A DNA stretch of 64,000 nucleotides from Promicromonospora sp. MEB111 (GTDB lineage: Bacteria; Actinomycetota; Actinomycetes; Actinomycetales; Cellulomonadaceae): NCBI RefSeq assembly GCF_030209445.1, contig NZ_JARVSD010000005.1:186001-250000 (forward strand), read 5' to 3'. Below are positions 1 to 64,000 of this stretch, one piece after another. The notes below the pieces were generated by a model. That model worked only from the letters and a program-made list of their open reading frames with translations. It made no database searches and was not told the DNA's origin. Position numbers and translations under genes: made by a program. Every line of letters starts with the position of its first letter. The stretch's first letter is position 1.

Positions 1-143
1 TCAGCCGGGCCGGCATCGCGTCGACGAGGGTGTCGATGCTGAGCGAGAGCCAGGGCTCGGGCAGCACGGCCTGGAGCTCGCGGGCGATCGCCGACTTGCC
101 CGAGCTGGATCCGCCGTTGAGGACGATGACCTGGGTGCTCATG
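1..143 (-). CDS. Chloramphenicol phosphotransferase-like kinase (N-terminal fragment, runs off window)
   Basis: The first 47 residues are present and the gene continues beyond base 1. They start at an ATG on the minus strand and carry the P-loop NGGSSSGKS near residues 9-17, followed by LPEPWLSLSIDTLVDAMP. This closely resembles the N-terminus of the Streptomyces chloramphenicol 3-O-phosphotransferase family (P-loop kinases that phosphorylate small-molecule hydroxyls with ATP). Family assignment rests on that stretch only. Substrate and any resistance role cannot be judged, because such proteins are often uncharacterised kinases. It is divergent from clpB. Confidence 0.75.
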
Positions 144-189
144 CGGTCACCGTACGAGCGTCGGTGAGGCGCGCTACAGTGATTATCAA

Positions 190-216
190 GTTGAGCGGAA
201 TAGACTCAACTTTGAG
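190..216. promoter_or_regulatory. HAIR operator (HspR-associated inverted repeat) before clpB
   Basis: Arms GTTGAGC (190-196) and ACTCAAC (204-210) are separated by 7 nt. This matches the HAIR architecture CTTGAGT-N7-ACTCAAG bound by the heat-shock repressor HspR in actinobacteria. A further TTGAG at 212-216 makes a second overlapping inverted repeat with the right arm. It lies 54-80 nt before the clpB start, so heat-inducible HspR control of clpB is the likely role. hspR itself is not in the window. Confidence 0.85.
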
Positions 217-269
217 ACGGTTTCATCTGGGCGGAACTGAGCCCACTTTCACCAGCCCCGGGAGGCTTC

Positions 270-2873
<2,604 letters not shown>

Positions 2874-2897
<24 letters not shown>

Positions 2898-2981
2898 CCG
2901 GAACGGCGGGTGCGCACCGCGGAGCCGGAGTGGCGGGCGCGCACCGCGGAGCCGGAGTGGCGGGCGCGCACCGCGGAGCGG
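2874..2981 (+). repeat. 27-bp tandem repeat (4 units) spanning the clpB stop codon
   Basis: Four 27-bp units lie at 2874-2900, 2901-2927, 2928-2954 and 2955-2981. The first contains the last clpB codons and its TAG stop. In the other three the TAG has become GAG, and a few further substitutions separate units 1-2 from 3-4. The array looks like local duplication of the gene end followed by divergence. It fills much of the 273-bp gap to the next gene. Confidence 0.9.
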
Positions 2982-3170
2982 GCGCACCCGGATGTGACGG
3001 TGTTGTGAAGGTGGCCCCCCGATCGCCCAGAACCGGAAATCCCGCACGTCCCTCTGTATGTGCGGGGTGAATCCGTGCGCGGCCGGCCGCGCACGGCTCC
3101 GCACGGTCAGGGCGCGCGGGGGGCGAGCCGACGGGAGCCAACACGAGAGGCAGACGGTCGAGGAGGCCCG

Positions 3171-4214
3171 GTGCTGCGGTTCCACTTCACCTCGGATGAC
3201 CTGGCCCGGGTCCGGATCGCACCGGGCCCGGACCCCATGTGGGAGACGCTGCTCAGCGCCCACGTGGTGAACCAGCGCGGAGGGACGACGCTGTTCGACC
3301 CCTGGCGGGAGCGCGTGCTGTCCGGAATGCCGCCCGCGGCTCGGATGCTGCTGCGTCTCGCGCCGCCGCGCGGGTACTCGCCGGACTTCCTCACGCCCGC
3401 CACCGGGGCGGATCCGCTCCCGCCCGGCGCCGACGCGTTCGAGACCGGCCTCGACGCGGTGCTGTCCACGCCGCGCGACCAGCTCCGGCGCGACATCTCC
3501 CGGCTGGCGCGCGGGCGCAGGCCGCACCTCTGGATGCGGGACCTCGCCGACGGGTCGGCACCCGCCGTGCGCGGGCTCGGCGTGGCGATGCGCTCGTACC
3601 ACGAGCAGGCGGTCGGGCCGTACTGGAGCGGCATCCTCGCCGCCGTCGACGTCGACCGCGCGGCGCGCACCCGCGCCTGGGTGGAGGGCGGCACCGAGCA
3701 CGCGCTGCGCACCCTGCACCCCGCGATCCGGTGGGAGCACCCCGTGCTCTCCGTGACCACCGCGGCCGAGCGGGACGTGCACCTGGCGGGCCGCGGGCTG
3801 CTCATCGTGCCGTCGTACTTCTGCCACCGGGCCCCGATCTCGCTGGCCGACCCCGAGCTCCCGCCGCTGCTGATCTACCCCATCACCCACGAGCAGGTCT
3901 GGACCGGCACCCGGCCCGCGGCGCGGGCCGACGGCGGCCGGCAGCTCACCGCGCTGCTCGGGCGCACCCGGGCCGCGGTGCTCCGCGCGCTCGGCACGGG
4001 GGCGACGACCAGCGAGCTCGCGCAGCGCCTGGCGATCTCTCCGGCGTCGGCCTCGGAGCACACCACCGTGCTGCGCAACGCCGGGCTCGTCTCCAGCGGA
4101 CGCGAGCGCAACACGGTGCTCCACGCGCTGACCCCGCTGGGCCGCACGCTGCTGGACGGCGGCGGTGGCCGGGTGCCGACGGCGTCGACCGCTACTGCAG
4201 CAGATCCTGCGTGA
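3171..4214 (+). CDS. ArsR-like winged-helix transcriptional regulator
   Basis: A 347-residue protein with a C-terminal winged helix of ArsR type (about residues 255-335: a helix-turn-helix with TTSELAQRLAISPASASEHT, then a basic wing and TPLGRTLL). The long N-terminal part resembles the uncharacterised effector-like domain found on many actinobacterial regulators of this build. I chose GTG 3171 because GAGGAGG sits 5 nt upstream. Longer in-frame starts from 3060 add a basic, non-conserved tail. Target genes are unknown. The 3' end overlaps the convergent neighbour by 23 bp. Confidence 0.8.
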   Translation: MLRFHFTSDDLARVRIAPGPDPMWETLLSAHVVNQRGGTTLFDPWRERVLSGMPPAARMLLRLAPPRGYSPDFLTPATGADPLPPGADAFETGLDAVLSTPRDQLRRDISRLARGRRPHLWMRDLADGSAPAVRGLGVAMRSYHEQAVGPYWSGILAAVDVDRAARTRAWVEGGTEHALRTLHPAIRWEHPVLSVTTAAERDVHLAGRGLLIVPSYFCHRAPISLADPELPPLLIYPITHEQVWTGTRPAARADGGRQLTALLGRTRAAVLRALGTGATTSELAQRLAISPASASEHTTVLRNAGLVSSGRERNTVLHALTPLGRTLLDGGGGRVPTASTATAADPA

Positions 4215-6054
4215 TCGGCTCCGCGGTGGTCGCCAGGCACAGGCCGACCCGGTCGCCGTCGGCCCACGAGTCCTCGCTGGGGCCCCAGACCACGTAGCTC
4301 ACCGAGTCCGCGACCGGGCTCGTGCGGGCGTTCGGGCCGAGCTGCTTGGTGCCGCAGACCTGCGCGATGCGCGTGTCGACGGCGTCGCGGCCCGGCCAGA
4401 CGGCGGCGTCGGCGAAGTCGGTGCGGCCCACCACCTGGGCCGCGTGGGAGGCGTCGCACGGGACCGCGAGCACCTCCGAGATCTCGCCGTCCGGCGGCAC
4501 GCTCTCGACGCAGGAGCCGAGCACGAGCTGGAGCGGGTGCACCTCCTGGGGCTCCGCGATCATCGCCTCGATGGGCTCCCACTGCTGCCTGCCGACCATG
4601 TTCACGATCAGGGCGATCACCACGACGACCGCCACCACGGCCAGCGTCGCCCCGGCGATCAGGGCGTACCGCCGCCGCTTCGCGGACTCGTCGGCCTCGG
4701 TGGGCGGGCGCCACCCCGCGTAGGACGCCTCGGGCGCGTAGTCGTGGACGGCCGGGAACGAGTGCGGCGAGCCCCCGGGCGTCACCGGGAACGGCGACGG
4801 CGGCTGCTGCGGTGCCGACGGGGCCTGCGGCGACCCGCCCTGCGGCTGCTGCTGCGGCGCCGCGGGCGTCGGGAACGGGCTCGGCGGCGTGGTGGCCGGC
4901 GGGGTGCGGGTCGCGGGGGAGGCGAAGAGCTCCGACGCGGCGGCGAAGTCGTCCTCCGTCGCCGGGGTGCTCGCCCCGGTCTCCTCCGCGTCCGGGTCGT
5001 CCTCCGCCGAAGAGGGCTCGACCGGGGCGGGCCCGGCCGCCTGTGTGGTCGCCCGGGCCACGGGTGCGCTCGCGGCCGGGGCGTCCGCGGGCGAGCCGGC
5101 AGACGCCTGCGCGTCCGGGCTCTGCGTGCCGGCGTCGTCCCCGGACGTCTCGTCCTCGGCCGTGACGGTGCGGGGTCCGAGCGCCTTCTTGTGCGCCGCG
5201 GCGATCGCCGCGAAGGAGAGGGCCTTGAAGTCGAACGTCTCGTCGACGACCGGGGCGTCGCCCGACGGCTTCGTGGCGTCCGCGGCCTGGGCGCCGGCCT
5301 CGTCCTCGGTCGAGGTGGCGGTGGCCTCTGCCGCGGTGGCCTCGGCGTGGGGGGCCGCCTCGGGCTCCGCTTCCTCGGGCTCCGGTGCCGCCTCCGATCC
5401 CACCGCGTCGTCGGGCTCCGGTGCCGCCTCGGGCGTCGACGCCGACGCCGAGGTCGTGGGCTGTGCTGCCGGGCGTGCGGCGGCCGGGACGACCCGGATC
5501 TCCTCGGTGGGTGCCTCGTACCGCCGTGCGCGGTCCGCCGCCGCGGGGGTCGGCTCGGGTGCGGGCTCCGCGGGCGGCACGTCCTCGGGCTCCGGCACCG
5601 TGGCGGGTGCGGGCGCGGCGGTGGCCTCTGGCTCAGCCGGGCTCTCGGCCGAGCTCGCCGCGGCCGGGCCGTCGTCGGCGACCGTGTCGTTCCCCGGCTC
5701 GGCGTCCGGGGCCGAGTCCGTCGACCTGTCCGCGGTGGTGTCCGCGGCGGCGTCGTCCGCGCCCGGTGCCGCCGCGGCGTCCTCGCCCACGCGCTCGTCG
5801 CCCGCGGCGTCCGCGGACTCCTCGTCCTTGCCCTCCGCGGGCGTGGCTTCCGCGGGCCCGGGTTCCGCGGCCTCCGGAGCGTCGCCGGACGGTTCCGCGG
5901 CCTCCGCGTCACCCTCGCCGTCGTCCTTGCCGCCGAGGCCGTCGGGCGCGCGGTCCGGCTCCGACTCGACCGAGGACGCCTTCGCGGCAGGATCCGAAAC
6001 GGGGATCTCGGCGACTTCAGTGGCGGCCGGGGTCTGGTCGGGCGTCGACGTCAT
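4192..6054 (-). CDS. Membrane protein with septum-formation-like C-terminal domain and long disordered acidic N-terminus
   Basis: About 620 residues. Roughly the first 450 are low-complexity Ala/Glu/Asp/Pro/Ser sequence with no visible fold. A basic stretch KRRR then leads into one strong membrane helix (about 460-490, IAGATLAVVAVVVVIALIV). The remaining extracytoplasmic domain carries two conserved-looking cysteines (GSCVES, LAVPCDASH) plus VCGTKQL and GLCLATT, the pattern of the actinobacterial septum-formation family. This implies an envelope protein with a long cytoplasmic tail. I start at ATG 6054. An upstream in-frame ATG at 6156 would add 34 residues with low-GC, non-actinobacterial codon use. 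Its 3' end overlaps the convergent regulator gene. Confidence 0.7.
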   Translation of the reverse strand: MTSTPDQTPAATEVAEIPVSDPAAKASSVESEPDRAPDGLGGKDDGEGDAEAAEPSGDAPEAAEPGPAEATPAEGKDEESADAAGDERVGEDAAAAPGADDAAADTTADRSTDSAPDAEPGNDTVADDGPAAASSAESPAEPEATAAPAPATVPEPEDVPPAEPAPEPTPAAADRARRYEAPTEEIRVVPAAARPAAQPTTSASASTPEAAPEPDDAVGSEAAPEPEEAEPEAAPHAEATAAEATATSTEDEAGAQAADATKPSGDAPVVDETFDFKALSFAAIAAAHKKALGPRTVTAEDETSGDDAGTQSPDAQASAGSPADAPAASAPVARATTQAAGPAPVEPSSAEDDPDAEETGASTPATEDDFAAASELFASPATRTPPATTPPSPFPTPAAPQQQPQGGSPQAPSAPQQPPSPFPVTPGGSPHSFPAVHDYAPEASYAGWRPPTEADESAKRRRYALIAGATLAVVAVVVVIALIVNMVGRQQWEPIEAMIAEPQEVHPLQLVLGSCVESVPPDGEISEVLAVPCDASHAAQVVGRTDFADAAVWPGRDAVDTRIAQVCGTKQLGPNARTSPVADSVSYVVWGPSEDSWADGDRVGLCLATTAEPITQDLLQ

Positions 6055-6198
6055 GCAGGTTAACTTACCGACATTCTGTAACGACCCCGCTACCGGAACG
6101 GCAACCGTTTCGAGCGCACTCGATTTAGGGACAATTTCACCCGATGATTTCCCCATCGGGAGTGGAACCTGCGCACATCACAGCCGTCGCAGGACGGA

Positions 6199-7023
6199 TC
6201 AATCGGTCAGGTCGACAATCACCGGGACGTGGTCCGACGCGCCCTTCCCCTTGCGCTCGTCGCGGTCGATCGCGGCGCCGGCCGCGCGTCCCGCGAGCGC
6301 GGGCGAGGCCCAGCAGAAGTCGATCCGCAGCCCCTTGTTCCGCGGGAACGCGAGCTGCTGGTAGTCCCAGTAGGTGTAGGTGTGCTCCTCCGGGAGGAAC
6401 TTGCGGGTCAGCTCGGTGTACCCGGCGTCGCCGAAGGCCTCGAACGCGGCCCGCTCCGGCGGGGACACGTGGGTCTTGCCGGCGAAGTCGGCGGCGTCGT
6501 AGACGTCGGTGTCGAGCGGGATCACGTTCCAGTCCCCCGTGAGCGCGACGGCGTCGCCGGCGTCCGCCCAGGTCTTCGCCGCGGTCCGCAGGGACTCCAG
6601 CCAGGCCAGCTTGTAGGCGTAGTGCGGGTCGTCGAGCGCGCGGCCGTGCGGCACGTACAGGCTCCACACGCGGACGCCGCCGCAGGTCGCGCCGATCGCC
6701 CGCGCCTCGACCGGCGGGGCGACGTCGAGCAGGGCGTCGGGGCCGTCGTCGGCGATCGCCTTCGCGAAGCCGGGCTGCCCCGGGAACTGGGTGGCGACGT
6801 CGTCCAGGCCGACGCGCGACGCGATGGCCACGCCGTTCCACTGTGACAGCCCGAAGTGCGCCACCTCGTACCCGGCGGCCTCGAACGCCGCGGTGGGGAA
6901 CTGGTCGTCCCGGCACTTGGTCTCCTGGATCGCCAGGACGTCGGCCTGCGACCGGTCGAGAAAGGCGAGCGCACGGTCGAGCCGCGTGCGGATGGAGTTG
7001 ACGTTCCAGGTGACGACGCGCAC
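6199..7023 (-). CDS. xth: Exodeoxyribonuclease III
   Basis: Mg-dependent DNA repair enzyme (AP endonuclease and 3'-5' exonuclease) of the EEP superfamily. The 274-residue sequence has the family blocks in order: VVTWNVNSIRTRL at the N-terminus, the metal-ligand motif QETKC, LTGDWNVIP in the middle and SDHVPVIVDL at the C-terminus. Full length. The GTG start at 7023 lies 6 nt after a TAGGCT box (7030-7035, minus strand), so the mRNA is probably leaderless. Confidence 0.95.
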   Translation of the reverse strand: MRVVTWNVNSIRTRLDRALAFLDRSQADVLAIQETKCRDDQFPTAAFEAAGYEVAHFGLSQWNGVAIASRVGLDDVATQFPGQPGFAKAIADDGPDALLDVAPPVEARAIGATCGGVRVWSLYVPHGRALDDPHYAYKLAWLESLRTAAKTWADAGDAVALTGDWNVIPLDTDVYDAADFAGKTHVSPPERAAFEAFGDAGYTELTRKFLPEEHTYTYWDYQQLAFPRNKGLRIDFCWASPALAGRAAGAAIDRDERKGKGASDHVPVIVDLTD

Positions 7024-7131
7024 GCCGACAGCCTACGTGCGGCGGTGTCCGTGTGAGGTCCGGTAGCCGGGCGTCGCTGTGATTCCGGCCGCACTTCTCG
7101 GACCCTGATTTTCGAGCCGTTTCACCCCGAC

Positions 7132-7137
7132 TACGCT
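7132..7137 (+). promoter_or_regulatory. -10 box (TACGCT) of the opp operon
   Basis: TACGCT fits the actinobacterial TANNNT consensus and ends 6 nt before GTG 7144, which predicts a leaderless transcript for the peptide transporter operon. Confidence 0.55.
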
Positions 7138-7143
7138 GGCCGT

Positions 7144-8667
7144 GTGCAGATCCTCACCGGGCGTCGTGCCCTGGGCGCCGTCGTCGTCCTCACGTCAGCG
7201 GCCCTGCTCACGGCGTGCTCCGCCGGGAGCTCGTCCGGCGAGGCCCCGGGAGAGGGGCGTACCGACGCCGTCGTCGGGCTGACCGGGGAGCCGACCAACC
7301 TCGACTTCACGACGACGTCCGGCTCGGCGATACCCCAGCTCCTGATGAACAACGTGTACGAGGGTCTGGTGACCATCGACCAGGAGGGCGAGGTGCAGCC
7401 GCAGCTCGCCGAGTCCTGGGAGATCAACGGCGACCGCACGGTCTACACCTTCACGCTGCACGACGGCGTGACGTTCTCCGACGGCTCCGCCTTCACCGCG
7501 GACGACGTGGTGTCGTCGATCGGGCGGGTCCAGGACGACTGGACGCTGAGCCTCAAGGCCAAGATGGACGTGGTCGAGAGCGTCGAGGCGGTCAGCGACA
7601 CCGAGGTCGCCGTGACGCTGGCGCACCCGAGCAACGCCTGGCTGTTCGACATGGGCACCTCCGTGGGCGCCATGTTCCCGGACGACCTGTCCGTCGACCT
7701 GGCCACCGAGGCGGTCGGCACCGGGCCCTACACGGTCGAGGAGGTCGCGACCGGCGAGCACGTCACGCTCGCCGCCCGCGACGACTACTGGGGCGAGGCG
7801 CCCGCGCTCACCGAGGTCACCGTGCGGTACTTCGCCGACGCGAACGCGCAGGCCAACGCCGTCCGGGCCGGCGACGTCGACATGGCCTACAACATGCAGG
7901 CCCCGGACCTGATCTCCGGTCTGGAGCAGGACGAGGACCTCCAGGTGATCGACGGCACCTCGACGGGCGAGGTGCTGCTCTCGCTGAACAACGCCCGGCC
8001 GCCCTTCGACGACCTGAACGTGCGCCGCGCGGTCATGTACGCGATCGACCGCCAGGCCGTCCTCGACACGGCGTGGGCCGGGCACGGGCAGCTCATCGGC
8101 TCGATGGTGCCGCCCACCGACCCCTACTACCAGGACCTCACGGACTCCTACCCGTACGACCCGGACCGGGCGCGGGAGCTGCTGGCCGAGGCCGGCGCCG
8201 AGAACCTGAGCATCACGTTCGACGTCCCGACCCGCCCCTACGCGGAGGCCGTCGCCCAGGTGGTCGTCTCGCAGCTCAAGGACGTCGGCATCGACGCGAA
8301 GATCGTCCCGGCCGAGTTCCCCGCCGTCTGGCTCGACAAGGTGTTCACCGAGCACGACTACGAGATGTCCGTGATCCTCCACACCGAGGCCCGGGACATG
8401 CTCACGATCTTCGGCGACCCCGACTACTACATCGGCTACGACAACCCGCGGCTCGCCCAGGTGGCCGAGCAGGCCGACGAGGGCAGCCCCGACCAGTACG
8501 TCGCGGGCATGCAGGAGGTCGCCCGGATGATCGTGGACGACGCCGCGAGCGACCCCCTGTTCCTCTTCCCCAACACGGTCGTGGCCGACGCCGCCCTCGC
8601 GGGCATCGCCGCGAACGCCACCACGGAGTCGATGGACCTGACCGGCCTGCGCTGGTCGGACAGCTGA
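7144..8667 (+). CDS. Oligopeptide ABC transporter substrate-binding lipoprotein
   Basis: A 507-residue family 5 extracellular solute-binding protein (OppA/DppA type). The N-terminus is a lipoprotein signal with lipobox LTAC, so the mature protein should be tethered to the outer face of the membrane. Typical family text follows: GEPTNLDFTTTSGSA, WEINGDRTVYTFTLHDGVTFSDGSAFTADDV, then NVRRAVMYAIDRQAVLD. It is first in an operon with two membrane components, which supports import of oligopeptides or dipeptides. The exact ligand is not readable. GTG start preceded by a TACGCT box. Confidence 0.92.
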   Translation: MQILTGRRALGAVVVLTSAALLTACSAGSSSGEAPGEGRTDAVVGLTGEPTNLDFTTTSGSAIPQLLMNNVYEGLVTIDQEGEVQPQLAESWEINGDRTVYTFTLHDGVTFSDGSAFTADDVVSSIGRVQDDWTLSLKAKMDVVESVEAVSDTEVAVTLAHPSNAWLFDMGTSVGAMFPDDLSVDLATEAVGTGPYTVEEVATGEHVTLAARDDYWGEAPALTEVTVRYFADANAQANAVRAGDVDMAYNMQAPDLISGLEQDEDLQVIDGTSTGEVLLSLNNARPPFDDLNVRRAVMYAIDRQAVLDTAWAGHGQLIGSMVPPTDPYYQDLTDSYPYDPDRARELLAEAGAENLSITFDVPTRPYAEAVAQVVVSQLKDVGIDAKIVPAEFPAVWLDKVFTEHDYEMSVILHTEARDMLTIFGDPDYYIGYDNPRLAQVAEQADEGSPDQYVAGMQEVARMIVDDAASDPLFLFPNTVVADAALAGIAANATTESMDLTGLRWSDS

Positions 8668-8691
8668 TCCGGCCCGCCGCCGGACAACGCC

Positions 8692-9639
8692 GTGGCCAGA
8701 CACCTCGCCTCGCACGTCGCCCAGCTCGCCGCCACGCTGCTCGTGGCGACGGCGGCGATCTTCCTGCTGCTGCGGGTGCTGCCCGGCGACCCCGCCGTCG
8801 TCGCGCTCGGGATCGAGGCGTCCCCGGAGGCGCTCGCGGCCTGGCGCGCCGAGCACGGCACGGACGGTCCGCTGGTCGCCCAGTACCTGCACTGGGTGGG
8901 CGGGCTGCTCACCGGTGACCTCGGCACGAGCTACGTCACGTCGCAGGAGCTGACGCCGCTGGTCGCGGACCGGGTGCAGGTCACGGGCATCCTGGTGCTG
9001 CTCGGCATGCTGATCGCCCTGGTGGTGGCGGTGCCGCTGGGCACGCTGGCCGCCGTCTGGCACCGGAACGCGGGCGGCGTGACGCTGTCCGCGGTGAGCC
9101 AGGTCGGAGTGGCCGTACCGAACTTCCTGGTGGGCGTGCTGCTGGTGTCCCTGTTCGCGGTCCGGCTGGGCTGGCTGCCCTCGGGCGGCTGGACGGCGCC
9201 CGTCGACGGGCTCGGGGAGTTCTGGCGGCACGTGCTGCTGCCCGCGGTCGCGCTGGGCTCCGTGCAGGCCGCGATCATCACGCGGTACGTGCGCAGCGCC
9301 GTGCTGGAGATCATGCGCGAGGACTTCCTGCGCACCGCCCGCGCCAAGGGGCTCACCTTCACGGGTGCGCTGGTGCGGCACGGGCTGCGGAACGCGGGTG
9401 TGCCGATCGTGACGGTCGTCGGGGTGCAGATCGCGTCCATGCTCATCGGTGCGGTGGTGATCGAGCGGGTCTTCGCCGTGCCCGGTCTCGGCAGCCTCCT
9501 GCTGGACTCGGTGGGCAACCGCGACCTGCTCGCCGTGCAGTCCGTCGTGGCGGTGCTCGTGGTGCTGGTGGTGCTGCTGAACTTCCTGGTCGACCTGGCC
9601 TACACCCTGCTGGACCCGCGGCTGCGGAGGGCGGCATGA
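8692..9639 (+). CDS. Oligopeptide ABC transporter permease (DppB/OppB type)
   Basis: 315 residues with about six membrane helices and the N-terminal LLRVLPGDPA motif typical of the B-type peptide permease. The EAA loop, which contacts the ATPase, is visible as FLRTARAKGLTFTGALVRHG. It starts at GTG 24 nt after the binding protein gene, and its stop overlaps the start of the next gene by 4 nt (ATGA). This tight coupling indicates one operon and a fixed stoichiometry with the fused partner. Confidence 0.92.
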   Translation: MARHLASHVAQLAATLLVATAAIFLLLRVLPGDPAVVALGIEASPEALAAWRAEHGTDGPLVAQYLHWVGGLLTGDLGTSYVTSQELTPLVADRVQVTGILVLLGMLIALVVAVPLGTLAAVWHRNAGGVTLSAVSQVGVAVPNFLVGVLLVSLFAVRLGWLPSGGWTAPVDGLGEFWRHVLLPAVALGSVQAAIITRYVRSAVLEIMREDFLRTARAKGLTFTGALVRHGLRNAGVPIVTVVGVQIASMLIGAVVIERVFAVPGLGSLLLDSVGNRDLLAVQSVVAVLVVLVVLLNFLVDLAYTLLDPRLRRAA

Positions 9640-12251
9640 GCGGCGGGCGCCGTCGGGGTCCGGCCCGACGTCGCGGCCGGGTGCACCCCCAGCTCGTCCT
9701 CGGCGCCGTGCTGGTCGGGCTCGTGCTGGTCACGGCGCTCGTGTCGCTGGTCTGGACCCCCTACGACCCGGAGCACGCCGGTGCGGAGCGGCTGCTGCCG
9801 CCGGGCGCCGAGCACTGGTTCGGCACGGACCGGTTCGGTCGCGACGTGTTCTCGCAGGTCATGGCCGGTGCGCAGATCACGCTGCTGGTGGGGCTCGTCG
9901 CGGTCGGGATCGCAGCGGTGGTCGGTGTGCCGCTCGGCGTGCTCGCGGGGATGCTCCAGGGGTCGGGCCGTGGGCGGCCCGCCGCGGTGCTCATGCGGGG
10001 CAGCGACATCCTGCTCGCGTTCCCGGGCCTGCTGCTCGCGATCGTGCTGGGCGCCGTCTACGGCGCGGGCACGGTGACGGCGATGGTCGCGCTCGGCATC
10101 GGCTCGATCCCGGCCTTCGCGCGCGTGGCCCGCAGCGGCACCCTGCAGGTGATGCGCGCCGACTACGTGCTCGCCGCCCGGGCGGCGAACCGGGGGAACC
10201 TCGCGATCGCGGCGCGGCACGTGCTGCCCAACATCGCCGGCACGGTGCTGGTGCAGTGCTCCGTGAACTTCGCGATCGCCGTGCTCGCCGAGGCAGGGCT
10301 GTCCTTCCTGGGCCTGGGCACGCCCCCGCCCACGCCGTCGTGGGGCCGCATGCTGCAGGAGTCGCAGCAGTTCCTGGGCGTGGCCGACCACCTGGCGATC
10401 GTGCCGGGGGTGGCGATCGCCGTGGCGGTGCTCGGCTTCAACCTCCTGGGCGACGGCCTCCGCGACGTCCTGGACCCGAGGCTGGCGAGCACCGGTCCCG
10501 CGGCCGAGCACGTCGCCGTGGACGCCGGAACCGGCGTCCGCCACGAGCCCGACGGCGCGGCTGCGGAACCCGCCCTCGACCTGCGCGGGCTGACCGTCCG
10601 CACCCAGAGCGGGCGGGCGCTCCTGTCCGACCTCTCGCTGCGGGTCGCCGCGGGCGAGCGCGTCGGGCTGATCGGCGAGTCCGGGTCGGGCAAGACCATG
10701 ACGGCGCTCGCGGCGCTGGGCCTGCTGCCCGACGGCGTCTCGGCGACCGGGCACGTCGGCCTCGCCGGGGTGGACGGGAACCTCCTGGACCGGGGCGAGC
10801 GCGCGCTGGCGCGGCTCCGCGGCCGGGAGATCTCGATGGTCTTCCAGGAGCCGATGACGGCCCTCAACCCGCTGATGCGCGTGGGCCGCCAGGTCGCGGA
10901 GGCGATGACGGTGCACGGGGTCCCGCACGGGACGGCGTCCAGGAGGGCGGCGGACCTGCTGGCCGAGGTGGGCCTGCCCGACGGCGCCGCCCGGCGGTAC
11001 CCGCACGAGCTGTCCGGCGGGCAGCGCCAGCGGGTGGTGCTGGCGACGGCGCTGGCGAACGACCCGGCGGTGCTCGTGGCGGACGAGCCGACCACGGCCC
11101 TCGACGTCACCGTGCAGCGGCAGGTGCTGGACCTCGTGGTGCGCCTGGTCCGTGACCGCGGCGCGGGGCTGCTGTTCATCACGCACGACCTCGCCGTGGT
11201 GTCCCAGGTGTGCGAGCGGGTGGTGGTGCTGCTCGACGGCGTCGTGGTCGAGGAGGGCCCGGTCGCCGAGGTGTTCGCGCACCCCCGGCACGAGTACACG
11301 AGGCGGCTGCTCGCGGCGTCCGCCCTCGAACCGCTGGCGGTGGAGGCGGCCGGGCCGGGGGCGGACGGGCGGTCGGCCGCGACGGCCGGGCAGTCGCCGT
11401 CGGCCCCGGAGCCTCTGATCCGGGTCGAGGACGTGACCCGGACCTACGCGAGTCGCGGCCAGACCGTGCACGCCCTCCGGGGCGTCTCCCTGGAGGTCCG
11501 CGAAGGGCAGCGGTTCGGCATCGTGGGCGAGTCCGGGTCGGGCAAGTCGACGCTGCTGCGGATCGTCTCCGGACTGGATCAGGCGACGTCGGGCCGCGTC
11601 GCCAGCGCGGGCGTCGACCTGAGCCCGGCGGGCACCGGCCGGGTGGGGACCGCGCCGTCGGGCGGCGCGCGCGGCGTGGGCGGGCCGACGGCGTCGCCCG
11701 ACCTGGGCGACCTGCGCGCCGCCCTGCAGCTCGTGTTCCAGGACCCGTACGGCTCGCTGGACCCCCGCATGACCGTGGGCGACATCGTGGCGGAGCCGCT
11801 GCTGAACCCGGCGAACGTCCGGGACGGCGGCCCCCGGACCGCGGCCGCCCGGCGGGACGCGGTGCGCGAGATGCTGGACGCCGTCGGCCTGCCGCTCGAT
11901 GCGACCGAGCGGTACCCGCACCAGTTCTCGGGCGGGCAGCGGCAGCGCATCGCGATCGCGCGGGCCCTGGTGTGCCGGCCGCGCATCCTCGTGGCGGACG
12001 AGCCGGTCAGCGCGCTCGACGTCTCCGTCCGGAGGCAGGTGCTGGACCTGCTCGTGCGGCTCGCCGACGAGTACGCGCTGACGCTGCTGCTGGTGTCGCA
12101 CGACCTCGGCGTCGTGCGGCACGTCTGCGACCACGTCGCGGTGATGCACGACGGCCTGATCGTGGAGCAGGGGCCCACCGCCCAGGTCTACGACGACCCG
12201 CGGCACGAGTACACGCGGCGCCTGCGCGCGGCGACGCCGCTGCTGCGCTGA
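9636..12251 (+). CDS. Fused oligopeptide ABC transporter: DppC permease + DppD ATPase + DppF ATPase
   Basis: 871 residues in one frame. Residues 1 to about 285 are a C-type permease (HWFGTDRFGRDVFSQVMAG, EAA loop DYVLAARAANRGN). The first ATPase follows, with Walker A GESGSGKT at 347 and signature LSGGQRQ near 459. Then comes a second ATPase, with Walker A GESGSGKS at 631 and FSGGQRQ near 764. The usual three genes of a Dpp/Opp system are thus one polypeptide, complementing the B-type permease and lipoprotein upstream. An insertion rich in Gly/Ala/Pro lies inside the second ATPase after the Walker A region. No frameshift or stop between the parts is visible, so this is a real fusion. Permease/ATPase fusions are known in actinobacteria, while three-part versions are less common. 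Confidence 0.93.
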   Translation: MSGGRRRGPARRRGRVHPQLVLGAVLVGLVLVTALVSLVWTPYDPEHAGAERLLPPGAEHWFGTDRFGRDVFSQVMAGAQITLLVGLVAVGIAAVVGVPLGVLAGMLQGSGRGRPAAVLMRGSDILLAFPGLLLAIVLGAVYGAGTVTAMVALGIGSIPAFARVARSGTLQVMRADYVLAARAANRGNLAIAARHVLPNIAGTVLVQCSVNFAIAVLAEAGLSFLGLGTPPPTPSWGRMLQESQQFLGVADHLAIVPGVAIAVAVLGFNLLGDGLRDVLDPRLASTGPAAEHVAVDAGTGVRHEPDGAAAEPALDLRGLTVRTQSGRALLSDLSLRVAAGERVGLIGESGSGKTMTALAALGLLPDGVSATGHVGLAGVDGNLLDRGERALARLRGREISMVFQEPMTALNPLMRVGRQVAEAMTVHGVPHGTASRRAADLLAEVGLPDGAARRYPHELSGGQRQRVVLATALANDPAVLVADEPTTALDVTVQRQVLDLVVRLVRDRGAGLLFITHDLAVVSQVCERVVVLLDGVVVEEGPVAEVFAHPRHEYTRRLLAASALEPLAVEAAGPGADGRSAATAGQSPSAPEPLIRVEDVTRTYASRGQTVHALRGVSLEVREGQRFGIVGESGSGKSTLLRIVSGLDQATSGRVASAGVDLSPAGTGRVGTAPSGGARGVGGPTASPDLGDLRAALQLVFQDPYGSLDPRMTVGDIVAEPLLNPANVRDGGPRTAAARRDAVREMLDAVGLPLDATERYPHQFSGGQRQRIAIARALVCRPRILVADEPVSALDVSVRRQVLDLLVRLADEYALTLLLVSHDLGVVRHVCDHVAVMHDGLIVEQGPTAQVYDDPRHEYTRRLRAATPLLR

Positions 12252-12274
12252 CCAGCGCTGACCAGCGCTGACAC
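12245..12274 (+). repeat. 10-bp tandem repeat giving stop codons in three frames
   Basis: Unit GCGCTGACCA at 12245-12254 and 12255-12264, with a near-copy at 12265-12274. Each unit holds a TGA (12249, 12259, 12269). Because the period is 10, the three stops fall in three different reading frames directly at the end of the transporter fusion gene. Confidence 0.8.
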
Positions 12275-12337
12275 AGGTCGCGCCCGGTTCTCGTCCACCC
12301 CAACGATCCCGGCGCACGCGGCGTCTGCCCTCGTGAA

Positions 12338-12354
12338 GGCGGTGTTCGACCGCC
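12338..12354 (+). other. Small hairpin in the leader of the S8 protease gene
   Basis: GGCGGT (12338-12343) pairs with ACCGCC (12349-12354) around a GTTCG loop, 12 nt before the AAGGAG ribosome site of the protease gene. It could be the tail of a terminator for the transporter operon or a 5'-UTR element. Six base pairs alone are weak evidence. Confidence 0.35.
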
Positions 12355-12380
12355 GGCATCCTCACGAAGGAGACAGGCAG

Positions 12381-15300
12381 ATGCGCGCCAGAACGGGTGC
12401 AGCGGCAGCGGCGATCGCGGTGGCGGTCGCGCTGGGTACAGGGGTACCGGCGTGGTCGTCCGGAGCGTCCGGGTCCCGCGGGGAGGAAGCCGCTGCGACA
12501 GGGACGGCGGGGGCGGGCGCGTCGTCCGCGACCGTCACCCTGATCACGGGGGACCAGGTCGACGTCGGGCGGTACCCCGACGGCAGCAGGTCCGTCACGG
12601 TCCGCCCCGCGGCGGGTCGCGAGGGGATCGCCTTCCAGAAACTGGTCCAGGGTGACAGCGTGCAGGTGATCCCCGGTGACGTCGCGCGCCTCGTGCCCGA
12701 CCGTCTGGACCCTGCGCTCTTCGACGTCACGAGCCTCGTCGCCGCGGGGTACGACGACGAGCACCGGGACACGGTCCCCGTCATCGTGCAGGACGCCGCG
12801 GTGGCCGACGCGGCCGCCGCCGCGGACGCGGTCACTACCGCGGGCGGGCCCGGCGCGGCGGCCGTGGCCGGCGCCGCGCGGCACGACGAGCTCGACTGGG
12901 CAGCACTCGGCCTCGAACCCGAGCGGAGCCTGCCGTCGGTCGGTGCGGTCTCGGCCGACCTGGACAGGGCCGCGGCCGCCGACCTGCTCGCGACGCTGGA
13001 CCCGGCCCCGGCGGCCCGCTCGGCCACGCCCGACGTGAAGGTCTGGCTGGACGGGCGCGTCGAGGCGTTCGACACGGACTCGATGCCGCAGATCGGCGCG
13101 CCGGCCGCCTGGGACGCCGGGTTCACCGGCGACGGGGTGACCGTCGGGGTGCTCGACTCCGGCATCGACACGACCCACCCCGACCTCGACGACGTGCTGG
13201 TCGGCGCACGCGACTTCACCGGCGCTGGCGACACCGAGGACCGGTACGGCCACGGCACGCACGTGGCCTCGATCGCCCTGGGTTCGGGCGACGCGTCGGA
13301 CGGCGACAACCGCGGCGTGGCCCACGGCGCCGACCTCCTGGTCGGCAAGGTGCTCGACGACTTCGGTGGCGGTGAGGCGTCGTCGATCATCGACGGCATG
13401 GAGTGGATCGCCCAGGCCGGTGCCGACGTGGTGAACATGAGCCTCGGCGAGTCCGAGCGCTACACCGACGGCACCGACCCGTTCTCGATGGCCGTCGACA
13501 CGCTGAGCGCCCGGCACGGGACGCTCTTCGTCGTGGCGGTGGGCAACGAGGGCCTGTACGGCGCCGTGGTCCCGCCCGGGGCCGCGAACTCGGCCCTGAC
13601 GGTGGGCGCCGTCGACGACGACGACCAGGTCGCGTACTTCTCCAGCCGCGGACCGCGGGCGCGGGACTACGCCGTCAAGCCGGACATCACGGCGCCCGGC
13701 GTCGAGATCGTCGCGGCACGGGCCGCCGGCACCAACGAGTGGGAGAGCGACGGCCCGTACACGGCCTGGAGCGGCACCTCCATGGCCGCGCCGCACGTGG
13801 CCGGTGCGGCCGCCGTGCTCAAGCAGGCCCGTCCCGAGCTGACGGGGCCGCAGCTCAAGGCCGTTCTCATGGGCTCGGCCCGGCACACCAGCGGCGGTGC
13901 GTTCGACGAGGGCGCCGGCCGGGTCTTCGTCCCCTCCGCCCTCGACCTGCCCGTCACGCCGACGCCCGCGTCGCTGTCGTTCGGCGCCTTCGAGTACCCG
14001 CAGGAGGGCACCTCGACGCAGACCCTCACGTACGAGAACCCCGGCGACGTCGCGGTCACGCTGGACCTCATGGTCGAGGCGTCGGACCAGGACGGCGAGC
14101 CGCTGCCCGCCGGCGCCGTCACGCTCGACGCCGCATCCGTGACAGTGCCCGCCGGGGGTACGGCGACCGTCGAGGTCGGCGTCGACCGCACGGTCGGCGC
14201 CGTCGAGCGCCGCTACTCGGGCGCGGTCACGGCCACGGACGCCGAGGGCCGGGAGATCCGGACGCCGCTCGGCTACTACAAGGAGCCCGACCTCGCGGAC
14301 CTTGACGTCCGGACTCTCGGGCGCGACGGCGAGCCGCACACCGGGTCGTCGAGCGTGCGCATCGTGAATGTGGACGACCCGACGCTGTTCGACGAGCACC
14401 GGGAGATCGGCCCGGAGGGCCTGGACCTGCGGGTCCCGCCGGGCCGGTACTCGGTCACGGGCTTTCTGTGGACCACGGACGAGGAGTACGTCGTCTCCGA
14501 GGTCTCCGCGGTGCTCCGGCCCGAGGTGACCGTCGCCGACGACACCACGGTCGTGCTCGACGCCCGCGAGGCGCGCGAGCTCACCGTCTCCACCCACCGG
14601 CCCGCCGCGGTCCGGTGGATCGCGCTGGACGACACCCGGACCACGGCCGCGGGCGACGACCCGTACGGGTTCGGCACCGTGGTCGGGGGCGACGCGAAGG
14701 CGTACGCGACGCCGACGGACGCGCCCGTCACGGTCGGCACGTACGACCTGCAGACCCACTTCGTCCTGGAGCAGCCGGTGGCGCAGGGCCGGGCGCCGTC
14801 GTACACCTACGACCTGCTGTACACGCAGGACGTGGTGGACACGTTCCGCTTCCGGGCGACGGCCCGCGACACGGCCGCGGTCACGACCACCTACGCGGCG
14901 CTCGGCGCCGACCACCACGCCGAGAGCGCCCGGGTCGGCACCGCGCCGGGTCACCTGTGGGGCTCGGCGGTGGGCAGCCCGGTCACGGTTCCGGGCCGGC
15001 GCACCGAGTACCTGAGCACGAACGGCATCGCCTGGGGCCACCAGGTCTACTCGGGCTCGGCGGACGACACGCAGCAGGGATACTTCGACTCCGTGGCACG
15101 CACCTACGCGCCGCGTGAAAAGGCCCGGACCACGGTGGGCGGCGCCGTCCTGAGCACGCGCGCGGGAGCCGGCGCGTTCACGGTCGCGGACGACACGCTC
15201 GGCGTCCGCCTCGTGCCGTGGAGCGACGCGGAGGGGCACCCGTTCGCAGGCTTCGGCGGGCAGAGCACGCGGCTGCGGGTCTGGCAGGACGGCGAGGCCG

Positions 15301-15797
15301 TGCTCGACCAGACGCGGCCCACGGCCGAGGTGGCGCTCCCCGCTGACGGCGCAGCCCACCGCGTGGTCCTCGACGCGAGCCAGGAGGCGTCCTGGTGGGA
15401 GCGGTCCACGCGGACGAGCACCGAGTGGAGGTTCCACGCGGCGCCGGGCGCCGCCACCGGCCCAGCCGTGCTCGACGTCGGCTACGCCGTCAAGGGTCTG
15501 GACCCGCGCAACGCGGCACCCCGCGGCACGCGGGTCACGCTCACGGTCGGGCACCAGGCCGGTGCCCCGGAGGGGCGGTCCGCGAAGAACCGGGTCACGT
15601 CCGCCCGCCTGTGGTCGTCCGCGGACGACGGCGCCACCTGGCACGCCGTGTCCCTCACCGGCCAGCGGCGGGGGACGTTCACCGGGACGGTACGGGTACC
15701 GCGCGGCACCGAGCACGTGTCTCTCCGGGTCGAGGCGCGGGACGCGTCGGGCGGCACGGTGAAGCAGACGGTGACCCGCGCGTACGCCGTCCGCTGA
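12381..15797 (+). CDS. Secreted S8 family serine protease (subtilase)
   Basis: 1138 residues. An N-terminal Sec signal (about 1-30, Ala/Val-rich) is followed by a propeptide-like region, then the subtilisin domain with all three catalytic blocks: Asp in GVLDSGID (about 258), His in YGHGTHVAS (about 291) and Ser in SGTSMAAPHVAG (about 466). About 600 further residues of beta-rich sequence form C-terminal modules, the first resembling an Ig-like domain. It is likely exported and degrades external protein. Start ATG 12381 has GAAGGAGA upstream; an in-frame ATG at 12333 lacks one. It lies directly after a peptide importer, which suggests the two act as a digest-and-import pair, though a 129-bp gap leaves co-transcription open. 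Confidence 0.93.
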   Translation: MRARTGAAAAAIAVAVALGTGVPAWSSGASGSRGEEAAATGTAGAGASSATVTLITGDQVDVGRYPDGSRSVTVRPAAGREGIAFQKLVQGDSVQVIPGDVARLVPDRLDPALFDVTSLVAAGYDDEHRDTVPVIVQDAAVADAAAAADAVTTAGGPGAAAVAGAARHDELDWAALGLEPERSLPSVGAVSADLDRAAAADLLATLDPAPAARSATPDVKVWLDGRVEAFDTDSMPQIGAPAAWDAGFTGDGVTVGVLDSGIDTTHPDLDDVLVGARDFTGAGDTEDRYGHGTHVASIALGSGDASDGDNRGVAHGADLLVGKVLDDFGGGEASSIIDGMEWIAQAGADVVNMSLGESERYTDGTDPFSMAVDTLSARHGTLFVVAVGNEGLYGAVVPPGAANSALTVGAVDDDDQVAYFSSRGPRARDYAVKPDITAPGVEIVAARAAGTNEWESDGPYTAWSGTSMAAPHVAGAAAVLKQARPELTGPQLKAVLMGSARHTSGGAFDEGAGRVFVPSALDLPVTPTPASLSFGAFEYPQEGTSTQTLTYENPGDVAVTLDLMVEASDQDGEPLPAGAVTLDAASVTVPAGGTATVEVGVDRTVGAVERRYSGAVTATDAEGREIRTPLGYYKEPDLADLDVRTLGRDGEPHTGSSSVRIVNVDDPTLFDEHREIGPEGLDLRVPPGRYSVTGFLWTTDEEYVVSEVSAVLRPEVTVADDTTVVLDAREARELTVSTHRPAAVRWIALDDTRTTAAGDDPYGFGTVVGGDAKAYATPTDAPVTVGTYDLQTHFVLEQPVAQGRAPSYTYDLLYTQDVVDTFRFRATARDTAAVTTTYAALGADHHAESARVGTAPGHLWGSAVGSPVTVPGRRTEYLSTNGIAWGHQVYSGSADDTQQGYFDSVARTYAPREKARTTVGGAVLSTRAGAGAFTVADDTLGVRLVPWSDAEGHPFAGFGGQSTRLRVWQDGEAVLDQTRPTAEVALPADGAAHRVVLDASQEASWWERSTRTSTEWRFHAAPGAATGPAVLDVGYAVKGLDPRNAAPRGTRVTLTVGHQAGAPEGRSAKNRVTSARLWSSADDGATWHAVSLTGQRRGTFTGTVRVPRGTEHVSLRVEARDASGGTVKQTVTRAYAVR

Positions 15798-15818
15798 CCC
15801 ACCGCCCCACCGACGCGC

Positions 15819-15860
15819 TGTCAGACCCACAGGTCACCTGGGTGACCTGTGGGTCTGACA
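15819..15860. terminator. Family A palindrome, copy 1 (20-bp arms, 2-nt centre)
   Basis: Perfect arms at 15819-15838 and 15841-15860 begin TGTCAGA and end TCTGACA, 22 nt after the protease stop codon. There is no T-tract, as is common for GC-rich actinobacterial terminators. The variable middle triplet here is CCC paired with GGG. Confidence 0.7.
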
Positions 15861-15925
15861 CGTGCGCGGTGCGGTGAGATCGTCAGGGCCTGTTACCCCG
15901 GCGCGCGAGCGGACATCTCCACAAC

Positions 15926-16531
15926 GTGACGACCTTACGAAGCCTGCCCGACGGTGATCCCCCGTCGGACGAGGACCGGATCACCGAGCTCTGGCGCGCG
16001 TACGCCTGGCGCGTCCAGGCCTACGCCATGCGCCACGTGGAGCCGCACGACGCCCAGGAGGTGGTGTCCGAGACCTTTCTCGTCGCGTGGCGGCGCCTGG
16101 CGAGCCTGCCGGGTGACCCGCTGCCCTGGCTGCTGGTCGTGGCACGCAACGTGGTGCGCAACCAGCGCCGCGCGGCCCGACGACGCAGCGCGGCCGAGGG
16201 GGAGCTCGTCCGCCTGGCGCGCGTCGCCCGGGCGGCGGAGGACGCCGTGGTGACCGTGAGCCGCCGCGACTCGATGATCGCTGCGCTCCTCCGCCTCGCG
16301 CCGAAGGAGCGGGAAGCCCTGCTGCTCACCGGGTGGGACGGGCTCCCGCCGGCCGACGCCGCGCGGGTAGCCGGATGCTCGGTGGCCGCGTTCAAGATGC
16401 GGCTGTCGCGGGCGCGCCGCCGCCTCGAGTCCGAGAGCGCGGAGCTGCCGACGTCTGATGCAGGACGCCGGGCACCTGGGGCCGGCCCCGCAGGTGCCGT
16501 GGCCGACCCGGCCGTGAGGAGGGCCCGATGA
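15926..16531 (+). CDS. ECF-type RNA polymerase sigma factor
   Basis: 201 residues with region 2 (about 20-85: ITELWRAYAWRVQAYAMRHV, DAQEVVSETFLVAWRRLASLP, PWLLVVARNVVRNQRR) and region 4 (about 125-175: LRLAPKEREALLLTGWDGLPPADAARVAGCS, then FKMRLSRARRRL). The sigma-3 domain is absent, as expected for ECF factors. GTG start at 15926. The stop overlaps the next gene's ATG (ATGA), so sigma factor and membrane partner are translationally coupled, the usual layout for a sigma/anti-sigma pair responding to an envelope signal. Confidence 0.9.
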   Translation: MTTLRSLPDGDPPSDEDRITELWRAYAWRVQAYAMRHVEPHDAQEVVSETFLVAWRRLASLPGDPLPWLLVVARNVVRNQRRAARRRSAAEGELVRLARVARAAEDAVVTVSRRDSMIAALLRLAPKEREALLLTGWDGLPPADAARVAGCSVAAFKMRLSRARRRLESESAELPTSDAGRRAPGAGPAGAVADPAVRRAR

Positions 16532-17697
16532 ACCGCGCGAGGTACGACGACCTGCTGGAGCTTGCACCGGACGGAGCCGTGGACGACACCGGCCTGGAGG
16601 TCGCGCGCGCGGCCTTCGAGCGAGGCCGCCGGCGCGAGCAGGCAGGCGGGATGCTCACCGTGGGCGGCTCGAGACCTCTCGTCGCACCGGATTCGCGCCG
16701 CACCTGGGGCGTGGGAAGGGTCCTGGTCCTGCTGACCGCAACCGTGCTGGTGCTCGGGATCGGTGCACTGGGGGCGGTCCTGGTCAAGGACGTGGCGCTG
16801 CCGGCGGACGTGGGCCCACAGGTCGTGAAGCCGGACTCCCGGACGGGTCCCACCGTCTCGCCGTCGCCCACGACGGAGGACAGGACCGCGGAGGACGCCG
16901 CGGCGGCACAGTGCGACGGCCCGGGCTCCAGCCTCGACGGTTCCCCCGTGATCCCGCCGTCCGAGTGGTCCGGCGTGCTCGACCACGGCTGGATGCTGCC
17001 GGACGTCCCGGTGACGGCCGCGCCGAGGCTGCACAGCGCATCGGTGGAGTGCGCGGGGCGCGTCGCCGCCGTGGTGTTCGCCGACGCGGCAGACGGGCGG
17101 GCCGTGGCCGTGTACCCGGGCAAGATGGGCGTGGACGTCCCTGTTCCACGCGCATTGCTGGACCAGGCGGAAGTGGAGACACTCCCGTCGGGGGACCACT
17201 ACGTGCAGTGGATCGACGAGTTCGGAGATCCCTGGACGGCCCAGGCCGGCGGCATCTCGGCCGAGGAGTTTCGGGCGATCCTGGAGTCCCTCACCTACGG
17301 CCCGGACGGTTCCGCGACGGGTCCCGTGCCGGACGGGTTCGAGCAGGTCGAGGTACCGGAGGTGGAGCCTGGCACGACGCTGTACCTCTGGCAGATGTGG
17401 CACGACGACGTCAACTCGTACCTCTCGGTGACATGGCCGGTCACGACGCCGATCGAGGCCGGCCTCGCCGACGGGCGTGACTACGAGGCGGTCGAGTTCG
17501 ACGGCGGCGTCGCCCTCTACAGCGGGGGCCTGCCAGGTGTGGGGGCCAACCCGCCGAGCCTCAGGTGGGACAGGAACGGCGCCCGGTTCTGGCTCCTGGA
17601 CGCCGACGCGGACCTCGACACGCTCAAGGCCCGTGCGCGTTCCGTCCGTCCCCTGGAGCTCGACGACCCACGGCTGGTGCCCTTCTTGCGCCGCTGA
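16528..17697 (+). CDS. Membrane protein coupled to the ECF sigma factor (putative anti-sigma or sensor)
   Basis: 389 residues: a short cytoplasmic N-terminus (about 60 residues, MNRARYDDLLELAPDG), one membrane helix (about 63-87, VLVLLTATVLVLGIGALGAVLV) and a roughly 300-residue external domain that I do not recognise. That domain has a Ser/Thr/Pro linker, then YPGKMGVDVPVP, VQWIDEFGDPW and LYLWQMWHDDVNS. No zinc-binding HxxxCxxC anti-sigma motif is visible at the N-terminus. The role as anti-sigma factor is inferred only from the 4-nt overlap with the sigma gene and the topology. Confidence 0.6.
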   Translation: MNRARYDDLLELAPDGAVDDTGLEVARAAFERGRRREQAGGMLTVGGSRPLVAPDSRRTWGVGRVLVLLTATVLVLGIGALGAVLVKDVALPADVGPQVVKPDSRTGPTVSPSPTTEDRTAEDAAAAQCDGPGSSLDGSPVIPPSEWSGVLDHGWMLPDVPVTAAPRLHSASVECAGRVAAVVFADAADGRAVAVYPGKMGVDVPVPRALLDQAEVETLPSGDHYVQWIDEFGDPWTAQAGGISAEEFRAILESLTYGPDGSATGPVPDGFEQVEVPEVEPGTTLYLWQMWHDDVNSYLSVTWPVTTPIEAGLADGRDYEAVEFDGGVALYSGGLPGVGANPPSLRWDRNGARFWLLDADADLDTLKARARSVRPLELDDPRLVPFLRR

Positions 17698-17713
17698 CCC
17701 AGCACTCCGAGGC

Positions 17714-17761
17714 ACGTGTCAGACGTACAGGTCCCTCGGGTGACCTGTACGTCTGACACGT
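17714..17761. terminator. Family A palindrome, copy 2
   Basis: 20-bp perfect arms at 17714-17733 and 17742-17761, 17 nt after the stop of the membrane protein gene. Middle triplet CGT paired with ACG. A lone half-arm (GGATCTGACACGT, 17768-17780) follows immediately and may be the remnant of another copy. Confidence 0.7.
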
Positions 17762-17824
17762 CGCGGTGGATCTGACACGTCCGCGCGTCCCCGGCCCGTG
17801 CGCCGGTGTAGCCTCCTGCGCGAG

Positions 17825-18505
17825 ATGAGCGAGCACGTGACCAGCGGCGACGGCGGCCTGCCCGCGCCCGACGACGGCCTCCCCGGCGCCCGGGCGACGC
17901 ACCACGGCAAGCCGCCGATCCGCCTGATCTACGTGCCGGGGCTCGGCGACCGGATGCCGCCCCTGGTGCACCTCCAGCGCGAGGCGCTGCGCACCTGGCG
18001 CGCCCTCGGGGTGCGCACCACGATGTTCCGCGTGCGCTGGTCGTCCGACGCGTCGTTCGAGGAGCGGCTGGACCGGCTCGACGCCCTGGTCGACCAGTTC
18101 GAGCAGCGCGGCGAGCGGGTGGCGCTCATGGGCGCATCCGCGGGCGCGGGCGCCGTGCTCGCGGAGTACGCGCGACGCCGCTCGATCGTCGCCGTCGTGA
18201 TCATCGCCGGGAAGTTCCTCGAACCCGAGGACATCATCAAGCCCGTGCTCGAACGCAACGCGCCGTTCGCGCAGTCGCTGTCGACCGTGCCGAAGCTCCT
18301 GGAGGAGCTGGGCCCGGACGACCGGGCCAGGATCCTGAGCCTGCGCTCGGCGCGGGACGGCGTGGTCGACGACGAGGACACCCTGCTCGAGGGTGCCGTG
18401 AACGAGACGATGAGCGTGGTGGGCCACGTGATCGCGATCGGGTACGCGCTGATGTTCCGGGCGCGGCGGGTGGTGCGGTTCCTGCGCGAGGTCGTGACGG
18501 ACTGA
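17825..18505 (+). CDS. Small alpha/beta-hydrolase-like protein
   Basis: 226 residues. After a short polar N-terminus, PPIRLIYVPGLGDRMPP is a typical first strand and oxyanion turn, and VALMGASAGAGAVLAEYA has the nucleophile elbow G-x-S-x-G (Ser in GASAG). A late hydrophobic stretch (VVGHVIAIGYALMF) may be a buried or membrane-proximal helix. No obvious catalytic His block near the C-terminus was found, so activity is uncertain. ATG 17825 lies 10 nt after a TAGCCT box (17809-17814). Confidence 0.55.
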   Translation: MSEHVTSGDGGLPAPDDGLPGARATHHGKPPIRLIYVPGLGDRMPPLVHLQREALRTWRALGVRTTMFRVRWSSDASFEERLDRLDALVDQFEQRGERVALMGASAGAGAVLAEYARRRSIVAVVIIAGKFLEPEDIIKPVLERNAPFAQSLSTVPKLLEELGPDDRARILSLRSARDGVVDDEDTLLEGAVNETMSVVGHVIAIGYALMFRARRVVRFLREVVTD

Positions 18506-18538
18506 GCCGGACCCGTGCCGTTCCGCGGCCCGGGGTGC

Positions 18539-18544
18539 TACCGT
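18539..18544 (+). promoter_or_regulatory. -10 box (TACCGT) for the Cys-leader transcript
   Basis: TACCGT ends 10 nt before the GTG of the leader ORF, so transcription would start within about 4 nt of that codon, giving a leaderless or nearly leaderless uORF. Confidence 0.5.
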
Positions 18545-18554
18545 GTCTCACATC

Positions 18555-18590
18555 GTGAGCACCTTCCTCTGTACCTGCTGTCGCCGCTGA
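18555..18590 (+). CDS. Cys-rich leader peptide (MSTFLCTCCRR)
   Basis: An 11-codon ORF starting at GTG, with three cysteines in four positions followed by two arginines. Actinobacterial sulfur-metabolism genes are known to be preceded by short Cys-rich leader peptides whose slow translation under cysteine shortage changes downstream mRNA folding. The match here is by sequence type, position just after a -10 box, and the two hairpins that follow directly. The regulated gene would be the 2OG oxygenase at 18793. Not proven to be translated. Confidence 0.65.
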   Translation: MSTFLCTCCRR

Positions 18591-18592
18591 GC

Positions 18593-18633
18593 GGTCGCCC
18601 ACCGGGCGACCCCCTGGCGCGTTTCCTCGCGCC
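18593..18633 (+). promoter_or_regulatory. Tandem hairpins after the Cys leader (candidate attenuator)
   Basis: Hairpin 1: GGTCGCCC (18593-18600) pairs with GGGCGACC (18604-18611). Hairpin 2: GGCGCG (18616-18621) pairs with CGCGCC (18628-18633). They begin 2 nt after the leader stop codon, where a ribosome stalled on the Cys codons would reach. They are followed by about 160 nt to the oxygenase start. Confidence 0.5.
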
Positions 18634-18792
18634 GCCGACAGCAGCTCCTGCTCACATCGCATCCCCGTGCACACGCACCGGGCTCCCGCGCTCCTCCGTC
18701 CGGAGGCGGCGGAGCACCCGGGCGAGGTCTCGGCGATGCCGGGGCGGCCGCCGTCGGCGCACCCACCCGGCACCATCGAAAGGACCCTCACC

Positions 18793-19797
18793 ATGCCCGG
18801 CATCCCCGTACTGGACCTCTCGCTGCTCGACGGCGGCCCCGACGACCAGGCCCGTTTCCGCGACGAGCTGCGGCGCGCCACCCACGAGGTCGGCTTCTTC
18901 TCCCTGGTCGGCCACGGCGTCCCGCAGGACCTGATCGACCGTGCGTACGCCACCGCCCGCGAGTTCTTCGCGCTCCCCGAGGAGCAGAAGCGCGCGATCG
19001 AGAACGTCCACAGCCCCCACTTCCGCGGCTGGACGCGGATGGGCGGCGAACGCACGCTCGGCCGTGTGGACCAGCGCGAGCAGATCGACATCGGCGCCGA
19101 GCGGCCGGCCGTGCCCACGGGCCCCGGCGTCCCCGACTACTGGGCGCTGGAGGGCCCGAACCTGTGGCCCGAGGCTCTCCCGGCCCTGCGCGAGGTCGCC
19201 GAGGAGTGGCTGAGCCGGCTCGACGGCGTCGCGACCCGCCTGCTGCGGGCCTGGGCCGAGTCGCTCGGCGCGCCGTCGGACACGTTCGACGCCGTGTTCG
19301 AGCGGCCCTCGCCCCACCTGAAGATCGCCCGCTACCCGGGGGTGGAGGCGGCCGCGCCCGCACAGGGCGTCGGCGCGCACAAGGACCTTGGGGTGCTCAC
19401 GCTCCTCTCCGTCGAGGACGGCAAGGCCGGCCTCCAGGTCGAGAAGGACGGCGAGTGGCTCGACGTCGTCCCGCCCGCCGGGGCGTTCGTCGTGAACATC
19501 GGTGAGCTGCTGGAGATCGCGACCGACGGCTACCTCAAGGCGACGCTGCACCGCGTCGTGTCCCCGCCGGCGGGCACCGAGCGCATCTCGATCCCCTACT
19601 TCCACGGGCCCGCGCTCGACGCGACGATCCCCGACGTCGAGCTGCCGGAGGCGCTCCGTGCCGCCGCGCCGGGCGTGACGCTGGACCCGGCGAACCCGCT
19701 GCACGCGGTGTTCGGCGACAACTGGCTCAAGAGCCGGGTGCGGGCGCACCCGAACGTGGTGGAGGCGCAGCACCCGCACCTGCTCCAGACCGCGTGA
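18793..19797 (+). CDS. Isopenicillin N synthase-like 2-oxoglutarate/Fe(II) oxygenase
   Basis: 334 residues. The N-terminal DIOX_N block (GIPVLDLSLLDGG, THEVGFFSLVGHGVP) is followed by the double-stranded beta-helix core with iron ligands His196 and Asp198 (AHKDLG) and His253 (TLHRVVS), and the 2OG-binding Arg264 in ERISIPYF. All catalytic residues are present. Enzymes of this family hydroxylate or desaturate small molecules; the substrate is unknown. No NRPS or beta-lactam genes are nearby, so antibiotic synthesis is unlikely. The Cys-rich leader upstream and a rhodanese downstream point to a sulfur-related role (inference). ATG 18793 has GAAAGGA upstream. Confidence 0.85.
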   Translation: MPGIPVLDLSLLDGGPDDQARFRDELRRATHEVGFFSLVGHGVPQDLIDRAYATAREFFALPEEQKRAIENVHSPHFRGWTRMGGERTLGRVDQREQIDIGAERPAVPTGPGVPDYWALEGPNLWPEALPALREVAEEWLSRLDGVATRLLRAWAESLGAPSDTFDAVFERPSPHLKIARYPGVEAAAPAQGVGAHKDLGVLTLLSVEDGKAGLQVEKDGEWLDVVPPAGAFVVNIGELLEIATDGYLKATLHRVVSPPAGTERISIPYFHGPALDATIPDVELPEALRAAAPGVTLDPANPLHAVFGDNWLKSRVRAHPNVVEAQHPHLLQTA

Positions 19798-19812
19798 CGG
19801 TCCCGTCCCCCG

Positions 19813-19862
19813 CACGTGTCAGATCCACAGGTTCCCCGGGTGACCTGTGGATCTGACACGTG
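19813..19862. terminator. Family A palindrome, copy 3
   Basis: 20-bp perfect arms at 19813-19832 and 19843-19862, 16 nt after the oxygenase stop. Middle triplet TCC paired with GGA, a third compensated variant of the family. Confidence 0.7.
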
Positions 19863-19969
19863 GGGCGACAGCGGGGACGGGCTCGGAGTAGCCGGCCTTA
19901 CGGATGCTTCAGAAACAGTGCGCATCCGGACCCTTGTCCCCGGTATCCCGGCGTCCGCAGACTCTGGCC

Positions 19970-20389
19970 ATGACGATCTCCCAGGACACCTCCGCCGCCG
20001 TCGCCCACTTCGCGGGGCGCCTCGCCTTCGAGACCGACGTCAGCGACGTCCATGCGGCACTCGCCGCCAACAGCGCGTTCACGCTGGTCGACGTGCGCTC
20101 CCCGACCTCCTGGGACCAGGGCCACATCCCCGGCGCCGTGCACCTGCCCGGCGGCAAGGTACGCCTGCGGGCCGAGCAGACCGTCGACCGGGAGAAGCCC
20201 GTGGTCGTGTACTGCTGGGGTCCGGCCTGCAACGGCGCGACCCGGGCCGCCCTGGAGTTCGCGAAGCTCGGCTACGAGGTCAAGGAGATGATCGGCGGGT
20301 TCGAGTACTGGGTCCGGGAGGGTTTCGCCTACGAGACGGCGGCCGGCCCGGTGCAGCCGGAGGTGGACCCGCTGACGGCCCCGGTCTGA
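19970..20389 (+). CDS. Rhodanese-like sulfurtransferase
   Basis: Single rhodanese domain, 139 residues: LVDVRSPTSWDQGHIPGAVHLPGGKV, then the active-site region VYCWGPACNGATRAA with a Cys-x4-Arg loop starting at Cys87 and an extra Cys82. It carries persulfide sulfur from a donor to an acceptor in the cytoplasm. Partners are unknown, but it follows the oxygenase gene with the Cys-rich leader. ATG 19970 lacks a strong ribosome site. The length is normal for a single-domain rhodanese. Confidence 0.88.
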   Translation: MTISQDTSAAVAHFAGRLAFETDVSDVHAALAANSAFTLVDVRSPTSWDQGHIPGAVHLPGGKVRLRAEQTVDREKPVVVYCWGPACNGATRAALEFAKLGYEVKEMIGGFEYWVREGFAYETAAGPVQPEVDPLTAPV

Positions 20390-20436
20390 CGCCCAGCTGC
20401 CGAGGCAAGCGCACCTTCAGGACGACGGCCGGTGGG

Positions 20437-21150
20437 TCACGCCGGGCGGTAGCGGTTCTCCGGGCGGCCCGTCGCGCCGTATCGCGGCGTGACCTGGGCG
20501 TATCCCTCCGTGACCAGGTGCTCCAGGTAGCGACGGGCGCTGACGCGCGACATCCCGACCGCCTCGGCGACCTCGGCCGCCGAGGCGTCGCGGGACGCCG
20601 TCGTGCCACCGGCCGCGCCGTCCCCGCCGCACAGCCGGGCCAGCGCCTCCCGGACCAGGTCGCGGCTGCGGCCGGACAGCCCCTTGGGCACCCGGTCGGC
20701 GGAGCGCGGCCCGGCCAGGAGCTGGTCCACCTCGTCCTGGTCGAGGGTGTCCTGGGCCCGGCGCACGTCCTCGCGCCGCTGCCACACCTCGTCCAGCCGC
20801 TCCCGCAGCGCGGCGGACGTGAAGGGTTTGACCAGGTACGCCAGCACCCCGCCGGCCATCGCCTGGCGCACGCTGCCCAGCTCCCGGACGGCCGTCGTGG
20901 CGACGACGTCGACCGGGGGCCCCGGCAGCATCCGCAGCCGCTGCAGCACGTCGAGCCCGCCGATGTCCGGCAGGTGCAGGTCGAGCAGCACCAGGTCGGG
21001 GCGCAGCGCGGACACGAGGCGCAGCGCGTCCGCGCCGGTGCGTGCCTCGCCCACGACGACGAACCGGGGGTGGCTCTCCACGAAGCCCCGGTGCACGGTC
21101 GCGACCGCGGGATCGTCCTCGACGACGAGCGTCCGCGCCTGCCCGGTCAC
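20437..21150 (-). CDS. CitB/DcuR-type response regulator
   Basis: 237 residues. N-terminal receiver with the acidic pair (VVEDD, 11-13), phosphoacceptor Asp57 (LVLLDLHLPD) and Lys in LVKPFT. The C-terminal part carries a helix-turn-helix (SAAEVAEAVGMSRVSARRYLEHLVTEG), the type that follows receivers in the CitB/DcuR family. It starts at a GTG overlapping the stop of the sensor kinase gene (GTGA), so the pair is coupled. Likely target: the divergent tctCBA operon. Confidence 0.9.
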   Translation of the reverse strand: MTGQARTLVVEDDPAVATVHRGFVESHPRFVVVGEARTGADALRLVSALRPDLVLLDLHLPDIGGLDVLQRLRMLPGPPVDVVATTAVRELGSVRQAMAGGVLAYLVKPFTSAALRERLDEVWQRREDVRRAQDTLDQDEVDQLLAGPRSADRVPKGLSGRSRDLVREALARLCGGDGAAGGTTASRDASAAEVAEAVGMSRVSARRYLEHLVTEGYAQVTPRYGATGRPENRYRPA

Positions 21151-22496
21151 GACGCTGCCTCCGGAACCTCGGCACCCGCGCGAGCCCCAGCACCCGCACC
21201 GGCTCCCGCCCGAGCCCGCCCCACGCCTGCTGCCACCGGCACCGGCAGCTCGACCCGCACGCACGCCCCGCCCAGGTCGCCGGTCCCGAGCACCACCTCG
21301 CCGTCGCGCCGGTCCACCACCCGCCGCACCAGGGCCAGGCCGATGCCCCGGCTGTGCTCCCGGTCGCCCGGCACCTTCGTGGAGAACCCCGCCTTGAACA
21401 CCTGGTGGTGCAGCGACGTGGGGATGCCGGGGCCGTCGTCGTCCACCTGGAGGCACAGCCGCGCCCCCTCGGTCCCGAGCAGCACGCGCACCCGGCCGTC
21501 CGGCCCCGCCGCGTCGACCGCGTTGTCGATCAGGTTGCCCAGCACGATGAGGGCGTCGGTGTGCAGCGCGGAGGCGTCCGGCGTCGTCGGCGCGTCGAGC
21601 ACGGACTCGTCCGCGACGTCGAGCGCCACGCCCCGCTCCCGCGCGGTGATCGCCTTGACCAGCAGCAGCGCGGCGATCTCGGGGGACCGGACGCCCGGCG
21701 CGACGGCGGACGCGGTGAGCAGCCCGCCGTGGCCGGACCGCTCGATGAAGGCGACCGCCTCCTCCGTGCGACCCAGCTCCAGGAGCCCCGAGATGACGTG
21801 CACCGTGTTGGCGAACTCGTGCGACTGGGAGCGCAGGGCGTCCGTGAGCCCGCGGGTCTCCAGCAGGGTCGCGATGTCCTCGGGTTCGAGCAGGTAGATC
21901 CTGCGGCGCACCAGGCGCGTCACCCAGGCCGCGCAGAGCACCCCGACGACGGCGGCCACGGCGAGCGCGGCGAGCAGCCAGCCCCGGTCGTCGGTCAGGT
22001 CGGCGCGCAGCTCGGACTCCAGGATCCCGACGCTGGCGGTGCCGATCACCGGGGCGGGCGAGGAGTCGTCGGCCGCGTCGCCGAAGACGGGCACCTTGAC
22101 GCGCCACGACGTGCCCAGGGTGCCGGTCTGCGTGCCCGTCCACACCTTCCCGGACAGCGGCACCGACGGGTCCGTCGAGACCCGCTGCCCGATCTGCTCC
22201 GGGTCGGGGTGGGAGTAGCGCACGCCGTGCTCGTCGGTGACGACCACGTACGTGACCTCGGAGGCCTCGCGGATCACCTCGGCGATCGGCTGGATCGTCG
22301 CGGCCGGGTCCTCGTCGTCGAACGCGTCGTGGATCGCGGGCAGGCGCGCGACCGACTGGGCCACGCCGGACATGCGGTCGACGTAGGCCTCGCGGAGCTG
22401 TCGTTCCTGCAGGGTGGAGGCCACGAGCCCGGTCGTGCACACGAGCACGAGCACGATGACGACCTGCAGCGCCAGGAGCTGCACCCGGAGCGTCAT
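21147..22496 (-). CDS. CitA/DcuS-type sensor histidine kinase
   Basis: 449 residues. Two membrane helices (about 7-28 and 175-197) bracket a periplasm-side sensor domain (VARLPAIHDAFDDEDPAATIQPIAEVIREAS, VTYVVVTDEHGVRYSHPDPEQIG) typical of carboxylate sensors. The phosphoacceptor is His226 (SHEFANTVHVISGLLELG), followed by ATP-binding N, G1 and G2 boxes (NLIDNAVDAAG, DDGPGIP, GIGLALVRR). I start at ATG 22496 (MTLRVQ), just before the first membrane helix. Longer in-frame starts add an Arg-rich tail. It likely senses a di- or tricarboxylate and controls the divergent transporter. Confidence 0.9.
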   Translation of the reverse strand: MTLRVQLLALQVVIVLVLVCTTGLVASTLQERQLREAYVDRMSGVAQSVARLPAIHDAFDDEDPAATIQPIAEVIREASEVTYVVVTDEHGVRYSHPDPEQIGQRVSTDPSVPLSGKVWTGTQTGTLGTSWRVKVPVFGDAADDSSPAPVIGTASVGILESELRADLTDDRGWLLAALAVAAVVGVLCAAWVTRLVRRRIYLLEPEDIATLLETRGLTDALRSQSHEFANTVHVISGLLELGRTEEAVAFIERSGHGGLLTASAVAPGVRSPEIAALLLVKAITARERGVALDVADESVLDAPTTPDASALHTDALIVLGNLIDNAVDAAGPDGRVRVLLGTEGARLCLQVDDDGPGIPTSLHHQVFKAGFSTKVPGDREHSRGIGLALVRRVVDRRDGEVVLGTGDLGGACVRVELPVPVAAGVGRARAGAGAGAGARAGAEVPEAAS

Positions 22497-22699
22497 CGCT
22501 CTTCTCACGGGGGCCAGTGTGCACCGGTTCGTCGTCGGCGCGGTAGCCGCGCGGCGTGACCGAAACGACCACAACCTTCGTTGCGACCAGAACCGGGGCG
22601 GCACGGCCGCCGCTCCCTACGCTCACGCCCGGACGGACAGAGGACCGGCGGCGTAGCCGGCCCCGACCGTCCGCACACGCATCCGCTCGAGGAGGAGAC
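22497..22699. promoter_or_regulatory. Divergent promoter region between the CitAB-like system and tctCBA
   Basis: This 203-bp gap must hold promoters for both directions and probably the response-regulator site. I see no clear repeated operator or TANNNT box at leaderless spacing. The only firm element is GAGGAGGAG (22689-22697), the ribosome site of tctC. Confidence 0.4.
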
Positions 22700-23701
22700 A
22701 TGCGCATCATCCGGTCCGGGGCTGCCCCCGTCGGAATCGTCCTGGCCCTGGCGCTCGCCGGCTGTTCGGTCCTGGAGTCGAACGGCGGTGGCGGCGACAC
22801 CGCGATCGACGAGCTCAGCATCGTGGTGCCCGCCGGGCCCGGTGGCGGCTGGGACCAGACCGGCCGCGCCATGCAGGCCGACCTGCAGGAGGAGGGCCTG
22901 GTCGGCTCGGCCACGGTCACCAACGTGGACGGCGCGGGCGGCACGGTGGGCCTGGCGAACATCGCCAACGCCACCGACCCGAACACCCTGCTCGTGATGG
23001 GCCTGGTCATGGTGGGGGCCGTCGAGACCAACCAGTCGCAGGCCCGGATCGAGCACACGACCCCGATCGCGCGCCTCACCGAGGAGCAGGAGGTCATCGT
23101 GGTGCCGAAGGAGTCGCCGTACCAGAACGTCGACGACCTCGTCGCCGACATCAAGGAGAACGGCAAGAAGGTCTCGATCACCGGCGGGTCCGCGGGCGGT
23201 ACCGACCACATCCTCGCCGGGATGCTGATGCAGGCCGGCGGCATCCCGTCGGAGAACATCGGCACCAAGCTCAACTACATCGCCTACTCCGGGGGCGGCG
23301 AGTCGCTGGCGGCGCTGCTCGGCAACAACGTGAGCGCGGGCATCTCGGGGGTCAGCGAGTACGCGGAGCAGGTCGCCGCGGGCGAGCTGCGGGCGCTCGC
23401 CGTCTCCGGCGAGGAGCGCGTCGAGGCCCTGCCCGACACGCCGACCCTCACCGAGGCCGGGTACGACGTGGTCCTCACCAACTGGCGCGGCGTGGTCGCC
23501 CCGGGCACGATCGACGACGCCGAGCGGGAGGCGCTGACCACCACGGTCACCGAGCTCGCCCGGTCCGAGTCGTGGCAGGCCACGCTCGAGGAGAAGGGCT
23601 GGGACGACGCCTTCCTCGCCGGCGACGAGTTCGACACGTACCTCGAGGGCAACATCGCGGAGTCCCTGGCGGTGCTCAAGGACATCGGGCTCGTCCGGTG
23701 A
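22700..23701 (+). CDS. tctC: Tripartite tricarboxylate transporter substrate-binding protein
   Basis: 333 residues with a lipoprotein signal (LALAGC). The TctC/Bug fold text is clear: LSIVVPAGPGGGWDQTGRAM, TNVDGAGGTVGLANIANA, then GSAGGTDHILAGML and NNVSAGISG. It captures carboxylates such as citrate outside the membrane for the TctAB channel. ATG is preceded by GAGGAGGAG. The stop overlaps the next gene by 4 nt (GTGA). Most Bug proteins have unknown ligands, so 'tricarboxylate' is a family label. Confidence 0.93.
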   Translation: MRIIRSGAAPVGIVLALALAGCSVLESNGGGGDTAIDELSIVVPAGPGGGWDQTGRAMQADLQEEGLVGSATVTNVDGAGGTVGLANIANATDPNTLLVMGLVMVGAVETNQSQARIEHTTPIARLTEEQEVIVVPKESPYQNVDDLVADIKENGKKVSITGGSAGGTDHILAGMLMQAGGIPSENIGTKLNYIAYSGGGESLAALLGNNVSAGISGVSEYAEQVAAGELRALAVSGEERVEALPDTPTLTEAGYDVVLTNWRGVVAPGTIDDAEREALTTTVTELARSESWQATLEEKGWDDAFLAGDEFDTYLEGNIAESLAVLKDIGLVR

Positions 23702-24303
23702 CGTCGGACGGTACGGCGCCCGAGGCGCCCGCCCGCGCGGGTGAGCCGACGGCGGAGGCCGGCCCTCCGCCGTCGGGCACCCCGGGCCCAGGGGTGGACG
23801 AACGGCCGCGCCGCAGGTGGGGCGAGCTCGTGCTGGCCCTGGCCACGACCGCCCTCGGGGCCTACGTGCTGGTGGCCGCCGGGAGCATCACCGTCCCGGG
23901 CTCGACCAACACGCTCGGCCCCCGGGCCTTCCCGTACCTGGTGGGCGGCATGCTCGTCGCCGCGGGCGTCGTGCTGACCGTCCTGATCCTGAGCGGCCGG
24001 GCCGGCGAGGAGGAGGGCGGCGAGGACGTCGACCCCACCGTCCGGACCGACTGGCTCACGGTCGTGCTGCTCGTGGTCACCCTGGTGGTGCACGTGTTCG
24101 CGATCAACGTCGTGGGCTGGCCGTTCGCCGCCGCGCTCCTGTTCGCGGGCGCCGCGGTGATCCTGGGCGCCCGCCCGTGGTGGCGCGCCGCACTGGTCGG
24201 GCTCGTGCTGGGCCTGGTCATCCAAGTGATCTTCGGCGGGCTGCTGGGGCTGTCGCTCCCGGCCGGGCCGCTGCTGGAAGGGGTGCCGTTCCTCCGTGGA
24301 TAA
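23698..24303 (+). CDS. tctB: Tripartite tricarboxylate transporter small membrane subunit
   Basis: 201 residues. A Pro/Ala/Glu-rich N-terminus (about 40 residues) precedes four membrane helices (ELVLALATTALGAYVLVAAG, YLVGGMLVAAGVVLTVLIL, WLTVVLLVVTLVVHVFAINV, ALVGLVLGLVIQVIFGGLLG). The size, topology and position between TctC and TctA identify it even though TctB proteins are poorly conserved. Its GTG start overlaps tctC and its end overlaps tctA by 8 nt. Confidence 0.85.
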   Translation: MTSDGTAPEAPARAGEPTAEAGPPPSGTPGPGVDERPRRRWGELVLALATTALGAYVLVAAGSITVPGSTNTLGPRAFPYLVGGMLVAAGVVLTVLILSGRAGEEEGGEDVDPTVRTDWLTVVLLVVTLVVHVFAINVVGWPFAAALLFAGAAVILGARPWWRAALVGLVLGLVIQVIFGGLLGLSLPAGPLLEGVPFLRG

Positions 24304-25798
24304 CTTCTCGGCCCTGATCGACGGGTTCGCCACCGTGCTGCACCCGATGTACCTGCTGTACGCGCTGTTCGGCGTGTTCATCGGTACCGCGGTGGGCGTG
24401 CTGCCGGGCATCGGCCCGGCCATGGCCATCGCCCTGCTCCTGCCCCTGACGTACACGCTGGAGCCGACGGCGGCGATCATCCTCTTCGCCGGCATCTACT
24501 ACGGCGGCATGTACGGCGGATCGACCACGTCGATCCTGCTCAACACCCCCGGCGAGTCTGCCTCGATCGTCACGGCGATCGAGGGCAACAAGATGGCGCG
24601 CGCCGGGCGCGGTGCCGCCGCGCTCGCCACGGCCGCCATCGGCTCGTTCGTCGCAGGCTCGCTCGCCACGGTGGCGCTGACCTTCCTGGCGCCCGTGATC
24701 GCCCGCTGGGCGGTGCAGCTCGGCGAGCCCGACTACTTCGCCCTCATGGTGGTCGCCTTCGTGACCGTGGGCGCGCTGCTCGGCTCCTCGGTGCCCCGCG
24801 GCATCGCCGCGCTCGCCCTCGGCCTGTTCCTCGGGCTGGTCGGCACGGACACGCTGACCGGCCAGCAGCGCTTCACGTTCGGCGTGCTCAACCTGGCCGA
24901 CGGGATCGACGTCGTGATCGTCGCCGTCGGGCTGTTCGCCGTGGGGGAGGCCCTGTACGTGGGCTCGCGGATGCGGCACGGCCCGGTCCGGATCATCCCG
25001 GTCGAGAAGGGCTGGCGCACCTGGATGAAGCGAGACGACTGGCGCCGGTCCTGGAAGCCGTGGCTGCGCGGCGCCGCGATCGGCTTCCCGGTGGGCACCA
25101 TCCCGGCGGGCGGGGCCGACGTCGCGACCTTCCTGTCCTACGCCGCCGAACGCCGGCTCGCCGGTCCGCGGCGCAAGCAGTTCGGCAGGGGCGCGATCGA
25201 GGGCGTCGCCGGTCCGGAGGCCGCCAACAACGCGGCGTCGTCGGGCGTGCTCGTCCCGCTGCTCACCCTGGGCCTGCCCACGACGGCGACGGCGGCGATC
25301 ATCATCGTCGCCTTCCAGTCCTACGGCATCCAGCCCGGCCCGCTGCTGCTGCAGAGCGAGTCCGCCCTGGTGTGGGCGCTGATCGCCAGCCTCTACATCG
25401 GCAACCTCATGCTGGTGGTGCTGAACCTGCCGCTGGTGGGCATGTGGGTCAAGGTGCTGCGCATCCCGCGGCACTACCTGTACGCGGGCATCCTCCTGTT
25501 CGGCGCGCTGGGCTCCTACGCGCTGAACTTCTCGCCCGTGGACGTGCTGCTCCTGGCGCTCATCGGCCTGGCCGGGTTCTTCATGCGCCGGTACGGGTAC
25601 CCCGTGGCCCCCCTCGTGGTCGGCATGATCCTCGGCCCGATGGCGGAGGACCGGCTGCGCCGGTCCCTCGCCATCAGCCAGGGCGACCTGACCTACCTCG
25701 TGTCCAGCCCGTTCGCCGCGACCGCGTACGTCGCGATCGTGGTGCTCCTGGTCGTGGGCCTCTGGCTCAAGCGTCGCGAGCGGGCCGAGGAGGCCTAG
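24296..25798 (+). CDS. tctA: Tripartite tricarboxylate transporter large permease
   Basis: 500 residues with about 11-12 membrane helices. The two TctA signature loops are present: [20 protein letters not shown] and the later [29 protein letters not shown], with [20 protein letters not shown]. It forms the secondary-transport channel with TctB. It starts at GTG 24296 inside the end of tctB, so the three genes are one operon. The TAG stop is also part of a TAGGGT box for the next gene. Confidence 0.95.
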
Positions 25799-25801
25799 GG
25801 T
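25796..25801 (+). promoter_or_regulatory. -10 box (TAGGGT) overlapping the tctA stop codon
   Basis: The box shares its first three bases with the tctA TAG stop and ends 6 nt before ATG 25808, so the SDR gene can be transcribed separately as a leaderless mRNA. Confidence 0.5.
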
Positions 25802-25807
25802 GCCCTC

Positions 25808-26587
25808 ATGGGTACAGCACTGATCACCGGCGGGTCCGCCGGCCTGGGCCTGGAGTTCGCACGACAGCTCGGGGCGGCCGGGCACGACCTGGTGCTGGTG
25901 GCGCGCGACGACCGGCGGCTGGCCGACGTCGCCGCCCAGCTCCACGCCGCCACGGGCGTGGCCGTCGAGGTCCTGCCGGCGGACCTCTCCGTGCCCGACG
26001 ACGTCGCGCGGGTCGCGCGGCGGCTCGCCGTCGTCGGCGGCCGGCCCGAGGACGGCGACCTGCGCCCCGTCGGGCTGCTCGTCAACAACGCGGGGTTCGC
26101 GACGAGCTCGCCGTTCTCGACCGGCCGGATCACCACCGAGCGCCGGGGCATCGACGTCATGGTCAAGGCCGTCGTCGAGCTCAGCCACGCCGCCGTCGGG
26201 CAGATGCTCGAACGGCGGCGCGGCGCGATCCTGAACGTCGGCTCCGTCGCCGCCCTCACCGCGGGCGGCTCCTACGCCGCCGCCAAGGCGTACGTGCGCA
26301 CGTTCAGCGAGTCGCTGGCGGCCGAGCTCAAGGGCACCGGCGTCACGGTCACCGTGGTGGCCCCCGGGTTCACGCACACCGAGTTCCACGCGCGGGCGGG
26401 CATCGCCGAGTCCGCCATCGTCCCGGAGTGGGGCTGGCTGGAGGCCGAGGACGTGGTCCGGACGGCGCTCGCGGACGTGCGCCGCGGCGTCGTGCTCTCG
26501 ACACCCTCGGTGCGCTACAAGGTCGCCTCGGCGGCCCTGCGGATCATGCCCCGGTGGGCCGTCCGGGCGGTCGGCAGCTACCGCTGA
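25808..26587 (+). CDS. Short-chain dehydrogenase/reductase
   Basis: 259-residue classical SDR. NAD(P)-binding TGGSAGLGLEFA at the N-terminus, LVNNAGFATSS, catalytic Ser in NVGSVAAL and YxxxK in SYAAAKAYVRTFSE, then VVAPGFTHTEFH. It is a soluble oxidoreductase of unknown substrate; VNPs of this subtype are often annotated as lipid or retinol-type dehydrogenases. It is separated from tctA by 9 nt but has its own likely promoter. Confidence 0.88.
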   Translation: MGTALITGGSAGLGLEFARQLGAAGHDLVLVARDDRRLADVAAQLHAATGVAVEVLPADLSVPDDVARVARRLAVVGGRPEDGDLRPVGLLVNNAGFATSSPFSTGRITTERRGIDVMVKAVVELSHAAVGQMLERRRGAILNVGSVAALTAGGSYAAAKAYVRTFSESLAAELKGTGVTVTVVAPGFTHTEFHARAGIAESAIVPEWGWLEAEDVVRTALADVRRGVVLSTPSVRYKVASAALRIMPRWAVRAVGSYR

Positions 26588-26620
26588 CGAGGCCCGGCCT
26601 GTCGGCGCGCGGCGCCCCCG

Positions 26621-27715
26621 TCAGAGCCAACCGACGCGCTTGAAGATCCAGTAGAAGATCCCGCCCAGGCCGAGCATCCCCGCGATCGCGAGCGGGTACC
26701 CGAAGGTCCAGTGCAGCTCGGGCATGTGGTCGAAGTTCATGCCGTAGATCGTGCCGATCAGCGTGGGCGCGAAGAGGATGGCCGCCCACGCGGAGATCTT
26801 CTTCATCTGCTCGTCCTGCTTGAGGCTGATCTCCGTCATCCGACGGGTCTCCTCGTTCTGCTCCTGCGTCACCAGCGTCGAGTGCACGTTGAGGGCGTTG
26901 GTGAGCAGCGACCGGAACGTGTCCGAGGTCTCCGCGTGCTTGATCGCGTGGTCGAGCACGTTGCGCAGGTTCCGCAGCAGCTCGACCCAGCGGTGGTCCT
27001 GCACGTTGCCGTCGGGGTGCGAGGCGTCCGCGTGCGCGGCGGTGGACTGCTCGTCGGCGTACTCCCGCTTGGCGTCGTAGAGGTCCTGGAGCATCTCCAC
27101 CAGCGGGCTGGTGGCACGCTGCAGGCCGATCACCTCGCGGGTCGCCTCGTAGATCCGGAACGACACCTCGGGGTCGCGGGAGAAGAGCTGGTCCTCGATC
27201 TGGTCGATGTCGCCGCGCAGCCGCGTGACCACGGGTCGGTACGTGTCCACGACCTCGTCCAGCAGCGCCGCCAGGATCGCGACGGGTCCGAGGCGCAGCA
27301 GGTCCGGGTCCTTCTCCAGCCGGTCGCGCATCGCGCCGAGGTCGGGTGTGACGGACCGCCGGACCGTGACGACGAAGTCCGGGCCCACCCACGCGTGCAC
27401 CTCGCCGAACTCGACGCGGTCGACGTGCCCGTCGCCGTCGTCGTCGACGCTCCGAGCGGGGTGCAGCACCACGAACAGCACGTCGTCATAGTGCTCCACC
27501 TTGGGGCGCTGGTGCGCGTGGATCGCGTCCTCGACCGCCAGCGGGTGCAGGGCGAACTCCGCGGCGACGGCCTCGATCTCGGCCGGTGCCGGCCACGACA
27601 GGTCGACCCAGGCGATCCCGCCGCGCTCGCGGGTCGTCTCGCAGGTCTCCTCGATACTGGCGGGGTTGGCCGTGCGCCTGCCGTCCACGTACACCGCGTT
27701 GTCCATGATGCTCAC
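26621..27715 (-). CDS. corA: CorA-type magnesium/cobalt transporter
   Basis: 364 residues. A large acidic cytoplasmic domain (HYDDVLFVVLHPAR, VVTVRRS, RLRGDIDQIEDQLFS) and long helix lead into two C-terminal membrane helices. The invariant pore motif GMN is at about 325-327 (TIYGMNFDHMPELHW), and the basic C-terminus is KRVGWL. CorA pentamers import Mg2+ down its electrochemical gradient. GTG 27715 has GGAAGG 7 nt upstream; ATG 27706 is an alternative three codons in. It is convergent with the SDR gene. Confidence 0.93.
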   Translation of the reverse strand: MSIMDNAVYVDGRRTANPASIEETCETTRERGGIAWVDLSWPAPAEIEAVAAEFALHPLAVEDAIHAHQRPKVEHYDDVLFVVLHPARSVDDDGDGHVDRVEFGEVHAWVGPDFVVTVRRSVTPDLGAMRDRLEKDPDLLRLGPVAILAALLDEVVDTYRPVVTRLRGDIDQIEDQLFSRDPEVSFRIYEATREVIGLQRATSPLVEMLQDLYDAKREYADEQSTAAHADASHPDGNVQDHRWVELLRNLRNVLDHAIKHAETSDTFRSLLTNALNVHSTLVTQEQNEETRRMTEISLKQDEQMKKISAWAAILFAPTLIGTIYGMNFDHMPELHWTFGYPLAIAGMLGLGGIFYWIFKRVGWL

Positions 27716-27814
27716 AGCAGAACCTTCCCAGAGTCGGACGGCAACCCGGACCGTGGTCCGCATCCGGCGTCCGGGGGCCCGCCGGACGCGCGGGGCCGCG
27801 CCGGACGCGCGACG

Positions 27815-27820
27815 TACCCT
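27815..27820 (+). promoter_or_regulatory. -10 box (TACCCT) of pyrE
   Basis: TACCCT ends 6 nt before GTG 27827, and no Shine-Dalgarno is visible, consistent with a leaderless pyrE mRNA. Confidence 0.55.
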
Positions 27821-27826
27821 TGCACC

Positions 27827-28402
27827 GTGAACGCTGACTTCTCCCCGACCCCGCGCGAGCAGCTCGCCGAGCTCATCAAGGAGCTTGCCGTGGTGCACGG
27901 CAAGGTGACCCTGTCCTCCGGCAAGGAGGCCGACTACTACGTCGACCTGCGCCGCATCACGCTGCACCACCGGGCCGCCCCGCTCGTGGGGCACGTGCTC
28001 CTGGACCACCTCGAGGAGGTCGGCCTCGGCACGGCCGAGATCGACGCCGTCGGCGGCCTCACGCTCGGTGCCGACCCGATCGCGGACGCGCTGCTGCACG
28101 CCGCGGCCTCGCGCGGCCAGGACCTCGACGCGTTCGTGGTGCGCAAGGCGGCGAAGGCGCACGGCATGCAGCGCCAGATCGAGGGGCCCGACATCGCGGG
28201 CCGCAAGGTGGTCGTCGTCGAGGACACGACCACGACGGGTGGTTCGCCGATCGCGGCGATCGAGGCCGCCCGGGCCGCCGGCGCCGAGGTGCTGGGCGTG
28301 GCCACGATCGTGGACCGGGCCACCGGCGCGGGCGAGAAGATCGAGGCGCTCGGAGTGCCGTACCACTACCTCTACGGCCTCGAGGACCTGGGTCTCGCCT
28401 GA
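27827..28402 (+). CDS. pyrE: Orotate phosphoribosyltransferase
   Basis: Converts orotate and PRPP to orotidine 5'-monophosphate in pyrimidine synthesis. 191 residues with LSSGKEADYYVDLRRITLHH at the N-terminus, GGLTLGADPIADALLHAA and the PRPP-binding loop VVVVEDTTTTGGSPIAAIEA. Full length for the short actinobacterial type. It stands outside any pyr operon and has its own leaderless-type promoter. Confidence 0.95.
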   Translation: MNADFSPTPREQLAELIKELAVVHGKVTLSSGKEADYYVDLRRITLHHRAAPLVGHVLLDHLEEVGLGTAEIDAVGGLTLGADPIADALLHAAASRGQDLDAFVVRKAAKAHGMQRQIEGPDIAGRKVVVVEDTTTTGGSPIAAIEAARAAGAEVLGVATIVDRATGAGEKIEALGVPYHYLYGLEDLGLA

Positions 28403-28470
28403 GCCGCTGGCCGTCCCCATATCACTCCCTCGTGGAGACTTTTGCCTAGCCCTACTGTATCTTTAAGTTC

Positions 28471-29196
28471 ATGGGGCCATTTGTCGCATTAGTCCTGCTC
28501 GTGGTCGGCGTCGTCGTCTTCACCATCGCCGCGGTGCGTGTCATGGGACGTGGGCGCGCGCAGGACGTCGAGCGCTGGGCCGAGGCGAACGGCTGGGAGT
28601 ACGTCGGCACCGACCCCGTGCTCGCGCAGCGGTGGAGCGGCCGGCCGTTCGGCATCGGCCTGGACCGGACGGCGCGCGACGTGGTCCGCGGGAACGTCGA
28701 CGGCTTCGACATCGTCTCGTTCACCTACACCTGGCGGTCCGGCACGGAGGGCGACACGCGCCGCATCGGGCTGCGCCGCACGGCGCACGTGGTGGCGCTC
28801 GACGCGCTCCCGGGTGAGCCCGTGGTCGACCTGTCGCCCGAGGGGCTGCGGGAGAAGTGGCAGAAGCTCTTCGGGGCGCAGGACGTCCAGATCGACAACC
28901 CCGCCTTCGACGGCCAGTGGCTCGTGCGCACCTCCGACGAGTTCTTCGCGCGCCGAGCCCTGGACGCCCGCCTCGCGAACATCGTGATGCTGCCCGACTT
29001 CCACGGCTCCCGGCTGCGCATCGAGGGGCCGTCGGTGCTGCTCTGGCGTCCGGGCCGCACGGACGTGACGTCGCTGACCGAGCGCGCCAAGCGGGTCGCC
29101 GACGTCGCGCGCATCGTGCTGCCCATGGAGAAGGGCGGCCCGCGCTTCGAGTCGGGCGGGACGATCGACGGGTTCGGGATCCCCGGCCTGACCTGA
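28471..29196 (+). CDS. Membrane-anchored protein of unknown function
   Basis: 241 residues: one N-terminal membrane helix (FVALVLLVVGVVVFTIAAVRVM), then a soluble domain beginning RAQDVERWAEANGWEYVGTDP and containing FDIVSFTYTWRSG, FDGQWLVRTSDEFFARRAL and LLWRPGR. The 'W/Y at position after AxxxGW' start resembles small actinobacterial DUF3137-like or PH-like domains, but I cannot name the family. ATG 28471 is 12 nt after TACTGT (28453-28458). Not obviously linked to its neighbours. Confidence 0.6.
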   Translation: MGPFVALVLLVVGVVVFTIAAVRVMGRGRAQDVERWAEANGWEYVGTDPVLAQRWSGRPFGIGLDRTARDVVRGNVDGFDIVSFTYTWRSGTEGDTRRIGLRRTAHVVALDALPGEPVVDLSPEGLREKWQKLFGAQDVQIDNPAFDGQWLVRTSDEFFARRALDARLANIVMLPDFHGSRLRIEGPSVLLWRPGRTDVTSLTERAKRVADVARIVLPMEKGGPRFESGGTIDGFGIPGLT

Positions 29197-29206
29197 TCGG
29201 GCCGGC

Positions 29207-29983
29207 TCAGACCAGGTCGACGATGTCCGCGATCGAGTTCACCACGTGGCTCGGCCGGAACGGGTACTTCTCGACCTCCTCGATCGACGTCGACCCCGTG
29301 AGCACCAGGAACGTCTGCAGGCCGGCCTCCATGCCACCCAGGATGTCGGTGTCCATGCGGTCGCCCACCATCGTGGTCGACTCCGAGTGCGCGCCGATCA
29401 GGTTCAGCGCGGACCGGAACAGCACCGGGTTGGGCTTGCCCACGTAGTAGGGCTGCCGGCCCGTCGCCGCCGTGATCATGGCGGCGACCGAGCCCGCGGC
29501 GGGCAGCAGCCCCTCCTGCGACGGCCCGGTGACGTCCGGGTTGGTGCAGATGAACCGGGCGCCGTCGACGATCAGCCGGATCGCCTTGGTGATCGCCTCG
29601 AACGAGTAGGTGCGGGTCTCGCCGAGCACCACGTAGTCGGGGTCGGACTCGGTGAGCGTGTAGCCCGCCTGGTGCAGCGCCGTCGTCAGGCCCGCCTCGC
29701 CGATGGCGTACGCGCTGCCGTTCGGGATCTGGTCCGCGACGAACTGTGCCGTGGCCAGCGCCGACGTCCAGATGTTCTCCTCCGGCACGTCGATCCCGCT
29801 GTACGAGAGCCGGGCACGCAGGTCGCGCGGCGTGAAGATCGAGTTGTTGGTCAGGACGAGGAACGGCAGCTCCTTGTCCCGCAGCGCCTTGATGAACTCG
29901 GGGCCGCCGGGGAGGGCCGTGCCCTCGTGCACCAGCACGCCGTCCATGTCCGTGAGCCAGGCTTCCGTGGTCCGCTCGATCAT
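29207..29983 (-). CDS. HAD-IIA family phosphatase (NagD-like)
   Basis: 258-residue haloacid-dehalogenase hydrolase of the NagD/PGP subgroup. Motif I is WLTDMDGVLVHEG, motif II FLVLTNNS, the IIA cap includes YVVLGETRTYSFE, and motif III/IV is YVGKPNPVLF with MVGDRMDTDILGG. It is predicted to remove phosphate from nucleotides or sugar phosphates. The exact substrate is not readable. ATG 29983 is 7 nt after TAGGCT (leaderless type); an upstream in-frame ATG at 30013 would read through that box. Confidence 0.9.
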   Translation of the reverse strand: MIERTTEAWLTDMDGVLVHEGTALPGGPEFIKALRDKELPFLVLTNNSIFTPRDLRARLSYSGIDVPEENIWTSALATAQFVADQIPNGSAYAIGEAGLTTALHQAGYTLTESDPDYVVLGETRTYSFEAITKAIRLIVDGARFICTNPDVTGPSQEGLLPAAGSVAAMITAATGRQPYYVGKPNPVLFRSALNLIGAHSESTTMVGDRMDTDILGGMEAGLQTFLVLTGSTSIEEVEKYPFRPSHVVNSIADIVDLV

Positions 29984-29990
29984 GGGCGCC

Positions 29991-29996
29991 AGCCTA
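29991..29996 (-). promoter_or_regulatory. -10 box (TAGGCT) of the HAD phosphatase gene
   Basis: Reads TAGGCT on the minus strand, with 7 nt to the ATG at 29983. It supports the shorter start. Confidence 0.5.
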
Positions 29997-30058
29997 GTGT
30001 CTCGGACCCGCAAGCCTTGTCCGTGGCAGATCCCGCCGACGAGGCAACGGTTGCTGCC

Positions 30059-30109
30059 CGGGGAGGGTTACGGAGAGTGAGCACTGCTACGTCTCTGTAA
30101 CCCTCCCCG
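30059..30109. terminator. Family B palindrome, copy 1 (18-bp arms)
   Basis: Arms at 30059-30076 and 30092-30109 match with one G-U-compatible difference. They enclose a 15-nt loop containing AGCACTGCTA. The element sits after the dedA gene (minus strand) and before the HAD gene promoter, and can end dedA transcription. Confidence 0.65.
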
Positions 30110-30162
30110 AGCAGTGATGCTTGCCTGGCACGGTCCCTCGGCTGCGCCCGCGGGCCCCTCGG

Positions 30163-30936
30163 CTACGCCCGCGGGTCCCGCGGCGCGCCCGTCAGTGCGG
30201 CGTCGTCCGACGGCGCGGACCCCTCGGGGGCAACCGCCGCGGCCGCCTTCTCCGCGCGCCTCGCCCGCCAGATCTCGACGATCATCGGGATCACGGAGAC
30301 GAGCACGATGAGGACGAGCAGCGCCTCGATGTTCTCCTTGACGAACGTGAAGTTGCCGAGCACGTAGCCCAGCAGGGTCACGCCGACCGCCCACAGCAGC
30401 GCGCCGATCGCGTTGAACGTGACGAAGTGCCGGTACGACATCTTGCCGACGCCGGCGGCGACCGGGGCGTAGGTGCGCACGATCGGCACGAACCGCGCGA
30501 CGATGATGGTGCGACCGCCGTACTTGTCGAAGTAGGCGTTGGTCTGGTCGATGTAGGACCGCTTGAAGAGCCTCGAGTCCGGCTTGTCGAAGATCTTGGG
30601 GCCGGCCTTGCGGCCGATCAGGTAGCCGGTCTGGTCGCCGAGGAACGCGGCGGCGAACAGCATGAGGCAGAGCACCGCGACGTTGATCTGCAGCGTGCCC
30701 TGCGCCACGAGCGCGCCCGCCGTGAACAGCAGCGAGTCGCCGGGCAGGATCGGGAACAGCAGTCCGGTCTCGACGAAGATGACGAGCGCGATGCCCACCA
30801 GCGCGGCGTCCCCGAACCGCTCGATGAGGTAGTTCGGGTCCATCCAGTCGATGCCCAGGAGCTGCGGCACGGGCGCTGCGTGGACAGGGGTGGCGGCCAG
30901 TCCGGACACGACTTCCGGGAGTGCGGTCGTCAGCAT
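30163..30936 (-). CDS. DedA family membrane protein
   Basis: 257 residues with about five or six membrane helices and the family motifs FVETGLLFPILPGDSLLFTAGALVA, FLGDQTGYLIGRKAG and ARFVPIVRTYAPVAAGVGKMSYRHF. The conserved acidic and arginine residues of the DedA/VTT fold are present (E in ETGL, R in RFVPIVRT). DedA proteins are linked to lipid flipping and membrane homeostasis. Start chosen at ATG 30936, 6 nt after TACGCT; the ATG at 30969 lies within the divergent gene's start region. The C-terminal tail is Ala-rich and basic. Confidence 0.9.
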   Translation of the reverse strand: MLTTALPEVVSGLAATPVHAAPVPQLLGIDWMDPNYLIERFGDAALVGIALVIFVETGLLFPILPGDSLLFTAGALVAQGTLQINVAVLCLMLFAAAFLGDQTGYLIGRKAGPKIFDKPDSRLFKRSYIDQTNAYFDKYGGRTIIVARFVPIVRTYAPVAAGVGKMSYRHFVTFNAIGALLWAVGVTLLGYVLGNFTFVKENIEALLVLIVLVSVIPMIVEIWRARRAEKAAAAVAPEGSAPSDDAALTGAPRDPRA

Positions 30937-30942
30937 GCATCG

Positions 30943-30948
30943 AGCGTA
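30943..30948 (-). promoter_or_regulatory. -10 box (TACGCT) of the dedA-type gene
   Basis: TACGCT on the minus strand ends 6 nt before ATG 30936, in the short gap shared with the divergent methyltransferase gene. Confidence 0.5.
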
Positions 30949-30958
30949 GCGGGGCACA

Positions 30959-31594
30959 ATGACCGGCATGACCAGCGAGCCCGTCGAGACCCCGTCCGCG
31001 GCCGAGCCCCGGGTCGGCGTCGGACCCTGGCCCGGCGTCCTGCCCGACGACCCTCGCTACGACCCCGAGCTGCTCGCCGCCGGCGACCGTCGGAACGTGG
31101 CCGACCAGTACCGGTACTGGTCGGTGGAGGCGATCGTCGCGGACCTGGACACGCGCCGGCACCCGTTCCACGTGGCGATCGAGAACTGGGCGCACGACCT
31201 CAACATCGGCTCGGTGGTCCGCACCGCCAACGCCTTCAACGCGGCGGGCGTGCACATCGTGGGCCGACGCCGGTGGAACCGCCGGGGCGCGATGGTCACC
31301 GACCGGTACCTCCACGTGACGCACCACCCGGACGCCGCCGCGCTGGCGGAGTGGGCCGGCGGCCTGCCGATCGTCGGCATCGACAACGTGCCCGGCTCGG
31401 TGCCCATCGAGGGGCACGCGCTGCCGCGCGAGTGCGTGCTGCTGTTCGGCCAGGAGTCGACCGGCCTGACGGCGGAGGCGCAGGCGGCGTGCGACGTCGT
31501 GCTGCACATCACCCAGTACGGCTCGACCCGCTCGATCAACGCGGGCGCGGCCGCCGCGATCGCCATGCACACCTGGATGGAGCAGCACGCCTGA
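30959..31594 (+). CDS. SpoU/TrmH family RNA methyltransferase
   Basis: 211 residues. The SPOUT trefoil-knot motifs are all visible: motif 1 LNIGSVVRTANAFNAAGVHIVG, motif 2 VLLFGQESTGL and motif 3 ITQYGSTRSINAGAAAAIAMHTW. It uses SAM to methylate a ribose 2'-OH in tRNA or rRNA; the target site is unknown. The N-terminus is extended relative to minimal SpoU proteins (about 60 residues, RRNVADQYRYW). ATG 30959 or 30968 are both possible. Confidence 0.9.
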   Translation: MTGMTSEPVETPSAAEPRVGVGPWPGVLPDDPRYDPELLAAGDRRNVADQYRYWSVEAIVADLDTRRHPFHVAIENWAHDLNIGSVVRTANAFNAAGVHIVGRRRWNRRGAMVTDRYLHVTHHPDAAALAEWAGGLPIVGIDNVPGSVPIEGHALPRECVLLFGQESTGLTAEAQAACDVVLHITQYGSTRSINAGAAAAIAMHTWMEQHA

Positions 31595-31673
31595 GGCGAG
31601 CGCCCGCAGGCCTCACCGAGCCGTTACTGTCCTGCCTGCACGGCCACGCGGCCGCTGAGCAGGAGGAGCACGC

Positions 31674-32333
31674 ATGGTCACGGAGTACCCGGTCGGCCGT
31701 ATCCCGGTGCGGGGTGCGGGCCGCGGCACGGCCCGCCGCATGCCCGACGGCGGGGTGCGTCTGCCGTACGTCTGGCCCTCCCGCATCTCCGTCTGGGCGT
31801 CACGGGTCGTGCTGCTGCCGATCCTCGTGGGGATCCCGTACGTGTTCGCCCACTACCCCGTGGACAAGGCGTTCGTGCACACGGAGGGCCGGGTGGTCGA
31901 CGGATGGGTGGCCGCGGCACTCACCATCGGTCTCTGCCTCGTCATGCTCGTCAGTGACGGGAACGCGGTCCGGGCGGACGGCGTCAGGCTCTCGATCCGC
32001 TCGGGGGCGAGGCAGCACGACTACTCCTGGGGTGACGTGGCGGAGGTTCGGCACGACGACACCGGGCTGGTGGTGACGGACCGGGAGGGCGGGTCCGCGA
32101 CGGTCGGGCTCATCGAGCGTCCTTGGCAGGTCAGGCTGCTGAAGCGGACGAGCCCGATGGTCAGGCTCGCGGAGGACCTCGAACGGATCCGCCAGCAGGT
32201 CCGTGCGCCCAAGAACCTGACCCGCCGGGTCGAGGTGGGCAGGGTCCGGCTGACCCCGGCCGAATGGACGTTCGCGATCCTGGTCACGCTGGGCTCGGTC
32301 ACCGTGGCGACGCTGCGAACGCTCGGTCTCTGA
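31674..32333 (+). CDS. Membrane protein of unknown function (PH-like middle)
   Basis: 219 residues. Two N-terminal membrane helices (ISVWASRVVLLPILVGIPYVF and WVAAALTIGLCLVMLV), a soluble strand-rich segment (VRADGVRLSIRSGARQHDYSWGDVAEVRHDD, GLVVTDREGG) that looks like a bacterial PH-type domain, and a third helix at the C-terminus (WTFAILVTLGSVTVATL). I cannot assign a function. GGAGGAG precedes ATG 31674 and TACTGT occurs about 45 nt upstream. Confidence 0.65.
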   Translation: MVTEYPVGRIPVRGAGRGTARRMPDGGVRLPYVWPSRISVWASRVVLLPILVGIPYVFAHYPVDKAFVHTEGRVVDGWVAAALTIGLCLVMLVSDGNAVRADGVRLSIRSGARQHDYSWGDVAEVRHDDTGLVVTDREGGSATVGLIERPWQVRLLKRTSPMVRLAEDLERIRQQVRAPKNLTRRVEVGRVRLTPAEWTFAILVTLGSVTVATLRTLGL

Positions 32334-32403
32334 GGCGGCCGCGGTCGACGGACACCGGGGAAACTCCGTTGCCCGGGGCTCGTGGCTCGGACAGGATCGT
32401 CGG

Positions 32404-33654
32404 GTGAACCGGCGATCCCTCGCGCGTGACCGGAACTTCCTCGTCTTCTGGGGCACCCAGACGTTCTCGGTGCTGGGGGACTCCTTCTCGGTGGTCGCGT
32501 TCCCGCTGCTGATGCTGGAGGCGACCGGCTCGCTGGTGCAGATGGGCCTGCTGACCAGCGTCATGGCGGCCGGGTCGCTCCTGATGGGCCTGGTCGGCGG
32601 GGCGATCGTCGACCGGTTCGACCGCCGTCGGCTCCTCGTCGCGTGCGACGTGGCGCGCCTGCTCCTGTTCGCTGCCGTGCCCGTGTGCTGGGCGATCGAC
32701 CCACAGGTGTGGCTGCTCTTCGTCGTCGCGGCCGTGGCGTCGGTGTTCGGCCAGCTCTTCCAGATCACGTACATCACGGCCGTGCCGAACATCGTGGGCC
32801 GGGACCGGGTCGCCGAGGCCAACAGCAAGCTCCAGGCCACGGCCTCCCTCGCCAGCATCGGCGGGCCGGCGCTCGCCGGGCTGGTCGCGGCCGCGCTCGG
32901 GGTCACGGCGGCCATCGCCGTCGACGCGGCGACCTTCGGCGTCTCGGCGCTCGGGCTCCTCGCCGTCCGGCTCTCGCGGGTGGCGCCCACCGCGACCCCG
33001 GCGGACCGGCCCGGCCTGGGCCGCGACCTGCGGACCGGGTTCGTGACCGGCGCCCGGTTCCTGTGGGGGCGCCCGGTGCTCCGGGCGCTGACGGTCTTCC
33101 TGACGATCACCACGTTCGTCACCCTCGGCCTGACCGACGTGATCATCTACCAGGTGCGGCACGGCCTGGGGCAGAGCGAGAACGTGGTCGGGTACGTGAT
33201 GGCCGCGGCGGGCGTCGGCACGTGCGTGGCGGCGGCCCTGTCCGCCTGGCTGCGCCGCAGACTCGGGTTCGGCACCCTCTGGCTCGGCGCCATGACCCTC
33301 TGCGGCGTGGCCGCGGCCGTCCTCGCGCTGAGCCAGGACGTGCTGGTCATCGGCACCGCTGTGCTCGGGTTCTGGTTCGGGCTGATGCTCGCGGCCGTCT
33401 CGTCGATGTCTCTGCGGCAGATGATCACGCCGGACGCGCTGCTCGGGCGCGTCACCGCCGCGTTCTGGACCATCCACCACAGCCTCGCGCCGCTGGGCGC
33501 CGCCGCGCTCACCGCCGCGGCGGCCCGGTTCGGCGCCTCGGGTCCGCTGCTCGCCGTCGCGGCCATCTACCTCGGTGTGGTCGGCGTCGCCTTCTTCACC
33601 CCGATCCGCGGCCGCAACCCCGAGGACCGGCCGGTCGACCACCCGCCGAGCTGA
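32404..33654 (+). CDS. MFS transporter (drug-efflux type)
   Basis: 416 residues with 12 predicted helices. The N-terminus (RNFLVFWGTQTFSVLGDSFSVVAFPLLMLEATGS), the A-type loop GGAIVDRFDRRRLLVACDVAR and the later VTAAFWTIHHSLAPLGAA match the MFS subgroup annotated as macrolide-type efflux. Proton-coupled export is the family mechanism; the substrate is unknown. GTG start, with CAGGAT 6 nt after which translation begins. Confidence 0.85.
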   Translation: MNRRSLARDRNFLVFWGTQTFSVLGDSFSVVAFPLLMLEATGSLVQMGLLTSVMAAGSLLMGLVGGAIVDRFDRRRLLVACDVARLLLFAAVPVCWAIDPQVWLLFVVAAVASVFGQLFQITYITAVPNIVGRDRVAEANSKLQATASLASIGGPALAGLVAAALGVTAAIAVDAATFGVSALGLLAVRLSRVAPTATPADRPGLGRDLRTGFVTGARFLWGRPVLRALTVFLTITTFVTLGLTDVIIYQVRHGLGQSENVVGYVMAAAGVGTCVAAALSAWLRRRLGFGTLWLGAMTLCGVAAAVLALSQDVLVIGTAVLGFWFGLMLAAVSSMSLRQMITPDALLGRVTAAFWTIHHSLAPLGAAALTAAAARFGASGPLLAVAAIYLGVVGVAFFTPIRGRNPEDRPVDHPPS

Positions 33655-33722
33655 CCTCGTCCGGAGCTCGCCCGCAGCCCGTCCGCGGCCCTCTGAAAGT
33701 CGAAAACCACAGTGTTTCGGCC

Positions 33723-33737
33723 GTTCGACTGTCGAAC
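33723..33737. promoter_or_regulatory. Short perfect palindrome before fba
   Basis: GTTCGA-CTG-TCGAAC, 15 bp, lies 109 nt before the fba start in the promoter region. Symmetry suggests a dimeric regulator site. No binding protein is identified. Confidence 0.4.
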
Positions 33738-33845
33738 GACCGCACACGACTGCCGGTGGATCATGGCAAGATCGATGGTGCATCCCCGGGCGGCCTTGGA
33801 CACGCTTGCGACCGCCCACCTCACCATTCGTTTGGAGTTTCGCAG

Positions 33846-34865
<1,020 letters not shown>

Positions 34866-34880
34866 GCACTCCGCTCGCGT

Positions 34881-34942
34881 GATCGGTAAAAGGTCAGGTG
34901 ATCGGTAGCCCGGGCTACCGATCACCTGACCTTTTACCGATC
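34881..34942. terminator. 62-bp perfect palindrome after fba
   Basis: Arms of 31 bp meet with no spacer at 34911/34912 (centre GCCCGGGC), every position checked by pairing. The outer end starts GATCGGTAAAA, and GATCGGTA recurs inside each arm, so the arm itself has an internal direct repeat. It lies 15 nt after the fba stop and 23 nt before the end of a convergent gene, so it can terminate both. No T-tract. Confidence 0.75.
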
Positions 34943-34965
34943 GTCTGCGTTCAGAGCAGCTGCGT

Positions 34966-35445
34966 TCAGGAAGACGGCGGGCCGCCCACGTTCGCCGGTG
35001 CCGGGGCGGTGCCCGACGGCGGGCCCGACGGGCCGTCGTCGTCGAGCTCGAAGCCCGGGTCCTCGTCCACGATGTCGAGGAGGTCGCCGATCCGGGTGAC
35101 CTCCAGCAGGAACCGCACCGTCGGAGGCGCCCGCAGCACGCGCACGCGGTGCGGGCTGCGGCTCGCGAGGCGGGCGAGGAACGCGACGCCGGACGAGTCC
35201 ATGAAGGTCACGTGGTGCGCGTCGATCTCGACGGGAAGACGAGACTCCTCGGCCGCGGCCGTCGCCTCGTGCAGGTCACCGCCGATGTCGGCGTCGATCT
35301 CTCCGGAGAGGACGATCCGTGCGCGCGAGCGGCCCACGATGACGTGGATGCTCGCAGGATCGCCGATCTCGGGGGTCTGATGGCCGGGGTCCTGGGGGCT
35401 CCCGCCCTGCGGACCGCGCGGCGGGTCGTAGGTTCCGTCCTGCAC
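34966..35445 (-). CDS. STAS-domain anti-sigma factor antagonist-like protein
   Basis: 159 residues. A disordered N-terminus (about 30) and C-terminus (Pro/Gly/Ala) flank one STAS domain with VLSGEIDADIGGDL and the phosphorylation-site block VTFMDSSGVAFLARLA, in which the serine after Asp is the usual kinase target. In SpoIIAA/RsbV proteins this switch frees a sigma factor by binding its anti-sigma kinase. It is divergent from a large PP2C phosphatase, with a matching STAS gene on the other side. Confidence 0.85.
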   Translation of the reverse strand: MQDGTYDPPRGPQGGSPQDPGHQTPEIGDPASIHVIVGRSRARIVLSGEIDADIGGDLHEATAAAEESRLPVEIDAHHVTFMDSSGVAFLARLASRSPHRVRVLRAPPTVRFLLEVTRIGDLLDIVDEDPGFELDDDGPSGPPSGTAPAPANVGGPPSS

Positions 35446-35589
35446 GGTTCTCCTTCCGGGAGCAGTGGTCGTGACGCTGTATCGGTCCGATGATAGAGGT
35501 TGAGGTTCAGATCTCGGACTGTCCCAATCTACGGTTGAATGTCCTGCTGGAACAGCACCTCGAGCATTAGATACCGTAGGGAGGGCATT

Positions 35590-38142
35590 TTGACCGATTC
35601 ATCCGGTCTGACACCGTCCTCTCCGCCGCCGCGGCACCCCGGCCTTTCCACTTTCGGCCTCGGTCCGACCCAGGACGGAATTTCGCACGGCATCATCGGC
35701 GGAACATCCGGCGACGCGCCGAACGCAACCCCGAACGCATCATCGAACGCACGATCCGACGCACCCGTGAACGTGTCGTCGGACGACGACTCGGCGAACC
35801 GGAACGGGAGCGGGCATGCCAACGGCCGCGCCGTACCGCCGCCGGCCGCCAGCGTGCCGCCGAGCATCCCGTCCGGCACGCCCTCGGGCGGCACCCACCG
35901 GGTGCCGGGCACGGACCCGCGCTCGCGGCTCTCGGGGTCGGGCATCCCGCGCACCCTTCCGCCGTCGGTCGGCGACGTGGTGCTGCGCGCCGCGGTGTCC
36001 GTCGGCCTCCCCGTGTTCCTGACCGGTCCCACCGAGGACGGCATGCCCATGCTCTGGGCCAACCAGGCGTTCGAGCGCTACGCGGGCGTGCGCTTCAGCG
36101 ACTTCGCCGGGTACACCGTGCGCCGGCTCGGCGAGATGCTCGTCGAGCCGCAGGACCTGGAGCGGATGACCGAGCTGGTGAACGCGGGCCAGGAGGTGCA
36201 CGCGACGGTGCGGTCGCACCTGCGGGGCGGCACGCACGGCTGGGCGCAGCTCACGCTCACCCCAGCCCGGGCCGGCCACGACGACCGCATCACCCACTGG
36301 GTCGGGTTCAGTGTGGACGTCTCCGAGCACATGGAGCGGCACGCCGCCCAGCTCGCGAGCCTGGAGATCGAGCGGCAGCAGCGCGAGGACCTCGACCTCA
36401 TCGCGCAGACCACCGAGATCCTGACGGACCTCGAGTACCCGTACGCCCTGCGCGACATCGCCGAGCTGCTCCAGTCGATGGTGCGCTGGGCGGGCTTCTA
36501 CGTGAACGACGACGGCCTCAAGCACGCCGCCGGCGTCGACGTCGCCGCACCGCCGAGCGGCCGCGGTCGCCGGCACGCGCGGTACATCGAGGGCGACAAC
36601 ATCGCGGACAAGACGCAGCGCCGCCGTCCGCAGACCGACGCGCTCGGCGACTCCGTGACCACGGGCCCCATGCCGATCCTCGAGGTCGTGGACTCGGTCC
36701 AGGACGTGCTCGACGGCGTGCTCGACGGCCCCGTCACGCTGCACCTCGACATCCCGCACGCCCCGCACTCGGCGTCGGGCTGGCTCCAGCGCGACCTCAC
36801 GCTGCGGCTCGCGGACGAGCTCGGCAAGGCGCCGGACTCCGTCGTGGTGCACCCCGTCGCCGGCCGGCGGGACGTGCTCGGACTCGTCGTGATCGTGCCG
36901 GACGAGGACGAGCCGGGCGACTACGTCGAGGCCGACGAGCCCGACACGCTGCGCACCGTGATCGAGGTCGTGGCGCGCCGTGCGGGCAGCGCCATCGACA
37001 ACGCGCGGATGTACGCGCGCGAGCACCGCCTCGCCGAGACCCTGCAGCGCGCCATGCTCCCCGAGCAGGCCGACGTCGCGGGCCTCGACGTGTGGACCTA
37101 CTACGCCCCCAACGCCGAGCACGCGCAGGTCGGCGGCGACTGGTACGACGTGCTGCAGATCTCGCCGGAGCTGGTCGGGCTGGTGATCGGCGACGTCGTC
37201 GGGCACGACGTCGAGGCCGCCGCGACCATGGGCCAGCTGCGCTCGGTGGTGCGTTCCTACGCGTTCGAGCTGTCCACGCCGAGCCGGGTGCTCGAACGAG
37301 TCGACCAGCTCGTGGCCGGCATGGGCATCCCGCGCTCGGCGAGCATGGTGTACGCCTCCCTGCAGCGCGAGGAGGAGCCGGACACCTGGACGGTCGGCTA
37401 CTCCCGCGCGGGCCACCTGCCGCCGCTCCTGCTGCGCGCCGGCGAGGTGATCAAGCTGGACGACGGCGGTGGTGCGCTCGTCGGCTTCGGCTCCCGGGAA
37501 CGGACCACGGGCGAGGCCAAGCTGCATCCTGGTGACACGCTCCTCTTCTACACCGACGGCCTCATCGAACGCCGCGACCGGTCCCTGCGGCTGGGCCTGG
37601 AGGCCCTGCTGGAGACGGCGTCGGCGATCACGGCCCGCGACGCGGCGGGCGTGGGCGAGGAGCTGCTGTCGCGCCTGGCGGACGCGCCCGAGGACGACGT
37701 GGCGATCGTCGTCGTCCGGATCCCCGACCCGGCGGGCGACGCCGCGGAGACGGCCCTGTCACCGCGTTGGCGGCGCTGGATGCTGCCGAGCGAGCCGTCC
37801 TCGATCGGCCGGGCCCGGCACGCGGTGCTGCGCACCTGCCAGGCCTGGGGCATCGAGGAGTCCGCGCAGGCCGAGCTGGTGGTCTCCGAGCTGGTGGCGA
37901 ACGGCGTGCTGCACGGCTGGGGGCACATCGCGCTGCGCCTGTACGACACGGGCGACGGGCTGCGCATCGAGGTCGAGGACAACAACCCGGCGCCGCCGGT
38001 CGCCACCGACGGGCACCCGAACCGCCTGGGCGGGTTCGGCATGCAGATCGTGGACCGGCTGGCCGAGTGGGGCTGGCGTCCGTCGGGCTCGGGCAAGCTG
38101 GTCTGGGCCAAGCTGCGCCGTCAGCCGACACCGCCCAAGTAG
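35590..38142 (+). CDS. PAS-GAF-PP2C (SpoIIE/RsbU) phosphatase with C-terminal HATPase
   Basis: About 850 residues. A disordered Asn/Ser/Pro-rich N-terminus (about 120) is followed by a PAS domain (LPVFLTGPTEDGMPMLWANQAFERY), a GAF-like domain (about 280-480), a PP2C/SpoIIE domain (LQRAMLPEQADVAGLD, QVGGDWYDVL, GDVVGHDVEAA, LLFYTDGLIE) and an RsbW-like ATPase domain (VVSELVANGVLHG, GGFGMQIVDRLAEWG). It likely dephosphorylates the neighbouring STAS proteins and may also act as their kinase. I favour TTG 35590, preceded by GGGAGGG; ATG 35539 has no ribosome site. Confidence 0.88.
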   Translation: MTDSSGLTPSSPPPRHPGLSTFGLGPTQDGISHGIIGGTSGDAPNATPNASSNARSDAPVNVSSDDDSANRNGSGHANGRAVPPPAASVPPSIPSGTPSGGTHRVPGTDPRSRLSGSGIPRTLPPSVGDVVLRAAVSVGLPVFLTGPTEDGMPMLWANQAFERYAGVRFSDFAGYTVRRLGEMLVEPQDLERMTELVNAGQEVHATVRSHLRGGTHGWAQLTLTPARAGHDDRITHWVGFSVDVSEHMERHAAQLASLEIERQQREDLDLIAQTTEILTDLEYPYALRDIAELLQSMVRWAGFYVNDDGLKHAAGVDVAAPPSGRGRRHARYIEGDNIADKTQRRRPQTDALGDSVTTGPMPILEVVDSVQDVLDGVLDGPVTLHLDIPHAPHSASGWLQRDLTLRLADELGKAPDSVVVHPVAGRRDVLGLVVIVPDEDEPGDYVEADEPDTLRTVIEVVARRAGSAIDNARMYAREHRLAETLQRAMLPEQADVAGLDVWTYYAPNAEHAQVGGDWYDVLQISPELVGLVIGDVVGHDVEAAATMGQLRSVVRSYAFELSTPSRVLERVDQLVAGMGIPRSASMVYASLQREEEPDTWTVGYSRAGHLPPLLLRAGEVIKLDDGGGALVGFGSRERTTGEAKLHPGDTLLFYTDGLIERRDRSLRLGLEALLETASAITARDAAGVGEELLSRLADAPEDDVAIVVVRIPDPAGDAAETALSPRWRRWMLPSEPSSIGRARHAVLRTCQAWGIEESAQAELVVSELVANGVLHGWGHIALRLYDTGDGLRIEVEDNNPAPPVATDGHPNRLGGFGMQIVDRLAEWGWRPSGSGKLVWAKLRRQPTPPK

Positions 38143-38223
38143 GAGACCTTCGGTCATCGCGGGCGGATCTCCCGAGACCTTCGGGCTCCGTGTGCCGCGT
38201 CGGCGAGACCCTTGGGAAACGTT

Positions 38224-38628
38224 TTACGCGGTGGACGCGTCGCGGTGGGATAACGGCGACGTGTCGTCGTCGCGCGACGTCATGACGGCGAACCCCGAGT
38301 CGGGGGCGGCCGGCTCGCACGAGTGCTCGTCGTCCACGCGGAAGAGCTCCATGGCCCCGCACACCTCGAGCACGAACAGGTCCCGCTCGTCGGCGCCGCG
38401 GATGACGGTGGCGCCCCCGCGCTTGCGGCCGGCGTCGGCCAGCGAGATGAGGAACGCGGCCCCGGTGGAGTCCATGAAGGTCACCCGGCACATGTCGATG
38501 ACGAGCAGCTGCCGGCGCAGGCCGACCACGCGCGCTGCGATCTCCGGGAACTGGTCTCGTTCGGCGAGGTCGAGGTCGCCGGCGATCACGAGCGTCGTCG
38601 TCGTGGGAGACGTCGCGATCTCGATCAT
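38224..38628 (-). CDS. STAS-domain anti-sigma factor antagonist-like protein
   Basis: 134 residues with LVIAGDLDLAERDQFPEIAARV and LLVIDMCRVTFMDSTGAAFLISLADAGRKRGG. The phospho-site is Ser-Thr rather than Ser-Ser. The C-terminal tail includes a cysteine near VLEVCGAMELFRVDD and an acidic end. ATG 38628 follows TACGCT by 6 nt (leaderless type). It converges on the PP2C phosphatase gene, completing a STAS / phosphatase / STAS cluster. Confidence 0.85.
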   Translation of the reverse strand: MIEIATSPTTTTLVIAGDLDLAERDQFPEIAARVVGLRRQLLVIDMCRVTFMDSTGAAFLISLADAGRKRGGATVIRGADERDLFVLEVCGAMELFRVDDEHSCEPAAPDSGFAVMTSRDDDTSPLSHRDASTA

Positions 38629-38634
38629 GTGTCG

Positions 38635-38640
38635 AGCGTA
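38635..38640 (-). promoter_or_regulatory. -10 box (TACGCT) of the second STAS gene
   Basis: Minus-strand TACGCT, 6 nt from ATG 38628. Confidence 0.5.
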
Positions 38641-38789
38641 ACGACTGTTGCTCGATCGCACCGGATGAAAGGCAAAATTCACCGTTGTGGTTGGCACCAA
38701 GGGCAATCCTGTGCGACCTCTTTGTCCGGTGTTGTCCCGGCTGCGCGCCACGTCGACCCGAGGTGTGGTCGAGGTGTGAGAATTCGAGC

Positions 38790-39233
38790 ATGAGCTCCCA
38801 CGAGAACCTGCTCCAGGGCCCGGCCCCGACGCTGCTGTCCGACGACCACCCGACCGCCCGCGAGCGGCTGGCGGACGGCGGCGACCCGGTCGAGGTCGCG
38901 GCCCAGGCCCCGGCGTCGTCCCTCGTGTGGGCGGTCCTGGCCGAGCGCGCGCTGACGGCGGGCACCGCCGCGGGCGACGTGGAGGCGTACGCCTACGCGC
39001 GCACCGGCTACCACCGCGGGCTGGACGCGCTGCGCCGTTCCGGCTGGCGCGGGCAGGGCCCGATCCCGGCCGGCCACGTGCCCAACCAGGGTTTCCTCCG
39101 CGCGCTCCTCGCCCTCTCGGAGGCGGCGCACCGCATCGGCGAGGAGGCCGAGGCCGAGCGCTGCGCCACGTTCCTCGTGGACTCCGGCACGTCGGTGGAC
39201 GAGGTTCGCGCCCTGGTGCCCACCACGAAGTAG
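38790..39233 (+). CDS. DUF3151 family protein
   Basis: 147 residues. Conserved-looking core VWAVLAERALTAG, AYAYARTGYHRGLDALRRSGWRGQGPIPAGHVPNQGFLRALLALSEAAHRIGE. This is an actinobacterial family of unknown function usually found between fba and purA, as here. All-helical by eye; soluble. ATG 38790 has no strong ribosome site. The stop (TAG 39231) overlaps a TAGACT box that may serve purA. Confidence 0.85.
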   Translation: MSSHENLLQGPAPTLLSDDHPTARERLADGGDPVEVAAQAPASSLVWAVLAERALTAGTAAGDVEAYAYARTGYHRGLDALRRSGWRGQGPIPAGHVPNQGFLRALLALSEAAHRIGEEAEAERCATFLVDSGTSVDEVRALVPTTK

Positions 39234-39308
39234 ACTCGGGCGCGGCCCGCCGGCGCCAACGGAGCGCTCTCGGCGGAGCAACCAAGCAATCCGAGAAGGT
39301 GGAGATCC

Positions 39309-40601
39309 ATGCCAGGCGTCGTGCTCGTCGGGGCCCAGTGGGGCGATGAGGGCAAGGGAAAGGCAACGGACCTCCTGGGCTCCCGCGTCGACTACGTGGT
39401 CAAGTTCAACGGTGGTAACAACGCGGGGCACACCGTCGTCATCGACGACGAGAAGTACGCCCTGCACCTGCTGCCGTCGGGCATCCTGTCGCCCGGCGTG
39501 GTGCCGGTCATCGCCAACGGCGTGGTGGTGGACATCGAGGTCCTGTTCGAGGAGCTCGACGCGCTGATCGAGCGCGGTGTGGACGTGTCCCGCCTGCTGG
39601 TCTCGGGCAGCGCCCACATCATCGCGCCGTACCACCGCACCATCGACAAGGTGACGGAGCGGTTCCTCGGCAAGCGCCGCATCGGCACCACGGGCCGGGG
39701 GATCGGGCCGGCGTACGCCGACAAGACCAACCGCGTGGGCATCCGCATGTGGGACCTGTTCGACGAGAAGATCCTGCGGGCCAAGATCGAGGGATCGCTG
39801 GACCAGAAGAACCACCTGCTGGTGAAGGTCTACAACCGGCGCGCCATCACGGTCGACGAGACGCTCGACGAGCTGCTCCAGTACGCCGACCGCCTGCGGC
39901 CCATGGTCACGGACACCGCGGTCGAGCTGAACAGGGCGCTCGACGCGGGCAAGAACGTGCTGTTCGAGGCCGGCCAGGCGACGATGCTCGACATCGACCA
40001 CGGCACCTACCCGTTCGTCACGTCCTCCAGCGCGACGGCGGGCGGCGCGGTGACCGGGTCCGGCGTCGGGCCCACCCGGATCGACTCCGTGATCGGCGTC
40101 ATCAAGGCGTACACGACGCGCGTCGGCGAGGGGCCGTTCCCCACGGAGCTGTTCGACGACAAGGGCGAGTTCCTCCGCAAGACCGGCGGCGAGTACGGCG
40201 TGACCACCGGTCGCGCCCGGCGCACCGGCTGGTACGACGCCGTGATCGCGCGCTACGCGACCCGGATCAACGGGCTCACCGACATCGTGCTCACCAAGCT
40301 CGACGTGCTCACCGGCATGGAGAAGGTCCCGGTCTGCGTGGCCTACGACGTCGACGGCGTCCGCCACGACGAGATGCCCACCGACCAGACGGCGTTCCAC
40401 CACGCGAAGCCGATCTACGAGGAGCTCGACGGGTGGTGGGAGGACATCTCCCGGGCGCGGTCCTTCGACGACCTGCCGAAGAACGCCCAGGCCTACGTGA
40501 AGGCGCTCGAGGAGATGTCGGGCACCCGGATCTCCGCGATCGGCGTGGGGCCCAAGCGCGACGAGATCATCCCCGTCCACGACCTCATCCACCAGCGCTG
40601 A
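39309..40601 (+). CDS. purA: Adenylosuccinate synthetase
   Basis: First committed step from IMP to AMP: IMP + aspartate + GTP to adenylosuccinate. 430 residues, full length. The GTP-binding loop [11 protein letters not shown] is at the N-terminus, [10 protein letters not shown] follows, then [32 protein letters not shown] and [10 protein letters not shown]. It precedes purD by 17 nt, so the two are probably co-transcribed. AGAAGGTGGAG upstream of ATG. Confidence 0.97.
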
Positions 40602-40618
40602 GAAGGACCTCTGCCACC

Positions 40619-41908
40619 GTGAAGATCCTCGTCATCGGGACAGGTGCCCGCGAGCACGCCATCGTCCACTCCCTCGACCGGGAGAACGTCTCCGGCACCG
40701 CCTCCCACGAGCTGCACGCCGCGCCGGGCAACCCGGGTATCGCCGGCGTCGCCACGCTGCACGAGGTCGACCCGCTCGACGGTGTCGCCGTGGCGGCCCT
40801 CGCCGAGCGGCTCGGTGCGGAGCTGGTCGTCGTCGGCCCGGAGGCGCCGCTGGTCGCGGGCGTCGCGGACGCCGTCCGCGCTGCCGGCATCCCGGTCTTC
40901 GGCCCGTCCGGCGAGGCGGCCCGGCTCGAGGGCTCCAAGTCGTTTGCCAAGGAGGTCATGGCCGCCGCCGGCGTGCCGACCGCGATGGCGCACGTGTGCA
41001 CCGACGTCTCCGAGCTCGAGGCGGCGCTCGACGCCTTCGGCGCCCCGTACGTGGTGAAGGACGACGGCCTCGCGGCCGGCAAGGGCGTGGTCGTCACCGA
41101 CGACCGCGCGGCGGCCCTCGCCCACGGCGCGGCCTGCCTGTCCCACGACAACGGCCGGGTGGTGGTCGAGGAGTACCTCGACGGCCCCGAGGTCTCGCTG
41201 TTCTGCGTGTGCGACGGCACCACGGTGGTCCCGCTGGTCCCCGCGCAGGACTTCAAGCGTGTCGGGAACGACGACGAGGGCCCCAACACGGGCGGCATGG
41301 GTGCGTACACCCCGCTCGGCTGGGCGCCGTCCGGTCTCGTGGACGAGGTGCTGAGCCGCGTGGCCCAGCCCACGGTCGACGAGATGGCCCGCCGCGGGAC
41401 GCCCTTCTCCGGGGTGCTCTACGTGGGGCTCGCGCTCACCAGCCGCGGCACCCGCGTGGTCGAGTTCAACGCGCGCTTCGGCGACCCGGAGACCCAGTCC
41501 GTGCTGGCCCGGCTGGCGACGCCGCTGTCCGAGGTGCTGCTCGCGGCGGCCCGCGGCGTGCTCGCCGACCTGGAGCCCCTGCGCTGGCGCCCCGAGGCGT
41601 CCGTCACCGTGGTCGTCGCGTCCGAGGGCTATCCGGCGTCGGCCCGGTCGGGCGACCCGATCACGGGCATCGAGGACGCCGAGTCGCTCCCCGGGGTGCA
41701 CGTGCTGCACGCCGGCACCGGGCTCTCCGAGACCGGCGAGCTGGTCAGCGCGGGCGGCCGCGTGCTGTCCGTCGTGGCGCTGGGCACCGACCTGGCGGAC
41801 GCCCGCCGTCGGGCCTACGAGGGCGTGGCGCGGATCGAGCTCAAGGGTTCGCACCACCGCACGGACATCGCGCTGAAGGCCGAGCGCGGCGAGGTCACCG
41901 TCCCCTAG
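40619..41908 (+). CDS. purD: Phosphoribosylamine-glycine ligase (GAR synthetase)
   Basis: Second step of purine synthesis: 5-phosphoribosylamine + glycine + ATP to GAR. 429 residues in ATP-grasp order: KILVIGTGAREHAIVHSL, VVGPEAPLVAGVAD, EGSKSFAKEVMAAAGVPTA, VVKDDGLAAGKGVVV, DDEGPNTGGMGAYTP and ARFGDPETQ. GTG start 17 nt after purA. It is followed by two nested hairpins that likely end the operon. Confidence 0.97.
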   Translation: MKILVIGTGAREHAIVHSLDRENVSGTASHELHAAPGNPGIAGVATLHEVDPLDGVAVAALAERLGAELVVVGPEAPLVAGVADAVRAAGIPVFGPSGEAARLEGSKSFAKEVMAAAGVPTAMAHVCTDVSELEAALDAFGAPYVVKDDGLAAGKGVVVTDDRAAALAHGAACLSHDNGRVVVEEYLDGPEVSLFCVCDGTTVVPLVPAQDFKRVGNDDEGPNTGGMGAYTPLGWAPSGLVDEVLSRVAQPTVDEMARRGTPFSGVLYVGLALTSRGTRVVEFNARFGDPETQSVLARLATPLSEVLLAAARGVLADLEPLRWRPEASVTVVVASEGYPASARSGDPITGIEDAESLPGVHVLHAGTGLSETGELVSAGGRVLSVVALGTDLADARRRAYEGVARIELKGSHHRTDIALKAERGEVTVP

Positions 41909-41958
41909 CACGGCATCCGTGCCGGACGCCGTCGCGCGCCTCACCGCGCCACGCCCGA

Positions 41959-42046
41959 CTGACTCACCCGCTCCGGATGACGCGAGTCAGCCGGGTGGTC
42001 CGACCATGCCCCTGACTCGACGCAAGCCGTGCGCCGAGTCAGGGGC
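41959..42046 (+). terminator. Paired hairpins after purD
   Basis: Hairpin 1: CTGACTC (41959-41965) with GAGTCAG (41984-41990). Hairpin 2: 12-bp perfect arms at 42008-42019 and 42035-42046, also built around CTGACTCG/CGAGTCAG. Four copies of the same half-site thus allow alternative pairings. Located 51 nt after the purD stop. No T-tract. Confidence 0.6.
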
Positions 42047-42135
42047 CTGGTCCGCCCGTCTCGCTGCGCGTCGGCGTCATCTCCGCGAAACTCGGGTGGC
42101 GTTAACATCGCGGCTTCGTCGAGAGGGGAGTGGTC

Positions 42136-42894
42136 GTGGCTGAGCGCGTCACGTTCGAGAGCACCACGGGGCCGCGCCTCGCGGGCATCATCGACCGGCC
42201 GGACGGCGAGGTGCGGGGCTGGGGAGTGTTCTCCCACGGGTTCACGCTGGGCAAGGACTCGCCGGCCGCGGCGCGGATCTGCAAGCAGCTCGCGATCGAG
42301 GGCATCGGGATGCTGCGCTTCGACAACCTGGGCCTGGGCGACTCCGAGGGCGACTGGGGTGACGGCTCGTTCACGCACAAGGTGGCCGACACGGTGCGGG
42401 CCGCCGAGTTCATGGCCGACCACGACATGCCGGTGCACCTCCTCGTGGGGCACTCCTTCGGCGGCGCGGCGGTGATCGCCGCTGGCGCCGACGTCCCGGG
42501 CGTGCAGGCGGTCGCGACCATCGGCGCCCCGGTCCAGCCGCGGCACGCGGAGCACAACTACGACGCCGTCCTGGGCCGGGTGTTCGACGACGGCCACGCC
42601 CAGTGGATGGTGGGCGGCCGCGCGCTCACGCTCAAGCGGCACTTCGTCGAGGACGTCCGGCGGGCCGAGCTGCGCTCGAAGATCCGCGAGCTGGGCTCCC
42701 CGCTGCTCGTGATGCACTCGCCGACGGACAGCACCGTGGACATCTCGAACGCCGGGGAGATCTTCCGGGAGGCCCGGCACCCCCGCTCGTTCGTGTCCCT
42801 GGAGGGCGCCGACCACCTGCTCACCGCGCCGGGCCAGGCGAAGCGCGCCGCCCGGATCATCAGCGCCTGGGCGGACCAGTACCTGACGGCGTGA
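42136..42894 (+). CDS. Alpha/beta hydrolase (hydrolase half of the hydrolase/OsmC family)
   Basis: 252 residues. FESTTGPRLAGIIDRP and FSHGFTLGKDSPAAARICKQLA at the N-terminus, nucleophile elbow VGHSFGG (Ser), acid in SPTDSTVD and His in GADHLL. The N-terminal text is typical of the bacterial family in which this hydrolase is fused to an OsmC peroxiredoxin, but here the OsmC half is missing and the protein ends after ISAWADQYL. GTG 42136 suits the GGGGAG ribosome site better than GTG 42130. Confidence 0.85.
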   Translation: MAERVTFESTTGPRLAGIIDRPDGEVRGWGVFSHGFTLGKDSPAAARICKQLAIEGIGMLRFDNLGLGDSEGDWGDGSFTHKVADTVRAAEFMADHDMPVHLLVGHSFGGAAVIAAGADVPGVQAVATIGAPVQPRHAEHNYDAVLGRVFDDGHAQWMVGGRALTLKRHFVEDVRRAELRSKIRELGSPLLVMHSPTDSTVDISNAGEIFREARHPRSFVSLEGADHLLTAPGQAKRAARIISAWADQYLTA

Positions 42895-42906
42895 GGCCCC
42901 TGCGGC

Positions 42907-43608
42907 TCACGGCCGCAGCGCCGCCCGGCCCCGCGTCAGCGTGTCCGGCGTCGAGCGGTGGCCGCAGAAGGCGAGCGCGTAGAGGAACGTGACCACGACG
43001 GCGAGCAGGAGCACCTCGCCGCCGTCCTCCAGCGAGCTGAGCAGCACGTGCCAGACGCCGCGGTTCGTCGTGAACCCGTGCACGGCGTCGATCCCCACCC
43101 CGCACACCACCAGCAGCGCGAGGAGCGCCGTGAGCACGCGGGACGACGCGCGCCACTCGGGTGCCGCCCAGCGGTAGGAGACGGTGACGGCGGTCAGCAG
43201 CACGCCCCCGACGAACGCGAGCCAGACGATCTCGCCGACCGGCTGCCCGTACGGGTACGGCACCGTGACGTTCGCCGAGACCACCTTGGCCATCCGCTCG
43301 TGCAGCATGAGGTAGTCGTCGGCGAGCAGCACGGCGAACACCGCCCCCCACGCGGCGAGCACCGCCTGGCGGTGCGCGACGGCGAGATACAGGGCGAGCC
43401 CGGCCGCCCACGCGGTGAAGACGTACCCGACCACCTCGGGCACGCTGCGCTCCATCGCGAACCGGAAGCCGGGCCACTCGGGGATCCCCAGGAACGAGTG
43501 CGACAGGAAGATCACGTTGAGGCCGAGGGCCACCGTGACCAGCATGCCGAACAGGCCGGCGACAGGTCGGTGCTCCAGCCCGAGGGCGACGGCGGCTCGC
43601 GTGTGCAC
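42907..43608 (-). CDS. Polytopic membrane protein of unknown function
   Basis: 233 residues with about six to seven membrane helices (LFGMLVTVALGLNVIFL, VVGYVFTAWAAGLALYLAV, AVLAAWGAVFAVLLADDYLML, IVWLAFVGGVLLTAVTV, VLTALLALLVVCGVGIDAVHGF, VLLLAVVVTFLYALAFCG). Polar marks include DDYLMLHERMAK and DAVHGFTTNRG. I do not recognise the family. GTG 43608 is chosen because GAGGAG lies 8 nt upstream. Divergent from purS. Confidence 0.6.
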   Translation of the reverse strand: MHTRAAVALGLEHRPVAGLFGMLVTVALGLNVIFLSHSFLGIPEWPGFRFAMERSVPEVVGYVFTAWAAGLALYLAVAHRQAVLAAWGAVFAVLLADDYLMLHERMAKVVSANVTVPYPYGQPVGEIVWLAFVGGVLLTAVTVSYRWAAPEWRASSRVLTALLALLVVCGVGIDAVHGFTTNRGVWHVLLSSLEDGGEVLLLAVVVTFLYALAFCGHRSTPDTLTRGRAALRP

Positions 43609-43682
43609 GTGTGGTTCTCCTCGACTTGGTCTCGCGGACGCGCACACGCTCTCCTGGCCGGATGAGGCGGTGAGGAGATCGC

Positions 43683-43700
43683 GATGAGAGTTCTCTCATC
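43683..43700. promoter_or_regulatory. 18-bp palindrome in the purS / membrane protein divergent gap
   Basis: GATGAGAG-TT-CTCTCATC, perfect 8-bp arms, between the two divergent start codons (127 nt before purS). A candidate operator for one or both genes. Confidence 0.45.
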
Positions 43701-43826
43701 AGGCGTTCTCCGGTCCGGACGACGCGCGCGGGGGCAGCGCGGCGCAGGTCACTGTCCACGGACGGCGAGGCACCCCGCCGCGCAAGTAGACTCTTCCCGG
43801 AATTCCCTCACCTTCAAGGAGCCTTC

Positions 43827-44114
43827 GTGGGACGCGTCGTCGTCGAGGTCATGCCCAAGCCCGAGATCCTGGACCCCCAGGGCAAGGCTGTCGTCGGAGC
43901 GCTGCCGCGCCTCGGCTTCACCCAGTTCTCCGGTGTGCGTCAGGGCAAGCGGTTCGAGCTCGAGGTGGACGGTGAGGTGACACCGGAGATCCTCGCCGCC
44001 GCTCGGGAGGCTGCGGCCACCCTGCTGTCCAACCCGGTGATCGAGGACGTTGTCTCGGTCTCCGATGCCGCCGCGGTCCCGGGTGAGGCGACCGGCACCC
44101 CGGTGAGCGCCTGA
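43827..44114 (+). CDS. purS: FGAM synthase subunit PurS
   Basis: 95 residues, the small dimeric subunit that bridges PurL and PurQ in the three-part phosphoribosylformylglycinamidine synthase. [19 protein letters not shown] and [19 protein letters not shown] are the family core, with a short C-terminal tail beyond the usual 80 residues. AAGGAG 5 nt upstream of GTG. It overlaps purQ by 1 nt (TGATG). Confidence 0.95.
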
Positions 44115-44863
44115 TGGCGGCCACCGAGCCGGCGTCGGCCGCCGCGGCCGCCCCCGGGATCGCCGGCGCCCGGATCGGCGTCATCACGTTCCCCGGGACG
44201 CTCGACGACCGCGACGCGGTGCGCGCCGTGCGTCTGGCCGGCGCCGAGGCGGTCTCGCTCTGGCACGCTGACGAGTCGCTCCAGGACGTCGACGCCGTGG
44301 TGCTGCCCGGCGGGTTCTCCTACGGTGACTACCTGCGCGCGGGCGCGATCAGCCGGTTCGCGCCGGCGATGTCCGCCGTGGTCGACGCCGCCAAGGGCGG
44401 CATGCCGGTGCTCGGCATCTGCAACGGCTTCCAGGTCCTCACCGAGGCGCACCTGCTGCCGGGCTCGATGGTCAAGAACGACCACCTGCACTTCGTGTGC
44501 CGGGAGCAGTCGCTGATCGTCGAGAACGCGCGCACCGCCTGGACCAACGAGTTCCGCCGCGGACAGCAGATCACGATCCCGCTGAAGAACCAGGACGGCC
44601 AGTTCGTCGCCGACGAGCGCACCCTCGACGAGCTCGAGGGCGAGGGCCGCGTCGTCTTCCGGTACGACGGCTGGAACCCGAACGGGTCGCGCCGCGACAT
44701 CGCGGGCATCAGCAACGAGCGCGGCAACGTGGTGGGGCTCATGCCGCACCCGGAGCACGCGGTCGAGGCCGGCTTCGGCCCGGCGTCCGCCGAGGGGCCG
44801 CGCGCGGGTGTGGACGGCCTGACGTTCTTCACGTCGGTGCTGTCCTCCCTGGTCCACGCGTGA
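44114..44863 (+). CDS. purQ: FGAM synthase glutaminase subunit PurQ
   Basis: 249 residues, class I glutamine amidotransferase that supplies ammonia to PurL. Catalytic Cys in [11 protein letters not shown], the His-Glu pair in [11 protein letters not shown], plus [16 protein letters not shown]. An extra Ala-rich stretch (about 17 residues) precedes [10 protein letters not shown]. Translationally coupled to purS. The large subunit purL is not next to it, and a GNAT gene follows instead. Confidence 0.96.
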
Positions 44864-44890
44864 CCACCGGTCAGGTCCGGGCGGGCGGGC

Positions 44891-46051
44891 ATGGCCGCTG
44901 AGGTTCTCGCGGGTCTCACGATCGAGACGGTCGGCTGGGACCACGCGGACGCCGTCCGCCTGCGCGCGGAGCAGCAGCACGAGATCGACCTGCGGTACGC
45001 GCAGCCGGGCAGGCCGTCGACGACGGGCCCCGACGGCGCCCCCGTGCCCGACCCGCGCGACCAGGTGGACCCGTCGAACGTGTTCGCGACCCTGCTCCTG
45101 CGGGTCGACGGCGAGCCGGCCGGGCATGCCGCGCTGCGCGACCTGTCGGGTCGCGACGACTACCAGGGCGGCCTGCACCCGGACGGGACGTCCGAGGTCA
45201 AGCGCGTGTACGTGGCGCCGGGCTTCCGCGGGCGCGGGCTCTCCCGCACGCTGATGAACGCCGCGGAGGACGTCGCCCGCGACGCCGGCGTGCGGCACCT
45301 GATCCTGGAGAGCGGGCTGATGCAGCCCGAGTCGCTCGGGCTGTACCTGCGGCTGGGGTACGACCCGGTCGAGTCGTTCGGCGTGTTCTCGGACGAGCCG
45401 GGTTCGCGGTGCTTCGGCAAGTGGCTGGTCCCGGCCGACGGTTCGCCGCAGAGCGCCCCGGCCGCGGGCCCTGGATCCGCGGCGGGCGCGGCGCCGGCCC
45501 TCGAGCTCCACGAGGTGCCCTGGGACGATCCCGGTGCCGCCGCCCTGCGGCGCGCCATGTGGGCGTTCCACCAGGAGCGTTACCCCTCCATGGTGCCCGA
45601 CGTCGAGGCGCGGGGCGGCTACGACGTCGTCGACGCCGAGCGCGGACGCGCGGCCCTGGCCACGTTCGTCGCGACCCTCGACGGGCGGCCGGTCGGCTGC
45701 GCCTCGGTCGCCGCGGCGCCCATCGGGCCGGAGCATCTCACGAGCGACCCGTTGCGCGGTGTCGCGGGGCTCACCGCCGCCTCGGCCGAGGCGGCGGACT
45801 CCCGTGGGTTCGAGATGCGGAACGTGTTCGTCGACCCGGCCGCCCGGCGCGCGGGCGTCGCCACGGCCCTGGTGCGCCAGATCGAGGCCGAGGGCCGACG
45901 CCGGGGCGGGCTCGCGCTCTACCTCGGCACGGGCATCCGGCAGCCGGAGGCGCTGCGGCTCTACGTGAAGCTCGGCTACCGGCCGGTGCTGCCGTACCCG
46001 CCGCACGACCCGGACAACCCCGTGCTCCTCTTCCTGGGCAAGCCGCTCTGA
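44891..46051 (+). CDS. Tandem GNAT acetyltransferase (two domains)
   Basis: 386 residues made of two GCN5-related acetyltransferase domains joined by an Ala/Pro linker (about 180-205). The acetyl-CoA loops are VYVAPGFRGRGLSRTLM in domain 1 and VFVDPAARRAGVATALV in domain 2, each followed by a LYLRLGYDPV / LYVKLGYRPV ending. Both loops look intact. Substrates are unknown. ATG 44891 lies 27 nt after purQ, so it may ride on the purSQ transcript. Confidence 0.87.
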   Translation: MAAEVLAGLTIETVGWDHADAVRLRAEQQHEIDLRYAQPGRPSTTGPDGAPVPDPRDQVDPSNVFATLLLRVDGEPAGHAALRDLSGRDDYQGGLHPDGTSEVKRVYVAPGFRGRGLSRTLMNAAEDVARDAGVRHLILESGLMQPESLGLYLRLGYDPVESFGVFSDEPGSRCFGKWLVPADGSPQSAPAAGPGSAAGAAPALELHEVPWDDPGAAALRRAMWAFHQERYPSMVPDVEARGGYDVVDAERGRAALATFVATLDGRPVGCASVAAAPIGPEHLTSDPLRGVAGLTAASAEAADSRGFEMRNVFVDPAARRAGVATALVRQIEAEGRRRGGLALYLGTGIRQPEALRLYVKLGYRPVLPYPPHDPDNPVLLFLGKPL

Positions 46052-46094
46052 CCCTCGCGCCGGCCGGGCGCCCGGGAGAGGTCGGACAGCGGAG

Positions 46095-46135
46095 GAGGTA
46101 ACGCTGAGATAGCACTGCTAGCTCAGCGTTACCTC
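46095..46135. terminator. Family B palindrome, copy 2
   Basis: 14-bp perfect arms (46095-46108, 46122-46135) around ATAGCACTGCTAG, which itself pairs as TAGCA-C-TGCTA, so almost the whole 41 bp is self-complementary. Between the convergent GNAT and MBL genes. Confidence 0.65.
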
Positions 46136-46192
46136 GTTGGCGGTATCACGTGCTCCTGGAGGTCGCGGGAGAGACGTGACCCGTGGGCGCGC

Positions 46193-46227
46193 GTAACGCA
46201 CAGGTAGCACTGCTAGCTGAGTGTTAC
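46193..46227. terminator. Family B palindrome, copy 3 (imperfect)
   Basis: Outer GTAAC/GTTAC and inner TAGCACTGCTA are kept, with mismatches in between. It lies 58 nt after copy 2 in the same convergent gap, closer to the end of the MBL gene. Confidence 0.6.
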
Positions 46228-46288
46228 CTTCTCGGCGGCGTAGCGGTCTCCCCGGAGGCTGCCCGGGGTCCAGGGTCGGCGCCGGCGG

Positions 46289-47128
46289 TCAGTTCTCGGG
46301 CCGGCCGCGCAGGTACTCCAGCTGCGCCCGCACCGACGACCGGGCCGCCGGCAGCACCGACGCGTCGACGTCGGCGTACACCGCGCCGGTGACGGCGTCC
46401 AGGATCGGCTCCGGGAGCGGGGCACCGGCGTCCGGCAGCGTCACGCCGAGGGCGGTGAGCGCGGAGCGCACCTGGCCCAGCCGCTCCGTTCGGTGCTCGC
46501 GGTACGCGTGCACCACGGCGCGCAGGTCCGGGAGCACGGGTCCGTGCCCGGGCAGCCCCGGCACGGGGTCGGGCAGATCGAGCGCGCTCAGCCGGTCCAG
46601 CGACGCCAGGTACTCCCGCAGCGAACCGTCCGGCTCGGCGAGCACGGTGGTGCCGCGGCCCAGCACCGTGTCCCCGGTGAGCACCACGGAGGACGTGCCG
46701 TCCGACACCACGAGGCAGACCGAGTCCGCCGTGTGGCCCGGCGTGGCCAGCACCTCGATGCGCAGGCCCGCCACCTCCAGGACCTCGCCGTCGGCCAGCG
46801 GACCCGCGCCCACCCCGCCGGAGCCGGCGCCCCCGTCGCGCTCCGCGCAGAACTCCGGCAGCACCCCGCGCGACGGGGCGCCGGTGAGCTCCCGGAACGT
46901 CGCCAGTCCGCCGGTGTGGTCGGCGTGCCGGTGGGTCACGAGCACCAGGTCGACGGGGCCGGCGTCGGCCAGCGCGGCGAGGTGCGGCGTCAGGTCCGGG
47001 CCGGGATCCACCACCACGCAGCCCGGCGACCCGGGGGCGCGCAGCACGTACGACCGGGTGCCGTCGAGCGTCATCGGGCCCGGGTTGTCAGCCCGGAGCA
47101 TCCTCGCAAAGGGGGTAATGAGGTCCAC
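46289..47128 (-). CDS. MBL-fold metallo-hydrolase
   Basis: 279 residues of the LACTB2-like branch. Metal-binding THRHADHTGG, LATPGHTADSVCLVV (His), TGDTVLGRGTTVL (Asp) and LPGHGPVLPDL (His). The C-terminal helical part (AYREHRTERLGQVRSALTALG) is the winged extension that LACTB2 enzymes use; some members are RNases or hydrolyse thioesters. GTG 47128 follows TAGGGT by 6 nt. Confidence 0.88.
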   Translation of the reverse strand: MDLITPFARMLRADNPGPMTLDGTRSYVLRAPGSPGCVVVDPGPDLTPHLAALADAGPVDLVLVTHRHADHTGGLATFRELTGAPSRGVLPEFCAERDGGAGSGGVGAGPLADGEVLEVAGLRIEVLATPGHTADSVCLVVSDGTSSVVLTGDTVLGRGTTVLAEPDGSLREYLASLDRLSALDLPDPVPGLPGHGPVLPDLRAVVHAYREHRTERLGQVRSALTALGVTLPDAGAPLPEPILDAVTGAVYADVDASVLPAARSSVRAQLEYLRGRPEN

Positions 47129-47134
47129 CGAATC

Positions 47135-47140
47135 ACCCTA
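47135..47140 (-). promoter_or_regulatory. -10 box (TAGGGT) of the MBL hydrolase gene
   Basis: Minus-strand TAGGGT ending 6 nt before GTG 47128. Confidence 0.5.
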
Positions 47141-47182
47141 TCCAGCGGTCAGCAGCGCTTGTGCCCTGCGGGGCTGCGGTGT

Positions 47183-47198
47183 GTGATCGGTAAATCAC
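47183..47198. promoter_or_regulatory. Weak inverted repeat before the GH3 gene
   Basis: GTGAT-N6-ATCAC, 28 nt before the GH3 start. It contains GATCGGTAAA, the same string that opens the post-fba palindrome. No CebR-like operator is visible. Low support as a regulator site. Confidence 0.25.
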
Positions 47199-47225
47199 CT
47201 CCCAATGAAGAGAGGAATATCTCAG

Positions 47226-49703
47226 ATGTCCGCCATCTCAGGCGCGGCGCAGCACTACCGCGTCCGCAGAACACCGGCACTCATCTCCGTGGCGGCTCTC
47301 GCCGCCACGACTCTGTTCGTACCCCCTCTGGCCACCCGCGCCGCCCCGGCCCCCGAGGCCGTCGTGAGCGCGGACCCCGTCACGTTCGTCGACGACGGCG
47401 CCGCCGCGACGGTCACCGTCACGGTCGAGGCCGCCGACGGCGCCGCCCTCTCCGGGCCCGTCACGGTCGGCTGGCGCACCGGCTCCGGCACGGCCACCGC
47501 CGACGCCGACTACGCCGCCACCTCCGGCACCCTCGAGTTCCCCGCCGGCACACCGTCCGGCACCGAGCGGACCGTCCGGATCGCCACCCGCGCCTCGGAC
47601 TCCGGCGAGACGGCGGAGACCGTGCCCGTGACCCTGGAGTCACGGGACGCGCGGGTCTCGCGCCAGCCCGCCGTCGTCGTGCGGGCGCACGGTCTGCCCT
47701 ATCTGGACCCGCGCCTGTCCACCAAGAAGCGTGTCGCCGACCTCCTGAAGCGCATGACGCTCGCGGAGAAGGTCGGGCAGATGACGCAGGCGGAGCGCGC
47801 GAACGTCACGAGCGACCCCGCGATCATCACGGAGCTCGGCCTCGGCTCGGTGCTCAGCGGCGGCGGATCGACGCCCGCCGAGAACACGCCCGAGGCCTGG
47901 GCGGACGCGATCGACGGCTTCCAGACGCAGGCCCTCGCGACGCGGCTGCAGATCCCGCTGATCTACGGCGTCGACTCCGTGCACGGGCACGGCAACCTGA
48001 ACGGCGCGACGATCCTGCCCCACAACATCGGGCTCGGCGCCACGCGCGACCCCCTGCTCGTCGCGCGGGCCGAGCGCATGGTCGCGTCCGAGACGCGCGC
48101 GACCGGCATCCCGTGGACGTTCGCGCCCTGTGTGTGCGTGGTGCGCGACGACCGCTGGGGCCGCACGTACGAGTCGTTCGGGGAGCACCCCGCGCTCGCG
48201 AGCGTGCTCGGCGCGGCCGCCGTGACCGGCTTCCAGGGCAAGGACCTGGACAGCAGCACGTCGGTGCTCGCGACCGCCAAGCACTTCGCGGGCGACGGCG
48301 ACACCACCTTCGGCACCGGCGAGGGCGACTACACGATCGACCAGGGCATCACCGAGCAGAGCCGGCGGCACGTCGAGCAGGTGGACCTGCCGCCGTACGT
48401 GGCGGCGCTCAAGGCCGGCGTCGGCTCGGTCATGCCGAGCTTCTCCAGCATCGACTGGACCGACGACGGCCTCGGCAACCCCGTGAAGATGCATGCGAAC
48501 CGCGAGCTGGTCACCGGGTGGCTCAAGCAGAAGCAGGGGTTCGACGGCTTCGTGATCAGCGACTGGCAGGGGATCCACCAGATCCCGCCGCTCGCGGCCG
48601 ACTCCCCGACCACCGGCCAGATCGTCACCGGCGTCAACGCGGGCATCGACATGTTCATGGAGCCGTCGCAGTTCGAGCGGTTCCACACGCGGCTGCTCGC
48701 CGCGGTCCAGGACGGGCAGGTCGGCGAGAAGCGCATCAACGACGCCGTGTCCAGGATCCTCGCCGCCAAGTTCGAGCTGGGTCTGTTCGAGGAGCCGTTC
48801 GCGGACCGGTCCAACGCCGACGACATCGGTTCGGCGGAGCACCGGGCGATCGCCCGCAAGGCCGTCGCCGAGTCGCAGGTGCTGCTCAAGAACAGCCACC
48901 GCGCCCTGCCGCTGGACGACGACGAGAGCATCTACGTCGCGGGCCGCAACGCCGACGACCTGGGCAACCAGGCCGGCGGCTGGACCGGCACGTGGCAGGG
49001 GTTCTCGGGCGACGTCACGGCGGGCACCACGATCCTGGAGGGCATCCAGGCGGCGGCCGACGACGTCACGTTCAGCGAGGACGCCTCCGCGCCGACCGAC
49101 GGCGCCGACGTCGGCGTCGTCGTCGTCGGCGAGACACCGTACGCCGAGGGGTTCGGCGACGTCGGCGGGCCCGAGTGGGCCTGGGACCCGGCCGACGGCG
49201 GGGTCCCCCGCGAGGAGAAGTCGATGTCGCTGCAGCCCGGCGACGCCGCGGTCGTGGAGAAGGTCTGTGCCGAGATCCGGACCTGCGTGGTCCTGGTGGT
49301 CTCGGGGCGGCCGCAGGTGCTCACCGACCAGCTCCGGTCGATCGACGCGCTGGTCGCGTCGTGGCTGCCGGGCACGGAGGGCGCCGGCGTCGCGGACGTG
49401 CTGTTCGGCGAACGGCGGTTCACCGGCAGGCTGTCGGTCTCGTGGCCGCGGTCGGCCGACGACCCGGTGGTGAACGTGGGCGACCGGGACTACGACCCGC
49501 TGTTCCCGTTCGGCTGGGGCCTGTCGACGGGCGGCCGCACGTCGCACCTCGACGAACAGCGGCTCGAGCTGCAGGACGCGGTGCTCGACCCGGCCACCGG
49601 CGTCCCGCCGGCGGCATCGAAGGCGATCGCGACGTCGGACGTGGCGCTCCTGGAGGGCCACGAGTCCCTGGCGACCCGGATCCTCACCAGGGCCGGTCGC
49701 TGA
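47226..49703 (+). CDS. Secreted GH3 family glycoside hydrolase with N-terminal Calx-beta-like domain
   Basis: 825 residues. Sec signal (about 1-40), a Calx-beta-like module (about 45-155: VTFVDDGAAATVTVTV, GTATADADYAATSGTLEFPAG), then the GH3 barrel (RVADLLKRMTLAEKVGQMTQAERANV, YGVDSVHGHGN, AKHFAGDG) with catalytic Asp near 446 (FVISDWQGIH) and the second domain (LLKNSHRALPLD, VVVVGETPYAEGFGD). No PA14 insert. Most likely an exported beta-glucosidase or exo-glucanase for plant polysaccharide. ATG 47226 is preceded by GAGAGG; ATG 47205 has an anti-ribosome-site sequence instead. Confidence 0.93.
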   Translation: MSAISGAAQHYRVRRTPALISVAALAATTLFVPPLATRAAPAPEAVVSADPVTFVDDGAAATVTVTVEAADGAALSGPVTVGWRTGSGTATADADYAATSGTLEFPAGTPSGTERTVRIATRASDSGETAETVPVTLESRDARVSRQPAVVVRAHGLPYLDPRLSTKKRVADLLKRMTLAEKVGQMTQAERANVTSDPAIITELGLGSVLSGGGSTPAENTPEAWADAIDGFQTQALATRLQIPLIYGVDSVHGHGNLNGATILPHNIGLGATRDPLLVARAERMVASETRATGIPWTFAPCVCVVRDDRWGRTYESFGEHPALASVLGAAAVTGFQGKDLDSSTSVLATAKHFAGDGDTTFGTGEGDYTIDQGITEQSRRHVEQVDLPPYVAALKAGVGSVMPSFSSIDWTDDGLGNPVKMHANRELVTGWLKQKQGFDGFVISDWQGIHQIPPLAADSPTTGQIVTGVNAGIDMFMEPSQFERFHTRLLAAVQDGQVGEKRINDAVSRILAAKFELGLFEEPFADRSNADDIGSAEHRAIARKAVAESQVLLKNSHRALPLDDDESIYVAGRNADDLGNQAGGWTGTWQGFSGDVTAGTTILEGIQAAADDVTFSEDASAPTDGADVGVVVVGETPYAEGFGDVGGPEWAWDPADGGVPREEKSMSLQPGDAAVVEKVCAEIRTCVVLVVSGRPQVLTDQLRSIDALVASWLPGTEGAGVADVLFGERRFTGRLSVSWPRSADDPVVNVGDRDYDPLFPFGWGLSTGGRTSHLDEQRLELQDAVLDPATGVPPAASKAIATSDVALLEGHESLATRILTRAGR

Positions 49704-49712
49704 CGAGGCGCT

Positions 49713-49778
49713 GAGATCTGGTGGTCGCGCCGAGATCTGGCGGCGCGCCACCAGATCTCGGCGCAGCCGCCAGATCTC
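49713..49778. terminator. Interleaved hairpins (A-B-A'-B') after the GH3 gene
   Basis: Half-sites GAGATCTGGTGG (49713-49724), GAGATCTGGCGG (49732-49743), CCACCAGATCTC (49748-49759) and CCGCCAGATCTC (49767-49778). A pairs with A' and B with B', but the pairs interlock, so only one long hairpin, or a pseudoknot, can form at a time. Located between convergent GH3 and metZ genes. Confidence 0.6.
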
Positions 49779-49784
49779 GACGGC

Positions 49785-51050
49785 CTACCCTGCCGCGGAC
49801 AGGGCCTGGGTGACGTCCTCGATGATGTCCTGGACGTCCTCCAGGCCCACCGAGAGGCGGACCGTCGTCTCCGCGATGCCGACGGCGGCCCGGCCCGGCG
49901 CGCCCAGCTTGCGGTGCGTGGTCGTCGCGGGGTGGGTGATCAGGGACTTCGCGTCGCCGAGGTTGTTCGAGATGTCGACCAGCCGCAGGGCGTCGAGGAA
50001 CGCGAACGTGTGCCGCTTCGCGGCGTCGTCGTCCATGCCCCCGGGGACCGCCAGGTCGAACGTCACGACCGTGCCGCCGCCGCTCATCTGGGACCGCGCC
50101 AGGTCGGCCTGCGGGTGGGAGTCGAGGAACGGGTAGCGCACGGTGCCCACCGCGGGCAGCTCCTCCAGGGCGCGCGCCACGGCGAGGGCGCTCGCGCTCT
50201 GAGCCGCCACGCGCACCGGCAGCGTCTCCAGGCCCTTGAGCAGGGTCCACGCGTTGAACGGCGCCAGCGATGGCCCGGTGTTGCGGATGAACGTCTGCAC
50301 GGGGCCGGTGATGTACTCCGTGGAGCCGAGGATCGCGCCGCCCAGCACGCGCCCCTGCCCGTCGATGTGCTTGGTCGCCGAGTAGACGACCACGTCGGCA
50401 CCCAGCTCCAGCGGCTTCTGCAGCAGCGGGGTGGCGAACACGTTGTCGAGCACCACCGTCGCCCCGGCGGAGTGCGCCAGGTCCACGACGGCGCGGACGT
50501 CCACGATGTCCTGCATCGGGTTGGACGGCGTCTCGAAGAACACCACGTCCGCGGGTGTCGAGAGCGCCTCCTCCCACTGGGACAGCACGTGCCCGTCCAC
50601 GTAGTCGGTGCGCACACCCCACTTCTTGAAGATCTCCTCGAAGATCACCACCGAGGACCCGAACAGCGCCCGGGCGGCCACGATCCGGGAGCCCGACTCC
50701 ACGAGCGCGGCCAGCGACGTGAACACCGCGGACATGCCGGTCGCGGTCGCGTAGCAGGCGTCGGCACCCTCGAGCTGGCGCAGCCGCTCCTCGAAGGTGT
50801 GCACCGTCGGGTTGCCGTAGCGCGAGTAGACGAACCGGTCGACGTCGCCCTTGAACGCGGCCTCGGCCTCCGCGGCGTTGTCGTAGACGTAGCCCTGCGT
50901 GAGGAACAGCGCCTCGCTGGTCTCCTGGAACTCGCTGCGCTGGTGGCCGCCGCGCACGGCGAGCGTCGCCGGGCGGACGCCGTCGGGAAGCGGCTTGCGG
51001 CCGGAACCGCCGGGGTTCGCGTCCGGCGGGAACGCGCCGGTGACGGTCAC
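49785..51050 (-). CDS. metZ: O-succinylhomoserine sulfhydrylase
   Basis: 421-residue PLP enzyme of the Cys/Met metabolism family that makes homocysteine directly from O-succinylhomoserine (or the acetyl ester) and sulfide. YSRYGNPTVHTFEERLRQLEGAD, FETPSNPMQDIVD, PLP-Lys in VYSATKHIDGQGR (about 227) and the C-terminal GLEDVQDIIEDVTQAL. The LFLTQGYVYDNAAEAEAAFKG start favours MetZ over CGS. GTG 51050 overlaps the rhodanese stop (GTGA), so the pair is coupled under the upstream S-box riboswitch. Confidence 0.93.
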   Translation of the reverse strand: MTVTGAFPPDANPGGSGRKPLPDGVRPATLAVRGGHQRSEFQETSEALFLTQGYVYDNAAEAEAAFKGDVDRFVYSRYGNPTVHTFEERLRQLEGADACYATATGMSAVFTSLAALVESGSRIVAARALFGSSVVIFEEIFKKWGVRTDYVDGHVLSQWEEALSTPADVVFFETPSNPMQDIVDVRAVVDLAHSAGATVVLDNVFATPLLQKPLELGADVVVYSATKHIDGQGRVLGGAILGSTEYITGPVQTFIRNTGPSLAPFNAWTLLKGLETLPVRVAAQSASALAVARALEELPAVGTVRYPFLDSHPQADLARSQMSGGGTVVTFDLAVPGGMDDDAAKRHTFAFLDALRLVDISNNLGDAKSLITHPATTTHRKLGAPGRAAVGIAETTVRLSVGLEDVQDIIEDVTQALSAAG

Positions 51051-51496
51051 GCGGGGCCCGCCGTCCACGGCAGCCCGGCGACCTTCCAGCCCTGCTGGTC
51101 GCGGACGCCGTCGGCCCCGGGCGCGCCCTCGAAACCCTCCAGCACGTTGTACGACGGCGCGATGCCCGACGCCGTGGCGAGCCGCGCCGCCGCGATCGAG
51201 CGCTGGCCGGAGCGGCACAGGAAGACGATGGGCCCGCCGGAGACGCCGGCCGCCCGGAGCTCCTCCAGGAACCGCGGGTTGGGCACGCCGCCGGCCTGGA
51301 CCCACTCGGTGAACACGGGCTGCTTCTCCAGCGATGCCGTGTCCGGGATGCCGATCGTGCGCCACTCGCCCTCGGTACGGACGTCCACGAGCGTGGCGTC
51401 CGGGTCACCGGAGAGCAGGTCCCAGGCCTGCTGGGGCGTGATGTCGCCGGCGTAGCCGTCGGCCGGTCGTGCTTCGACGCGCGCGGGGTCGCTCAT
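51047..51496 (-). CDS. Rhodanese-like sulfurtransferase, coupled to metZ
   Basis: 149 residues, one rhodanese domain: TPQQAWDLLSGDPDATLVDVRTEGEWRTIG and active-site loop FLCRSGQRS with the catalytic Cys. YNVLEGFEGAPG and GWKVAGLPW complete the fold. Start ATG 51496 with GGAGGAG 4 nt upstream; that ribosome site is next to the riboswitch P1 helix. A sulfurtransferase coupled to a sulfhydrylase suggests delivery of sulfur (persulfide or sulfide) for homocysteine synthesis. This gene pair is recurrent in actinobacteria. Confidence 0.92.
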   Translation of the reverse strand: MSDPARVEARPADGYAGDITPQQAWDLLSGDPDATLVDVRTEGEWRTIGIPDTASLEKQPVFTEWVQAGGVPNPRFLEELRAAGVSGGPIVFLCRSGQRSIAAARLATASGIAPSYNVLEGFEGAPGADGVRDQQGWKVAGLPWTAGPA

Positions 51497-51505
51497 GATG
51501 CTCCT

Positions 51506-51608
51506 CCATCGGTCGTGGCGGTAGCACCCTCGTCCGTTCTCCGCGGCTGCGGGGAACGCTGGGTTGCTGCGGCGTCGTCGTGCCACGTCACTCGGCCGCT
51601 CGGGATGG
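51506..51608 (-). ncRNA. S-box (SAM-I type) riboswitch before rhodanese-metZ
   Basis: On the minus strand the core reads GAGTGACGTGGCACGACGA then CCGCAGCAACC and later AGGGTGCTACC, matching S-box conserved segments (GAGGGA..GGC, CAGCAACC, GGUGCUAA). P1 forms from CCATC (51604-51608) and GATGG (51506-51510). The P1 3' strand directly abuts the GGAGGAG ribosome site (start 51496), so SAM binding should block translation. A TAGGGT box (51618-51623) sits about 10 nt upstream of P1. Confidence 0.85.
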
Positions 51609-51617
51609 TCGTTGCCA

Positions 51618-51623
51618 ACCCTA
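51618..51623 (-). promoter_or_regulatory. -10 box (TAGGGT) for the riboswitch transcript
   Basis: Minus-strand TAGGGT; transcription would start near 51611, just before the S-box P1 helix. No clear -35 element. Confidence 0.5.
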
Positions 51624-51666
51624 CGACATGGTGTCCGGTGGGTGGAACAGTGTCTCGACAGGCAAT

Positions 51667-51683
51667 CCGACCAATCTGGTCGG
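51667..51683. promoter_or_regulatory. Candidate operator (CCGACC-N5-GGTCGG) before the APH-like gene
   Basis: Perfect 6-bp inverted repeat around AATCT, 15 nt upstream of the TACGGT box (51699-51704), in the -35 region of the aminoglycoside-phosphotransferase-like gene. Confidence 0.4.
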
Positions 51684-51698
51684 GAAATCGCTTTTCGG

Positions 51699-51704
51699 TA
51701 CGGT
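51699..51704 (+). promoter_or_regulatory. -10 box (TACGGT) of the APH-like gene
   Basis: TACGGT ends 7 nt before ATG 51712; leaderless type. Confidence 0.5.
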
Positions 51705-51711
51705 GGCGGCG

Positions 51712-52491
51712 ATGCCAGGGCACGAGGAGCCGCTGACCGGCGGCACCATGAACGCGGTGGTGCGCGTGGGCGACACGGTGCGGCGGACCGCCGGGCCGTG
51801 GACGCCCACGGTCCACGAGTACCTGCGCCACGTGCGGGGCCGGGGCATCACGGAGGTGCCTGAGCCCTTCGGGCTCGACGAGCGGGGGCGCGAGGTCGTC
51901 TCGTTCCTCCCTGGCGACGTCCCGGGCTGGCCGGCCCCGGAGTGGCTCTGGTCCGAGCGGAACCTGCGCGACGCCGGGCGCCTCCTGCGCCGGCTCCACG
52001 ACGCGTCCCTCGACCTCGACCTGCCGGACGCCGTCTGGCGGCTGCCCGCCCGCGAGCCGGCCGAGGTGATCTGCCACAACGACGCCGCGCCGTACAACAT
52101 GGTGTTCCGCGCGGGCCGGCTCGTCGGGCTCATCGACGTGGACACGGCGTCGCCCGGGCCTCGCGTGTGGGACGTGGCGTACACCGCGTACCGCATGGCC
52201 CCGTTCGCGGGCGACGCGTTCGCCGGGGTGACCTACGACGTCGGGCACCTGGACCCGCCGGCCCGGCTGGACGCGCTGGTCGCCGCGTACGGGGCCGGCT
52301 GGTCGAGTGCCGACGTGCTCCGCACGATGGCGGAGCGACTCACGGAGCTCGCCGCGTTCAGCGAGGCCAGGGCCGACGACGGCGGGTCCGCCGAGCTGCG
52401 CGACCACGCCGCCATGTACCGCTCGGACGCCGCCCGCGTCGCCGGCCTCGCGACTCGCGCGACCCGACCGGATCGTGGGACCAGCATCTGA
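51712..52491 (+). CDS. Aminoglycoside phosphotransferase (APH) family protein
   Basis: 259-residue kinase-like fold. Catalytic loop VICHNDAAPYNMVF (Brenner motif HxDxxxxN) and metal site GLIDVDTASPGPRVWDVAY. An N-terminal lobe with NAVVRVGDTVRRTAGPW and VHEYLRHVRGRG precedes it. Such proteins phosphorylate small molecules; antibiotic resistance is only one option and is not supported here by context. It is divergent from the rhodanese gene. Starts ATG 51712. Confidence 0.85.
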   Translation: MPGHEEPLTGGTMNAVVRVGDTVRRTAGPWTPTVHEYLRHVRGRGITEVPEPFGLDERGREVVSFLPGDVPGWPAPEWLWSERNLRDAGRLLRRLHDASLDLDLPDAVWRLPAREPAEVICHNDAAPYNMVFRAGRLVGLIDVDTASPGPRVWDVAYTAYRMAPFAGDAFAGVTYDVGHLDPPARLDALVAAYGAGWSSADVLRTMAERLTELAAFSEARADDGGSAELRDHAAMYRSDAARVAGLATRATRPDRGTSI

Positions 52492-52536
52492 GACGTGCGT
52501 TGACAGGAGTTTTGCCCGCAGCACAGGATGGCCGCA

Positions 52537-52616
52537 GGTCATGAGCGCCAGCGTCAAGCCCCGGCTCGCTGGCCGGCAACCCTCCCTCCGCGGTGGGGTG
52601 CCCCGGGTGACGACCA
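52537..52616 (+). ncRNA. SAM-IV riboswitch
   Basis: Strong match to the actinobacterial SAM-IV consensus: GGTCATGAG at 52537-52545, GCCAGCGTCAAGCCCC, GGCCGGCAACCCTCC, then GGGGTGCCCCGGGTGA and closing GACC. P1 is GGTC/GACC (52537-52540 with 52612-52615). A GC-rich tail (52617-52661) contains a GGGGG/CCCCC hairpin, and the gene start follows at 52683 with GGAGG at 52673-52677. High SAM should shut off the downstream desulfurase-like gene. Confidence 0.93.
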
Positions 52617-52646
52617 GGCCGCGCGCAGCCCGCGTGCGGCAAGCGC

Positions 52647-52661
52647 GGGGGAACCTCCCCC
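52647..52661 (+). other. Hairpin downstream of the SAM-IV core
   Basis: GGGGG (52647-52651) pairs with CCCCC (52657-52661) around AACCT. It lies between the riboswitch core and the ribosome site, a possible expression-platform element. Confidence 0.4.
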
Positions 52662-52682
52662 AGGACTGTGCTGGAGGACGCC

Positions 52683-54101
52683 ATGTCTGCTCCCACCCTC
52701 AGCCGTGCCACCGCGGTGACCGATCTCGCCCCGCTGCGCCCTGTCGTCGGCGGCGGCACGCTCGTCCCGCTCGTGGACGGCACGCGGGTCTCGTACGCGA
52801 ACCTCGACGTCGCCGCGTCCGCCCCGGCCCTGCAGGCCGTCGCCGACCGTGTCACCCAGGTGCTGCCCCTGTACGCCAGCGTGCACCGCGGTGCGGGCTA
52901 CCTCTCCCAGGTGAGCACGGCGCTCTACGAGACCGCGCGCCGCACCGTCGGCGCGTTCGTCGGCGCCCGCGAGGACGACCTGACGATCATCACGCGGAAC
53001 ACCACCGACTCCCTCAACCTCCTCGCCGGCTGCGTCCCCGCGCAGCCCGACGGCGAGCCCGGCCGCGTGCTGGTGCTCGACGTGGAGCACCACGCGAACC
53101 TGCTGCCCTGGCAGCGCACCACCGGCGCGACCGTGCTGACCGGCGGTGCCACCGTGGCCGAGACCGTCGCCCAGATCCGGGAGGAGCTGGCCGACGCCGC
53201 CGCGGACCATCCGTTCGCCCTCGTGGCCCTGACCGGCGCCTCGAACGTGACCGGCGAGTCCCTCCCGATCGCCGAGATCGTCGCCGTCGCCCACGAGTTC
53301 GGGGCGCGCGTGGCGCTCGACGGCGCCCAGCTCGTGCCGCACCGCCGCATCTCGCTGGAGTCCACCGGCGTGGACTACCTCGCCTTCTCCGGCCACAAGA
53401 CCTACGCCCCCTTCGGCGCCGGTGTGCTGGTGGGCCGCCGCGACTGGCTCGACGCGGGTACGCCCTACCTCGCGGGCGGCGGCGCCGTCCGGCGCGTGCG
53501 GGTGGGCGGCACCGACTGGCACGAGGGGCCCGCCCGCCACGAGGCAGGCTCCCCCAACGTGATCGGCGCGGTGGCGCTCGCGGCGGCCTGCGAGGAGCTG
53601 GCGGCGCTCGACGCCGCCGAGGTCGTGGCCCACGAGAACACCCTGCGCCGCCGGCTCGTGTCGGGGCTCGAGGCGATCGACCGTGTCGAGGTCGTGCGGG
53701 TCTGGGCCGACGCCGTCGACCCCGTGGGCGTGGTGACCTTCACCGTGACCGGGTACGACCCGGGCCTCGTCGCCGCGTACCTGTCCGCGGAGCACGGCAT
53801 CGGCGTCCGGGACGGCCGCTTCTGCGCGCACCCGCTGCTCGGCCGGCTCGGGTTCGACGCCGGAGCGGTGCGCGCCTCGGTGGGCGTCGGCACCGCGGGC
53901 GAGGAGGTCGAGCGCCTGATCGCCGCCGTCGGCCGCCTGGTCGAGGAGGGTCCGCAGGCCGGGTACGACGTGGTCGACGGGCTGTGGGTCGTGACCGACG
54001 ACCCGCGTCCGGTGCCCGAGGGCTCCGGTCTCGCGGGCCTGCTGGCCACGGCCGCCCTGGGCTTCGACGAGGCCTTCGGCTGCCTCCCGGACGAGGACTG
54101 A
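52683..54101 (+). CDS. Cysteine desulfurase-like class V aminotransferase
   Basis: 472-residue PLP enzyme of the SufS/CsdA branch. Residues: NLDVAASAP, VHRGAGYLSQVSTALYETAR, HHANLLPWQ, PLP-Lys239 in FSGHKTYAPFG, and catalytic-type Cys381 in VRDGRFCAHPLL, aligned with the SufS RxGxxC site. A C-terminal extension of about 60 residues (VVDGLWVVTDDPRPVPEGSG...) is longer than SufS. It is alone, not in a suf operon, and sits under a SAM-IV riboswitch, which suggests a role in sulfur trafficking for Met/Cys metabolism rather than Fe-S assembly. Start ATG 52683. Confidence 0.87.
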   Translation: MSAPTLSRATAVTDLAPLRPVVGGGTLVPLVDGTRVSYANLDVAASAPALQAVADRVTQVLPLYASVHRGAGYLSQVSTALYETARRTVGAFVGAREDDLTIITRNTTDSLNLLAGCVPAQPDGEPGRVLVLDVEHHANLLPWQRTTGATVLTGGATVAETVAQIREELADAAADHPFALVALTGASNVTGESLPIAEIVAVAHEFGARVALDGAQLVPHRRISLESTGVDYLAFSGHKTYAPFGAGVLVGRRDWLDAGTPYLAGGGAVRRVRVGGTDWHEGPARHEAGSPNVIGAVALAAACEELAALDAAEVVAHENTLRRRLVSGLEAIDRVEVVRVWADAVDPVGVVTFTVTGYDPGLVAAYLSAEHGIGVRDGRFCAHPLLGRLGFDAGAVRASVGVGTAGEEVERLIAAVGRLVEEGPQAGYDVVDGLWVVTDDPRPVPEGSGLAGLLATAALGFDEAFGCLPDED

Positions 54102-54148
54102 GCTGTCAGACGTACAGGTCACCCGGGTGACCTGTACGTCTGACAGCT
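54101..54148. terminator. Family A palindrome, copy 4 (perfect 48-bp, no loop)
   Basis: Self-complementary from 54101 to 54148 (24-bp arms). Its first base is the last base of the desulfurase TGA, and its last two bases belong to the stop codon of the convergent membrane protein gene, so the two genes share it as their 3' boundary. Confidence 0.75.
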
Positions 54149-54743
54149 AGAGGGCGAGGGCCACGCAGATGCCGCCCATCGTGAGGTCCAGGCCGATGCA
54201 CCACAGCGCGAGCGACCGGTTGACCACGACGTCACGGCGGTAGTGCACCACGTCCCACCCAGCGTGCGCGGCGAGGGCGAGGCCCGCGAGGGCCAGCCCG
54301 AGCCGCGGCTCCAGGAACAGGGCCACCGTCGCGACGCCGAAGAAGCCCGCCATCGCGACGGCCTGCGGCCACGTCGCACGGCGTCCGCGGGCCAGGCCGA
54401 TGCCGGTGAGGACCAGCCCCACCAGGACGAACGCGACCCAGCGCGGCGTGTCCAGCAGCTCGGACGCGACGGGGATCACGGACGCCAGGAACGCGACGAG
54501 CCAGGCCGTCCAGCGGACGCCGGTCACGGCGGCGGCCAGGTAGCACAGGGTCGCGACGCCGATCGCGGTGGTCGGGTCCTCGGCGACCGCGTCCTGCCAG
54601 GTGCCGTCGACGATCGCCGTCCCGCCGACCAGCAGGCCGAAGCCCGTGAGCACGCCGAGCACGATCCAGGCGGTGTTGGTGGGCCAGGTCCCCGTCCACC
54701 GGCTCGGCCGCGCGGGGACAGTCTTCCCGAACGTCTCGGTCAT
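54147..54743 (-). CDS. Polytopic membrane protein of unknown function
   Basis: 198 residues with six membrane helices (WIVLGVLTGFGLLVGGTAIV, VATLCYLAAAVTGVRWTAWLVAFLASVIPVA, WVAFVLVGLVLTGIGLARG, AVAMAGFFGVATVALFL, GLALAGLALAAHAGW, WCIGLDLTMGGICVAL). Single histidines occur in AAHAGWDVVHYRRD. Family not recognised. Start ATG 54743. Its promoter region holds a G-tract palindrome of CsoR type. Confidence 0.6.
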   Translation of the reverse strand: MTETFGKTVPARPSRWTGTWPTNTAWIVLGVLTGFGLLVGGTAIVDGTWQDAVAEDPTTAIGVATLCYLAAAVTGVRWTAWLVAFLASVIPVASELLDTPRWVAFVLVGLVLTGIGLARGRRATWPQAVAMAGFFGVATVALFLEPRLGLALAGLALAAHAGWDVVHYRRDVVVNRSLALWCIGLDLTMGGICVALAL

Positions 54744-54782
54744 GGTCCCGTGCTCCCTGTCCCGGCGCTTCGGCGCCGTCCT

Positions 54783-54811
54783 GGTTGGATACCCTCTAGG
54801 GGTACCCAACC
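54783..54811. promoter_or_regulatory. Palindromic operator with TACCC/GGGTA core (CsoR/CstR-like)
   Basis: 29-bp inverted repeat: GGTTGG...CCAACC outer arms and TACCC...GGGGTA inner core, one mismatch pair plus a central AT-rich TCTA. C-tract/G-tract palindromes of this kind are bound by CsoR-family repressors (copper CsoR, persulfide CstR). It lies 40-68 nt before the membrane protein start. No CsoR-like gene is in the window. Confidence 0.5.
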
Positions 54812-54857
54812 ACGCCGCCGCCGAGGCGCGGAACCACATTCGGCCACGACCGAACCC

Positions 54858-54903
54858 CGTGTCAGACGTACAGGCCCCTCTGGTGACCTGTACGTCTGAC
54901 ACG
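54858..54903. terminator. Family A palindrome, copy 5
   Basis: 17-bp perfect arms at 54858-54874 and 54887-54903. The right arm ends immediately before the stop codon of the amidase gene (54904-54906, minus strand). Middle triplet CGT paired with ACG. Confidence 0.7.
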
Positions 54904-56406
54904 TCAGAGGGGGAACGTGCGCGGGCGGGGGAGGGCCGCCTCGACCTGGGCCGCCAGTGCCAGCAGCGTGAGCTCGCCGCCCGGCCGACCGATGATCTGC
55001 ACCCCCATGGGCAGCCCGGCCGGCGCCTCGGTGGTGGGCTTGGTCCAGTGGGTCGGCACGGTGATCGCCGGCAGCCCGGCGACGTTGAGCATCGACGTGA
55101 ACGGCGTGTACAGGCACTGCTGCTCGAAGTTCCGCTCGGGGTCCTCGGCGTCGTACCACCCGATCGGCCGCGGGGTGAGGGCGAGCGCGGGAGTCACGAC
55201 GGCGTCGTAGGCGCTGACCTGCGCCACGAGCGAGCGCTCGAAGCCGGTGAGCGTGCGCACCGCCTCGGCGAGCCGGCGGGCGGGCACCTCGCGGCCCGAC
55301 CGGATGAGCCACTGCGTCAGGGGCTCCAGCTTGGCCAGCGTCTCCGGGTCGTCGATGGGCACCGCCGACGCGCCACCCATCCACAGGGTCCGGAACGCGG
55401 GGGCGTACTCGGGAGCCTCGGCCAGGAGCGTGTGCTCGACCACGTGCCCGGCCGCGGCCAGGGCGCGCACCCCGGCGTCCAGCCCGGCGCGCGCCTCGGG
55501 GGACACCGCGATGTCGTAGAAGCCGTCCCACGCCGACGAGGTGGTCACGCCGATGCGGGCGGCTCCCCGGCCGGCGGCGCCGGCGCCCTCCGGCAGCTCG
55601 GCCCGCTGCGCGGCCGCGAGGTACGCGCCCGCGGCGTACGACGGCGCCCGGAGCGTGTACGGGTGCGCGACGCCGCCCCCGGCGCGCCGCGGGAGCATCG
55701 CCTCCAGCAGCAGGGCGGCGTCGGCGACGGTGCGCGCGATCGGCCCGTTCACGACCAGCCCGCCCAGCGAGTCGACGCCGCTGCCCGCGGGCAGCAGCCC
55801 GCGCGTCGGCTTGAGGCCGACGACGCCGCAGGCCGCCGCCGGGATGCGGATCGACCCGCCGCCGTCGGACCCGGGCGCGAACGGCAGCATGCCCGCCGCC
55901 ACCGCGGCGGCGGCCCCGCCGCTGGAGCCGCCCGCACCGCGGCCCAGGTCCCAGGGGGTGCGCGCCGGGGCGGCGCCGACCGGCTCCGTGTAGGCGGGGA
56001 AGCCCAGCTCGGGCGCGGCGGTCTTGCCCAGGCTGACGATCCCGGCGTCGTCGAGCACCTGGACGATCTCGTCGCTCTCCTCGGCCGGCGGCAGGTCCGC
56101 GAAGGCGCGCGACCCGAAGCCGGTGGGCACGCCCGCCCGGTTCCACAGGTCCTTGTCCCCCGTGGGCAGGCCCCACAGGCTGCCCGACGGCGGCGTGCCC
56201 TCGTCCGGCCCCGCACCGCGGGTCTCCTGGAGCTCCGCCGCCCGTTTCCGGGCGCGCTCGGGGGTGACGGTGGCGAAGGCGCCGACCGCGGGGTTCAGCC
56301 GCTCGATCCGGTCGAGGAAGTGCTCGGTGACCTCGGTGGGGGTGAGCTCTCCGGCGGCGAGAAGGTCGCGGAGCTCGACGGCGGTCCGCTCGTGCAGGGC
56401 ATCCAT
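54904..56406 (-). CDS. Amidase (amidase-signature family)
   Basis: 500 residues. Ser-cisSer-Lys triad blocks in order: Lys in TGDKDLW, cis-Ser in GGSSGGAAAAVAAG and nucleophile Ser in GSDGGGSIRIPA, followed by GLKPTRG and PIARTVADAALLLEA. It hydrolyses amides; the substrate cannot be read from sequence, and GatA is unlikely because no gatB/C lie nearby. Start ATG 56406. Its 3' end abuts a family A palindrome. Confidence 0.92.
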   Translation of the reverse strand: MDALHERTAVELRDLLAAGELTPTEVTEHFLDRIERLNPAVGAFATVTPERARKRAAELQETRGAGPDEGTPPSGSLWGLPTGDKDLWNRAGVPTGFGSRAFADLPPAEESDEIVQVLDDAGIVSLGKTAAPELGFPAYTEPVGAAPARTPWDLGRGAGGSSGGAAAAVAAGMLPFAPGSDGGGSIRIPAAACGVVGLKPTRGLLPAGSGVDSLGGLVVNGPIARTVADAALLLEAMLPRRAGGGVAHPYTLRAPSYAAGAYLAAAQRAELPEGAGAAGRGAARIGVTTSSAWDGFYDIAVSPEARAGLDAGVRALAAAGHVVEHTLLAEAPEYAPAFRTLWMGGASAVPIDDPETLAKLEPLTQWLIRSGREVPARRLAEAVRTLTGFERSLVAQVSAYDAVVTPALALTPRPIGWYDAEDPERNFEQQCLYTPFTSMLNVAGLPAITVPTHWTKPTTEAPAGLPMGVQIIGRPGGELTLLALAAQVEAALPRPRTFPL

Positions 56407-56687
56407 CCCGCCAGGCTAGGCGCTCCCCGCACCGGCGCCGCGGAATGTTTTTATGTCTCACCCGCTCTACAGCGGAATCAGTCGAACTCATGAATCTGAT
56501 GAATTGCATTCAACGATGTGACCTGCGCTGATGTCCCGCACTGCGGGCTAATGGCGCTCCGCACCGGCCCATTCTGCCGCGCAGAATGCGCTTCTCCGGC
56601 ATATGTTCGTGCGGAGCCGTCACCTTTGCGCCGCGCCGTCACGGTGCGCCCGAGGTGCACAGAAATTTCTCGCAGGGGGAGAGCACC
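56407..56687. other. 281-bp gap, more AT-rich than surroundings
   Basis: Contains TTTTTATGTCTCACCC, GAATCTGATGAATTGC and CATTCAACG near 56445-56520. It must hold divergent promoters for the amidase and the MscS-like gene. No hairpin, repeat or ORF of note. The lower GC may reflect promoter DNA. Confidence 0.4.
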
Positions 56688-57470
56688 ATGACATTCTTCA
56701 ATACGGCACTCGTCGTGCCGAACCAGGTCGACTGGCTGGCACCGCTCACGAACGCGCTCGGTGCGGTCGCGAGCTTCATCCCGAAGCTCCTCGTGTTCCT
56801 GGTGGTATTCCTCATCGGGTACTTCATCGCCAAGGCGATCGCCCGGTTCGTGGGCATGATCCTGACGCGGGTCGGCTTCAACAAGGTGCTCGAGCGCGCG
56901 GGGGCGAACCGCCTCCTCGCCGGGTCGGGCATCGAGCCGATCGCGCTGCTCACGAAGATCATCTACTACTTCATCCTGCTCATCACGCTCCAGCTCGCGC
57001 TGAGCGCGTTCGGGCCCACCAACCCGGTGAGCGCGATCGTCAACGACATCGTGGCGTGGCTCCCGAGCCTGGTCGTCGCGATCGTCATCGTGGTGATCGC
57101 GGGCGCCATCGCGAATGCGGTGAAGGACCTTCTCATGAACACCATGAGCCGCGTTTCCTACGGCCCGCTGGTCGCGAAGACGGTCTCCTTCTTCATCATC
57201 GCGCTGGGCGTTATCGCCGCCGTGAACCAGATCGGCATCGGCACCACCGTGACAATGCCAGTTCTCGTGGCATTCCTGGCCACCGTGGCCGGTATTCTCG
57301 TCGTCGGTGTCGGCGGTGCGCTGATCGGCCCCATGCGGTCGCGCGTCGAGGGTTTCCTGGGCAATCTGTCGAACGGCGCCGCTGCCGCCACGCCCGTCGC
57401 GGAACCGAACAACACGCCCGCCGTGGCATCCGGTAGCTCGGGCTCGTTCGCCCCGCCGCGCGACATCTGA
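56688..57470 (+). CDS. MscS/CmpX-like membrane protein
   Basis: 260 residues. Repeated membrane-helix modules of the TM_helix type found in CmpX and mechanosensitive-channel relatives: LLVFLVVFLIGYFIAKAIARFVGMILTRVGFNKVLERAG, then IIYYFILLITLQLAL, LPSLVVAIVIVVIAGAIANAVKDLL and LVAKTVSFFIIALGVIAAVNQIGIG. It lacks the MscS beta domain and ends in a Ser/Ala/Pro tail. GGGGGAGAG precedes ATG 56688. Confidence 0.82.
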   Translation: MTFFNTALVVPNQVDWLAPLTNALGAVASFIPKLLVFLVVFLIGYFIAKAIARFVGMILTRVGFNKVLERAGANRLLAGSGIEPIALLTKIIYYFILLITLQLALSAFGPTNPVSAIVNDIVAWLPSLVVAIVIVVIAGAIANAVKDLLMNTMSRVSYGPLVAKTVSFFIIALGVIAAVNQIGIGTTVTMPVLVAFLATVAGILVVGVGGALIGPMRSRVEGFLGNLSNGAAAATPVAEPNNTPAVASGSSGSFAPPRDI

Positions 57471-57481
57471 TCGATCGGCCC

Positions 57482-57533
57482 GCACGACGCCGGGGTCGCA
57501 CCGCCACGTGACGGTGCGACCCCGGCGTCGTGC
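57482..57533. terminator. Long hairpin (22-bp arms) between MscS-like and small secreted gene
   Basis: Perfect arms at 57482-57503 and 57512-57533 around CCACGTGA, 12 nt after the + gene stop and 10 nt before the convergent gene's stop. No T-tract. Confidence 0.7.
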
Positions 57534-57543
57534 TGCGTGCGGC

Positions 57544-57789
57544 TCAGTACTCCCGGTCGTCCTCGACGGGTGTCGCAGGAGTGCCGTTGGACCACGGGTG
57601 CCCGGCCGGGACCGCGGTAGCAGGGGCGCTGTTGTTCCAGTCGTGTCCGGCCGGCACCGACGTCACGCGTGTCCCGTCCGTGCCGTACTCCCGGTCGGCG
57701 GCCGCGGCCGCCCCGGCGCCGAGCACACCGCAGGCCGTCGTGAGGAGTGCCGCGGTACCAGCGGCGGCCACTCGTGCGAACTTGTTCAT
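57544..57789 (-). CDS. Small secreted protein with internal repeats
   Basis: 81 residues, absent from typical gene databases by its size. Signal peptide (KFARVAAAGTAALLTTACGVLGAGAAAAA), then a mature chain of about 50 residues holding two tandem repeats VPAGHDWNNSAPAT and VPAGHPWSNGTPAT, framed by DREY at both ends (ADREYGTDG, EDDREY). The Cys in TTAC is a possible but non-ideal lipobox. AAGGAGGT, a perfect ribosome site, precedes ATG 57789. Function unknown. Confidence 0.7.
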   Translation of the reverse strand: MNKFARVAAAGTAALLTTACGVLGAGAAAAADREYGTDGTRVTSVPAGHDWNNSAPATAVPAGHPWSNGTPATPVEDDREY

Positions 57790-57918
57790 CGTGAACCTCC
57801 TTCGTGGCCGGAGGGACCGTCCCGCCCGGCCCGGTCCACGCTGCGGCACGGGCGGACGGGGCTCAACGTCCTTTGGGTGAGCCCGAATGTCCGGCCGCCG
57901 GTTCGCGCCGTCTGCTCG

Positions 57919-58012
57919 CGCCGTCAGCCCGCGCGGTCCCCGCCGTCAGTCCCGGCCCAGCAGCTCGCGCGGTACCCGCCGTCAGTCCCGGCCCAGTAGC
58001 TCGCGCGCCTCG
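57919..58012 (-). repeat. 36-bp tandem repeat spanning the LLM gene stop codon
   Basis: Units 57977-58012 and 57941-57976 differ at a few positions, with a degenerate partial unit at 57919-57940. The stop codon (57982-57984) recurs in frame at 57946-57948, a second in-frame stop created by the duplication. Confidence 0.8.
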
Positions 58013-58881
58013 CCCAGCACCGCGGCCAGTCGCTCCGGGTCCGGGTCGTCCTCGGTCGGCTGGATCGCCACGGTGTCGGCGCCGGCCGCGCCGAACCGGC
58101 GCACGCCGTCGGCGAACGCCTGGGCGTCGCCCCACACGGCGTAGCTCGCCAGCCGCTCGTCGTCGGCCACGTCCTGTCCCCAGGTAGTGAGCTCGGCGCG
58201 CAGGCGCGCGGCGGCGTCCGGCCCGGTCCCGCCCGACACGAACTGGATCACCGGGAACGGCTCGGCCTCCCGTCCGGCGGCGGCCCGGCCCTCGGCGATC
58301 CGCTCCAGCGCGGCCGGGAGCCCGACCAGGCCCACCGAACCCTCCAGCACCACGCCGTCGCCCACCTCGCCCGCGACGCGCAGCGACTTGGGCCCTGTCG
58401 CGGCGACCGGCACCCGCACGGGCCGGGCGGGCGGCCAGTCCAGCTTCACGTCGTCCAGGTGCACGTACCGGCCCGACGACGTCACACTCTCCCCCGCCAG
58501 CAGGGCGCGCAGCGTCGTCGCGTACTCCCGCATCAGGGTCAGGGGCGACGCCGCCTTGACCCCGACCTGCGCCATCCAGGACTGCACGCCGTGCCCGATC
58601 CCGGGGATGAGCCGGCCCGGGAACATCCCGTCGACCGTGGCGACCTCCATCGCGGTGAGCGCGACGTTCCGCAGGGGCGTCGGCATCACGCCGATCCCCA
58701 CGCGGACGTGGTCGGTCGCAGCCAGGATCGCGCTCGCGGCGGAGATCCCGCCGGTCTGGAAGCAGTCCTCCCAGAGCCAGATCTCCTCGATCCCCGCGGC
58801 CTCGACGGCGCGGGCGAGCGGGATGACGCGGGACGGCGGGGTCGAGGGGCGGATGATGCACGCCAGTGTGGTCATGGCCAC
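57982..58881 (-). CDS. LLM-class F420- or FMN-dependent oxidoreductase
   Basis: Luciferase-like monooxygenase fold, 297-299 residues. LACIIRPSTPPSRVIPLARAVEAAGIEEIWLWEDCF, ATDHVRVGIGVMPTPLRNVALTAMEVATVDGMFPGR, and GVQSWMAQVG fit the F420-dependent subgroup common in actinobacteria (inference). Substrate unknown. Start is GTG 58881 or ATG 58875. Its last seven codons are duplicated downstream. Confidence 0.88.
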   Translation of the reverse strand: MAMTTLACIIRPSTPPSRVIPLARAVEAAGIEEIWLWEDCFQTGGISAASAILAATDHVRVGIGVMPTPLRNVALTAMEVATVDGMFPGRLIPGIGHGVQSWMAQVGVKAASPLTLMREYATTLRALLAGESVTSSGRYVHLDDVKLDWPPARPVRVPVAATGPKSLRVAGEVGDGVVLEGSVGLVGLPAALERIAEGRAAAGREAEPFPVIQFVSGGTGPDAAARLRAELTTWGQDVADDERLASYAVWGDAQAFADGVRRFGAAGADTVAIQPTEDDPDPERLAAVLGEARELLGRD

Positions 58882-58901
58882 ACGCTGTCACGGGGGTGCC
58901 G

Positions 58902-59897
58902 TCAGATCCAGTCCTTGCGCGCAGCGTGCCAGCCGAGCTGGATGCGCGTCGAGACGCCGGCGATGTCCATGAGCACCTTGACGCGGCGCTGCACCGTCCG
59001 CAGCGAGAGGCCGAGCTGGTTGGCCACCGACTGGTCCGTGAGGCCCACGAGCATGAGCCCCAGGATGCGGGCGTCCTGGTACTCGAGCTCGCCGCCGCCG
59101 TCCGGCTCGCCGGGCCGCGCGAACGGGGTGGCGTCGCGCCACACGGCCTCGAACAGGGCGATCAGGGCGTCGAGCAGCCCGGAGGGGTGGATGATCAGCG
59201 CGCCCACCAGGTCGGGGGCGAGGTCGGAGTCCTCGGCGTCGACCACGGTCTGGATCGGCACGAACGCGAGCCGGCGGTCGATGATGAACAGCTTGATCGG
59301 CACCCGCTCGGAGAACCGCACCTCCTCGCCGTTGTCGATGGCCGCGGCGACGTCGTCCACGCGCATCATGCCCGTGTCCAGGAACACGCGGTCCACCACC
59401 ACCCGGTACCGGACGCCGCGGGCCACGGCCTGGTCCTCGGCCGTGTTGTCCTCGGCGGACATCACGAAGACCGGTGGCTTGGTGAACGACTCGACCGTCT
59501 CGCGTGCGCCGAGCTGGAGCTGCATGATGCGGTGCTTCACGGCGTCGGCCCCGCGCACCACGTCGACCACGTCGGTCGCCGGCCGCAGCGCCGACGAGCG
59601 CCGGAAGTCCTCCTCCAGCTCGATCAGCTCGACCTGTGCCGCCCGGATCTCGTCCTTGCGCCGGGCGAGCAGCGCGCCCAGCGCGATCTCGGGGGGAGCG
59701 GCCTGGAACCGGGAGTCGTCCGCGCTCTGCCGGGCCGCGAGGCCATGGCTCTCCAGCGTGCGGAGCACGTCCAGGGCGTCGCCCGGGTCGCACCCGAGCC
59801 GGTGTGCCAGCTCCGCGGAGTCGAGCGATGGTGAGGCCACGAGCTCGCGATACGCGAGCGACTGCGACTTGGTCAGGCCGAGCACGTCACTGAGCAT
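58902..59897 (-). CDS. TrmB-like/LuxR-type transcriptional regulator
   Basis: 331 residues with two DNA-binding parts: an N-terminal winged helix of TrmB type (LGLTKSQSLAYRELVASPSLDSAELAHRLGCDPGDALDVLRTLESHGL) and a C-terminal LuxR-like helix-turn-helix (LTDQSVANQLGLSLRTVQRRVKVLMDIAGV). The middle senses an unknown ligand. This bipartite layout is typical of actinobacterial regulators. GGAGG lies 5 nt before ATG 59897. Confidence 0.8.
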   Translation of the reverse strand: MLSDVLGLTKSQSLAYRELVASPSLDSAELAHRLGCDPGDALDVLRTLESHGLAARQSADDSRFQAAPPEIALGALLARRKDEIRAAQVELIELEEDFRRSSALRPATDVVDVVRGADAVKHRIMQLQLGARETVESFTKPPVFVMSAEDNTAEDQAVARGVRYRVVVDRVFLDTGMMRVDDVAAAIDNGEEVRFSERVPIKLFIIDRRLAFVPIQTVVDAEDSDLAPDLVGALIIHPSGLLDALIALFEAVWRDATPFARPGEPDGGGELEYQDARILGLMLVGLTDQSVANQLGLSLRTVQRRVKVLMDIAGVSTRIQLGWHAARKDWI

Positions 59898-60017
59898 GTC
59901 ATCCTCCCGCCGGATGAATTTCACCGTGCCGTGGCGAGGATACGCCAGGGGTGCACTTCGATGCTTTTGTCCTTTCCGCGGCCGGGTGCGATCACCGGCG
60001 AGGGCCGAACCGGTTGG

Positions 60018-60023
60018 TAGCCT
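60018..60023 (+). promoter_or_regulatory. -10 box (TAGCCT) of the alpha/beta hydrolase gene
   Basis: TAGCCT ends 7 nt before GTG 60031 in the divergent gap with the TrmB/LuxR-like gene. Confidence 0.5.
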
Positions 60024-60030
60024 CCCGGAC

Positions 60031-60891
60031 GTGAGCACCGAAGACGTGAGCTTCCTCGCCGACGGCGGCGAGCGGGTCGCGGGCCGCTGGTTCCTGCCGG
60101 ACGGCGCCCCCGTCGGCGTCGTGGCGATCGCACCGGCCATGGCCATGCCGATGCGGTTCTACCGGCACACCGCCGTGTGGCTCGCCGAGCGCGGCTTCGC
60201 GGTGCTCACGTTCTCCTACCGCGGCTCGGAGCCGGAGCTCTACGGCCCCCTGCGGGACTCCACGGTCACCGCCCTCGACTGGTACCACGACGCCGAGGCC
60301 GCCGCGGCGCATGCACGCGCCCGGGCCGACGCCGACGGCGTCCCGCTCACCTGGGTCGGCCACTCGTTCGGCGGCCAGAGCCTCGGCTTCCTGGCCGACG
60401 TCGGCGTCGACCGCTGCGTGATGGTGACCTCGGGAACCGGCTGGCGGGGCAAGGCTGCGCCGACCATCCGCACCTGGTCGCCCCTGCTCTGGCGGGTCAT
60501 CGCGCCGACCGCGACGGCGCTGGTGGGCTATTACCCGGGTCGTCGGCTCCGGATCCTGGACGACCTGCCCGGCGGCGTCATGCGCCAGTGGGGCCGCTGG
60601 TGCCTGCACCCGGACTACCTGTTCAGCGAGCTCCCCGAGCTGCGGGACCGGTTTGCGAAGGTCGAGACGCCGGTCGCCGCCCTGTGGACCGCCGACGACG
60701 AGCTCATCTCCCCGGAGTCGATCCGGTACTGGAGCCGCGAGTTCCCGGGCACCGAGGTGGAGCTCGTCGAGATGCGCGCGGCCGACCACGGTTTGACCCG
60801 TATCGGGCACTCGGGCTTCTTCCGCCCCAAGCGGGCGGTGCTCTGGGAGAAGGTGCTGCTCCCGCGCCTGGCGCTCCGCGCGCCGGCCTGA
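60031..60891 (+). CDS. Alpha/beta hydrolase
   Basis: 286 residues. AIAPAMAMPMRFYRHTAVWLAERGFAVLTFSYRG at the N-terminus, nucleophile elbow VGHSFGGQSLG, acid in WTADDELIS and His in AADHGLTRIGHSGFF. Predicted esterase-like hydrolase; YheT/2-type hydrolases have similar text. Divergent from a TrmB/LuxR-like regulator that may control it (inference). Its stop lies in a 21-bp tandem repeat. Confidence 0.87.
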   Translation: MSTEDVSFLADGGERVAGRWFLPDGAPVGVVAIAPAMAMPMRFYRHTAVWLAERGFAVLTFSYRGSEPELYGPLRDSTVTALDWYHDAEAAAAHARARADADGVPLTWVGHSFGGQSLGFLADVGVDRCVMVTSGTGWRGKAAPTIRTWSPLLWRVIAPTATALVGYYPGRRLRILDDLPGGVMRQWGRWCLHPDYLFSELPELRDRFAKVETPVAALWTADDELISPESIRYWSREFPGTEVELVEMRAADHGLTRIGHSGFFRPKRAVLWEKVLLPRLALRAPA

Positions 60892-60914
60892 CCGCTCCGG
60901 CCGCCGGCCTGACC
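60873..60914 (+). repeat. 21-bp tandem repeat spanning the hydrolase stop codon
   Basis: Units 60873-60893 and 60894-60914 differ by two adjacent bases. The gene's TGA (60889-60891) is repeated in frame at 60910-60912. Confidence 0.75.
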
Positions 60915-60962
60915 CTTCCGCCCCCCGGCGGCTGGGGGTCGATCCGGGCCCGCGTCCTCCCC

Positions 60963-61022
60963 TTCGAGGCCCGAGTTTCTTCGCTTTGGACGGCTCCAAA
61001 GCGAAGAAACTCGGGCCTCGAA
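60963..61022. terminator. 28-bp-arm hairpin between convergent hydrolase and MaoC genes
   Basis: Perfect arms at 60963-60990 and 60995-61022 around CGGC. 71 nt after the + gene stop and 68 nt before the convergent gene's stop. Arms are less GC-rich than the surroundings. Confidence 0.7.
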
Positions 61023-61090
61023 GAGGAGCCCGGCACAGTGCGCGACGCCGGACCTCCGTGCGACGTCGGACCGTCGCACAAGGGCGCCGG

Positions 61091-62167
61091 TCAGAGGGGC
61101 CGGATCGTGCCCCGGAAGTGGCGGGTGCCCTTGCCGGATCGCCAGCCGTCGTAGACGAAGCCGCCGGCCGGCTCGTTCCCGCCCGCCGAGCCCGCCGAGC
61201 CCGCCGAGCCCGCCGGGACGAGGTCGGCCGCGTTCCGGATCGCGACGTCGACCGTGCTCGGCAGCAGCACCGGCCGGAAGAACTCGACCGTCCACTCGTA
61301 CGCCTCGCCGCGCCGGGCGGGCCCGACCTCGGCCAGCGCCCGCGCCGCGGTGTACATCCCGTGCGCGATCGCCCGCGGGAACCCGAACGCCTTGGCGCCC
61401 AGGTTCGACGTGTGGATCGGGTTCTGGTCGCCCGACACCGCGCCGTAGGCCCGTCCGGTCCCGGAGCCGAGCTTCCAGCGCGCCGTCGGCAGGGGCGCCG
61501 TCCACTCCTCGCGCGGGGACTCGTCGGCCGGGGCCGCGCCGTCGGGCGCCCGGAAGCCCTTGGCGAGGTAGGTCGAGACGCCCTGGTAGGCGAGGTCGCC
61601 GTCCACGAGCACCTCAGCGACCAGGTCCACCTGGACGCCCCGGCGGTGCGCCCGGGCGTCCTGCGCCCACGCCCGCACCTCGACCGTCTCGCCCAGCCGC
61701 ACCGGGCGGAGCACCCGCGCCACGTTCCGCAGGTGCACCATGCCGAGCAGCGGCAGCGGGAAGTCGCCGCGCACCATCACGGCCGTGGCCAGCGGGAACG
61801 CCAGCACGTGCAGGAACCCGGCGGGCAGCACGTCCGACGACGGCTCGCCCAGCAGCTCCTGGTACGCCGCCAGGTGCGCCGCCTCGCCCGCGGTGTCCAC
61901 CCGCGCCACGCGGTACGACACCTCGGGCAGCCGGACCTCGCCCCTGGGCCGCTTGCCGGCCGATCCGGCGACGCCCTTCGTGAACAGCCTGCCCAGCTTC
62001 GGCAGTCCGGCCAGCTCGGTCACGCCGTACGACGCCGGTGCCCCCGCCGTCGGTTCTCCTTCGCGACGCTCTGCCTGTGGTGCGCCTCCGCGGCGCTCCG
62101 TTCCGGGCGAGTGCCTCGTTCCTCGGCCCTCACCCTCCACTGCGCCCTGCGTTCGGCGCACGCTCAC
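61091..62167 (-). CDS. MaoC/HtdX-like hot-dog dehydratase
   Basis: About 358 residues. Two hot-dog parts: an N-terminal half (VLRPVRLGETVEVRAWAQDARAHRRGVQVDLVAEV) and a C-terminal half with the hydratase motif DQNPIHTSNLGAKAFGFPRAIAHGMYTAARAL. In Mycobacterium the order htdX-fabG4-fadA2 is conserved, and the same order is seen here. It probably dehydrates 3-hydroxyacyl thioesters. GTG 62167 overlaps the fabG stop; the first 45 residues are unusually polar, so a later start is possible. An (SAG)n tract lies near the C-terminus. Confidence 0.85.
   Translation of the reverse strand: MSVRRTQGAVEGEGRGTRHSPGTERRGGAPQAERREGEPTAGAPASYGVTELAGLPKLGRLFTKGVAGSAGKRPRGEVRLPEVSYRVARVDTAGEAAHLAAYQELLGEPSSDVLPAGFLHVLAFPLATAVMVRGDFPLPLLGMVHLRNVARVLRPVRLGETVEVRAWAQDARAHRRGVQVDLVAEVLVDGDLAYQGVSTYLAKGFRAPDGAAPADESPREEWTAPLPTARWKLGSGTGRAYGAVSGDQNPIHTSNLGAKAFGFPRAIAHGMYTAARALAEVGPARRGEAYEWTVEFFRPVLLPSTVDVAIRNAADLVPAGSAGSAGSAGGNEPAGGFVYDGWRSGKGTRHFRGTIRPL
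61181..61216 (-). repeat. 9-bp tandem repeat inside the MaoC gene
   Basis: Four units of GCCCGCCGA (the last with a final G) encode repeated Ser-Ala-Gly on the minus strand, so length changes stay in frame. Confidence 0.8.
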
Positions 62168-63507
62168 TTGCCCACCATGTGCTGGCCGCACACCCGGAGG
62201 GTCTGCCCGTTGATGCCGGAGGCCGGCTCGGACGCGAGGAACGAGATCGCCTCGGCGATGTCGACCGGCAGGCCGCCCTGGCCCAGCGACGGCATCCGGC
62301 GCGCCACGGTGCGGGTGAGAGCGGGCACCTTCGCGGTCATCTCGGTCTCGATCCAGCCCGGTGCGACGGCGTTGGTGGTGCCACCCGTGGCCGCGAGCAC
62401 CGGGGCGCCCGCGGCGGCGTTCGCGATGACGCCGGCCTTCGTGTAGCCGTAGTTGGTCTGCCCCCGGTTGCCGGCGAGACCGGTGGTCGAGGCCAGGGAG
62501 ACGATCCGCAGGCCCTCGACGCCGGCCGCGAGGAGGCGCTCGTTGATCTGGAGCTGTGCCGTGAGGTTCACCGCGATGACCGGGTCCCACTTGTCCGCCG
62601 TCATGTTGGCGAGCAGCTTGTCGCGGGTGATGCCCGCGTTGTGGACCAGGATGTCCAGGCCGCCGAGCGGCTTGGCGGCGGCCAGGATCTTGTCGGCCGC
62701 GTCGTCGGCGGTGATGTCGAGCTGGAGCGCGATGCCGCCGATCTCGTTCGCGACGGCCGCGAGCGACTCGCCCGCGGGCGGCACGTCGATCACGACCACC
62801 TTGGCGCCGTCCCGGGCCATCGTGCGGGCGATCGCCGCGCCGATGCCGCGCGCGGCGCCGGTGACGACCGCCACCTTGCCGGCCAGCGGCTGCTCCCAGT
62901 CCACCGGACCCGCGGCGTCGGACGGGCCGACGGGCAGGAGCTGGCCGTCCACGTAGGCCGACCTCGCGGACAGGAAGAAGCGCAGCGTGACCACGGCCGA
63001 GGCGGAGTCGACGGCCGCGCCGCCCGTGAGCTGGATGCCGTTGGCCGTGGACCCGCCGCGCAGCTCCTTGCCGAGCGATCGGACCAGACCCTCGACACCG
63101 CCGCGCGTCGCGGCCAGGACCGGCGCGTCGCCGTCGGCCACGGCACGGGAGACGGTCACGACCCGGCCGTTGCCCGCGAGGCGCCGCAGCGTGCCGGCGA
63201 CGGTGAGCACGGGGGCCGAGACGGCCACGGGCGTCTCGGCGCCGGTCAGCACCAGTACGACGGCACCGAACCGCTCGCCCTCGGCCGTCTCCGGGCTACG
63301 GCGCACGTCGACGTCCCAGCCGGACAGGATCTTGGCCACGGCGTCGGCGTCGGCGGCCGAGGCGTCGTCGGACACCACCAGCACGGGGCCCACGGTGAGC
63401 GGGCTGCCGGGACGGTAGCGCCGGAGGATGGCCGGCTGGGGCAGGCCCAGCTTCTTGAAGACGGGCTTGAGCGTCCCGTTGGCCAGGTTGAGATAGCTGT
63501 CGGTCAC
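62164..63507 (-). CDS. High-molecular-weight 3-oxoacyl-ACP/CoA reductase (FabG4-like)
   Basis: 447 residues, close to mycobacterial FabG4 in size. An N-terminal flavodoxin-like half (residues about 1-200, including GPVLVVSDDASAADADAVA) precedes the SDR half with VVTGAARGIGAAIARTMA, ILVHNAGITRDKLLANM, SLASTTGLAGNRGQTNYGYTKAGV and a C-terminal FLASEPASGINGQTLRVCGQHMVGK. NAD(H)-dependent reduction of 3-oxoacyl thioesters is expected. It sits between HtdX and a thiolase. Confidence 0.92.
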   Translation of the reverse strand: MTDSYLNLANGTLKPVFKKLGLPQPAILRRYRPGSPLTVGPVLVVSDDASAADADAVAKILSGWDVDVRRSPETAEGERFGAVVLVLTGAETPVAVSAPVLTVAGTLRRLAGNGRVVTVSRAVADGDAPVLAATRGGVEGLVRSLGKELRGGSTANGIQLTGGAAVDSASAVVTLRFFLSARSAYVDGQLLPVGPSDAAGPVDWEQPLAGKVAVVTGAARGIGAAIARTMARDGAKVVVIDVPPAGESLAAVANEIGGIALQLDITADDAADKILAAAKPLGGLDILVHNAGITRDKLLANMTADKWDPVIAVNLTAQLQINERLLAAGVEGLRIVSLASTTGLAGNRGQTNYGYTKAGVIANAAAGAPVLAATGGTTNAVAPGWIETEMTAKVPALTRTVARRMPSLGQGGLPVDIAEAISFLASEPASGINGQTLRVCGQHMVGK

Positions 63508-63543
63508 GATGTCCTCTTCGATTGCGTGGCGGTACGGGCGGAC

Positions 63544-64000
63544 TCAGACGGACTCGACCAGGGCGACCGCGCCCAGACCGCCGGCGGCGCAGACCGAGAT
63601 CAGCGCCCGTGCGGGCTGCCCGGTCTCCGCGGCCTTCGCGGCGACCAGCTTGGCGGCGGTCGCGATGATGCGCCCACCCGTCGCGGCGAACGGGTGACCC
63701 GCCGCGAGCGAGGAGCCGTTCACGTTGAGCTTGCTGCGGTCCACCTTGCCGAACGCGCCGTCGAGCCCGAGCTCCGTACGGCAGTATTCCTCGTCCTCCC
63801 ACGCGGCCAGCGTGGTCAGCACCGTGGACGCGAACGCCTCGTGGATCTCGAAGAAGTCGATGTCGTCCAGGGTGAGGCCGTTGCGGGCCAGCAGACGCGG
63901 GACCGCCGCGACCGGGGCCATGAGCAGGCCCTCGTGGCCGTGCACGAAGTCGACGGCCGCCGTCTCGGCGTCCACGAACTTGGCGAGGATCGGCAGCTCG
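63544..64000 (-). CDS. Acetyl-CoA C-acyltransferase, C-terminal part (FadA2-like; runs off window)
   Basis: Last 151 residues of a thiolase. FFEIHEAFASTVL, the conserved NGSSLAAGHPFAATGGRII (His) and SVCAAGGLGAVALVE (proton-transfer Cys) are typical. The upstream part of the gene lies beyond base 64000. With the two neighbours it forms a probable fatty acid or lipid-remodelling operon, as in Mycobacterium. Confidence 0.93.
   Translation of the reverse strand, partial: ELPILAKFVDAETAAVDFVHGHEGLLMAPVAAVPRLLARNGLTLDDIDFFEIHEAFASTVLTTLAAWEDEEYCRTELGLDGAFGKVDRSKLNVNGSSLAAGHPFAATGGRIIATAAKLVAAKAAETGQPARALISVCAAGGLGAVALVESV

Follow-up and report, generated by a model that had tools for sequence, protein, structure and literature searches.

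A putative cysteine-responsive leader peptide with a covarying RNA fold upstream of a 2OG/Fe(II) oxygenase gene in Promicromonospora and Microbacteriaceae

Introduction

Poly-Cys short open reading frames (sORFs) on leaderless transcripts of mycobacteria have been described as attenuators (Canestrari et al., 2020, as presented in the citing papers PMC9031893, PMC9094748 and PMC13236596), and leaders of cysA2 and nirA appear in a paper of 2015 on leaderless transcripts (PMC4633059). As far as these descriptions go, the mycobacterial sORFs resemble the leader reported here in being near-leaderless, in carrying Cys codons near their end, in preceding sulfur or cysteine genes of an actinobacterium, and in that ribosome speed is thought to follow cysteine supply. 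They differ, according to the available parts of PMC4633059 and of the citing papers, in peptide, targets (the cysA2, nirA and Rv0485 loci) and order; set beside the same citing descriptions, an enclosing covarying RNA fold is a feature described for the present leader. A survey of 2005 (PMC1262725) reported, in its available part, Cys-run short ORFs before cys operons of Mycobacterium and P. acnes and before cbs of Bifidobacterium longum, and suggested Rho-dependent termination for the mycobacterial cys leaders, which it termed a weak prediction. That part of the survey describes no conserved terminator hairpins for the mycobacterial set, whereas in the type reported here two hairpins (H1 and H2) and a helix made by Cys codons recur, and the target is an oxygenase gene.

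Outside this phylum, uORFC-8-2 before cysS of Rhodobacterales is, in the available passages of PMC8632094, likewise a structured uORF whose stem contains tandem Cys codons, but it ends in an intrinsic terminator and has another target. NCBIfam family NF042934 (cis_reg_atten) likewise groups leader ORFs that contain Cys, and in genus g8 it stands before homologues of this oxygenase, but its peptide (HVDL type) is unrelated to that of the present leader.

As for the enzyme, the available portion of PMC3228920 states that a gammaproteobacterial oxygenase resembling isopenicillin N synthase (IPNS) always clusters with the MegL group of transsulfuration-family enzymes, and its authors consider MetJ control of this oxygenase unlikely. 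Those clusters resemble the CGL-oxygenase pairs described below, as a likeness of clustering only and in another phylum. No IPNS-like oxygenase is named for Gordonia or Rhodococcus under sulfur starvation in the available parts of PMC7661421 and PMC8557817. No title or abstract among the matches listed tied a Cys leader to such an oxygenase, subscription papers lying mostly outside this scope, and for Micrococcales the matches listed showed no comparable covarying fold. The preliminary description of the locus had called the link between leader and enzyme family apparently little described. The kind of regulator is already known, from actinobacterial Cys leaders; the oxygenase target and the covarying fold did not appear in the literature searched.

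The locus lies in a stretch of 64,000 nt (hereafter the window) from the 6.2-Mb genome of Promicromonospora sp. MEB111.

Results

The leader and its predicted fold

The features of the locus are collected in Table 1. The preliminary description had proposed a TACCGT box, an 11-codon near-leaderless ORF, two hairpins beginning 2 nt past its stop and then an oxygenase gene. The box and the ORF could be read directly from the sequence, the GTG start lying 10 nt 3' of the box and the codons being GTG AGC ACC TTC CTC TGT ACC TGC TGT CGC CGC TGA, and both hairpins and the gene were recovered in the same order. In the larger predicted fold, helices P1 and P2 enclose H1 and H2, because the Cys codons pair with a distal strand (P2) and the leader start with the strand that follows it (P1). 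The 117-nt core folds at -51.8 kcal/mol compared with -35.1 for shuffles (z -4.9), none of the 200 shuffles being as stable.

A sigma-70 consensus scan of 18400-20000 flagged no promoter, so the assignment of the TACCGT box rests on its conserved place. In the same interval there is no intrinsic terminator with a U-run of the kind that marks a classical transcription attenuator. Rfam gave nothing relevant over 18500-18800 at E<=1, with a single chance-level microRNA match. None of five in-frame extended peptides of the window leader type matched any NCBIfam leader family (NF042934, NF042936) at E<=10, the bare 11-mer being below the length limit of that scan.

Table 1. Features of the leader and oxygenase locus (positions in the window).
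Feature	Position	Strand	Basis
TACCGT, inferred -10-type box of a near-leaderless transcript	18539-18544	+	sequence and conserved place
Leader ORF, GTG start to TGA, 11 codons, MSTFLCTCCRR	18555-18590	+	sequence; leaders conserved in relatives
P1 5' strand, GTGAGCA (leader start region)	18555-18561	+	predicted; pairs with 18649-18655
P2 5' strand, CTGCTGTCG, Cys codons 8-9 and flanking bases	18575-18583	+	predicted fold
Hairpin H1, 8-bp stem, 18593-18600 with 18604-18611	18593-18611	+	begins 2 nt past leader stop
Hairpin H2, 6-bp stem, 18616-18621 with 18628-18633	18616-18633	+	predicted fold
P2 3' strand, CGACAGCAG	18636-18644	+	predicted; partner of Cys codons
P1 3' strand, TGCTCAC	18649-18655	+	predicted; partner of 18555-18561
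Shine-Dalgarno AGGACC of the oxygenase gene (AGGA 18781-18784)	18781-18786	+	sequence
2OG/Fe(II) oxygenase, ATG at 18793, 334 aa, PF14226 (DIOX_N) and PF03171, HxD...H...RxS	18793-19797	+	domain and motif scan

Conservation of the leader among homologues

Leaders were sought by a strict rule, written after the first inspection, in which TANNNT is followed after 8-12 nt by ATG or GTG opening an ORF of 6-20 codons with at least three Cys within six codons; for the oxygenase genes, the 450 nt upstream were examined. In the first homologue set, from which three duplicate loci were left out, all 21 distinct oxygenases at 71% identity or above were positive compared with none of the other 79 (all at 67% or below, and including one locus, L019, with almost no upstream sequence). 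The search for Cys leaders before homologous genes that the preliminary description had proposed as a check therefore found the leader conserved. The 21 come from Promicromonospora, Agromyces, Microcella and further Microbacteriaceae (the names Agromyces and Microcella are used for g45 and g193 since their enzymes group with named ones), and their near-leaderless ORFs have 11-15 codons with the Cys run at the end. Applied to both strands of 97 loci (1.52 Mb), the rule gave 22 matches, 21 of which are the oxygenase leaders (some loci are present twice); the sole match outside the set, encoding MITSRLCCCR in Aurantimicrobium, precedes a CBS-CGL-oxygenase operon.

A second search, over 398 genomes of the family of G219, yielded 12 new loci, with the leader beside the gene in seven (L142 duplicates L028), heading a CBS-CGL-oxygenase operon in two and absent from three, and brought the distinct leaders to 30 in total. 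All 30 have TANNNT at a distance of 8-12 nt from the start, as the rule that selected them requires. The peptides, from MSTFLCTCCRR over MSRLLCRHCCCRSSI to MNFSSTCCCL, have the C-terminal Cys run in common and little else. Arg is the last residue of many, but it is dispensable, since CCCL or CCCCL closes two of them.

In a quick tree computed for 109 rows, all 30 oxygenases linked to the leader lie to one side of a single branch (SH-aLRT 95, no bootstrap). The CBS-CGL-oxygenase cases branch early within this leader clade, L033 and L148 being on long branches. By the probes used, a Microbacterium-rich clade of 47 rows showed neither a leader nor a sulfur neighbour. The covariance model of the fold (R1) matched every one of the 12 genomes that carry the gene, as it must with all 12 in the model, and none of five Promicromonospora without the gene or of two g8 genomes; an extra weak match in G064 (E 0.084) was rejected as chance after its surroundings were read by eye.

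Two families share similar leaders, long untranslated stretches and enzymes, as seen between Agromyces (L023-L025, L100-L103) and Promicromonospora (L001-L008), and the enzyme tree places Promicromonospora beside Agromyces, among Microbacteriaceae. This likeness together with the tree position suggests that leader and gene were transferred as a unit. At one further locus (L152:7162-7326, genome G690), a second, partial oxygenase match (76% over 59 residues) was noted about 1.4 kb 3' of the complete gene.

Covariation of the fold

Twenty-eight leaders share one register. At the wobble position of their penultimate Cys codon, base and P2 partner form C-G in 18, U-A in nine and a mismatch in one, which means that a synonymous TGC/TGT change in this codon is compensated by the partner. 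Paired P2 cells in these leaders numbered 186 of 196, as high as in none of 5000 permutations. The count favours pairing, as each 3' arm was the one, out of a 24-nt range, that best matched its own 5' arm, and the permutation test is inflated by the relatedness of the sequences.

Among the 15 leaders of Promicromonospora and Agromyces, three pairs changed on both sides, a number reached by 15 of 500 shuffles, and the covariation score was 0.072 compared with 0.036 (0 of 500 shuffles). Within this set H1 has two pairs with double changes, H2 is present yet invariant, P1 shows one double compensatory change (L102), and P2 carries a U.C mismatch in all seven Agromyces. P1 was found only in Promicromonospora, Agromyces and two Microcella-type leaders. 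In distant relatives the place of H1 is held by unlike stems (GGTCGCCC/GGGCGACC, GATCGTC/GACGATC, GCTAGTTC/GAACTAGC, GCTAACG/CGTTAGC), and a clean H1 was not found in four leaders (L026, L027, L138 and L140).

For every one of the 30 leaders, at most 5 of 100 versions with a shuffled downstream part fold as stably, and in 28 at least six bases of the Cys codons have partners lying over 25 nt past the stop. Taken alone, the number of these bases that pair is unremarkable (3-72 of 100 shuffles reach it), and a single 7-bp P2 helix arises in 5.6-9.5% of shuffles.

Leaders of cbs in the same genus

The window's own genome contains another near-leaderless Cys leader, encoding MLAHLSCCCH, before cbs (L156; C5:175311-176273, minus strand). 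This peptide and its variants were found about 70 nt before cbs in that genome and in five more Promicromonospora (6/6). The cbs leaders of Agromyces are weaker, with two Cys (2/2 genomes), and none was found in the four Microcella-type genomes. The predicted folds of the six Promicromonospora pair the cbs Shine-Dalgarno with the region of the Cys codons, and that of L156 also pairs the cbs start region with the leader start. The unpaired fraction of the Shine-Dalgarno is 0.13-0.33 in the free RNA and 0.49-0.75 when a ribosome is modelled on the Cys codons; placing this ribosome at the leader stop exposes the site to the same extent (0.58-0.76), and only the cbs start codon separates these two states, in three of the six. 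The single Agromyces cbs leader scored gave no predicted change. The predicted output on cbs of the window genome is translational.

Three Promicromonospora (L168, L173 and L176) also possess a Cys-rich short frame (..CATGCCPRGCL-like), not near-leaderless by the strict rule, 208-216 nt before a second, cysK-like match.

The oxygenase and its neighbour

By sequence, the gene product has both the DIOX_N and 2OG-FeII_Oxy domains and the HxD...H...RxS residues of a 2OG/Fe(II) oxygenase. The pattern is kept in 108 of 109 homologues, with RMS at the RxS site in the remaining one. The earlier label of an isopenicillin N synthase-like enzyme holds at the level of the superfamily only, the closest solved chain being another 2OG-dependent enzyme; identity as IPNS itself was rejected on this comparison (E 2.2e-50 for that chain, 2e-13 for IPNS). 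Assignment as a TauD-type sulfonate dioxygenase was likewise rejected, as only PF14226 and PF03171 were reported at E<=0.001, with no TauD domain (PF02668).

Among the 103 loci compared, a rhodanese gene (ATG at 19970 in the window) adjoins the oxygenase in Promicromonospora only, namely in six of the eight genomes of this genus that have the oxygenase gene, and a palindromic repeat lies between the two. As evidence for a sulfur role the rhodanese was set aside with little weight, being genus-specific and placed behind the repeat. This intergenic repeat, around GTGTCAGATCCACAGG, occurs in the window at 15818-15861 and 19816-19859 and also at 17763-17778, with five matches at no more than two mismatches against 0.04 expected; one copy pair parts the oxygenase from the rhodanese.

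Sulfur genes around the homologues

In three Microbacteriaceae genomes (L033, L150 and L151) the leader type heads a CBS-CGL-oxygenase operon of the same architecture. At L033 the second gene is called a cystathionine gamma-synthase by NCBIfam and the first falls just under the CBS cut-off, so the direction of this operon (cysteine from methionine, or the reverse) is uncertain. The order CBS, CGL, oxygenase also occurs in a g8 genome (G107), with no leader visible upstream. P. thailandica (G031) has leader, oxygenase, flavin reductase, SsuA-like, SsuC-like, SsuB-like, NtaA/DmoA-family monooxygenase and SsuD-like genes in that order, of which only NtaA/DmoA is above its NCBIfam cut-off, the permease (SsuC-like) and ATPase (SsuB-like) being named by eye. 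G064 contains a flavin reductase, an SsuA-like gene and two monooxygenase-like genes ordered as in G031, and G624 a flavin reductase 3' of the oxygenase. In Cryobacterium (L037, L048, L054 and L056) the order is cysK-like, cysE-like, oxygenase, the assignments being made by eye and from 46-48% matches with the CBS probe, with cysE read in two of the four loci (L037 and L048).

A different leader stands before the homologues of genus g8, of the same family, in which eight of nine loci have a near-leaderless HVDL-type leader (e.g. MSLVLVRRVHVDLLRTDSCLCRA). Three of these were scanned against NF042934, two being over the cut-off and one at 25.2 compared with 27. In the window's own genome no HVDL-type leader was over the NF042934 cut-off, and no SsuA relative was found at E<=1e-15. 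At L018 (G063, genus g6), a frame upstream of the oxygenase, MPLVLVRRVQAPVP, looks by eye like a decayed HVDL-type leader without Cys.

The leader thus heads cysteine or sulfur genes in relatives, by way of the CBS-CGL-oxygenase and ssu-type operons, and the oxygenase only in the window. Taken together, the CBS-CGL, cysK-cysE and ssu operons and the two leader classes tie the oxygenase family to cysteine metabolism by several routes. The preliminary description had proposed an enzyme that frees or modifies a sulfur compound; a role in sulfur metabolism is supported by these operons and the g8 leaders, and the rhodanese itself contributes weakly.

Elsewhere in the window, a SAM-IV riboswitch (52537-52668; 103.8 bits), the sole Rfam match in the window, was found directly before an ORF (52668-54101) that by eye resembles a class V aminotransferase/cysteine desulfurase.

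Predicted output of the oxygenase leader

A stalled ribosome leaves access to the oxygenase Shine-Dalgarno unchanged in prediction, both in the window and in the other Promicromonospora and Agromyces members, and P1 ends 125 nt before that site. Sequestration of the Shine-Dalgarno is therefore not predicted for the window oxygenase, whereas it is for cbs in six of six Promicromonospora. Among ten shorter-leader relatives the predicted access goes up in eight (by more than 0.2 in four) and down in two; L033 and L150 were left out of this test, the site scored for L151 is doubtful, as are the starts of L005 and L007. Given the lack of a U-run terminator and the unchanged Shine-Dalgarno access, control at the level of transcription is our guess, for instance by Rho acting on the 202-nt untranslated stretch.

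Discussion

It is considered very probable, on sequence evidence, that 18539-18660 is a cysteine-responsive ribosome-stalling attenuator and that the oxygenase belongs to cysteine or sulfur metabolism, most likely in sulfur supply. Control by a cysteine-responsive leader had been proposed in the preliminary description, and it is supported by the conserved Cys run, the covarying fold, the CBS-CGL-oxygenase operons and the cbs leader. The leader is presumably translated, and expression would be expected to rise when cysteine is short. Transcription would start a few bases before the GTG, and ribosomes would load on the nearly leaderless end. With ample Cys-tRNA the ribosome would pass the Cys codons and leave, allowing these codons to pair with the distal arm in P2, and P1, formed by the leader start and the next strand, would close a compact fold around H1 and H2 and lower expression. 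With scarce Cys-tRNA the ribosome would stall on codons 6-9, P2 would be blocked and the oxygenase would be made.

A translational switch like that of cbs would have the rearranged 202-nt stretch hide or free the ribosome site of the oxygenase, for instance through pairing of the CGCCGAC arm with a GTCGGCG near the start. The cbs leaders of the same genus do behave in this way in prediction, GTCGGCG lies 100-131 nt behind the arm in 12 of the 15 Promicromonospora and Agromyces sequences, and some relatives with shorter leaders have the early part of the Cys-codon region paired beside the Shine-Dalgarno. We nevertheless regard such a switch as rather unlikely, since no Shine-Dalgarno change is predicted with the stalled ribosome in the window, other Promicromonospora or Agromyces, and in the constrained fold the freed arm pairs far downstream in only two of the 15 (L103, and L008, which is without GTCGGCG). 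That a GC-rich stretch simply happens to hold a Cys-rich ORF and hairpins has a negligible probability: such genomes are rich in short ORFs and GC hairpins, but 30 distinct leaders are conserved with compensatory changes, and the single match of the rule outside the set in 1.52 Mb (both strands) also heads a CBS-CGL-oxygenase operon.

The short ORF might instead sense redox state, a metal or arginine, or act as an arrest peptide, rather than sense charged Cys-tRNA. Cysteines could bind metal or react with oxidants, and Arg ends many leaders; this is nonetheless highly improbable, given that the peptide varies outside the Cys run, that two leaders have no Arg after it, that the linked genes are those of cysteine metabolism, and that the Cys codons join the RNA fold with synonymous compensation. 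The oxygenase could also be a passenger, without action on sulfur compounds, which inherited the leader of a cysteine operon after the intervening CBS and CGL genes were lost. The early branching of the CBS-CGL-oxygenase operons in the leader clade of the quick tree would fit, with L033 and L148 on long branches, and the stand-alone layouts may be derived. Recurrence of the link with an unrelated leader class (g8), with cysK-cysE operons and with an ssu operon, and the persistence of leader and gene together across two families, make this account improbable.

The reading preferred here, of an attenuator serving a sulfur-supply enzyme, implies that the oxygenase helps to win sulfur from an organosulfur compound; perhaps, by analogy and from its context, it may release sulfite as TauD does. 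A more specific version is offered tentatively, at somewhat less than even confidence. In it, the oxygenase family would be a cysteine-supply 2OG enzyme outside TauD, which opens a C-S bond or otherwise frees sulfur or a sulfur precursor, and which gained cysteine control several times, through two unrelated leader-peptide classes and through capture into cysK-cysE, CBS-CGL and ssu operons. As part of the same joint reading, the main leader would be a distinct covarying RNA element whose sensor codons themselves form the regulatory helix.

Conclusions

The fold makes a Cys attenuator traceable by covariation, where the available part of the 2005 survey (PMC1262725) describes no conserved terminator hairpins in its mycobacterial set. 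The second leader, on cbs, with its simpler predicted switch, provides a built-in comparison within one genome. Since leader peptides tell which nutrient a gene answers to, they suggest a testable function for a widespread family that has been named only by its superfamily. If the reading is true, the oxygenase would be an overlooked enzyme of bacterial sulfur nutrition.
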